NCBI RefSeq assembly: GCF_001571345.1 | Contig: NZ_BCTP01000033.1 | Location: 1-32,557 of the forward strand | Source of the DNA: Komagataeibacter xylinus NBRC 15237 | Lineage (GTDB): Bacteria > Pseudomonadota > Alphaproteobacteria > Acetobacterales > Acetobacteraceae | Reading direction: 5' to 3' | DNA length: 32,557 nucleotides | Part shown: in pieces, positions 1 to 32,557 of the stretch | Layout of the letters: every line of letters starts with the position of its first letter | How positions within the stretch are numbered: the first letter of the stretch is position 1 | Position numbers and translations under genes: made by a program | Notes under the pieces: model-generated | Database searches by the model: none | The model's input: the letters and a program-made list of their open reading frames with translations, nothing else | What the model was told of the DNA's origin: nothing

Positions 1-326
1 CTTTTATTTTTTAAAATAATGTTGTTCATTGGAGAGTATTTATTCAAAAATATACGCCATTTTGGAGGATATTTTCTTATAACATATGATTATTTACTAC
101 TAAATATGTGAAATTACATCGTGCATGATTACTTTTGTAGGCGGTTTTCCAAATGAATATTTGACATACAGGGCAAGATCAATCAGCCGACTACGCCGGC
201 CCGGTTCTGAAATATATTTCTCAATCATGTAAAGGAGTAGTTTTTTGACGTCTTCATTTGGCATATCGTTCTGTATTATAAAATATTTTATGTAATAATA
301 TATGGTATTTAAAAAATTATACTAAT
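1..326. other. AT-rich segment at the left edge
   Basis: This stretch is strongly AT-rich and contrasts sharply with the GC-rich genes that begin at 431. Apart from the small reading frame at 100-264 I see no gene, RNA or clear terminator in it. The composition change suggests acquired DNA or a non-coding spacer left by an insertion or deletion. The left boundary lies outside the window, so its true extent is unknown. Confidence 0.6.
100..264 (-). CDS. candidate small protein, 54 residues, unknown function
   Basis: An intact ATG-to-TAG frame encodes 54 residues starting MPNEDVKKLLLYMIEKY and ending VIMHDVISHI. The N-terminal half looks like an amphipathic helix, followed by a basic stretch (PGRRSR around residues 21-26). 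It looks like a small soluble, slightly basic protein. There is no strong Shine-Dalgarno sequence before the ATG, and the codon use is AT-rich, unlike the neighbouring genes. The sequence complexity looks like real protein, but in AT-rich DNA a frame of this length can occur by chance. I do not recognise the family. It could also be a remnant of a longer gene. Confidence 0.4.
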   Translation of the reverse strand: MPNEDVKKLLLYMIEKYISEPGRRSRLIDLALYVKYSFGKPPTKVIMHDVISHI

Positions 327-405
327 AAAAGTTTTTGGTAAAGCTTTTTTCAAAAAGCTTTGAGAAAGACCGCTTTATCTAAAAAGCGGCCTACGGAATT
401 TTATT
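327..405 (+). repeat. intergenic folded repeat, copy 1 (divergent)
   Basis: This is the first of five copies of an ~80-bp element. It contains the inner palindrome AAGCTTTTTTCAAAAAGCTT (341-360) and a second hairpin with arms CCGCTTT and AAAGCGG (370-389). Outer arms AAGTTTTTGG and a diverged GGAATTTT flank the two hairpins. It lies just beyond the 3' end of cobM and could terminate that leftward transcript. It is the most diverged copy: the second stem has lost the GCCGCC form seen in the others. Confidence 0.85.
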
Positions 406-430
406 CTTTCCCAAACACGCTCTGCACGCC

Positions 431-1183
431 TCAGGAGCGGAAGCGGCGGTGGTAATCGGCGTTGTAAAGCGCACTTTCACGGAAGTCATGCATGCCCAGC
501 GCCCGGCCCACCAGCACCAGCGCCGTGCGTTCGATGGGGTTTTCGGCCAGTTTTGCGCCAATGTCGCCCAGCGTGCCGCGCAGCACGAGCTGGTCGGGCC
601 ATGTGGCGCGCGCCACGATGGCCACGGGGCAGTCCGCGCCATAAAACGGTGTGAGGTCGGCCACGATCTGGTCCAGCACGTGAATGGCCAGATGGATGGC
701 CAGTGTTGCGCCCGTCGCACCAAACGCGGCCAGCTTCTCACGCTCCGGCATGGCCGAGGCCCGGCCGCTCACGCGCGTCAGCACCACGCTCTGGGCCACT
801 TCCGGCACGGTCAGTTCGCGCCCCAGCACCGAGGCGGCGGCGGCAAAGGCAGGCACGCCGGGGGTCATGGTCCATGGAATGTCGTTGCGGTCGAGCCTGC
901 GGACCTGCTCGGCCACGGCGCTGTACACCGAAAGGTCGCCCGAATGCAGCCGCGCCACATCCTGCCCCGCTTTATGCGCGCGGATATATTCCTGCTCGAT
1001 CAGGTCGAGCGTGAGGGGTGCTGTATCAACCAGCCGCGCATCGGGCGGGCAGTGGGCCAGCATCTCGGTCGGCACGATCGAGCCTGCGTACAGGCATACC
1101 GGGCATTTTGCCAGCAGATCGCGCCCGCGCAGGGTCAGCAGGTCGGCGGCACCGGGGCCTGCGCCAATGAAGTGTACGGTCAT
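431..1183 (-). CDS. cobM: precorrin-4 C11-methyltransferase CobM
   Basis: CobM uses S-adenosylmethionine to methylate C-11 of precorrin-4, giving precorrin-5, in the aerobic cobalamin pathway in the cytoplasm. The product (250 residues, normal for the family) opens with the tetrapyrrole-methyltransferase signature [18 protein letters not shown]. It also contains the [11 protein letters not shown] segment and the [17 protein letters not shown] segment typical of CobM/CbiF. The start chosen at 1183 has a good Shine-Dalgarno (GGGAGAGG) and overlaps the cobE stop codon as ATGA. An in-frame ATG at 1210 lies inside cobE and lacks this spacing. It is the last gene of the leftward cobL-cobE-cobM unit, with the folded repeat just downstream. 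Confidence 0.95.
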
Positions 1184-1554
1184 GCATCCTCTCCCTGTGC
1201 CATGGCACATGTTGCACCGCCGCCCGTCAGGCGCGGCACGATCAGCCTTGAGTGTAGTCCTGCCGCCGCCAGCGCGCAGCCTTCCGCCACCGAGGCCACG
1301 CCAAGGGCGGCCTGCGCGCGGGGGGACCGGGTGACGCAGCGCGGCTGGGCGGCCAGCAGTTCATCGTGTGTCACCGCCCGCAGCGCCAGCCCCAGATGGC
1401 GGGCGGCTGCCTGCACACCCGCCTCGCGGTAGCGGAAGGCGGGCACGGCCACAAGCGCCGCCTGCTTGCCACAACGTTCCTGCGCGGCCAGTACAAGGGC
1501 AATGAGGGCCTGCGCATCGCACAGGCTGCGCAGGCCCAGCCCGGCCACGATCAT
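1180..1554 (-). CDS. cobE: CobE / CbiG C-terminal-domain cobalamin protein
   Basis: This 124-residue protein matches the CobE/CbiG C-terminal domain family: [14 protein letters not shown] at the start, then [19 protein letters not shown], and [12 protein letters not shown] near the end. In the anaerobic pathway the related CbiG opens the lactone ring. In aerobic organisms CobE is needed for cobalamin synthesis but its exact role is less well defined. The start at 1554 overlaps the cobL stop as ATGA, and its own stop overlaps the cobM start the same way, so translation is probably coupled. A longer upstream frame would run back inside cobL and is not credible. Confidence 0.88.
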
Positions 1555-2789
1555 GCGGGTTTGCTCACGGTGTAGCTGGTCACGGTCATGCCGGGGCGAA
1601 AGCCGTGAAAGCGCCCGATCGGCTCCAGCCGCTCCACATGCAGCCGCGTCAGCGTGCCGCCCTGGCGGGCATGGGCGGCGATGACCGCGCCCTCGCTTTC
1701 CAGTGTAACGGCATTGGCCACCAGTCGCCCGCCGGGGCGCAATACGTCCCATGCCGCCTCGAGCATGCCGGGGTTGCTGATGCCGCCGCCAAGGAAGATG
1801 GCATCGGGCGCATCCAGTCCCTCGGCCCGCATGCGGGGCAGGATGGCGGGTGCCTCGCCCGCCATCACGCGCAGGCCGGGCACGCCAAGGGCGAGCGCAT
1901 TGTGGGCAATCCGCGCACCACGTGCGGGCGACTTTTCAATGGCGATGGCGCGGTTGGCCGGGTGGCGCAGCATCCATTCAATGCTGATCGAGCCTGAGCC
2001 GCCGCCAATATCCCACAGCATCTCACCCCGCCGTGGCGCCAGCACCGAGAGGGTGACAGCCCGGATCTCGCGCTTGGTGATCTGCCCGTCATGGTCGAAC
2101 ATCCCGTCCGGCAGGCCACAGGTCAGCGGGATGACCTGCGCATTCCGGTCAGCCACCACTTCCAGCGCCATCAGGTTCAGCCGGGGCGGCAATGGCCCTT
2201 CGGCCCGCGCGGTCTCGGCTACCGTGGCGGTGTGGTGGCCTTGCCGCGGGCCGCCCAGCGCACCGAGCACATGCAGCACGGAGGCCCCGAAACCGCGCCC
2301 GTCCAGCCAGCGGGCAAAGGCATGGGGCGTGTGTTCATCAGCCGAGAGCACGACCAGCCTGCCACCGGGTTGCAGTGCGGGGGCCATGGCCTCCATCGGG
2401 CGGCCACACAGCGAGAGCACGCTCACATCCTGCTCCGCCCAGCCCAGCAGGTTGCAGGCCAGCGCAGCACAGGAGGGCGCGGGCAGGCACGTCATCTCCG
2501 CCCGTTCCACATGACGGCGCAGTGTCGTGCCAATGCCGAACAGGAACGGATCGCCCGAGGCCAGCACGCACACGCGCCTGCCCCGCCAGCGCAGCACTTC
2601 GGCAATGCCATCGGCCAGCGGGTGCGGCCAGGCCAGCGTCTGGCCCGTTATCAGGGGGCGTGCCAGGGCAAGGTGGCGCGTGCCGCCCACCACAAGTTCC
2701 GCGCCTGCAACCAGCGCACGGGCGGCGGCGGGCAGGCCCTCGACACCGTCTTCGCCAATGCCGATAACATGCAGCCATGGCGTGCTCAT
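1551..2789 (-). CDS. cobL: precorrin-6Y C5,15-methyltransferase (decarboxylating) CobL
   Basis: CobL adds methyl groups at C-5 and C-15 of precorrin-6B (dihydro-precorrin-6) and decarboxylates the C-12 acetate, giving precorrin-8. The 412 residues hold both expected halves. The N-terminal CbiE-like tetrapyrrole methyltransferase has HVIGIGEDGVEGL at residues 7-19 and a SGDPFLFGIG segment. The C-terminal CbiT-like Rossmann methyltransferase has LWDIGGGSGSISIEWML in the middle and FLGGGISNPGMLE later. It is the first gene of the leftward cobL-cobE-cobM unit. Its start is only 32 bp from the divergent cobK start, so the promoters of the two units must be packed very closely or lie inside the opposing gene. 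Confidence 0.96.
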   Translation of the reverse strand: MSTPWLHVIGIGEDGVEGLPAAARALVAGAELVVGGTRHLALARPLITGQTLAWPHPLADGIAEVLRWRGRRVCVLASGDPFLFGIGTTLRRHVERAEMTCLPAPSCAALACNLLGWAEQDVSVLSLCGRPMEAMAPALQPGGRLVVLSADEHTPHAFARWLDGRGFGASVLHVLGALGGPRQGHHTATVAETARAEGPLPPRLNLMALEVVADRNAQVIPLTCGLPDGMFDHDGQITKREIRAVTLSVLAPRRGEMLWDIGGGSGSISIEWMLRHPANRAIAIEKSPARGARIAHNALALGVPGLRVMAGEAPAILPRMRAEGLDAPDAIFLGGGISNPGMLEAAWDVLRPGGRLVANAVTLESEGAVIAAHARQGGTLTRLHVERLEPIGRFHGFRPGMTVTSYTVSKPA

Positions 2790-2821
2790 GGTGTAGCCTC
2801 ACAACAGGCGGGAAAGATGGG

Positions 2822-3595
2822 ATGCGGGTTCTGGTTCTGGGCGGCACGACGGAGGCCCGCCAGCTTTATGCAGCACTTGAGCAGCGGACTGACCGTTTTG
2901 CGGTTACCGTCTCGCTCGCCGGGGCCACCCGCGCGCCGGTCCTGCCCAGACTTGATGTACGCATTGGCGGTTTTGGCGGCGTGGACGGTCTGCGTGCGTG
3001 GCTTGTGGCCCATCATGTCGAGGTCGTAATCGACGCCACCCACCCCTTTGCCGTGCAGATGAGCAATCATGCGGTGGCCGCCTGCACGCAGGCCCATGTA
3101 AGGCTGCTGCGCGTGCAGCGCCCCGGCTGGACGCCTGTTGTGGGCGATCGCTGGACCCGCGTGCCCGACATGCAGGCCGCAGCGGACGCATTGGGCACTA
3201 CACCCCGCCGCGTGCTGCTGACCGTGGGGCGCAAGGACCTGCTGCCCTTCCATCATGTGGGGCGGCATGACTGGCTGCTGCGTTGCGTGGATGCGCCTGA
3301 TCCCGCCTTGCTGCCTGCGGGCACGCGGCTGCTGCTGGCCCGTGGCCCGTTTGATGAAGCGGGCGAGGAAGCGCTTTTGCGCCGGGAACGGATTGATGTG
3401 ATCGTGACCAAGAATTCCGGCGGCACGGCAACACAGGCCAAGCTCGCGGCGGCCCGCAGGCTGGGCCTTGGCGTGATCATGGTCGAACGGCCGCCCGTGG
3501 CCCCGGCTGAGACCGTAACGGATGCCACGGCTACCATGGCATGGCTGGAAAGCCTGTCGGGATTGTGTGGAAAACCTGCTCACGAAAAACCCTAG
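2822..3595 (+). CDS. cobK: precorrin-6A reductase CobK
   Basis: CobK reduces precorrin-6A to precorrin-6B with NADPH. The product starts MRVLVLGGTTEARQLYAAL, the nucleotide-binding opening of the CobK/CbiJ family. It carries VIDATHPFAVQMSNHA, LLTVGRKDLLPF and IVTKNSGG, all characteristic. The length (257 residues) is normal. The start at 2822 gives the correct N-terminus; an in-frame ATG at 2777 would run into cobL and adds residues with no family likeness. It is the only core corrin-ring gene here on the plus strand, and it converges on cobJ with the folded repeat between the two 3' ends. Confidence 0.95.
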   Translation: MRVLVLGGTTEARQLYAALEQRTDRFAVTVSLAGATRAPVLPRLDVRIGGFGGVDGLRAWLVAHHVEVVIDATHPFAVQMSNHAVAACTQAHVRLLRVQRPGWTPVVGDRWTRVPDMQAAADALGTTPRRVLLTVGRKDLLPFHHVGRHDWLLRCVDAPDPALLPAGTRLLLARGPFDEAGEEALLRRERIDVIVTKNSGGTATQAKLAAARRLGLGVIMVERPPVAPAETVTDATATMAWLESLSGLCGKPAHEKP

Positions 3596-3603
3596 AATCA
3601 ATA

Positions 3604-3686
3604 AGAAGTTTTTGGTGAAGCTTTTTTCAAAAAGCTTCGAAAAGACGCCGCCTTTTTGAAAAAAGGCGGCACCCGGAAACTTTTAT
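3604..3686 (+). repeat. intergenic folded repeat, copy 2
   Basis: This full copy sits between the convergent 3' ends of cobK and cobJ. Outer arms AAGTTTTTGGTG and CACCCGGAAACTT enclose two hairpins: AAGCTTTTT/AAAAAGCTT with a 2-base loop, and GCCGCCTTTTT/AAAAAGGCGGC with a GA loop. Its right arm contains the stop codon of cobJ (TAA at 3685-3683 on the minus strand). Being nearly symmetrical and T/A-flanked, it could act as a terminator in both directions. Confidence 0.92.
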
Positions 3687-4444
3687 CCTGCCTTATCCAC
3701 CCGCCGCGCGGTGTAGAGCCATTTTTCCCCATTTGCCCGCTCAATGGTGTGGGTCAGCGGGCAACCGATCAGCACCAGCGTGCTCATATCCACCTGCTCA
3801 GGGTCGGCATGGGCGATATCGGTCAGGATCACGCGCTCATCGGGGCGACCAATGGCGCGGGCGAAGGCAACCGGAACCGAACCGGGCAGGATGGTGCGCA
3901 GCAGGGCGAACGCCTCGCCCAACTGGTGCGGGCGGGCTTTCGAGCGCGGGTTGTACAGCGCCATCACCAGCCCGGCCTCCGCCGCCGCCGCCAGACGTTT
4001 GTGCACGACCTCCTGCGGCTTGAGGTTGTCGGACAGCGAAATGACGCAGAAATCCCCGCCCAGCGGCGCGCCCAGCCGGGCGGCGGCGGCCAGCACGGCC
4101 GAGACGCCGGGAATGACCGTCACCTCCACCCCGCGCCACGCATCGGGGCCGTGGTCAATCGCCTCGAACACCGCACTGGCCATGCCGAACACGCCCGCAT
4201 CGCCACCCGACACGACCGCAACCGTGCGCCCTGCCAGCGCCAGTTCAATGGCGTGCTGGGCGCGTTCAAGCTCCACGCGGTTATCGCTGGCATGGCGCAC
4301 CACGTCGGGGCCTGCCTGCACGCGGGCCACATAGGGCGCGTAGCCGATCAGGTCGGTGGCCTGCGCCAGTGCGGCATCAGCCTGCGGGGTGCGCTGGTTT
4401 GCAGCACCCGGGCCGAGGCCCACGACAAAGATGCGGCCACTCAT
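3683..4444 (-). CDS. cobJ: precorrin-3B C17-methyltransferase CobJ
   Basis: CobJ contracts the ring of precorrin-3B and methylates C-17, giving precorrin-4. The 253-residue product starts GRIFVVGLGPGAANQRTPQA and contains DLIGYAPYV, VVSGGDAGVFGMA, VIPGVSAVLAAAARLGAPL and MALYNPRSKARPHQL, all typical of CobJ/CbiH. It is the last gene of the riboswitch-controlled operon. Its start overlaps the cobI stop as ATGA. The stop codon falls within the right arm of repeat copy 2, so the last codons of the gene and the putative terminator share sequence. Confidence 0.96.
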   Translation of the reverse strand: MSGRIFVVGLGPGAANQRTPQADAALAQATDLIGYAPYVARVQAGPDVVRHASDNRVELERAQHAIELALAGRTVAVVSGGDAGVFGMASAVFEAIDHGPDAWRGVEVTVIPGVSAVLAAAARLGAPLGGDFCVISLSDNLKPQEVVHKRLAAAAEAGLVMALYNPRSKARPHQLGEAFALLRTILPGSVPVAFARAIGRPDERVILTDIAHADPEQVDMSTLVLIGCPLTHTIERANGEKWLYTARRVDKAG

Positions 4445-5166
4445 CGCGCGCCCTCCCGCCCCGGCACGAGGATGATGGAGAAATAGGGGGCAGGCCCGGT
4501 CATCTCGGTCAGTTTCAGGCAGCGCTGGGCGGGCTGGCTGGCGCGTTCCACATAGATCGCACGCCCCTCGCGCCCGGTGCGGCGCAAGGCAGTGCGCACT
4601 TTTTCAAGGTTGCGGCCCAGCTTCATGATCACGGCGGCATCGGCTTTTTCCAGCCAAGCCACCAGTGCTGCCTCATCCAGCGTGCCGGGGATGACGCACA
4701 GCACGTCATCGCCATGCACCATGGGGCGCTGTGCTGCCGACCAGCAGCCGCTCATGGCGGTAATGCCGGGCACGATGGCGCACTCGAAACGCTCATGCAG
4801 CCGGTCGAACACATACATCGCCGAGCCAAACAGGAACGGATCACCCTCGCACAGAAGCGCTACGTCCTGGCCTGCCTCAAGGTGGGTGGCGACCCGGGCC
4901 GCGCAGTCATCATAGAACTGGCCCATGCGCATGAGGTAAGCGGGGTCGCTGACCGAAATCTCGGTGGTGAAGGGGTAGGCGAAGCGCAGCGTGGTGGCGT
5001 CAGGGCCAATCATGTCGCCTGCAATCTGGCGGGCATGGCCGGGGCGGTCGTGGCGGCAGAACCAGCCAACCACCGGGCTTTCACGCAAAAGGCGCGCAGC
5101 CTTCAGTGTCATGAGTTCGGGGTCACCCGGCCCCATGCCGAGTATGGACAGGCGGCCCGTGCTCAT
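4441..5166 (-). CDS. cobI: precorrin-2 C20-methyltransferase CobI
   Basis: CobI methylates C-20 of precorrin-2 to give precorrin-3A, the first step that commits the tetrapyrrole to cobalamin by this route. The 241 residues show LSILGMGPGDPELMTLKAAR at the N-terminus, LLCEGDPFLFGSAMYVFDR in the middle and VPGITAMSGCWSAAQRPM, as expected for CobI/CbiL. The length matches the family. It is joined to cobH upstream and cobJ downstream by 4-base ATGA overlaps. The precorrin-2-forming gene cobA is not in this window. Confidence 0.96.
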   Translation of the reverse strand: MSTGRLSILGMGPGDPELMTLKAARLLRESPVVGWFCRHDRPGHARQIAGDMIGPDATTLRFAYPFTTEISVSDPAYLMRMGQFYDDCAARVATHLEAGQDVALLCEGDPFLFGSAMYVFDRLHERFECAIVPGITAMSGCWSAAQRPMVHGDDVLCVIPGTLDEAALVAWLEKADAAVIMKLGRNLEKVRTALRRTGREGRAIYVERASQPAQRCLKLTEMTGPAPYFSIILVPGREGAR

Positions 5167-5804
5167 TCCGTGTCACTCGCCAGCGCATTGACGGTGGCCG
5201 CCGCCATGGCGCTGCCGCCCAGCCTGCCGCGCACGATGATGAAGGGCAGGTCGCCAAATTCGGCCAGCGCCTCCTTCGATTCGGCGGCACCCACAAAGCC
5301 CACCGGCATGCCGATCACGGCAGCCGGGCGGGGCGCGCCCGCGCGGATCATCTCCAGCAGGTGAAACAGGGCCGTGGGCGCATTGCCAATGGCCACCACG
5401 GCACCATCCAGCTCAGCACCCCACAGGTCCATTGCTGCGGCTGAACGGGTATTGCCGATCTGTTTCGCAATTTCCGGCGTGCGCGGGTCGCGCAGGGTGC
5501 AGATGACCGGGTTATCGGCAGGCAGGCGCGCGCGGGTCACGCCGTGGGCGACCATGTTGGCATCGCACAGTATGGGCCTGCCTGCCTTCAGCGCCGCCTG
5601 CGCGCTGGCCACGAAATCGGGCGACATGCGCACGGCTTTCGCCACATCCACCATGCCGCAGGCGTGGATGATGCGCACCACCACGCGGGCTTCGGCCTCA
5701 CTCAGGCCGCCCAGGTCGGCTTCTTCACGGATGATGGCAAAGGAACGGGCATAGATCGCCGCCCCGTCGTGAATGTAGTCGTACGGTTCCGTTTGCGCGG
5801 TCAT
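5163..5804 (-). CDS. cobH: precorrin-8X methylmutase CobH
   Basis: CobH moves the methyl group from C-11 to C-12 of precorrin-8, giving hydrogenobyrinic acid. The 213-residue product contains the catalytic-histidine segment IIHACGMVD (His47), PILCDANMVAHGVTRARL, GNAPTALFHLLEM and IGMPVGFVGAAESKEAL, which are diagnostic of CobH/CbiC. No domain is missing. It overlaps cobG upstream and cobI downstream as ATGA. Confidence 0.96.
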   Translation of the reverse strand: MTAQTEPYDYIHDGAAIYARSFAIIREEADLGGLSEAEARVVVRIIHACGMVDVAKAVRMSPDFVASAQAALKAGRPILCDANMVAHGVTRARLPADNPVICTLRDPRTPEIAKQIGNTRSAAAMDLWGAELDGAVVAIGNAPTALFHLLEMIRAGAPRPAAVIGMPVGFVGAAESKEALAEFGDLPFIIVRGRLGGSAMAAATVNALASDTE

Positions 5805-7024
5805 GCCGGTTGGGTTCTCCCGTTCCGTGGCGTGGTCAGGTTGCGGGGCCAGCCCCGCAGGATGTGCTGTATCTGTGCCAGCGAAAGCCCGTTGTCTACA
5901 GGCGTATCAGCCGCCCGGCCATGCGGGCACAGGCCATAGCCATCCGGCTGCGCCACCAGCGTGATGTCGGCAGGCGTGGGGTGGGCGCAGCCCTTGGGGC
6001 AGCCCGATACGTGCAGCGTGGCCCGCGCGGGCAGGTCGGGGGCCAGAAGGGCGGCATCGGCAATCACGTCACGCGCGGCGCAGCCACAGCCGCGCGTGCC
6101 GATGCAGGCGCTGATGCGCAGGCGCGGGTCATCCGCATGCGTGATCAGGCCGGGCAGGGGCGGGGCGGTGGCGCAGTCTTCAAACACGATTGCGCGCTGG
6201 GGGGTAATGCGCATGTGGCCGTTGCCCGCCTGCACGGACCATTGCGCCACGGCATCGAGCAGGTCTGCTTCCATCGGGCCGGGGGGGAGTGCAGCACCCG
6301 TAGCGTGGCCGGGCAGGGGGCCAGCGAGGCAGGGCGCATGCGCCGTGGTGGGGGGGGCTGCCCGTGTGGCCTCAAGCTGGCCAAGGCGGGCAAAGGCCCG
6401 CGCGCCAAGGGCCGGATCGCGCAGGGGGCGGCCACTACAGGCCGCCAATGCGTGTGCCAGCGCAAGCACCGTGGGGGCAATGGCGGCGGCAGGGCAGGGC
6501 AGGGCGCGCGCGCCACACACCACCAGCCAGCCAGTCTCCTGCGTCCGCACCACGATATCAGCCCGCAGCATGCCTGCGGGCACATAACCGCCGCACTCCA
6601 CCGCAATCACGAACTTGGCGGGCAGGCCGCGCAGGGTATCGGCTCCGGCCAGTGCGGCATCAAGGGCGTGGATGATGGCGGGGGCATCGGGTGCGGCATC
6701 AGGGTCGATGCCCGCCAAAGGCGAGAGCAGCAGGCCCCGCCGGGCCTCGGTCGCGGCGTCAGGGCTGGCAAGGCCTGCATCCGCCATGTCGCGGGCGAAG
6801 GCGCGGGCGCTGTCCGGTGTCAGGCCACGCAGTTGCAGGTTGCCCCGGCTGGTCAGTTCAATCAGCCCGTTGCCATGCGTGCGGGCGGCGCGGGCTATGG
6901 TGTGGGCCTGCGTGGCGGACAGGCGGCCAAGCGGCGGGCGCACGCGCACCAGCCAGCCATCGGCGGCCTCCATTGGGGTGTGCAGGCCGGGGCACCAGCC
7001 GCGCACGGAAGGGGCCGTGGTCAT
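5801..7024 (-). CDS. cobG: precorrin-3B synthase CobG
   Basis: CobG is the oxygen-dependent monooxygenase-like enzyme that converts precorrin-3A to precorrin-3B. Its presence marks the aerobic pathway. The 407-residue protein belongs to the nitrite/sulfite reductase fold. It opens with a ferredoxin-like half (GRLSATQAHTIARAART, LIELTSRGNLQLRGL). Late in the chain it has Cys residues for the [4Fe-4S]/siroheme-type site in CIGTRGCGCAARDV and HVSGCPKGCAHP. The protein is somewhat Ala-rich but complete. It is translationally coupled by ATGA overlaps to cobN and cobH. Confidence 0.95.
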   Translation of the reverse strand: MTTAPSVRGWCPGLHTPMEAADGWLVRVRPPLGRLSATQAHTIARAARTHGNGLIELTSRGNLQLRGLTPDSARAFARDMADAGLASPDAATEARRGLLLSPLAGIDPDAAPDAPAIIHALDAALAGADTLRGLPAKFVIAVECGGYVPAGMLRADIVVRTQETGWLVVCGARALPCPAAAIAPTVLALAHALAACSGRPLRDPALGARAFARLGQLEATRAAPPTTAHAPCLAGPLPGHATGAALPPGPMEADLLDAVAQWSVQAGNGHMRITPQRAIVFEDCATAPPLPGLITHADDPRLRISACIGTRGCGCAARDVIADAALLAPDLPARATLHVSGCPKGCAHPTPADITLVAQPDGYGLCPHGRAADTPVDNGLSLAQIQHILRGWPRNLTTPRNGRTQPA

Positions 7025-10000
7025 GGCGCGGGGTCCAGCAGCATGGCGGCACTATTGCTGCGTGGCCGCCACAGGTCGCGGCGCAGGGCATCGGCCATGA
7101 GGCGGCGGATCGCGGCATGGGCATCGGGGTTGGCCGCGAGCACGAAGGCGTCCATTTCCGGGTCATCGAGCAGGCGGCTGAAGGCGAGGTCGAACTGCCG
7201 GTCGAAGCGCGCGGGCATGGTGGCGGCAAAGCCGTGCAGGGCTTCCACGCCGCGCGCGATCTCGGCGGCCCCCCGGTAGCCATGGCGGCGCATGCCCGCA
7301 AGCCAGGCCGGGTTGGCCAGCCGCCCGCGCACCACGCGGGCCACCTCCTGCACCGTGCCGCGCAGGCGGGGGGCGTCGGGGCGTGATGTATCGCCGTGCA
7401 CAAGGCGGGGCGTGTTGCCCAGCATCGTGGCGGCCGCCGCCATGCCGCCCTCATGGGTGGCCATGTCCACGCTCTCGAGGATATCGGTCTCGGCATGGTC
7501 TTGCACATGCAGCAGCACGCCCGCCTGCGCCATGCGCCCGGCCAGGATGTCAGGTGCCTTCCCGCCTTCGCGCCCGCCGCCATAGGTCCACGCCGAGCCA
7601 TCAAGCCATGCCTGTCCCAGCCCGTCGCGTTCGCGCCACTGGCCACTGGCCAGCACATCTTCTACTCCCGTGCCATAAGTGCCGGGGGCTGCGCCAAACA
7701 TGCGGGCGGTGGCGGTGTGCCGGGCTGTTCCTTCAAGCCCTGCGGTGCTGGCGGCCAGCGGGTTAAGGTCGGGGGCCTCGAACGTGCGGGCGGCAATGGC
7801 CTGCACCGCCTGCTCGAACAGCGCGATCTGGCCGGGAAAGGCATCACGGAACAGCCCCGACAGGCGCAGCGTCACATCCACGCGCGGGCGGTCGAGTGCT
7901 GCCATGGGAATGACCTCGATGCCGCTTACGCGCCCCGATGCGCCATCCCATACCGGTTTCACGCCCATCAGCAGCAGGGCCAGGGCCAAGTCCTCGCCGC
8001 CGGTGCGCAGGCTGGCCGAGGCCCACAGGTCGATAACCAGCGCGCGCAGCGGTTCGCCCTGATCCTGCAGGTGTTCCTCCAGCAACAGCGCCGCCGTGCG
8101 CCCGGCCAGCACCAGCGCCGAGCGGGTGGGAATGGCGCGGGGGTCCATGGCATAGAGGTTGCGCCCCGTGGGCAGCACGTCGGCCCGGCCACGGGTGGGG
8201 GCACCTGCGGGGCCTGCTGGCACGAATCGCCCATCAAGGGCGGCCAGCAGGGCGGCGGCCTCCGCCGCGCCGCAGGCATGCAGGCGGGCAGGCAGGTCGG
8301 CTGGCGCGTTTTCGCCACAGGCGCGGGTGATGGCATGGGCCAGTTCCACTGTCCGGGTGGGGGGGCGGCCAAACACATGCAGCCCGTCGCGGATCTGAAG
8401 GTCCTTTACATCGCACAGATAGGCATCGAGCCGGGCGAGGGCTTCATCCTCGTTATCGGCGCGGGCAATGCCGCCTTCGTCGAGCAGGCCCAGATCATCC
8501 GCGCGTTGCAGGATCTCGCCACGCAGGATGGCGCCGCGCCTGCGGTCCAGCCCGTCGGCTGCGGCATATTCGTCAATCAGGCGTTCGAGTTCGCCGGTAT
8601 CGGCGCCTGCGCTGTTCACGGGCGCGATGGGTGGCGTCATGTGGCCGATGGTCACGGCGCCCAGCCTGCGCCGCGCCGCCGCCGCCTCGCCGGGGTTGTT
8701 GACGATAAAGGGGTAGATGACCGGCAGCCCCCCCACCAGCACCGAGGGCCAGCATTCAGCCGATGGCGCCGCCGCCTTGCCCGGCAGCCATTCCAGCGTG
8801 CCATGCGTGCCCAGATGCACCATGGCGTCCAGCCCGCAGCCATGGCGCAGCCACAGGTAGAAGGCCACATAGGCATGGCGCGGGGGGGTGTCGGGGTCAT
8901 GGTAGCCGCCGTGGCGGTCGGTTGTCGTGCCCCGGTCGGGTTGCAGCGCCATCAGGATGTGGCCTGCATGCAGGTGGCGCAGGGTGAACCGGCCATCGCG
9001 CACGGAAGGGTCATCCTCCGGCGCACCCCAACAGGCGGCAAGCTGGTCACGCAGCGCCTGCGGCAGGGCTTCGAGCCACGCGCGATAGGTCGCAACCGAA
9101 ACAAAGGGCGTGGCAGGCGCGCGGGCCAGTGCATGCACCAGTTGGTCCGCCGTGGGCGTATCGCCCGTGTCATAGCCCGCTGCGTGAAGCAGGCTCAGGA
9201 TGTGTTCAAGGCTTGCAAAACTGTCCAGCCCCACGGCATGTGCGGCCTGCCCGGTGGGGGCACCCTGTGCGCCGGGGTAGTCGGAGAGGATGATGCCGAT
9301 GCGCCGCTGGTCAGGTAGCTCATGCCCCAGCCGCGCCCAGCCCAGCGCGCGGGCGGCGGTCAGCGCAATGCCCTGCGCATAGGGCACATGGCGGGCGGGC
9401 TGGCCGGGAGTGGTGTCGTCCTTGAAGGAAATGGGGAAGGCAGGGATACGGCCATCAAGTCCGGGCAGCACCACCTGCATGGCAAGGTCGGCCTGCGACA
9501 GGCCGCGCACGCTGTCGCGCCATAGCGCATGAGGAATGCCGGGCTGCTGCACCTGCAACACCGGCACGCCCGCCACATCAAGCGGGGACTGGTTCTGCGC
9601 CCCGGCGCGTGCGGAAAAGAAGGTGGCGTTTATGATGGCATCCGGTGGCGCATCCGCCAGCCGGGCCGTAACGAAAGCCGCTGAATCCGGGTTCTTGAGG
9701 GAGGTGACATAAACAAGGTCCGCCCCCATGCCGCGCCGCTCCAGTTCAGCGGCCAGTGCCGTGATGGGCGCGATATCGGCGGCCAGCAGGTGGGCGCGGT
9801 AGAATACCACCATGGCGCGAAATGGCAGGGCCGGGTTGGCGGCATGCAGCACGCCCGCGGGCGGCAGCGGCTCGGCGGGCGCGCCATCATCCGGCCCGCG
9901 CCCGGCAATATGGGCCATGAGCCGCAGGGCGGTGGCGGTGTTGGCGGCACCGCCCGTGCGCAGCAGGGCATCGAGCCGTGTGCGGAGGGCATCGGGCACG

Positions 10001-10386
10001 GTGGAGCGTTCGGCAAGGCGTGGATCATCGCGCCCGTCGCCCGCCAGCAGCACCAGTGGAATGCCCGCCTGCTGGCAGGCCCGTGCTAGTTCCTCCACCC
10101 CGTAGCGCCAGTATTCCAGCCCGCCGAGCAGCCGCACCACCACGCAGCGCGACTCCATGATGGTGTCGGCTACGTACAGGTCGATCGACATGGGGTGGCG
10201 CAGGCGCGCAAGCGTTGCGGTGCGCAGGCTGGCCTCGGGGGCGGCGCCTGCCGCGTGGGCGGCGTTGAGGCACAGCAGGTCGCTGTCTGAAAAGGACAGG
10301 AACAAGATATCAGCCGGGGCATGGCCGAGGTCTTCGGCCTGATCGGCTTCATCGAGCGTGCGGACCTCGCGTGCCAGCAGGTGCAT
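7021..10386 (-). CDS. cobN: cobaltochelatase large subunit CobN
   Basis: CobN is the large subunit of the ATP-dependent cobalt chelatase that, with CobS and CobT, inserts Co2+ into hydrogenobyrinic acid a,c-diamide. The 1121-residue product shows the CobN/BchH layout. It has an N-terminal region with ILFLSFSDSDLLC, a central part with VVFYRAHLLAADI and LSDYPGAQGAPTGQAAHAV, the MVHLGTHGTLEWLPGKAAA motif, and a C-terminal part with VEDVLASGQW and GNTPRLVHGDTSRPDAPRL. It is shorter than the ~1275 residues of the classical Pseudomonas denitrificans enzyme, but no frame break is visible. It follows cobW by 25 bp. CobS and CobT are not in the window. Confidence 0.96.
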   Translation of the reverse strand: MHLLAREVRTLDEADQAEDLGHAPADILFLSFSDSDLLCLNAAHAAGAAPEASLRTATLARLRHPMSIDLYVADTIMESRCVVVRLLGGLEYWRYGVEELARACQQAGIPLVLLAGDGRDDPRLAERSTVPDALRTRLDALLRTGGAANTATALRLMAHIAGRGPDDGAPAEPLPPAGVLHAANPALPFRAMVVFYRAHLLAADIAPITALAAELERRGMGADLVYVTSLKNPDSAAFVTARLADAPPDAIINATFFSARAGAQNQSPLDVAGVPVLQVQQPGIPHALWRDSVRGLSQADLAMQVVLPGLDGRIPAFPISFKDDTTPGQPARHVPYAQGIALTAARALGWARLGHELPDQRRIGIILSDYPGAQGAPTGQAAHAVGLDSFASLEHILSLLHAAGYDTGDTPTADQLVHALARAPATPFVSVATYRAWLEALPQALRDQLAACWGAPEDDPSVRDGRFTLRHLHAGHILMALQPDRGTTTDRHGGYHDPDTPPRHAYVAFYLWLRHGCGLDAMVHLGTHGTLEWLPGKAAAPSAECWPSVLVGGLPVIYPFIVNNPGEAAAARRRLGAVTIGHMTPPIAPVNSAGADTGELERLIDEYAAADGLDRRRGAILRGEILQRADDLGLLDEGGIARADNEDEALARLDAYLCDVKDLQIRDGLHVFGRPPTRTVELAHAITRACGENAPADLPARLHACGAAEAAALLAALDGRFVPAGPAGAPTRGRADVLPTGRNLYAMDPRAIPTRSALVLAGRTAALLLEEHLQDQGEPLRALVIDLWASASLRTGGEDLALALLLMGVKPVWDGASGRVSGIEVIPMAALDRPRVDVTLRLSGLFRDAFPGQIALFEQAVQAIAARTFEAPDLNPLAASTAGLEGTARHTATARMFGAAPGTYGTGVEDVLASGQWRERDGLGQAWLDGSAWTYGGGREGGKAPDILAGRMAQAGVLLHVQDHAETDILESVDMATHEGGMAAAATMLGNTPRLVHGDTSRPDAPRLRGTVQEVARVVRGRLANPAWLAGMRRHGYRGAAEIARGVEALHGFAATMPARFDRQFDLAFSRLLDDPEMDAFVLAANPDAHAAIRRLMADALRRDLWRPRSNSAAMLLDPAP

Positions 10387-10411
10387 GATGCGGCTCCCGT
10401 CTGTCCGTGCC

Positions 10412-11464
10412 TTACGCCTGTGCCAGTGCCGCCGCGATGGCGGCCTGATCCAGCCCCTTCTGGCCGATCACCACAAGGTTGCCGGTGCGCGGGCCATCCT
10501 TGGGCACGGGCTGGTCGAACTGGTGGCGAAAGCGGCTGCCAACGCCCTGCACGGCCAGTCGCATGGCCTTGCCGCGCACGGTGGCGTAGCCCTTCATGCG
10601 CAGGATGTCGTGCTGTCCGGCCAGTTTTTTCAGGTGGGTGATGAAGCCTTCCACGCTGTCCTGCTCGGGGATGGGCAGCACGAAGCTCTCGAAATCATCA
10701 TGCTCGTGCTCGCCGCCCTCGGCATCATGGTGCGAGGGGCGGGCATCGAGGTCGTCTTCCGCCGCCGCATCGAGGCCGAGCAGCACGGCGGGGTCAACCT
10801 GCCCGTCGGTTGCGCGCACGACCTTGACCGCGCGCGGGATCTCGGCGCGGATCGCAGCCTCGACCGTATCGGCCTGCGCGGGCGTCATGAGGTCGGTCTT
10901 GTTGAGCACCACGAGGTCGGCGCACAGGAGCTGGTCCTCGTACACCTCGGCAAGGGGGTTGTCGTGGTCGAGCGAGGGGTCGGCTGCCTGCTGGCGGGCG
11001 ACTTCGGCGGGGTCATCGGCAAAGCGGCCGGCTTCCACGGCGGGGCCATCAACCACGGTGACGACGCCATCAACCGTCATGCGCGTGCGGATGGTGGGCC
11101 AGCCGAACGCCTTGAGCAGCGGCTTGGGCAGGGCGAGGCCGGAGGTCTCGATCACGATATGGTCGGGCGGGGTCGCGCGGTCGAGCAGGGCCTCCATGGT
11201 GGGCAGGAAGTCGTCGGCCACGGTGCAGCACAGGCAGCCATTGGTCAGCTCGACAATATCCTCATCCGTGCAGCCTTCCACGCCGCAGGCGCGCAGCATG
11301 TCGCCATCGATGCCCAGCGTGCCGAATTCATTGACCACGATGGCAATGCGCCTGCCTTTGGCATTGGCCAGCACATGGCGCAGAAGCGTGGTCTTGCCCG
11401 CGCCCAGAAAGCCGGTGATGACGGTAACAGGCACTTTGGCGCGGGCCGTGGTGGCAGTGTTCAT
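10412..11464 (-). CDS. cobW: CobW-type GTPase / metallochaperone
   Basis: CobW proteins are G3E-family GTPases thought to deliver cobalt to the chelatase. The 350-residue product has the Walker A GFLGAGKTT (residues 18-26), the metal-binding CLCC (77-80) inside NGCLCCTVADD, VIETSGLALP, and the guanine-specificity NKTD (188-191). It also has a histidine/acid-rich insert HHDAEGGEHEHDD (245-257), which is common in metal-handling members, and a C-terminal CobW domain. It sits between the DUF1636 gene (5 bp away) and cobN, under the cobalamin riboswitch. That placement favours a cobalt role over the zinc role of other G3E proteins. Confidence 0.95.
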   Translation of the reverse strand: MNTATTARAKVPVTVITGFLGAGKTTLLRHVLANAKGRRIAIVVNEFGTLGIDGDMLRACGVEGCTDEDIVELTNGCLCCTVADDFLPTMEALLDRATPPDHIVIETSGLALPKPLLKAFGWPTIRTRMTVDGVVTVVDGPAVEAGRFADDPAEVARQQAADPSLDHDNPLAEVYEDQLLCADLVVLNKTDLMTPAQADTVEAAIRAEIPRAVKVVRATDGQVDPAVLLGLDAAAEDDLDARPSHHDAEGGEHEHDDFESFVLPIPEQDSVEGFITHLKKLAGQHDILRMKGYATVRGKAMRLAVQGVGSRFRHQFDQPVPKDGPRTGNLVVIGQKGLDQAAIAAALAQA

Positions 11465-11469
11465 GGTGG

Positions 11470-11868
11470 TCAGACTCCGGAAAAGAGGGATGCGGGAAAG
11501 CGGCCGCGCACCATGTCGCTCAGGCTTGCGGGCCTGCGCGAGGGCATGACGGTGCCTTTGGCCGATGCGGCATAGGCGTCGATAAAGGTCAGCAGGTCGG
11601 CCGCCTTTTCAGGGCCAAGGTTGGCCAGTAGCCAGCCCCATTTGCCCGGCGTGGCGACCACGGCGGTGCAGCCGTCGTTGCAGGCGGCAAGGCAGGCGAC
11701 TTCATGCACCACAATGTCGGGGTTGCCCTTGGCCAGCGCCTGCATGGCATCGTGCAGTTGCCTGCCCTGCGGGTTGTCCGATGCGGGCAGGCCCCGGCGG
11801 CAGGTCACGCACACATGCAGGTGCACGGGCGGAGCAGGGGTGGTGTCTGGCGGGGAAGAAGCATTCAT
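11470..11868 (-). CDS. DUF1636 cysteine-rich metal-binding protein
   Basis: This 132-residue protein resembles the DUF1636 family, small proteins found beside cobalamin genes and built like thioredoxin-fold [2Fe-2S] ferredoxins. Visible cysteines are CVTC (20 and 23) followed by C59, C63 and C67 in CLAACNDGC, a spacing compatible with an Fe-S or other metal site. It is the first gene after the cobalamin riboswitch and stops 5 bp before cobW. A role in electron supply to CobG or in cobalt handling with CobW is inference only. The Shine-Dalgarno before the ATG at 11868 is weak (GGACC), which would suit control of translation by the leader. Confidence 0.85.
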   Translation of the reverse strand: MNASSPPDTTPAPPVHLHVCVTCRRGLPASDNPQGRQLHDAMQALAKGNPDIVVHEVACLAACNDGCTAVVATPGKWGWLLANLGPEKAADLLTFIDAYAASAKGTVMPSRRPASLSDMVRGRFPASLFSGV

Positions 11869-12027
11869 CTGGTCCGTGCCCTTTCGCGGCGCTGCCGCGC
11901 GGGCGGCAGAAAAGCGGGGTGCGCGGTCATGCCCCGCCCGGCAGTGGTTTGCCGGGTGGTGGCCAGTCGCGTGCCGGGCACCCCGCCAGCCATGCGATCG
12001 AAACGGTATATATCCCGCACGGGCGGG

Positions 12028-12230
12028 GATGGCAGGTCTCCTGGCTTGTGGCGAAGGGCGCGGCGGGGCACGCTCTCAATATCCGGCAGCCTTCCCGGCC
12101 CTTATGGGGCCAGTGGCGGGGCCGGTGCGGGCACCGGGCCGGATTCGACCACCTACAGTTGCGGGGGCAGCGACGGAATTGCCATAAGGCGCACCGTCTT
12201 CCCTATTCTCCCTGTTGGGGGAACCATCAG
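12028..12230 (-). promoter_or_regulatory. cobalamin (AdoCbl) riboswitch
   Basis: Read on the minus strand, the region shows the conserved blocks of the cobalamin class in order: GGTTCCCCCAACAGGGA and GGGAAG near the 5' end, CCCGCAACTGT, GCCACTGG, GGGAAGG, and the B12 box AAGCCAGGAGACCTGCC (12047-12031). It precedes DUF1636-cobW-cobN-cobG-cobH-cobI-cobJ and should switch the operon off when cobalamin is plentiful. About 160 bases separate the B12 box from the first start codon. They contain GC-rich hairpins (11937-11956 and 11892-11909) but no T-run after a hairpin. Control by hiding the ribosome site therefore looks more likely than termination. Confidence 0.95.
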
Positions 12231-12236
12231 GGGCCG

Positions 12237-12265
12237 ATCTAGCCGATTGCGGGCCGCGCTGTCAA
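12237..12265 (-). promoter_or_regulatory. probable promoter of the riboswitch operon
   Basis: On the minus strand a perfect -35 TTGACA (12265-12260) is followed after 17 bases by a weak -10 CTAGAT (12242-12237). This would start RNA near 12230, exactly where the riboswitch begins. The -10 box is poor, so the call rests on the -35, the spacing and the position. Confidence 0.55.
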
Positions 12266-12282
12266 AAAAAGCACGGCCGGTT

Positions 12283-12816
12283 TCAGGGCCAGGGCGCGCC
12301 GCTCGTGGCCAGCCGCCATGTGGCGTGGCGGGTGAGCACAGTGCGGGTCAGGGGGGCGATATCCAGCCGTGTCATCATGGCGCCATCGCCCCCAAGGGCC
12401 GCGATGGCAAGGGCGCGGATGGTCGTGGCATCGGCCAGCACCAGCATGCGCGCGGGCGTTGCGGGGAGGGCTGCCAGCCATGCGCCGGCGCGGCGCAGCA
12501 GCGAGTCGCGGCTTTCACCCCCCGGCGGGGCAAAGCTGGCATCCCCCACCCAGCGGGCCAGATCGGCAGGGGGCAGGGCCTTGAGCGACAGCCCATGCCA
12601 TGATCCCATGTCAGCAGCATTCAGGGCGGGCACGGCTTCGCAGGCAGTGGGCCCGATGGCGTGGCTCAGGGCGGGGGGCACGAAAAGGCGGTCGGCTGGC
12701 GGCAGGGTGTCCATGAAGCCCGCGGGCAGGGTGGGAGCGGCGTCACGCGCGGGTATGACGCCCCGGCGCAGGTCATCGGGCGCGGGCAGGGCAATGCAGG
12801 TCAGGCTCTGGTTCAT
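12283..12816 (-). CDS. histidine-phosphatase-like protein lacking the RHG motif
   Basis: The 177-residue product has the middle and end of a phosphoglycerate-mutase/CobC-like histidine phosphatase: FAPPGGESRDSLLRRAGAWL, then MLVLADATTIRALAIAAL. In active members the N-terminus reads LIRHGET; here the corresponding start is MNQSLTCIALPAPDDLRRG, with no RHG. In the later motif, the H of the usual VTHGGVIR-like segment is replaced by ADATTIR. The protein is therefore probably not a working phosphatase of the standard type. The start at 12816 is chosen because the longer frame to 12924 adds a low-quality N-terminus. It lies between cbtB (divergent) and the riboswitch operon, suggesting a cobalamin-related role. 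Confidence 0.65.
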   Translation of the reverse strand: MNQSLTCIALPAPDDLRRGVIPARDAAPTLPAGFMDTLPPADRLFVPPALSHAIGPTACEAVPALNAADMGSWHGLSLKALPPADLARWVGDASFAPPGGESRDSLLRRAGAWLAALPATPARMLVLADATTIRALAIAALGGDGAMMTRLDIAPLTRTVLTRHATWRLATSGAPWP

Positions 12817-12859
12817 GATGCCCTGCGTGGCCCGAAAGGGTGGGGCGAGCAATGGATGA

Positions 12860-12888
12860 TTGACCTTGCCGGTCGATTTTGAAACTAT
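12860..12888 (+). promoter_or_regulatory. possible cbtB promoter
   Basis: TTGACC (12860-12865) and AACTAT (12883-12888) are spaced by 17 bases, upstream of cbtB. The -10 is a weak match. A GGCAT/ATGCC dyad follows at 12915-12927. I see no B12 box between this and the cbtB start. Confidence 0.35.
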
Positions 12889-12981
12889 GGTGGAAGATCC
12901 GGTTACACGGCAAGGGCATTGCATGCCGCCCTGTCATGCCATACTGCTCCGGGTCGAGCATGATCCATGGAGTTTTTCAGC

Positions 12982-13203
12982 ATGAGCCAAGACACATCCG
13001 TCCTGTCCGCCAATATTGCCGCCCCGCCGGTTGCCATCCCGGTGCGCGACCTGCTGCCGTGGGGTGTGTTCGGGCTGGTTCTGGCCTCGCTGCTGATCTA
13101 CTTCGTTGGCGCGGAGCAGGGGGCGACTTCGCTCATTTCCGGGCATTATGTGCATGAATTCGTGCATGATGGCCGCCATCTGCTTGGCTTCCCCTGCCAC
13201 TAA
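12982..13203 (+). CDS. cbtB: CbtB family cobalt transport protein
   Basis: CbtB is a small one-helix membrane protein predicted to work with CbtA in cobalt uptake. The 73-residue product has a single hydrophobic helix at about residues 26-43 (PWGVFGLVLASLLIYFV). Its C-terminal histidine-rich end, GHYVHEFVHDGRHLLGFPCH, carries His55, 58, 62, 66 and 73, the CbtB hallmark and a likely metal-binding site. The start at 12982 is preferred because GGAG lies 9 bases before it; an in-frame ATG at 12967 overlaps that site. CbtA normally follows CbtB directly, but here the next gene is convergent and unrelated. Confidence 0.88.
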   Translation: MSQDTSVLSANIAAPPVAIPVRDLLPWGVFGLVLASLLIYFVGAEQGATSLISGHYVHEFVHDGRHLLGFPCH

Positions 13204-13208
13204 GGGGC

Positions 13209-13277
13209 GCGGGGCATCCGCCCCGCATGGCCTGATGTGAAGAACGGCATGCGCCCCTCGCGCCTGCCGTTTTTTAT
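13209..13277 (+). terminator. terminator after cbtB
   Basis: A hairpin GCGGGGC/GCCCCGC (13209-13226) lies right after the cbtB stop codon. It is followed by a second stem AACGGCA (13243-13249)/TGCCGTT (13265-13271) ending in TTTTTATT. The second is a plausible intrinsic terminator. Repeat copy 3 begins 17 bases later, so the cbtB end has up to three folded structures in a row. Confidence 0.65.
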
Positions 13278-13293
13278 TGCCTGCTTCAAAAGC

Positions 13294-13374
13294 AGAAGTT
13301 TTTGGTGAAGCTTTTTTCAAAAAGCTTCAAGGAACGCCGCCTTTTTGAAAAAAGGCGGCACCCAAAAACTTTTG
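13294..13374 (+). repeat. intergenic folded repeat, copy 3
   Basis: This is the best-preserved copy. The outer arms AAGTTTTTGGTG and CACCCAAAAACTT differ from perfect pairing by one extra C. The inner hairpins are AAGCTTTTT/AAAAAGCTT and GCCGCCTTTTT/AAAAAGGCGGC. It lies between the convergent 3' ends of cbtB and the acuI-like gene. Confidence 0.93.
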
Positions 13375-13384
13375 TTATTTTCAA

Positions 13385-14365
13385 TCAGTCAAGGTGGACG
13401 ACCGTCCGCCCCCTTATATGCCCCGCCAGCAGGCGCGGCGCGATGTCGGGCACCTCGGCCAGGGCTGCGTCATGCAGCATGCTGTCCAGCCGGGTGGGGT
13501 CGATGTCACGCGCCAGCCGCGCCCAGGCTGTCATGCGGCGGGGGCGGGGGCACATCACGCTGTCGATTCCCTGCAGGCGCACATTGCGCAGGATGAAGGG
13601 GGCCACCGTCAGCGGCAGGGTCATGCCCCCGGCCAGCCCGCAGGCCGCCACCGTGCCGCCATGCGTGACGGAGGCGCACATCGTGGCCAGCACTTCGCCC
13701 CCCACCACGTCAATCCCGCCCGCCCAGCGCGCCTTTTCCAGCGGTTTGCCGGTAGGGGCCAGCGCCTCGCGCGGCAGCACTCCGGCAGCACCCAGGCTGG
13801 TCAGATAGGCCTGGAGTTGCGCCCGCCCCGTTACCGCCACCACCTGATAGCCCAGTTGCGCCAGCAGCATCACGGCCATGCCACCCACGCCGCCGCCCGC
13901 GCCACTTACGATGATGGGGCCGGAGGCAGGTGTCAGCCCGCCCTCTTCCAATGCCATTACGCACAGCATGGCCGTAAAGCCCGCCGTGCCGATTCCCATC
14001 ACCTGCCGCCCCGACAGGCCCGCCGGGTGCGGCAGCAGCCACCGCCCCGGCAGGCGGGCCATGCCAGCCAGGCCGCCCCAATGCTTTTCTCCCAGCCCCC
14101 AGCCAGTGGCCAGCACCTGATCGCCGGGGCGGAAGACCGGGTCATCGGAGTGAAGGACGCGGCCTGCAAGGTCGATGCCCGGAATCATGGGAAAATGCCG
14201 CACCACCGGCGCGCCGCGCGTCATGGCCAGGGCATCCTTGTAGTTCAGGCTGGATTGCGCGACCGCAACCGTTACATCGCCCTGCGGCAGGCTTGCGGGG
14301 TCGAGCTGTTCCAGCCGGGTGGTGGTCTCGCCATTGGCCTGGCGGATCATGAGGGCCTCGAACAT
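13385..14365 (-). CDS. acuI: acrylyl-CoA reductase (NADPH) family oxidoreductase, AcuI/YhdH-like
   Basis: The 326-residue product is a medium-chain dehydrogenase/reductase of the AcuI/YhdH type, which reduces acryloyl-CoA to propanoyl-CoA with NADPH and detoxifies it. It shows SSLNYKDALAMT (39-50), PMIPGIDLAGRV (59-70), GWGLGEKHWGG (88-98), the nucleotide-binding GAGGGVGG (155-162) and a C-terminal GRTVVHLD. No zinc ligands are visible, as expected for this subfamily. The exact substrate here is inferred from family. The start overlaps nothing, and a divergent flavin-reductase gene begins 317 bp away. Its 3' end meets repeat copy 3. Confidence 0.85.
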   Translation of the reverse strand: MFEALMIRQANGETTTRLEQLDPASLPQGDVTVAVAQSSLNYKDALAMTRGAPVVRHFPMIPGIDLAGRVLHSDDPVFRPGDQVLATGWGLGEKHWGGLAGMARLPGRWLLPHPAGLSGRQVMGIGTAGFTAMLCVMALEEGGLTPASGPIIVSGAGGGVGGMAVMLLAQLGYQVVAVTGRAQLQAYLTSLGAAGVLPREALAPTGKPLEKARWAGGIDVVGGEVLATMCASVTHGGTVAACGLAGGMTLPLTVAPFILRNVRLQGIDSVMCPRPRRMTAWARLARDIDPTRLDSMLHDAALAEVPDIAPRLLAGHIRGRTVVHLD

Positions 14366-14499
14366 GCGGGCGGGTTTCCTTGCTGGGGGGTGAGAACGGG
14401 AGCGTGCCGGGCCTTCATGCGCCCTTGAGGAGGGTCTTCGCTATTTACAGCCGTGTGATTTCGCATGAACGTGATGGACGGATTGCAATAAACAACTGA

Positions 14500-14520
14500 T
14501 CTGGAACCAAATTTTCCAGA
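14500..14520. promoter_or_regulatory. inverted repeat, possible operator
   Basis: A perfect dyad TCTGGAA-ccaaatt-TTCCAGA (7-bp arms, 7-bp spacer) lies in the 317-bp gap between the divergent acuI-like and nfsA-like genes. It is a likely binding site for a dimeric regulator that could control one or both genes. No regulator gene is adjacent, so the protein is unknown. I see no other feature in the gap. Confidence 0.45.
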
Positions 14521-14682
14521 AATCGGGCCATGCGCAAACGGGCGGCTGGCGCACGGCCCCCATGCGCCCGCCCGTGGCATGAAAATGCGCAGGGCAGGTG
14601 TGAGATCGCCCCGCTACCTGTGCCTGTTGCGCTGTGGTGTGCTGCTTTTTCAGCCAGCATTGCACAGGCAGGAGGCATGCCT

Positions 14683-15534
14683 ATGTCCGACAGTCCCGTT
14701 ACTTCCTTTTCCGCCCAGTCCTCCATGAACGCGCTGTGGCAGGCCCGTTATGGCACGAAGCCGCCTGAAAAACCGCTGCCCGAAAGCCCGGTGGCACGCA
14801 GCCTCATGGCGCATCGCTCCGTGCGGCATTTCAGCCCCGCCCCCCTGCCTGAAGGCGTGGTGGAGGCAGCGATTGCCGCCGCCCAGTCGGCCTCGAGTTC
14901 ATGCAACCTGCAGGCGTGGAGCGTGATTGCCGTGCGCGACCCCGCGCGCCGCGCCCGGCTGGCCAGAATAGCGGGTGATCAGGCTTTCATCGCGCAGGCG
15001 CCGCTGTTCCTGGCGTGGGTGGTGGACCTGTCGCGCCTTGAGCATGTGGGCTATGCGCAGGGCCACGCACTGCCGGGGCTGGACTGCCTCGATACATTTC
15101 TGGGCGGCGTGGTGGATACGGCGCTGGCGGGGCAGAACGCGGCGGCGACGTTTGAATCCTACGGGTTGGGAATCGTGTACGTGGGTGCCGTGCGCAACCA
15201 GCCAGAGGCCATTGCCGCCGAGCTTGGCCTGCCGCCCAGGACATTCGCGCTGTTTGGCATGAGCGTGGGCTACCCCGACCGCGCCCGCCCCACCGCCATC
15301 AAGCCGCGCCTGCCGCAGGCTTCGGTGCTGCATGAGGAACGCTACAACCCTGCCACTGCTACCGATGATGCCAGCATCAGGGCTTATGACGCCTGCCTCG
15401 AAGCCAGCCGCGCGGGCGCGCGGAGCTGGAGCGAGAGTGTGGTGGCGCGGCTTGGCGATGTTGGCGCGCTCCATGGCCGCGAGCACCTGCCCGCCACCCT
15501 GCGTGCCTTGGGTTTTGTGCTGGGCAAGGCGTAA
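14683..15534 (+). CDS. NfsA-like NADPH-dependent FMN oxidoreductase (nitroreductase family)
   Basis: The 283-residue product is an NfsA-type member of the nitroreductase family, which binds FMN and reduces nitro compounds or flavins with NADPH. It shows the FMN-binding HRSVRHFSPAPLP (44-56) and SASSSCNLQAWSVIAV (69-84). It also has GGVVDTALAGQNAAATFESYGLG with the GIVYVGAVRNQPE continuation, and FALFGMSVGYP. The start at 14683 has GGAGG 7 bases upstream; ATG at 14677 is too close, and the frame upstream to 14530 has no family likeness. The physiological substrate is not known. Confidence 0.88.
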   Translation: MSDSPVTSFSAQSSMNALWQARYGTKPPEKPLPESPVARSLMAHRSVRHFSPAPLPEGVVEAAIAAAQSASSSCNLQAWSVIAVRDPARRARLARIAGDQAFIAQAPLFLAWVVDLSRLEHVGYAQGHALPGLDCLDTFLGGVVDTALAGQNAAATFESYGLGIVYVGAVRNQPEAIAAELGLPPRTFALFGMSVGYPDRARPTAIKPRLPQASVLHEERYNPATATDDASIRAYDACLEASRAGARSWSESVVARLGDVGALHGREHLPATLRALGFVLGKA

Positions 15535-15601
15535 AAGCAGGGGTCATGCGCACAGGGCGGGGTTGACCGGCGCAATGTTCTGGTGAACTTCTGATGTGGT
15601 T

Positions 15602-15646
15602 GCCCGCGGCTTGAGGCGGGCAGGGGCGCGCTCCGTATGGCGCGCC
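15602..15646 (+). promoter_or_regulatory. two hairpins in the ilvE leader
   Basis: Between the flavin-reductase stop and ilvE are two adjacent inverted repeats: GCCCGC/GCGGGC (15602-15621) and GGCGCGC/GCGCGCC (15625-15646). They could be an attenuator or simply end the upstream transcript. There is no T-run after either hairpin, and I see no leader peptide rich in branched-chain codons. A weak TTGACC lies upstream at 15569. Confidence 0.35.
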
Positions 15647-15675
15647 AGCGCCATGATGAAAGAGAAATAACGGCT

Positions 15676-16767
15676 ATGGACAGCGCCACTTCCCTTCCCT
15701 TCACGCTTTCACCCTCCGCGAACCCGGTCTCGCCCGAGCGCCGGGCGGAAATTCTGGCCAATCCCGGTTTCGGGCGTGTCTTTACCGACAACATGGTCGT
15801 GATCCGCTACCAGGAAGGCAAGGGGTGGCACGATGCCCGCGTACAGCCTTATGCGCCGTTCACCATCGACCCGGCGGCGGCCGTGCTGCACTACGCGCAG
15901 GAAATTTTCGAGGGCATGAAAGCCTACCGCACGGCGGAAGGCGGCATCACCCTGTTCCGCCCGCAGGCCAATGCCGCGCGCTTCCGCAAATCGGCGGCAC
16001 GCCTTGCCATGGCCGAACTGCCCGAAGACGTGTTTGTCGAGGCCGTGCGCCAGCTTGTGCGCGTGGACCATGCCTGGGTGCCGGGCAAGCCGGATGAGAG
16101 CCTTTACATCCGCCCCTACATGATTGCGAGCGAGACGTTCCTTGGCGTCAAGCCCGCGTCGGAATACCTGTTCATGGTCATTGCCTCGCCCGTGGGGGCG
16201 TATTTCGGGGCGGAAGCGGTGAGCGTGTGGGTGTCCGATTTCTGTCGCGCCGCCCCCGGCGGCACGGGCGAGGCCAAGTGCGGTGGCAACTATGCGGCAA
16301 GCCTGCTGGCCCAGCAGGAAGCCAAGGGCCATGGCTGCGCGCAGGTGCTGTTCCTTGATGCGGTGGAGCGCCGCTGGATCGAGGAAATGGGCGGCATGAA
16401 CGTGTTCTTCGTGTTCGATGACGGCTCGATTGCCACTCCGCCGCTGACCGGCACCATCCTGCGTGGCATCACCCGCGATTCGCTGCTCACCCTGGCGCGT
16501 GAGATGGGCCTGAATGTGCGCGAGGAGCCTTACGCCATTGACCAGCTTTATGCCGATGCCGCCTCGGGCCGCCTGAAGGAAGTGTTTGCCTGCGGCACGG
16601 CGGCGGTGGTCTCGCCCATCGGGCGCTTCCGTGGCCATAAGGGCGAGGCGGTGATTGGCAACGGCGCGGGCATTGGCCCGGTGACCGAAAAGCTGCGCAA
16701 TGCCCTGATCGGCATCCAGCGCGGCACGGCGCCCGACACCCATGGCTGGGTGGAAAAGGTGATCTGA
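15676..16767 (+). CDS. ilvE: branched-chain amino acid aminotransferase IlvE
   Basis: IlvE transfers the amino group between glutamate and the 2-keto acids of leucine, isoleucine and valine, using pyridoxal phosphate. The 363-residue product is of the longer (BCAT group II) kind. It has LHYAQEIFEGMKAYR (71-85), SLYIRPYMIASE, the cofactor lysine in GEAKCGGNYAASL (Lys201), EEMGGMNVFFVF, and GTILRGITRDSLL. Near the end is the phosphate-binding EVFACGTAAVVSPIG. The start at 15676 is preferred over an in-frame ATG at 15637, which would add a short basic tail; neither has a strong ribosome site. Repeat copy 4 begins 7 bp after the stop. Confidence 0.95.
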   Translation: MDSATSLPFTLSPSANPVSPERRAEILANPGFGRVFTDNMVVIRYQEGKGWHDARVQPYAPFTIDPAAAVLHYAQEIFEGMKAYRTAEGGITLFRPQANAARFRKSAARLAMAELPEDVFVEAVRQLVRVDHAWVPGKPDESLYIRPYMIASETFLGVKPASEYLFMVIASPVGAYFGAEAVSVWVSDFCRAAPGGTGEAKCGGNYAASLLAQQEAKGHGCAQVLFLDAVERRWIEEMGGMNVFFVFDDGSIATPPLTGTILRGITRDSLLTLAREMGLNVREEPYAIDQLYADAASGRLKEVFACGTAAVVSPIGRFRGHKGEAVIGNGAGIGPVTEKLRNALIGIQRGTAPDTHGWVEKVI

Positions 16768-16774
16768 ACCCAGA

Positions 16775-16857
16775 AGAAGTTTTTGGTGAAGCTTTTTTCA
16801 AAAAGCTTCGAAAAACGCCGCCTTTTTTCAAAAAGGCGGCACCCAGAAACTTTTATC
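16775..16857 (+). repeat. intergenic folded repeat, copy 4
   Basis: This is a full copy just after ilvE, with outer arms AAGTTTTTGGTG and CACCCAGAAACTT, and inner hairpins AAGCTTTTT/AAAAAGCTT and GCCGCCTTTTT/AAAAGGCGGC with a TCA loop. It is the only full-length copy between tandem genes rather than convergent ones; the next gene starts 120 bp later. It is in the same orientation as the other four. Confidence 0.92.
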
Positions 16858-16976
16858 TTTCTTCGGTGTCCGGTTCCGGTCATTGGCGTTAAATGGACGG
16901 GTCATGCCATAAGGCGTGGCCCGTTTTTGATTGAAGATGACCCCACGGGCGGCAGAAGGGCTGGAGACCAGATACG

Positions 16977-17369
16977 ATGGATGCAAACCGGCTGGATGTG
17001 ACAGGCCAGTGGGAGGGGCAGTTCAGCTACCCCCATGCGCTGCCGCCGGAGTCGTTTTCCGCATCGCTGTTTGAGGCAGGAGCCATGCTGGGCGGCACGG
17101 TCACGGAACGCGCGCCATCGGCGCAGGCGTGCTTCATTGCCACCGTGCAGGGCCAGCGCCATGGCGTGACCGTGCGCTTTACCAAAACCTATGACGGCAG
17201 CGGGAACCGCCAACACCCGGTGCTCTACACCGGCCTGCTCAATGCCGATGGCACCGAAATTGAAGGGGAGTGGCGGATTGCCGGGTCATGGTCGGGGGCA
17301 TTTCGCATGTCGCGCCGCAAGGGTGCTGCAACCGCTGCACGACGTGAAGCCGAAGCCCTGGTCGATTGA
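16977..17369 (+). CDS. small beta-rich protein, unknown function
   Basis: The 130-residue product has no signal peptide or membrane helix. Alternating hydrophobic residues and recurring Gly/Trp patterns (GQWEGQFSY at 10-18, GTEIEGEWRIAGSWSGAFRMS near the end) suggest a small beta-barrel or lipocalin-like fold. A GxW motif starts the chain and ends the barrel. GGAG lies 10 bases before the ATG. The C-terminal tail is basic and alanine-rich. I do not recognise a named family. The base composition fits the chromosome, so recent transfer is not indicated. Confidence 0.75.
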   Translation: MDANRLDVTGQWEGQFSYPHALPPESFSASLFEAGAMLGGTVTERAPSAQACFIATVQGQRHGVTVRFTKTYDGSGNRQHPVLYTGLLNADGTEIEGEWRIAGSWSGAFRMSRRKGAATAARREAEALVD

Positions 17370-17414
17370 GTCCGTGCCCCTGATTGTTCCCGATCCAGAC
17401 CGGAAATCTCAAAA

Positions 17415-17783
17415 ATGATCTATGAAGGCCCGCGTGACATGACGGATCAGGAGATCGAGGCGGTCCTGTCCGACAGTGCTGCGGGCGCGCGACGCAGGAT
17501 CGAGGCCGTTCTGTCAGCCATTTATTACGGTGAATGCGAATGGGCCGGAGATATCCTGATAAAGGAATTCAGTCGCGCGGATGAAGACGAACGCATTTCC
17601 CTGTGCATCCTGTCGGGAACCTATTACCTCATGCGCAAGACGACTTACAGGATCAGGGAAAGCCTGGCCTTGGCAAAGGCGTTCCATAAGACAGTGAATA
17701 AACAGATACCTTATGCCGAAGGCACTGTACAGGACTGCATTGAAGAGCTGGAACATTGCATGAAAATTTTTGGCAAGAAATGA
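17415..17783 (+). CDS. small helical protein, unknown function
   Basis: The 122-residue product appears all-helical and charged. It begins IYEGPRDMTDQEIEAVLSD, has ISLCILSGTYYLMRKTTYRI in the middle and QDCIEELEHCMKIFGKK at the end. There is no signal peptide. Base composition is lower in GC than the neighbouring cobalamin genes. The initiating ATG at 17415 has GGAA 10 bases upstream; an in-frame ATG at 17439 is an alternative. It follows the beta-rich gene by 45 bp and could be cotranscribed. Its shape would fit a small regulatory or immunity protein, but no partner toxin is visible, so no function is given. Confidence 0.7.
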   Translation: MIYEGPRDMTDQEIEAVLSDSAAGARRRIEAVLSAIYYGECEWAGDILIKEFSRADEDERISLCILSGTYYLMRKTTYRIRESLALAKAFHKTVNKQIPYAEGTVQDCIEELEHCMKIFGKK

Positions 17784-17835
17784 TCCGGTTTGCGGTGAAT
17801 ATTTTTCAAACAGACAATTCCCGGCACCCTGATTC

Positions 17836-18411
17836 ATGACAGGCAACAGATTGATCCCGGCAACCGGGATTTCCGCATTCTGTATTCTGTTGCTGTCTGC
17901 CGCCTGCATGGCTCATGCGAGACCGAAAGCCGTGCCGGCTGACACGACATGGTCACGCGTGCCGGGCACGGCGCAACTGGCCGGTTATGCCTACCGGCGT
18001 GCCTTCAGGCATGTCAGCGTGCCAAACGGGCATGGGGGGCTGATCCAGTACAGTACGGGCAGGGGCGCGCTGCTCACCTGTGCGGGTCAGGACGTGCTGC
18101 TCATGCCGCAGGGCGCGCCGTTTGACCGGGCGGTGGACAACATGTTCCGCTACAATGTCCTGACGGATGCAGCCCTTGCGCCTGCCGATGTGGCACAGGA
18201 CTTGCGGCACCTGACCTGCGGGCCTGACGGGCATTTCACATTTGGCGACCTGCCTGCCGGTGCGTGGTATGTCGTGACCATGATTGGCAGCGATCCCGGT
18301 GATGTGGCAGTCAGCGCGGTCCGCACGCAGGCGGATCAGACCGCTCATGTTACCTTGCAGCATCGCTGGAACTGGCCACCTTCATGGCGGCATCCACCAT
18401 CCCTGTGGTAG
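17836..18411 (+). CDS. secreted protein with carboxypeptidase-regulatory-like segment
   Basis: The 191-residue product has a signal peptide (residues 1-29, hydrophobic ISAFCILLLSAACMAHA, probable cleavage after AHA). A cysteine at 24 is not in a good lipobox. The mature part has GHFTFGDLPAGAWYVVTMI, which resembles the beta-sandwich segment of carboxypeptidase-regulatory-like or Cna-B domains, and ends in an unusual Trp/Pro/His-rich tail (WNWPPSWRHPPSLW). Two cysteines (LLTCAGQD, HLTCGPDG) could form a disulfide. It is likely periplasmic or surface exposed. The exact function is unknown. It converges on thiC with repeat copy 5 between. Confidence 0.75.
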   Translation: MTGNRLIPATGISAFCILLLSAACMAHARPKAVPADTTWSRVPGTAQLAGYAYRRAFRHVSVPNGHGGLIQYSTGRGALLTCAGQDVLLMPQGAPFDRAVDNMFRYNVLTDAALAPADVAQDLRHLTCGPDGHFTFGDLPAGAWYVVTMIGSDPGDVAVSAVRTQADQTAHVTLQHRWNWPPSWRHPPSLW

Positions 18412-18420
18412 AATGCCGAT

Positions 18421-18496
18421 AGAAGTTTTTGGTGAAGCTTTTTTCAAAAAGCTTAAAAGAGTACCGCCTTTTTGAAAAAAGGCGGCACCCGAAACC
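18421..18496 (+). repeat. intergenic folded repeat, copy 5 (right arm eroded)
   Basis: The left arm, both inner hairpins (AAGCTTTTT/AAAAAGCTT; CCGCCTTTTT/AAAAAGGCGG) and the CACCCGAAAC start of the right arm are present, but the AACTTTTAT end is missing and the sequence runs into thiC. The thiC stop codon lies 7 bp further on. It lies between convergent 3' ends. Confidence 0.9.
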
Positions 18497-18502
18497 GTCT
18501 GT

Positions 18503-20588
<2,086 letters not shown>

Positions 20589-20593
20589 CGGTC

Positions 20594-20622
20594 AGGATCA
20601 TCAATCGCGCCTGTCTTGTCAA
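20594..20622 (-). promoter_or_regulatory. possible thiC promoter
   Basis: A perfect TTGACA (20622-20617) with a 17-base spacer and a poor -10 GATCCT (20599-20594) would start RNA at the riboswitch 5' end. The same 150-bp gap also holds the divergent ade promoter. Confidence 0.45.
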
Positions 20623-20693
20623 TCATGCAGGCAGGACGCGGGGCGCAGGACCTGAAAAAGAATTCGTGTGCCGATTTGCCAGCCGCCCTGTTG

Positions 20694-20702
20694 TGATAGA
20701 AT
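20694..20702 (+). promoter_or_regulatory. probable ade promoter (extended -10)
   Basis: TGATAGAAT (20694-20702) is a good extended -10 box, with TTTGCC/TTGCCA 15-16 bases upstream as a weak -35. It predicts RNA starting near 20709, which puts the ATG at 20701 outside the message and supports the ade start at 20740. Confidence 0.5.
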
Positions 20703-20739
20703 GGCATGGAACATCATTTTGCGGGGAAGCGGTACAGTA

Positions 20740-22440
20740 ATGGCAGCAAGCACGATTTCCAGCCGGATTGCACAGGGTAGCGGGCGCGCGGTGGCCGATA
20801 CCGTCATCCGTAATGTGCGTCTGTTCGATCTGGTGACGGGGGAGCTGCTGCCAACCGATATCGCCATCTGTGGCGACACGATTGTCGGCACGCTCGACCA
20901 TTACGAGGGCACGAACGTGATCGAGGGCCGGGGCCGCATTGCCGTGCCCGGCTTCATCGATACGCACCTGCATGTCGAATCCTCGCTCATCACGCCCTTC
21001 GAGTTCGATCGCTGCGTGCTGCCCCACGGCGTGACCACCGCCATATGCGACCCGCACGAGATGGCCAACGTGCTCGGCCGCCCGGCGCTGGATTACTTTA
21101 CCGAAGCCGCGCTGCGCACGGTCATGGACCTGCGGGTCAACCTGTCGAGCTGCGTGCCTTCCACCCATCTTGAAACCTCGGGCGCCACGCTGGGGGCCAC
21201 CGACCTGCTGGCCTATCGCGACCACCCCAAGGTGATTGGCCTGGCCGAGTTCATGAACATTCCCGGCGTGCTCAATGGCGACCCGGTCTGTATGGAAAAG
21301 CTGGAAGCCTTTGCCGGTGGCCATATCGACGGCCATGCCCCGCTGCTGCGCGGGCGCAGGCTTAATGGCTACCTCAGTGCGGGCATCACCACCGACCACG
21401 AGGCCACTACGGCTGAAGAGGCGCTGGAAAAAGTGCGCAAGGGCATGATGGTGCTGATCCGCGAAGGTTCGGTGTGCAAGGACCTGCGTGCGCTGGTGCC
21501 GCTGCTCAACCCGGTTACGTCGCCGTTCTTCGCCTTCTGCACCGATGACCGCAACCCGCTGGAAATCGCGCATGAAGGCCATCTGGACTACCTCATCCGC
21601 CTGGCCATCTCGCTCGGCGTCGAGCCGCTGGCCGCCTATCGCAGCGCCTCGCTCAGTGCGGCCAATGCCTTTGGGCTGCGTGACCGGGGCATGATCGCGC
21701 CGGGCAGGCGCGCCGATATCGTGCTGCTTGATGACCTGCGTGAATGCGTTGTGTCGGACGTGATCAGCGCGGGCCGCCTGGTGGATGACGCGCTGTTTGC
21801 CGCCCGTGAGGTCATTCCCCCCGTGGGGCTGGAGAGCATCAGCCTGCCCGCCCCGGTCAGTGCCACGGACATGGAAATAAAGGGCAGCGGCACGCAGCGC
21901 CCCGTGATCGGCCTGCTGCCCGGCCAGATCATCACACCCTTCCTGCATGCCGACCTGCCGGTGGCGGATGGAATCGTGCAGCCTGACGGGGCGCAGGATA
22001 TCGCGCGCATCTGCGTGGTGGCGCGGCATGGGCATAACGACAATATCGGCCGTGGGTTTGTGAAGGGTTTTGGCCTGTCGGGCGGGGCGCTGGCCTCATC
22101 GGTGGGGCATGACAGCCATAATATATGCGTGGTGGGCATGAACGATGCCGACATGGCGCTGGCGGTCAACCATCTGGAAAAGACCGGCGGCGGCTTTGTG
22201 GTGGTGCGCGATGGCGCAGTGGTGGCCGACATGCCGCTGCCCGTGGCCGGGTTGATGAGCGATGCGCCGTTCGAGACCGTGCGCGACCAGCTTGAAGTGC
22301 TGCGTGCCGCCGCCCGCGCCCTGGGCTGCCAGCTTGATGAGCCGTTTCTCCAGCTTGCCTTCCTGCCGCTGCCGGTGATCCCGCACCTCAAGATCACGGA
22401 TTTCGGCATGGTCGATGTCAACCGGATGGAACTGGTCTGA
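20740..22440 (+). CDS. ade: adenine deaminase
   Basis: Adenine deaminase of the amidohydrolase superfamily hydrolyses adenine to hypoxanthine and ammonia. The 566-residue product has [20 protein letters not shown] (metal-binding HxH and Glu), [36 protein letters not shown], and the C-terminal [20 protein letters not shown] and [13 protein letters not shown] segments that mark the Ade family. The start at 20740 has GGGGA 13 bases upstream and fits the promoter at 20694-20702; the ATG at 20701 lies inside that promoter. The gene is divergent from thiC and is followed after 22 bp by the recombinase gene, so it may be the first gene of a four-gene transcript. Confidence 0.93.
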
Positions 22441-22462
22441 TCCGGCCAGGCAGGAAGTGCCC

Positions 22463-23329
22463 ATGATCCCGCCACAGGAAGCTCCCACGCGGGAGGCCAC
22501 GGCCACCCTGCGCGCCTACCGGGCGGACTGGGTGCATTTTACGCAATGGTGCGCGGAACACGCGATTTCCCCCATTCCCGCAGCGCCTGATGGTGTGGCG
22601 GCCTACCTGCGCAGTCTGGGCAGGTTCGCCCCCGCCACCATCCGCCGCCGCCTTGCCGCCATTGGCAAGATGCACCGTTTCAATGGTCTGGCGTGGGATG
22701 TCACGCATCCGCTCATCCGCGCGGCGCTGGCCGAGATGCTGGAGCAGGCCCGCCGCCCCGCGCAGCCCGCCGCCGTGGTCACGCCCGCCATGCTGCGCGC
22801 CATGTCCGAACGCTGCACCGACGGCGTGCGCGGCCTGCGTGATCGCTGCCTGTTGCTGTTCGGCTTCGCGGGCGCGCTGCGCCGTTCGGAACTGGTGGGC
22901 CTGCAGGTGGAAGATGTGCGCCTTACCCCCCAAGCGGTCATGCTGACGGTGCGCGACGGCCATGAGGCCCCAACCATTGCGCTGCCCGTGGCGCAGGAGC
23001 GCGACCTGTGCCCGGCAGCCGCCTTTACGGCATGGCAGCAGGTGGCGCACCGGCAGACCGGGCCGCTGTTCCGTGCCATCTCCAAGGGCGAGCGCGTGGG
23101 CGGGCGGGCGCTGACCCCTTATGCCGTGACCCGCATCCTGCAACGCCGGGCGCTGATGGCCGAAGTGCCACCCGCCACCGTGGCCCGGCTCAGCGCCCAT
23201 GCGTTGCGGGCGGGGTTTATTGTCGAGGCCCTGCGCCACGGCATGGATGCCACGGTTCTTGGCCAGCGCACCCGCTACCGCGATCCGCGCGCCCTGCGCC
23301 CCTATGCCGAACTGCTTGCCCATGACTGA
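22463..23329 (+). CDS. tyrosine-type recombinase with altered catalytic residues
   Basis: The 288-residue product has a SAM-like N-terminal core-binding domain (residues 11-96) and a C-terminal tyrosine-recombinase catalytic domain. Aligned by eye to XerD, Arg140 (GALRRSEL), His246-Arg249 (SAHALRAG) and the nucleophile Tyr281 (LRPYAELL) fall at the expected spacings. The active-site Lys position holds Arg164 and the second His/Trp position holds Tyr272. AGGAAG lies 7 bases before the ATG. It overlaps the next gene by 8 bp. Since it is fused in one transcript with a kleisin-like gene rather than flanked by att sites, a chromosome or plasmid maintenance role is as likely as integration. Confidence 0.85.
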   Translation: MIPPQEAPTREATATLRAYRADWVHFTQWCAEHAISPIPAAPDGVAAYLRSLGRFAPATIRRRLAAIGKMHRFNGLAWDVTHPLIRAALAEMLEQARRPAQPAAVVTPAMLRAMSERCTDGVRGLRDRCLLLFGFAGALRRSELVGLQVEDVRLTPQAVMLTVRDGHEAPTIALPVAQERDLCPAAAFTAWQQVAHRQTGPLFRAISKGERVGGRALTPYAVTRILQRRALMAEVPPATVARLSAHALRAGFIVEALRHGMDATVLGQRTRYRDPRALRPYAELLAHD

Positions 23330-24026
23330 AACCCTGCGCCTGCCCTGGGCCGACCTGCCACCCGCCACCGCCCCGCGCGAGGAAGAAGGTGCCGCCCCGG
23401 CCCGCCGGCCGCCCGCGCGCCGGGGGCGGCGACCGCTTTCCGCCTGGCCCGCGCCTGCAGGGCCACTGCCCTGGCAGGGCTGGCACCTTTTGGTGCATGG
23501 GGCTGATGCGGCCATGACTGCCTTTGCTGCCGAAGCTGCCGGGCCGGGACTGATTCCATGGCCGTTCGATGCGGAGCGCGTGGAGGAAGACATGTTCGCG
23601 CTGGCCATAGGCGCCAACAGGCCCGGTCAGGAACGGGGCGGCCTGTCGGTGGAAGGGTGCCGCATCCTTGCCCGCCAGTTCCGCGCGGCGGCGGAGGCGC
23701 GTCATGCCCGCCTCGCCCTGCGGCCTGATGGCGCCTGCCCGCTGGATTTCAATCGCCTGGTACCCGTGCCGGACCGCATCCTGCACCTTGGCGCGACCCA
23801 CCCCGATGCCCGCGCCTGGCTCATGGCCAACTGGGGCGTGCTGGAAGCCCCTGCCCAGATGGCGCCGCTGCCGGGGCGCAAGGCGGGCAGGCGGCTGCCG
23901 CGCGGGCATCGGGCCGTGGTGTACGGCTTCTTTACCCGTGGCGGCACGCCAGCGCCCGTGGTGCGCCGGATGGAGGAGCACTCCCCCCAACTGACCTTCC
24001 GCCTGACCGGGCGGCCTTTGACATGA
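23322..24026 (+). CDS. unrecognised protein between recombinase and ScpA-like genes
   Basis: The 234-residue product begins with a proline/arginine-rich, probably disordered stretch (about residues 10-45). A mixed domain follows with WQGWHLLVHGADAAMTAF, MFALAIGANRPGQE and PLDFNRLVPVPDRILHLG, then ANWGVLEAPAQMAPLPGRKA. It ends with a positively charged region (GRKAGRRLPRGHRAVVYGFF). There is no signal peptide or membrane helix. It overlaps the recombinase stop by 8 bp and the ScpA-like start by ATGA. I do not recognise a family. By position it could replace ScpB as the partner of the kleisin, or bridge it to the recombinase; both are guesses. Confidence 0.8.
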   Translation: MTETLRLPWADLPPATAPREEEGAAPARRPPARRGRRPLSAWPAPAGPLPWQGWHLLVHGADAAMTAFAAEAAGPGLIPWPFDAERVEEDMFALAIGANRPGQERGGLSVEGCRILARQFRAAAEARHARLALRPDGACPLDFNRLVPVPDRILHLGATHPDARAWLMANWGVLEAPAQMAPLPGRKAGRRLPRGHRAVVYGFFTRGGTPAPVVRRMEEHSPQLTFRLTGRPLT

Positions 24027-24841
24027 CTGGCCAGCCCGACCTGTTCGACCCCGCGCGGCCCGGTCCCGAGCCGGTCATCATGCTTGATGCGTATCAGGGT
24101 GACCTGACGCATCTGGTGCAGTTGGCCCATGCGCGTGAAATTGACCTGACCCGGCTGGATATCGTGGCCCTGATCGACCAGTTGGCCGAGGCCGCGCGGG
24201 CGCATGCTACCCTGCCGCTGGGCATGAAGGCGCAGTGGGTGGTCATGGCATCGGGCCTGCTGCTGCTGCGCTCGCGGCTTTTGCTGCCCGCCGATGATCC
24301 GCGCCAGCAGCAGGCGGCGCAGGAAGCGCAGGACCTGCGCGCGCGCCTGATCGCGGCCGAACAGGCGGTGCAACTGGCCGGATGGCTGGCGGCGCGCGCG
24401 CAACTGGGGCGCGATGTCCATGCCTTTGGCGGTGCGCCGCCTGCCTTGCGTGACGAATCGGCTGCCTGGGAAGTGGACCGGATCGAATTCCTGTGGGGTT
24501 GCCTTGCGGTGTTTGATGGCAACTGGGGCGCCATGCCCGAGCCGACGTTCTTTTACGCCCCGGTGCAGCTTGACCTGTTCTCGGTCGAGGAAGCGCGCGC
24601 GCGGGTGCGTGCCTGCCTGGCCCGTGCGCGCAAACCCGTGCCGCTGGACCGCATGCTGCCCGATTCCGTCCGGCATGGGGCGGAGCAGGGCGCGCGGCGC
24701 GCGGAACAGCGGCGTTCGGCGTGGAGCAGCACGTTCACCGCCTGCCTCGAAATGGTCAAGCAGGGCGAGGCGCTGGCCTATCAGCCCGGCCCCGATGCGC
24801 TGCCCCGCTTTGGCAACGTGGTGCGCGACGGCGCGGCCTGA
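24023..24841 (+). CDS. scpA: ScpA-like segregation/condensation protein (kleisin)
   Basis: ScpA is the kleisin that links the two heads of SMC and, with ScpB, organises and segregates the chromosome. The 272-residue product has the N-terminal ScpA segment (LDAYQGDLTHLVQLAHAREI, then DLTRLDIVALIDQL at about 40-53) and GMKAQWVVMASGLLLLRSRL-LLP (about 67-89). It ends with the winged-helix STFTACLEMVKQGEALAYQ and RFGNVV. The middle is alanine/arginine-rich, as in other kleisins. It overlaps the preceding gene as ATGA. No scpB gene lies after it, which is unusual, since scpA and scpB are normally adjacent. Confidence 0.85.
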   Translation: MTGQPDLFDPARPGPEPVIMLDAYQGDLTHLVQLAHAREIDLTRLDIVALIDQLAEAARAHATLPLGMKAQWVVMASGLLLLRSRLLLPADDPRQQQAAQEAQDLRARLIAAEQAVQLAGWLAARAQLGRDVHAFGGAPPALRDESAAWEVDRIEFLWGCLAVFDGNWGAMPEPTFFYAPVQLDLFSVEEARARVRACLARARKPVPLDRMLPDSVRHGAEQGARRAEQRRSAWSSTFTACLEMVKQGEALAYQPGPDALPRFGNVVRDGAA

Positions 24842-24870
24842 ACCCTTTTTGGCAGGGAACCAGCGAGGGT

Positions 24871-24913
24871 GGCGGCATGGCCGTCGCCGCCTGTGTTGCG
24901 CGCGGCCTTTTTC
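24871..24913 (+). terminator. possible terminator after the scpA-like gene
   Basis: GC-rich inverted repeats (GGCGGC/GCCGCC at 24871-24891 and GGCCG/CGGCC at 24879-24907) end in TTTTT at 24908-24912. The stem is imperfect, so the call is tentative. Confidence 0.45.
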
Positions 24914-24923
24914 ATATCGAATA
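24911..24923 (+). promoter_or_regulatory. 13-base motif TTCATATCGAATA, copy upstream of tonB
   Basis: The sequence TTCATATCGAATA occurs here and again at 28349-28361, upstream of the receptor gene. It contains an imperfect TTC/GAA dyad. It may be a shared regulator site, but the distance to tonB is about 550 bp, so the link is uncertain. Confidence 0.35.
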
Positions 24924-25469
24924 AGTAATATGCTGCCGATCGGACTGGCCCGCACGGGTGTGAACGGATTTTTCTCTCATTTTTCTAACACTTTGCTTGA
25001 CTGGATTTATTTTTTGATCAAGCTGGAACAAACGGTTTTTTGTCTGGCTGCCATGCGGGTGAAACACAGCTTCATGGTGGCTTTTTGCCATGACAGAAGT
25101 GGCCTGCAGGGCAGCAGGTTCACATAAAAATATTTCATATAAGATCAGGGTTGATTTCGAGATGTTAATAATGTTTATGGATAAAACGTGATGAATGAAT
25201 GGCTTGGCTTGTCAGGGCAGGATGCATCCAGTGTCCGTGCATTGGCGTATGGACTGCCGGAGGCTACGACTGTCATGCTTTTCCGTTCCGCCGGGAAAGA
25301 GGATTATCGTGCTTCAGGGTCAAGCCGGGGAGAACAAGGCGGATCGCATCAGTCGTTTCGTAGAAATCTGGTCATACTCCCGTAGTCAAATTGGTGAAAT
25401 CAGAACATCCAGAACAAATTCTGTAATAATCCTTCCTAAAAACTATGCCGTTCTGAGTGAGGTATGGGT
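24914..25469. other. long intergenic region upstream of tonB
   Basis: This 556-bp gap is more AT-rich than its surroundings. I see a GCTTGA/TCAAGC inverted repeat with a 17-bp spacer (24995-25023), which includes a TTGACT that could be a -35, and a perfect CAGAA-CAAA-TTCTG dyad at 25410-25423 close to tonB. Short frames at 25188-25385 and 25195-25473 have no convincing ribosome site or protein character. The region is most likely regulatory for the TonB system. Confidence 0.5.
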
Positions 25470-26132
25470 ATGACGTATGCGGAACAGAGTGATAACACAC
25501 TACAAAAGGTAATCGTTTTTGCCCTCGTCCTGGCATTCGAGGGGCTGCTGGTGCTCGCGCTTCTGTTCGGGCTCAGCTCGCCGCCAGATGCGCCCCAGGA
25601 GCCGCCCAAGCCGCCGGTCGAGGTGCACATGATCAAGGAGCCGCCACCTCCGCCGCCGCCACCCCCGCCGCCACCCCCGCCGCCGGAAATTACGCAGCCG
25701 CCGCCGCCGTATATTCCACCGCCGAAGATTCAGGTGCCGACGCCGCCGCCGCCGATGAAGGTGACGCACGAGAAGCCGCCCAAGGCCATGCCGCCCGCAA
25801 GAGCGACGCCGCCGGCTGATGCGCCCGTCTCCAACGCGCCGCCCGTGCCCGATCACTCGGCAGGCACGTCGCCGCTGAACCATGTCGTGCCGGAATATCC
25901 GGAGGACATGTCGGAAGAAGGCCGTGAAGGCGTTGTGTCCGTGGCATGTGACGTGGAGCCGACCGGCGTGACCAGCAACTGCCAGGTGGTCAGCGTAAAA
26001 GGTGGCCAGGCATTTGCCGACGCAGCCCTGAAGGCGGTCCGCCGCTCACGTTATGCGCCGACAGTCAAAAATGGTGTGCCCGTCAAGGAGTTCCACCATC
26101 TCTATACGATCACGTTCAGTCTGAACGACTGA
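25470..26132 (+). CDS. tonB: energy transducer TonB
   Basis: TonB passes proton-motive energy from ExbB-ExbD in the inner membrane to outer-membrane receptors. The 220-residue product has one N-terminal membrane helix (about 12-34), a proline-rich periplasmic spacer with 15 consecutive prolines (58-72) and more Pro-Lys/Pro-Thr repeats. It ends with a TonB domain (VPEYPEDMSEEGREGVVSVA, then AFADAALKAVRRSRYAPTVK). The start at 25470 has GAGG 7 bases upstream, while ATG at 25464 is too close. The membrane helix lacks the usual S-x3-H pair and has Glu24 where the His would lie. exbB follows after 88 bp. Confidence 0.95.
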   Translation: MTYAEQSDNTLQKVIVFALVLAFEGLLVLALLFGLSSPPDAPQEPPKPPVEVHMIKEPPPPPPPPPPPPPPPEITQPPPPYIPPPKIQVPTPPPPMKVTHEKPPKAMPPARATPPADAPVSNAPPVPDHSAGTSPLNHVVPEYPEDMSEEGREGVVSVACDVEPTGVTSNCQVVSVKGGQAFADAALKAVRRSRYAPTVKNGVPVKEFHHLYTITFSLND

Positions 26133-26152
26133 GCCTGAGTATTAGGTCAGGC

Positions 26153-26180
26153 GCGGCGGGGGCCGGCAGCACCCCGCCGC
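26153..26180 (+). other. GC-rich hairpin between tonB and exbB
   Basis: A perfect 9-bp stem GCGGCGGGG/CCCCGCCGC with a 10-base loop lies 20 bp after the tonB stop. There is no T-run after it, so it is more likely a message-stability or partial-termination element than a full terminator. Confidence 0.5.
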
Positions 26181-26220
26181 ATCGCGAAAAAAACATCCTG
26201 CTCCAGAGGATTTTGGTTAA

Positions 26221-27249
26221 ATGATCAGACTGCATCGTAAACACACTCTTGTTGCCTCGGCCGCGTTCGCTGCCATGCTGTGTGCTGCCTCGCCGCTTGC
26301 GGCGCTGGCGCAGGATGCCGCCCCGGCCGCGAACGATGCGGCCACGGCTCCGGCGGTTTCCGCTCCGCCCACCGATGGCGCTGGCGCACCAGCAACCCCG
26401 GCTCCGGGCACCGACGCCCCGGCCGCCGAAGCACCTGCCCCCGCCGCTGATGCTGCGCCGGCAGCGCCGGCACCCGCACCTGCCGCTGACGCAGCCCCCC
26501 CGGCTGATGCGCCCAAGGCGCCCGAAGGCAATCCGTACGGTCTTGGCGCATTGTGGGCCAATGGTGACTTCATCGCCCGTGGCGTGCTGCTCATCATGGT
26601 GTTCATGTCGCTGGGCACCTGGTACATCATGATCACCAAGTTCTTCGAGCAGGCCCGCGTGATGAACGCCGCCAAGCAGGTGATGAGCGATTTCTGGACC
26701 AAGGGTTCCATCAAGGAAGGGGCCGCAGCCTTGCCCGCGAACTCCCCGTTCCGCTACATTGCCGATACGGGTGTGAAAGCCGCCGAGCACCATGAAGGCA
26801 CGATGCAGGAATCCATCGACCTGCATTCCTGGACCACCATGTCCATCCAGCGCTCGGTTGACGTGATCCAGACCAAGCTGCAGGGCGGCCTTGCCTTCCT
26901 CGGCACCGTGGGTTCCACCTCGCCGTTCGTGGGTCTGTTCGGCACCGTCTGGGGTATCTATCACGCCCTGACCGCCATCGGCATCGCGGGCCAGGCTTCG
27001 ATCGACAAGGTTGCAGGCCCGGTTGGTGAATCGCTGATCATGACCGCCATCGGCCTCGGCACCGCCGTTCCCGCCGTGCTGGGCTACAACCTGCTGGTCC
27101 GCCGCAACAAGGGCGCGATCGACAAGGTGCGCAACTTCGCCGCTGACGTGCAGTCGATCCTGATGGGTGGCTACCGCCATGGCGCGGAAATCACCATCCA
27201 TCCCGACAACTCCCCCACAACCACGACTATCGACAACCGGGTGGCCTGA
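26221..27249 (+). CDS. exbB: ExbB proton-channel protein with signal peptide and Ala/Pro-rich extension
   Basis: ExbB forms the pentameric membrane channel that, with ExbD, powers TonB. The 342-residue product starts with a signal peptide (cleavage probably after ALA at residue 30) and an Ala/Pro-rich periplasmic stretch (31-105). The MotA/TolQ/ExbB domain follows: helix 1 at about 119-138 (GVLLIMVFMSLGTWYIMI), then STSPFVGLFGTVWGIYHAL, and SLIMTAIGLGTAVPAVLGYN. The long N-terminal extension is typical of one ExbB subgroup. AGAGGA lies 10 bases before the ATG. exbD follows after 2 bp. Confidence 0.95.
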   Translation: MIRLHRKHTLVASAAFAAMLCAASPLAALAQDAAPAANDAATAPAVSAPPTDGAGAPATPAPGTDAPAAEAPAPAADAAPAAPAPAPAADAAPPADAPKAPEGNPYGLGALWANGDFIARGVLLIMVFMSLGTWYIMITKFFEQARVMNAAKQVMSDFWTKGSIKEGAAALPANSPFRYIADTGVKAAEHHEGTMQESIDLHSWTTMSIQRSVDVIQTKLQGGLAFLGTVGSTSPFVGLFGTVWGIYHALTAIGIAGQASIDKVAGPVGESLIMTAIGLGTAVPAVLGYNLLVRRNKGAIDKVRNFAADVQSILMGGYRHGAEITIHPDNSPTTTTIDNRVA

Positions 27250-27251
27250 TC

Positions 27252-27674
27252 ATGGGTATGCAAGTTGGAGGTGGCGGCGATGAAGACGAGGTGGTGTCGG
27301 CCATCAACACCACACCGCTTGTCGACGTCATGCTGGTGCTGCTGATCATCTTCCTGATCACCATCCCCGTCGCGACACATACCATCAAGGTTAGCCTCCC
27401 CATGGATGCCAACCAGCCAACCCGGACGTTGCAGAACAACATCGTCGTGGCGATCACGCCGACCGGGCAGGCCTACTGGAACGAGACGCCGCTCACCAGC
27501 TATGCCGACCTGGAATCGCATCTCGAGCACGTGGCGGCGGAAACCCCGCAGCCCCAGATCCAGATCCGCGGTGACCAGACGGCAAAATACGAAGGCGTGG
27601 GCAAGGTCATTGCGGCCTGCCAGCAGGCCGGCATCGTTCACGTCGATTTCATCACTGAGCAGCCACACGGCTGA
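27252..27674 (+). CDS. exbD: ExbD, first copy
   Basis: ExbD sits inside the ExbB pentamer and carries the proton-accepting aspartate. The 140-residue product has a short cytoplasmic N-terminus (SAINTTPLVDVMLVLLIIFL). Asp25 is kept, and one helix (about 23-42) and a periplasmic ExbD domain ending GVGKVIAACQQAGIVHVDF follow. It starts 2 bp after exbB, so translation is probably coupled. An in-frame ATG at 27258 is a possible alternative start. Confidence 0.95.
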   Translation: MGMQVGGGGDEDEVVSAINTTPLVDVMLVLLIIFLITIPVATHTIKVSLPMDANQPTRTLQNNIVVAITPTGQAYWNETPLTSYADLESHLEHVAAETPQPQIQIRGDQTAKYEGVGKVIAACQQAGIVHVDFITEQPHG

Positions 27675-27728
27675 TATCCATTCCCGGCCGGGGTTCATGC
27701 CCCGGCCACATTGGGGAGAGTAGACACC

Positions 27729-28166
27729 ATGGGCATGAATGTCGGCTCAGACAGCACGACAGAGGACGAAGGTATTGTCGATATCAATACCACGCCCCTG
27801 ATTGACGTCATGCTGGTGCTGTTGATCATGCTGATCATCACCATCCCGCTCCAGACGCATTCAGTCTCGATCGACCTGCCGCAGGGCAACCCGCCGCCTT
27901 CAACCGCACCCGACCCGGTTGTGGATACGGTGGCGATCGATTTTGACAACACCATCACCTGGAATGGCGAACCCGTTGCAGGCGAGGCGGACCTCCAGTC
28001 CCGCTTCAAGGATGCGGCGGCCCAGCCGGTCCAGCCCGAGATGCACATCCACCCCGACCGCCTGGCCAGCTACAAGGTCGTGGCGCATGTCATGGCGGAT
28101 GCACAGCGTCTTGGCGTGACCAAGCTCGGGATCATGGGAAGCGATCAGTTCATGGACGCGCAATAA
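27729..28166 (+). CDS. exbD: ExbD, second copy
   Basis: This second ExbD (145 residues) has INTTPLIDVMLVLLIMLIIT with Asp26 kept, and a periplasmic domain ending VMADAQRLGVTKLGIMGSDQ. It differs clearly from the first copy outside the membrane helix, so it is an old duplication, not a recent one. GGGGAGAG lies 8 bases before the ATG; an upstream in-frame ATG at 27711 has no such site. Two ExbD proteins may form a mixed pair within one ExbB ring, or one may be specialised for a particular receptor. Two terminators follow. Confidence 0.95.
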   Translation: MGMNVGSDSTTEDEGIVDINTTPLIDVMLVLLIMLIITIPLQTHSVSIDLPQGNPPPSTAPDPVVDTVAIDFDNTITWNGEPVAGEADLQSRFKDAAAQPVQPEMHIHPDRLASYKVVAHVMADAQRLGVTKLGIMGSDQFMDAQ

Positions 28167-28200
28167 GCGCTCCGTTTTCGCGACGCATCATCGTGACCTG

Positions 28201-28237
28201 AAAAGCGGTCCTTCCCTTGCGGGGAGGGCCGCTTTTT
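28201..28237 (+). terminator. intrinsic terminator after the exb operon
   Basis: AAAAGCGG-t-CCTTCCC-ttgc-GGGGAGG-g-CCGCTTTTT forms a long GC-rich stem with a T-run. It is a strong terminator for the tonB-exbB-exbD-exbD transcript. Confidence 0.92.
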
Positions 28238-28245
28238 CATGTGTC

Positions 28246-28272
28246 CGGCATGGATATGAAATGCCGTTTTTT
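28246..28272 (+). terminator. second terminator in tandem
   Basis: CGGCAT-(9)-ATGCCG followed by TTTTTT lies 9 bases after the first terminator. Tandem terminators would isolate the receptor gene from the exb operon. Confidence 0.75.
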
Positions 28273-28348
28273 AGGGCATATGGCCCTGACGGGCTGTAGC
28301 ATAAAAAGCACGCAACCCACATTGTTGGGGCTGATCGGACGGCTTTCA

Positions 28349-28361
28349 TTCATATCGAATA
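28349..28361 (+). promoter_or_regulatory. 13-base motif TTCATATCGAATA, copy upstream of the receptor
   Basis: This is an exact match to the sequence at 24911-24923. It lies about 300 bp before the receptor start, in a region (28273-28656) where I see no gene: the frame at 28217-28444 crosses both terminators and lacks protein character. The region probably contains the receptor promoter. Confidence 0.35.
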
Positions 28362-28656
28362 GAAAACGGAATGGCGTAAAATCGTTGGTTTATAGCACGA
28401 TAGACGTGATTGCGCCTCTTGGAGCATTCCGGGTTTCCAGATAGATAAACACTCTGTTGCGTTTTTTAAGCTTGGCCTGCCCAAGTGTATTTCATAAGTC
28501 AACAGGAAGGCGGAATGTTCAGTTTCCGCAACTAGTTCAGCATGGCCGGTACGGGACGGAAAATGCTGTCAGTACGGCAGACGGGGATGGCTGCCGCTGA
28601 AAACTGTATGGCTGCACGCAGTGGCGCGCTGCCGGAAAGATTTGCGGGGGGAATGA

Positions 28657-31149
28657 ATGAAGACGGGCCGGGATATCTATAACGTCGTGATACGGCAGGT
28701 ACGCAATGCGGCAGGGCAGGGCGGATTGGCCGGGCTGCGCAGGCCGGGGCTGAAAACGCGCCTGCGGGCCGTGTCCTGCCTGGTGGGCACGATGTGCATC
28801 GCAACGGGCAGCGAGGCATGGGCGCAGGTGGCCACCACGCACGCCACCCCTCATCGCCATGCACCGGTCCGGCAGGCGGGAGCGCCGAAGCAGCAGGCCG
28901 CAGCGCCCGCGGGCGTTACGGACACCGCGGCCCCCGAGCAGATCCGCGTGGCCTCCTCGCGTGAGGCCCGTGATGGTGGTGGTGGCATGATGCGCCAGGA
29001 AACCGCGCCCCATGCGGTGCAGACCATCGGCAAGCAGTTCATTGAAATGCGCAGCCCCACCAGCACGGCGCTCGACCTGGTCAAGAACCTGCCGAGCATG
29101 AACGTGAGCTCGCCCGATCCGTCAGGCATGGAAGGTGGCCAGATCCAGACCCGTGGCCTGACCGACCTTGACATGGGGCTGATGCTTGACGGTGCACCGG
29201 CGGAAGCAGCCAAATACCTGAACGAGGATATCGATTCCGAAAACCTCGAGAGTGTCGAGGTGACCCCCGGCAGTTCCGCCACCGACCTGCCCGCCATATC
29301 GGCCGCAGGCGGCGTGATGAACGAGCGCTCGCGCACGGCATCGCACAAATTCGGCGGCATGACCGATTTCTCCTATGGCACGAACAACATGTCGCGCGAG
29401 TTCATCCGGCTGGATTCGGGCGAGATCGGCCATACCGGCCTGCGCAGCTATTTCTCGTTCTCCAACACGCATTCGCGCTCGTGGATGGGCTCGGGCATCA
29501 ACCAGCGCAAGCATATCGATTTCGGCCTGCAGAAGGACTGGAGCAACGGCTCCAACGCCAGGCTGTTCGTGTCGTGGAACTCCGAGGATTTCACCATCGA
29601 CGCCTATCCCGATGGCCAGGCGTTTGAAAACTACAAGCTCACGGGCCAGGGCTATGGTCGCAACTCCGATCCGACCAGTGATAATTACTGGAAGAACAAC
29701 AACGATCACTGGAACCAGATCTTCTTGACAGCACCGATCCATGTCGTGCTGCCCGCCAAATTCACGTTCGACCTGCAGTCCTATTTCAGCTTCGGTCAGG
29801 GCTGGGATGCCTCACCGGGTAACAATACCGCATACGGCACGAACTACAGCGCTGCCGAAGGGCGCAATTATACCGATTTCTTCCTGGAGAACGAGGCCAG
29901 GCAGGTCGGCGTCGTGGCCAAGCTGGGCTATGATGTGGACAAGCATAACCATGTCTCGTTCGGTTACTGGTATGAAAACAACCAGACCATCCAGTCCTAT
30001 CCGCTCAGCTACACCATGGCCAATGGTTCGGCGCCAAGCCCCAACGCAGCGGCGTATCAGAACACGTATTCCAACGAGACGTACGGCGTATCGGGTGTGA
30101 ACGCGGGCTATGAAGTGCATGCCCTGTTCATTCAGGACACCGCCAAATACCTTAACGACAAGCTGCAGATCCATGCGGGCTTCAAGTTTGTCATGTCGGA
30201 CGCATGGGACAAGGGCTGGAATTCGGCGGCCAGCAACTGGACCTATGGCAAGAACGCAACGCCGGGCCAGACGGTGGGCCGCATGGGTGCGAACACGACC
30301 GAGCCGCTGCCGCAGCTTTCCATCAGCTATACCTTCAACAACCATCACCAGATCTATGTGAATGCCGAGGGCGATTACCGTGAGCCCAGCGCCAATGACC
30401 TTGGCTGGTTAACGCCCGTCAACGGTCAGAAGATGCTCAAGAACCAGTATTCCATCAAGGAAGAGCTGGGTTACCGCTATCACGACAAATACGTGATGTT
30501 CGACCTGTCGCTGTTCAACTACAACGTCACCAACCGTATTCTTGATACCTATCTCGGTGCCAACCAGTTTGCACCGATTGAAGGTGGCAACCAGACCATG
30601 CGTGGCTTTGACGCCATGATTGCCAGCCGTCCGATCCACGGCTTCAGCCCGTATGCCTCATTCGAGTACCTGCATGCCACGCAGGACAGCAACGTATGTG
30701 CAAGCTATAGCGGCACGACCTGCACCGATATGGTGCATGCCAAGGGCCAGCAGGCCATCATGGCGCCGCATGTCATGGCCAATTTCGGCCTGACCTACAA
30801 GTACCAGGGCTTCTTTGCCAACGCCGCCGTGCATTATACCGGCCCGCAATCGGTCGCACTCGATAACAGCGAGCGCATGCCGGGTTACGTGACCGATACG
30901 CTGTCGCTGGGCTATCACTTCAAGCCCTTCATGTATGCCAAGTCGCCGACCTTCAAGCTGAACTTCTCCAACCTGACCGGCTCGATCGTGCGCACTGGCG
31001 CCATGGGGGCCATCTACCATGCTGGCACCCAGGGTGGGTATCCGGTTTATTATGGAGCTGCATCGGCACTTGGCCGGGCCGCGCAAGGCAATTCCTTCAT
31101 GGTTGAGCCGCGCTTTACCATGACGGGTACCGTCTCCACCTCCTTCTGA
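28657..31149 (+). CDS. TonB-dependent outer-membrane receptor
   Basis: The 830-residue product imports a bound substrate across the outer membrane using TonB energy. It has a long signal region with cleavage probably after AWA (residue 56), a TonB-box-like EQIRVAS (94-100), and a plug domain (VQTIGKQFIEMRSPTSTALD, LVKNLPSMNVSS, QIQTRGLTDLDMGLMLDG). A beta-barrel rich in alternating aromatic residues follows and ends with the outer-membrane C-terminal phenylalanine (GTVSTSF). There is no N-terminal signalling (STN) domain, so no transmembrane sigma-factor control. The substrate cannot be told from sequence; the neighbouring purine permease is one hint. GGGGGG precedes the ATG. Confidence 0.93.
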   Translation: MKTGRDIYNVVIRQVRNAAGQGGLAGLRRPGLKTRLRAVSCLVGTMCIATGSEAWAQVATTHATPHRHAPVRQAGAPKQQAAAPAGVTDTAAPEQIRVASSREARDGGGGMMRQETAPHAVQTIGKQFIEMRSPTSTALDLVKNLPSMNVSSPDPSGMEGGQIQTRGLTDLDMGLMLDGAPAEAAKYLNEDIDSENLESVEVTPGSSATDLPAISAAGGVMNERSRTASHKFGGMTDFSYGTNNMSREFIRLDSGEIGHTGLRSYFSFSNTHSRSWMGSGINQRKHIDFGLQKDWSNGSNARLFVSWNSEDFTIDAYPDGQAFENYKLTGQGYGRNSDPTSDNYWKNNNDHWNQIFLTAPIHVVLPAKFTFDLQSYFSFGQGWDASPGNNTAYGTNYSAAEGRNYTDFFLENEARQVGVVAKLGYDVDKHNHVSFGYWYENNQTIQSYPLSYTMANGSAPSPNAAAYQNTYSNETYGVSGVNAGYEVHALFIQDTAKYLNDKLQIHAGFKFVMSDAWDKGWNSAASNWTYGKNATPGQTVGRMGANTTEPLPQLSISYTFNNHHQIYVNAEGDYREPSANDLGWLTPVNGQKMLKNQYSIKEELGYRYHDKYVMFDLSLFNYNVTNRILDTYLGANQFAPIEGGNQTMRGFDAMIASRPIHGFSPYASFEYLHATQDSNVCASYSGTTCTDMVHAKGQQAIMAPHVMANFGLTYKYQGFFANAAVHYTGPQSVALDNSERMPGYVTDTLSLGYHFKPFMYAKSPTFKLNFSNLTGSIVRTGAMGAIYHAGTQGGYPVYYGAASALGRAAQGNSFMVEPRFTMTGTVSTSF

Positions 31150-31170
31150 CCTTTTCCCTGCGCCTGCCGG

Positions 31171-31205
31171 ACCCCGCCTTTACCACAAAAGGCGGGGTTC
31201 TTCTT
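31171..31205 (+). terminator. intrinsic terminator after the receptor
   Basis: A perfect 11-bp stem ACCCCGCCTTT/AAAGGCGGGGT with loop ACCACA is followed by TCTTCTT. It is nested inside a wider CCTGCGC/GCGCAGG inverted repeat (31157-31163 and 31206-31212). Confidence 0.85.
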
Positions 31206-31238
31206 GCGCAGGCGTATAGCTGCAAGTGGAGAGGGCGT

Positions 31239-32537
31239 GTGACAGCACAGAAAACCCACCCGGTTGATGAAATGCTGCCCATGGGCATGCTGTTTGCCTT
31301 CGGGCTGCAACATGCGCTGGTCATGTACGCGGGCACGGTGGCGGTGCCGCTGGTCTTTGCCGCCGCCATGCACCTGTCTGGCCCGCAGACGGTCATGCTG
31401 ATCAATTGCGGGCTGATGACATCGGGCATCGCCACGATCATACAGAGCGTGGGGGTATGGAAATTCGGCTCGCGCCTGCCCATCGTGCAGGGGTCATCCT
31501 TTGCCATGCTGGCGTCCATGCTGCTCATCGGGCAGATCTATGGCGTACGCTCTGTGTTTGGCGCGGTGATCGGGGCAGGGCTGGCCATGGTGGTGCTGGC
31601 GCCAGTCATGGCGCGGCTCATGCGCTTTTTTCCGCCCGTGGTCATTGGCTGCCTCATCATCATCATCGGGCTGACGCTCATTCCCGTGGCGGGGCGGTGG
31701 ATTGGTGGCGGCACGCCCGGCGCGCCGGGGTTTGGCAGCATGGCCAACCTGGCACTTGCCTTCGCCACCATTGTCATCACGGTGGGCATGCAGGCATGGG
31801 GCCGGGGGGTCTGGTCCAATATCAGCGTGCTGGTGGGACTGGCGGCGGGCAGCGTGATCGCGGCCCTGTGCGGCATGGGGCATTATGGCATGGTGGTCGA
31901 GGCCCCGTGGTTTGCCGTCAGCACGCCTTTCGCCTTTGGCCTGCCCGAGTTCCATGCCATGCCGGTGTTCATCATGCTGCTGAGCATGGTCATCATCGTG
32001 GCGGAAACAACCGGCAACTGCCTGGCCATTGGCCGCGTGGTGGATCTGCCGGTCAATGACGTGACCATAGCCGGCGCGCTGCGGGCTGATGGCCTGTCGA
32101 CCATGCTGGGCGGGGCGTTCAGCAGCTTTCCCTACAATGCCTTTACCCAGAATACCGGGCTGATCGCCATGACCGGCATCCGCAGCCGCTTTGTGGTGGC
32201 GGCGGCAGGCGTGGTCATGATCGGGCTGGGGCTGTTTCCCAAGCTTGGGGCGTTGATTGCTGCCCTGCCAGCCCCCGTGCTGGGGGGCTGCGGGCTGGTC
32301 ATGTTCGGCATGACCACGGTTGGCGGCATCCGCGAACTGCTGCATGTGCGCTTTGAAGGCACGCGCAATGGGCTGATTGCCGCCGTATCACTCGGACTGG
32401 GGCTGTTGCCCATGGCCTGCCCGGACCTGTTCACGCACATGAACGGTCTGGCGCGGCTGTTGCTGGGCAACGGGGTGCTGTTGTGCATCCTGTCCGGCGT
32501 GGCGCTTAACCTGCTGGTGGGGCAGGAGCGTAACTGA
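31239..32537 (+). CDS. NCS2 family nucleobase:cation symporter (xanthine/uric-acid type)
   Basis: The 432-residue inner-membrane protein belongs to the NCS2 (nucleobase-ascorbate) transporters. It has GLQHALVMYAGTVAVPLVF in the first helix, IIVAETTGNCLAIGRVV, and the signature NAFTQNTGLIAMTGIRSRFV, which puts it with the xanthine/uric-acid group rather than the uracil group. Multiple hydrophobic helices (about 12-14) are visible. The start is GTG at 31239 with GGAG 7 bases upstream; no upstream ATG is in frame. It begins 34 bp after the receptor terminator, so it may be read separately or by read-through. Confidence 0.93.
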   Translation: MTAQKTHPVDEMLPMGMLFAFGLQHALVMYAGTVAVPLVFAAAMHLSGPQTVMLINCGLMTSGIATIIQSVGVWKFGSRLPIVQGSSFAMLASMLLIGQIYGVRSVFGAVIGAGLAMVVLAPVMARLMRFFPPVVIGCLIIIIGLTLIPVAGRWIGGGTPGAPGFGSMANLALAFATIVITVGMQAWGRGVWSNISVLVGLAAGSVIAALCGMGHYGMVVEAPWFAVSTPFAFGLPEFHAMPVFIMLLSMVIIVAETTGNCLAIGRVVDLPVNDVTIAGALRADGLSTMLGGAFSSFPYNAFTQNTGLIAMTGIRSRFVVAAAGVVMIGLGLFPKLGALIAALPAPVLGGCGLVMFGMTTVGGIRELLHVRFEGTRNGLIAAVSLGLGLLPMACPDLFTHMNGLARLLLGNGVLLCILSGVALNLLVGQERN

Positions 32538-32557
32538 CTGATAAAAGATAATAAAAG

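Follow-up and report, generated by a model that had tools for sequence, protein, structure and literature searches.

The stretch of DNA analysed here (the window) comprises 32,557 nucleotides of Komagataeibacter xylinus NBRC 15237 (contig NZ_BCTP01000033.1) and carries three overlapping genes for a Xer-like tyrosine recombinase, a protein of predicted YubB ferredoxin-like fold, referred to as the middle protein, and a ScpA-family kleisin (Table 1). The recombinase start was taken as position 22463, a further in-frame ATG being present at 22415. Comparison within the genus confirmed the overlapping trio described in an earlier note on this sequence, both overlap lengths being identical in 19 of 19 Komagataeibacter genomes, and supported its reading as a single operon; when these close relatives were checked for scattering of the three genes, order and overlaps proved intact throughout.

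Table 1. Features of the recombinase-kleisin locus in the window.
Feature	Position	Strand	Description
Gap between adenine deaminase and recombinase genes	22441..22462	.	22 bp; without dif-like site
Xer-like tyrosine recombinase gene	22463..23329	+	288 aa; Phage_integrase (PF00589) match
Middle gene	23322..24026	+	234 aa; predicted YubB ferredoxin-like fold; 8-bp overlap with recombinase gene (23322-23329)
ScpA-family kleisin gene	24023..24841	+	272 aa; SMC_ScpA (PF02616) match; 4-bp ATGA overlap with middle gene (24023-24026)

Vertical retention in the genus, likewise proposed earlier, was borne out by the presence of the trio in all 19 genomes at one fixed position, always with an adenine deaminase gene adjoining upstream, and the same position was found at four Novacetimonas/G. 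entanii loci. We call this position chromosomal on the strength of the 2.9-3.5 Mb contigs that hold five same-genus copies and of the adenine deaminase neighbour common to all 19; the window's own contig measures just 32.6 kb. The base composition, said earlier to be that of the chromosome, proved to differ from that of the surroundings, with a G+C content of 71.2% in the trio versus 64.9% in the window and 64.2% in the upstream gene. Among the genus copies, median dN/dS was 0.25 for the recombinase (171 pairs), 0.18 for the middle protein and 0.24 for the kleisin, indicating that purifying selection acts on the genus-wide copy.

The recombinase matched Pfam Phage_integrase with 33.9 bits (cut-off 27.1) and scored far under the NCBIfam equivalog cut-offs for XerC (51.7 vs 335.15 bits) and XerD (51.2 vs 329.6 bits); a check for xerC and xerD alongside the trio revealed XerC/D candidates elsewhere in the same genome. 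The catalytic set of tyrosine recombinases is R-K-H-R-H-Y. In the window recombinase, the residues that we take to be the catalytic Arg, the HxxR motif and the Tyr are present, the presumed beta-hairpin Lys is gone, and the presumed last-box His is also missing, as it is in six close relatives. The Lys is absent in 19 of 19 genus copies, and according to the residue table all six catalytic residues are present in 50 of the 104 classed loci.

An AlphaFold model of the middle protein (mean pLDDT 84.6) was compared with BFVD using Foldseek, and the top match (E 2.5e-6) was YubB ferredoxin-like. Altogether five viral models matched, with E-values of 2.5e-6 to 4.7e-4 and low TM-scores of 0.27-0.50, four of them named YubB ferredoxin-like, and the modelled fold is thus predicted to be of this type and unlike that of ScpB. 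Searches against Pfam, NCBIfam (E ≤ 1), PHROG and PADLOC assigned the middle protein to no family, and neither did Pfam at E ≤ 10. PF18406 (DUF1281_C) was absent from the matches of nine middle proteins at E ≤ 10, and its profile found nothing in the window's own genome or in the control genomes; across the class it matched in 1 of 190 genomes, again with controls lacking a match. No YubB reference protein of the F plasmid was obtained for comparison. The ScpB profile PF04079 matched the canonical locus alone and not the middle protein. The earlier suggestion that an unrecognised 234-residue protein occupies the place of ScpB therefore found no support, and the middle protein was rejected as an ScpB substitute on account of its predicted fold and of the canonical scpA-scpB pair, which the genome carries together with one smc. 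Phage origin was also rejected, one middle-protein relative having no match in 50,697 phage records, and none of three pattern stretches in viral contigs was confirmed. Stray Pfam matches among the relatives were to Optomotor-blind (E 0.016) and YmjE (E 0.012).

The kleisin scored 26.8 bits against Pfam SMC_ScpA (cut-off 24.6) and at best 37.6 bits against the NCBIfam ScpA equivalog (cut-off 315), and is 33% identical to the host's canonical ScpA; module kleisins formed one group separate from 29 canonical ScpA proteins (support 100/100). A profile built from an alignment of 27 rows, one of which is the host's canonical ScpA, matched 3zgx, 4i98 and 3w6j, and the C-terminal part was nearest to 4i99 and 5h66, in which ScpA is bound to the SMC head, although the fold matches were weak (E 0.013-0.27) and from rank 4 mainly to unrelated winged helices. 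The ScpA chains of 3w6j and 4i98, which we take to be ScpA-ScpB structures, were matched over profile positions 4 to 152-156, a stretch that should include the ScpB-binding part. An N-terminal SMC-binding region and a C-terminal winged helix are recognisable by sequence and fold match; the kleisin resembles both SMC-contacting parts of ScpA and may bind the SMC neck and cap. The host genome encodes a single smc and a separate scpA-scpB pair on another contig, where scpB adjoins the canonical scpA; no scpB lies in the trio or beside the kleisin at the window locus. An extra ScpA was found in 15 of 120 genomes, 14 of which also carried the middle gene.

Conserved synteny held across Acetobacteraceae, where the order recombinase-YubB-kleisin was kept in 104 of 118 loci and the middle gene occurred in 72 of 299 genomes, but not across Alphaproteobacteria at large, where the middle gene was found in 3 of 385 genomes, the window's own among the three. 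Of the Acetobacteraceae matches, 80 regions were taken with their flanks, short fragments and some others being left out. The 118 loci overlap partly, as L074-L078 are plasmid records and at least two repeat contigs already included. The kept order supports the tie between recombinase and kleisin, and pairwise distances of the three proteins correlated with r 0.90-0.96 (67 loci, truncated ones left out), kleisin divergence giving r 0.90 with the recombinase and 0.96 with the middle protein. The middle gene was present on 50 plasmid records, all Acetobacteraceae by genus, and at a single place in 42 of them. Toxin-antitoxin and rep genes lie near the module in the plasmids examined, and on some plasmids a VapC-type toxin gene is located 5' of the recombinase.

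Upstream of the recombinase, a 28/29-bp dif-like site with 11-bp arms and a 6-7-bp core was detected at 56 of 103 loci versus 0.017 expected, using a pattern derived from examples prior to counting. All site-bearing loci had one upstream site except L141, which had two, and in the loci scanned no site of this type was found inside or 3' of the module genes. Arm position 5 was complementary in 41 of 42 distinct sites, with four kinds of pair. Between co-resident copies, the DNA in common included the site in 19 of 20 pairs, and in 8 pairs it began no more than 42 bp from the site. Counting raw loci, with related loci counted separately, the site was present at 35 of 50 loci with intact and 21 of 26 with truncated recombinases, being not found at the remaining 15 and 5, and at 0 of 27 lysine-less loci, 19 of which were covered for ~0.6 kb upstream (L129 was classed lysine-less despite its cut recombinase); with at least 2 kb scanned, the counts were 29/43, 15/20 and 0/8, respectively. 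Sites of intact recombinases had symmetric inner arms in 30 of 35 cases, whereas the GACAA/TTATC type accounted for 21 of 21 truncated-class sites and none of the 35 others, and a second, divergent recombinase accompanied 14 of 20 truncated-recombinase loci versus 1 of 56 others. Site type thus tracks the catalytic state of the recombinase. Loss of the Lys together with the site corresponds to three independent events, too few to be decisive (sign test p 0.25, the one comparison corrected for kinship). The trio is a conserved unit whose three proteins co-evolve, and roughly half of the loci also bear a site.

The window recombinase belongs to the lysine-less class. Pattern and palindrome scans revealed no dif-like site across the whole window or in 11 long-flank relatives, and none was found in the ~0.6 kb upstream of the 19 genus copies; a two-mismatch match at 25292 was rejected as chance level. 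Recombination is presumed lost since the catalytic Lys and the site are both missing, and the window copy is probably non-recombining. Beyond the earlier reading, then, relatives are often plasmid-borne and site-bearing, and the window copy lacks both site and catalytic Lys.

The explanation that we favour, at about an even chance, is that the trio is a chromosomal, site-less descendant of an Xer/dif-like replicon-maintenance module of Acetobacteraceae plasmids equipped with a dedicated kleisin. Such a module would consist of the 28/29-bp dif-like site, sometimes toxin-antitoxin genes, the Xer-like recombinase, the YubB-fold protein and the ScpA-family kleisin. The plasmid-borne recombinase, or else a truncated pseudo-recombinase aided by a separate catalytic one, would bind both arms and resolve replicon dimers, the kleisin would connect the site-bound assembly with the one SMC of the host, alongside host ScpB, and the YubB-fold protein could act as linker or regulator. 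We infer both dimer resolution and SMC coupling, the kleisin probably linking site to host SMC; in the window copy, a DNA-binding assembly that recruits or regulates SMC may be what is left after recombination had gone. From the earlier reading, this retains the operon, the recombinase-kleisin tie, vertical keeping and, by inference, the link to dimer resolution or plasmid maintenance, and gives up the middle protein in ScpB's place.

The site and recombinase features would also fit a plain plasmid dimer-resolution unit whose YubB-fold protein and kleisin influence expression or another process without SMC coupling. Such a unit might also account for the recombinase-middle pairs without an adjoining kleisin (8 of 118 loci, and 11 of 80 in a second set, the best 80 of 127, with many contigs common to both sets), although several partial trios end at contig ends and L178, counted as lacking a kleisin, carries one on the other strand. 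We regard this reading as unlikely, given the kleisin in 104 of 118 loci, its correlated divergence, its retention where recombination looks lost and the purifying selection on the genus-wide copy. Alternatively, the recombinase could shift site and trio among replicons as a small mobile cassette with the remaining genes as cargo. Many co-resident copies are 82-100% alike though their surroundings differ, the DNA that they have in common is mostly just site plus trio, and the VapC-type toxin gene before the recombinase on some plasmids would suit a cassette as well. This is nevertheless quite unlikely, as a single upstream site in 55 of 56 loci, with none inside or after the genes, provides no pair of ends, and the module keeps a single place in 42 of 50 plasmid records and one fixed position at the 19 Komagataeibacter and four Novacetimonas/G. 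entanii loci.

Two further readings centre on the kleisin. It might compete with ScpA as a decoy, altering host SMC or blunting an SMC-like plasmid-defence complex, which would agree with a kleisin that has no SMC or ScpB of its own adjoining and has plasmid-borne relatives; recombinase and site would be left unexplained, the copy is retained in all 19 genus genomes examined and PADLOC gave no match, making this very improbable. That the middle protein replaces ScpB in a condensin subcomplex, as the adjacency of its gene to the kleisin gene might recall that of scpB to canonical scpA, is scarcely credible in view of its predicted fold, the canonical scpAB in the genome and the kleisin profile match to the ScpA chains of 3w6j and 4i98, which should extend over the ScpB-binding stretch.

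Like XerS-difSL and XerH-difH, in which a single Xer-like recombinase gene adjoins a dif-like site composed of a core plus two arms (PMC5357621, PMC2731167), the plasmid module has one Xer-like recombinase beside a two-arm site; it differs in that it is often plasmid-borne, has lineage-specific arms, continues into YubB-fold and kleisin genes, and in some lineages is split into a pseudo-recombinase and a divergent recombinase. With large-plasmid resolvase systems it shares a recombinase beside its own site and nearby toxin-antitoxin and rep genes, but it adds the dedicated kleisin and YubB-fold partner; the F plasmid, in its stretch from 44 to 66 kb, carries a site-specific integrase beside ccdAB and no annotated kleisin. 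The kleisin shares the two putative SMC-contacting parts with ScpA of SMC-ScpAB, yet it groups separately, falls far under the equivalog cut-offs and is tied genetically to a recombinase, not to scpB. Similarly, the middle protein resembles YubB/DUF1281_C proteins in predicted fold, by Foldseek against viral models, and differs in lacking a PF18406 match and in its linkage to recombinase and kleisin. No description of the recombinase-YubB-kleisin module was found in the open-access papers searched, nor, among them, an account of a plasmid-borne or second ScpA.

If the coupling is true, the module would be a direct genetic link of site-specific recombination to SMC loading, two systems usually handled apart, and would show a way for replicons beyond the main chromosome to recruit host condensin. 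More tentatively, Acetobacteraceae plasmids may load host SMC at their own dif-like site via the recombinase-held kleisin, with the topological check provided by SMC in place of FtsK or accessory proteins, and vinegar bacteria may have made one copy a chromosomal, recombination-free and ParB-independent SMC recruiter. Two forms represent natural separation-of-function variants, the split one (truncated recombinase, unlike half-sites, catalysis by a separate partner) and the chromosomal one without a site, so that what DNA binding, catalysis and the kleisin each contribute would be directly testable in non-pathogenic acetic acid bacteria.

Divergence of the incompatibility type was rejected as the rule for co-resident copies, as median identity over 62 within-genome pairs was 88%, with 28 pairs at 90% or more and 22 below 60%. 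Among 24 co-resident site pairs of equal core length, 12 had identical cores, by which replicon fusion would be allowed. Finally, eight genomes contained 22 matches to the site pattern, seven of them away from any module; two of these seven were in Komagataeibacter, so that the chromosomal copy may have a target in trans.

The three genes of the trio overlap by 8 bp and then by 4 bp, as the earlier note had described, and both overlap lengths are identical in 19/19 genus genomes. Purifying selection acts on each of the three genes, with median dN/dS values of 0.25 for the recombinase, 0.18 for the middle gene and 0.24 for the kleisin (171 pairs each). Adenine deaminase lies directly upstream in 19/19 genus genomes and a TonB-type gene lies 3' in each of the 11 long-flank loci (seven Komagataeibacter, three Novacetimonas and one Gluconacetobacter entanii), constant neighbours that indicate one old position of the trio. 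The closest named relatives of the locus belong to Komagataeibacter (best 80 of 127 loci). The trio had been held to have the composition of the chromosome, but its G+C content is 71.2% versus 64.9% in the window.

Coordinates of the trio genes in the window and of truncated recombinase–YubB-fold fusions
Feature	Location	Strand	Annotation
Recombinase gene	window 22463-23329		
Middle gene	window 23322-24026		
ScpA-like gene	window 24023-24841		
Truncated recombinase–YubB-fold fusion	L038 5551-6888	-	
Truncated recombinase–YubB-fold fusion	L037 5769-7106	+	
Truncated recombinase–YubB-fold fusion	plasmid record NZ_CP041349.1 47693-49030		transposase

The earlier note had raised the question of whether canonical scpA-scpB, smc and xerC/xerD are also present. 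In the window's genome a canonical scpA-scpB pair was found on contig C2, so that ScpB is available in trans, together with a single smc above the cut-off on C10 and XerC/D-type candidates on C2 and C20, none of which reached the XerD cut-off. Two more copies of the middle gene with an ScpA-like gene lie on C63 and C78. At least one additional middle-gene copy, 33-39% identical, was present in 17/19 genus genomes, on plasmid-sized contigs wherever size was informative except in genome G002 (3.5-Mb contig).

The three genes form a unit. A recombinase gene upstream and a kleisin gene downstream on the same strand were found at 104 of 118 middle-gene loci, some of which end at contig ends, the remaining 14 having the recombinase only (8), the kleisin only (5) or neither (1); for the 80 named loci the corresponding figures were 63 with both partners, 11, 5 and 1. 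Pairwise distance correlations among the three proteins, calculated for the 67 loci whose recombinase is intact or lysine-less, were 0.93, 0.90 and 0.96, and 0/999 permutations were as high. More than one ScpA match occurred in 15/120 genomes and the middle gene in 14 of those 15, indicating that extra ScpA copies accompany the module; the exception is G091, whose ScpA is much more typical than those of the other family members and which may be a contaminant. On Roseomonas plasmids a VapC-type toxin gene and a gene for a small upstream protein immediately precede the recombinase (L074 7200-7879, L248 15853-16532), and the closely related loci L098 and L100 have dif-like sites ∼1.9 kb upstream. 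One contig (C2 of G121) carries two near-identical 8.5-kb stretches with a module in each (L144 and L145), the recombinase and kleisin frames being broken in one copy.

Among 104 classed recombinases, 50 are intact (R, K, HxxR, H, Y), 27 have lost the lysine and kept HxxR and Y (19 from the genus, four from Novacetimonas/G. entanii and four others, one of them cut), and 27 are truncated, the catalytic C-terminal part being gone; on Komagataeibacter plasmids a truncated recombinase is joined in frame to the middle domain. Family-profile searches assigned the window's middle protein to no family by sequence. Its predicted model was confident (pLDDT 84.6) and gave five matches at E<0.001 among viral models, four named YubB ferredoxin-like, with TM-scores of only 0.27-0.50, and no match at E<0.001 in the PDB. 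The third protein is a ScpA-type kleisin: a profile from an alignment of 27 rows, one canonical ScpA among them, matched the ScpA chains 3w6j, 4i98 and 3zgx (E 1.8e-20 to 7e-17), and in fold comparisons with the same alignment its C-terminal part was nearest to the ScpA winged helices on SMC heads in 4i99 and 5h66 (E 0.013-0.042, probability 1.00); the next-ranked matches were unrelated winged helices. In the kleisin tree 61 module sequences, thinned from 97, were separate from 29 canonical ScpA with support of 100/100, and the clade of the window copy was sister to modules of genus g112, in which catalysis is intact and the site is present.

Alignment of copies from different replicons of one genome showed common DNA beginning near a palindrome upstream of the recombinase. 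With a pattern first derived from examples, scanning of up to 3 kb upstream detected the site in 56/103 loci, whereas shuffled sequence predicted 0.017; no site of this type lay inside or after the module genes. When a narrower pattern was applied to 700 bp, 37/106 loci matched versus 0.0 expected. The distance from the site to the recombinase domain is at most 700 bp in 41 cases and reaches 1.9 kb in the others. Two 11-bp arms enclose a core of 6 or 7 bp, with an inner CGAYAA...TTATCG-type sequence. This is the anatomy of dif, described as two 11-mers flanking 6-8 central bp (PMC5357621, PMC2731167). Across 42 distinct sites the arms remain complementary though their letters vary (position 5 in 41/42: G-C 16, C-G 16, A-T 8, T-A 1), and a 39-site set agreed with this. 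Between co-resident sites with cores of the same length (24 pairs), arms differed at 22/528 positions and cores at 33/149, the cores being identical in 12 pairs.

The exact inner pattern occurred at 22 places in eight whole genomes, 15 at a module and 7 elsewhere, versus 2 places on each strand count for a reversed control pattern. Off-module sites include a perfect palindrome (L274 1496-1523, contig C2 of G013) with module genes absent within 1.5 kb, ∼270 bp upstream of what we take to be a rep-like gene; the only module found in G013 is the genus-wide one. Two others (L280 77-104, G000 contig C85; L271 1496-1523, G248 contig C1) each lie near a presumed IS5-type transposase gene. At L285 (G281 contig C2) the site lies next to a full-length member of the module's recombinase family, with neither a middle nor a kleisin gene within 1.5 kb.

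Site type matches the catalytic state of the recombinase. Intact recombinases had a site in 35/50 loci, the inner half-sites being symmetric in 30 of the 35 and mismatched at a single position in 5; truncated recombinases had one in 21/26 loci, every one with GACAA facing TTATC, a type found at 0/35 intact-class sites; lysine-less recombinases had none in 27 loci. Where at least 2 kb could be scanned, sites were present in 29/43, 15/20 and 0/8 loci, respectively. Another full-length recombinase gene, divergent from the operon, accompanied 14/20 truncated versus 1/56 other loci with a length of 5 kb or more (Fisher p 8e-10, uncorrected for kinship). The simplest reading is that one catalytic recombinase acts on two like arms, or a catalytic one together with a pseudo-recombinase on two unlike arms. 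On the kleisin tree lysine loss required 3 changes and truncation 5, and lysine loss coincided with site loss in 3/3 independent pairs (p 0.25, too few for significance).

Between replicons, site and trio appear to be transferred or converted together, judging by the similarity of co-resident copies and the limits of their common DNA. Within-genome copies of the middle protein have a median identity of 88% (62 pairs). In 20 co-resident pairs, the site lay within the common DNA in 19; this DNA started no more than 42 bp from the site in 8, extended ∼1.2 kb back across the divergent recombinase in 6 (one genome) and stopped within 43 bp of the kleisin-domain end in 11.

The best supported interpretation is a replicon-maintenance module that combines Xer/dif-like recombination with a kleisin able to dock on the host SMC: the recombinase would resolve dimers at the site, the kleisin would couple the module to SMC and the YubB-fold protein may serve as linker. 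What the data show directly is the conserved unit, the site, its match with the catalytic state, the identity of the kleisin and the purifying selection. In the window's trio, a scan of the whole window and of 11 long-flank lysine-less relatives gave no site; together with the missing lysine and the strong conservation, this makes a DNA-bound SMC adaptor that no longer recombines its most likely role. Alternatively, the trio might act in trans, at orphan sites like the palindrome on contig C2 of G013. In the window itself, a palindrome at 278-291, ATAAAATATTTTAT, fits the bare ATAA-N6-TTAT core, fails the full site pattern and is probably due to chance. The parts of the module are of known kinds, and a literature search did not find the recombinase–YubB–kleisin combination; viewed as a recombination system, the module is a new variant, and the SMC link, if real, would make it more than that.

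The middle protein was detected in 72/299 Acetobacteraceae genomes (29/102 genera) and in 3/385 genomes sampled across the class: the window's genome, a weak match, and a genome of another family having recombinase and middle genes and no kleisin match within the next 1.5 kb. At L240 (G646, outside the family) a recombinase and a YubB-fold gene occur without a kleisin match, followed 3' by genes presumably related to DarT and DarG. Recombinase–middle pairs also occur in metagenome-assembled genomes labelled Rhodocyclaceae, Nevskia and Caulobacteraceae (L190, L200, L237), labels possibly due to mis-binning. A search of the plasmid collection, for the middle gene only, returned 50 records, every one assigned to Acetobacteraceae by its genus name and the smallest of 45 kb, with the gene at one place in 42 and at two or three in 8; recombinase and kleisin were examined in five of these records. 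Roseomonas mucosa TT14 has the middle gene on six plasmids, its 396-kb record (listed as linear) being absent among the matches, and Acidisoma sp. PAMC 29798 has it on three plasmids (85-205 kb) and a chromosome-sized contig, with no match on a 13-kb plasmid. FDAARGOS_362 carries it on two plasmids and lacks it on three others (128, 63 and 10 kb), which argues against a strict one-per-replicon rule. A search of 50,697 phage records with one relative of the middle protein gave no match, and none was confirmed in viral contigs. The window's ScpA-like protein matched phrog_30628 (E 7e-6, unknown function), suggesting that ScpA-like kleisins may occur in phages.
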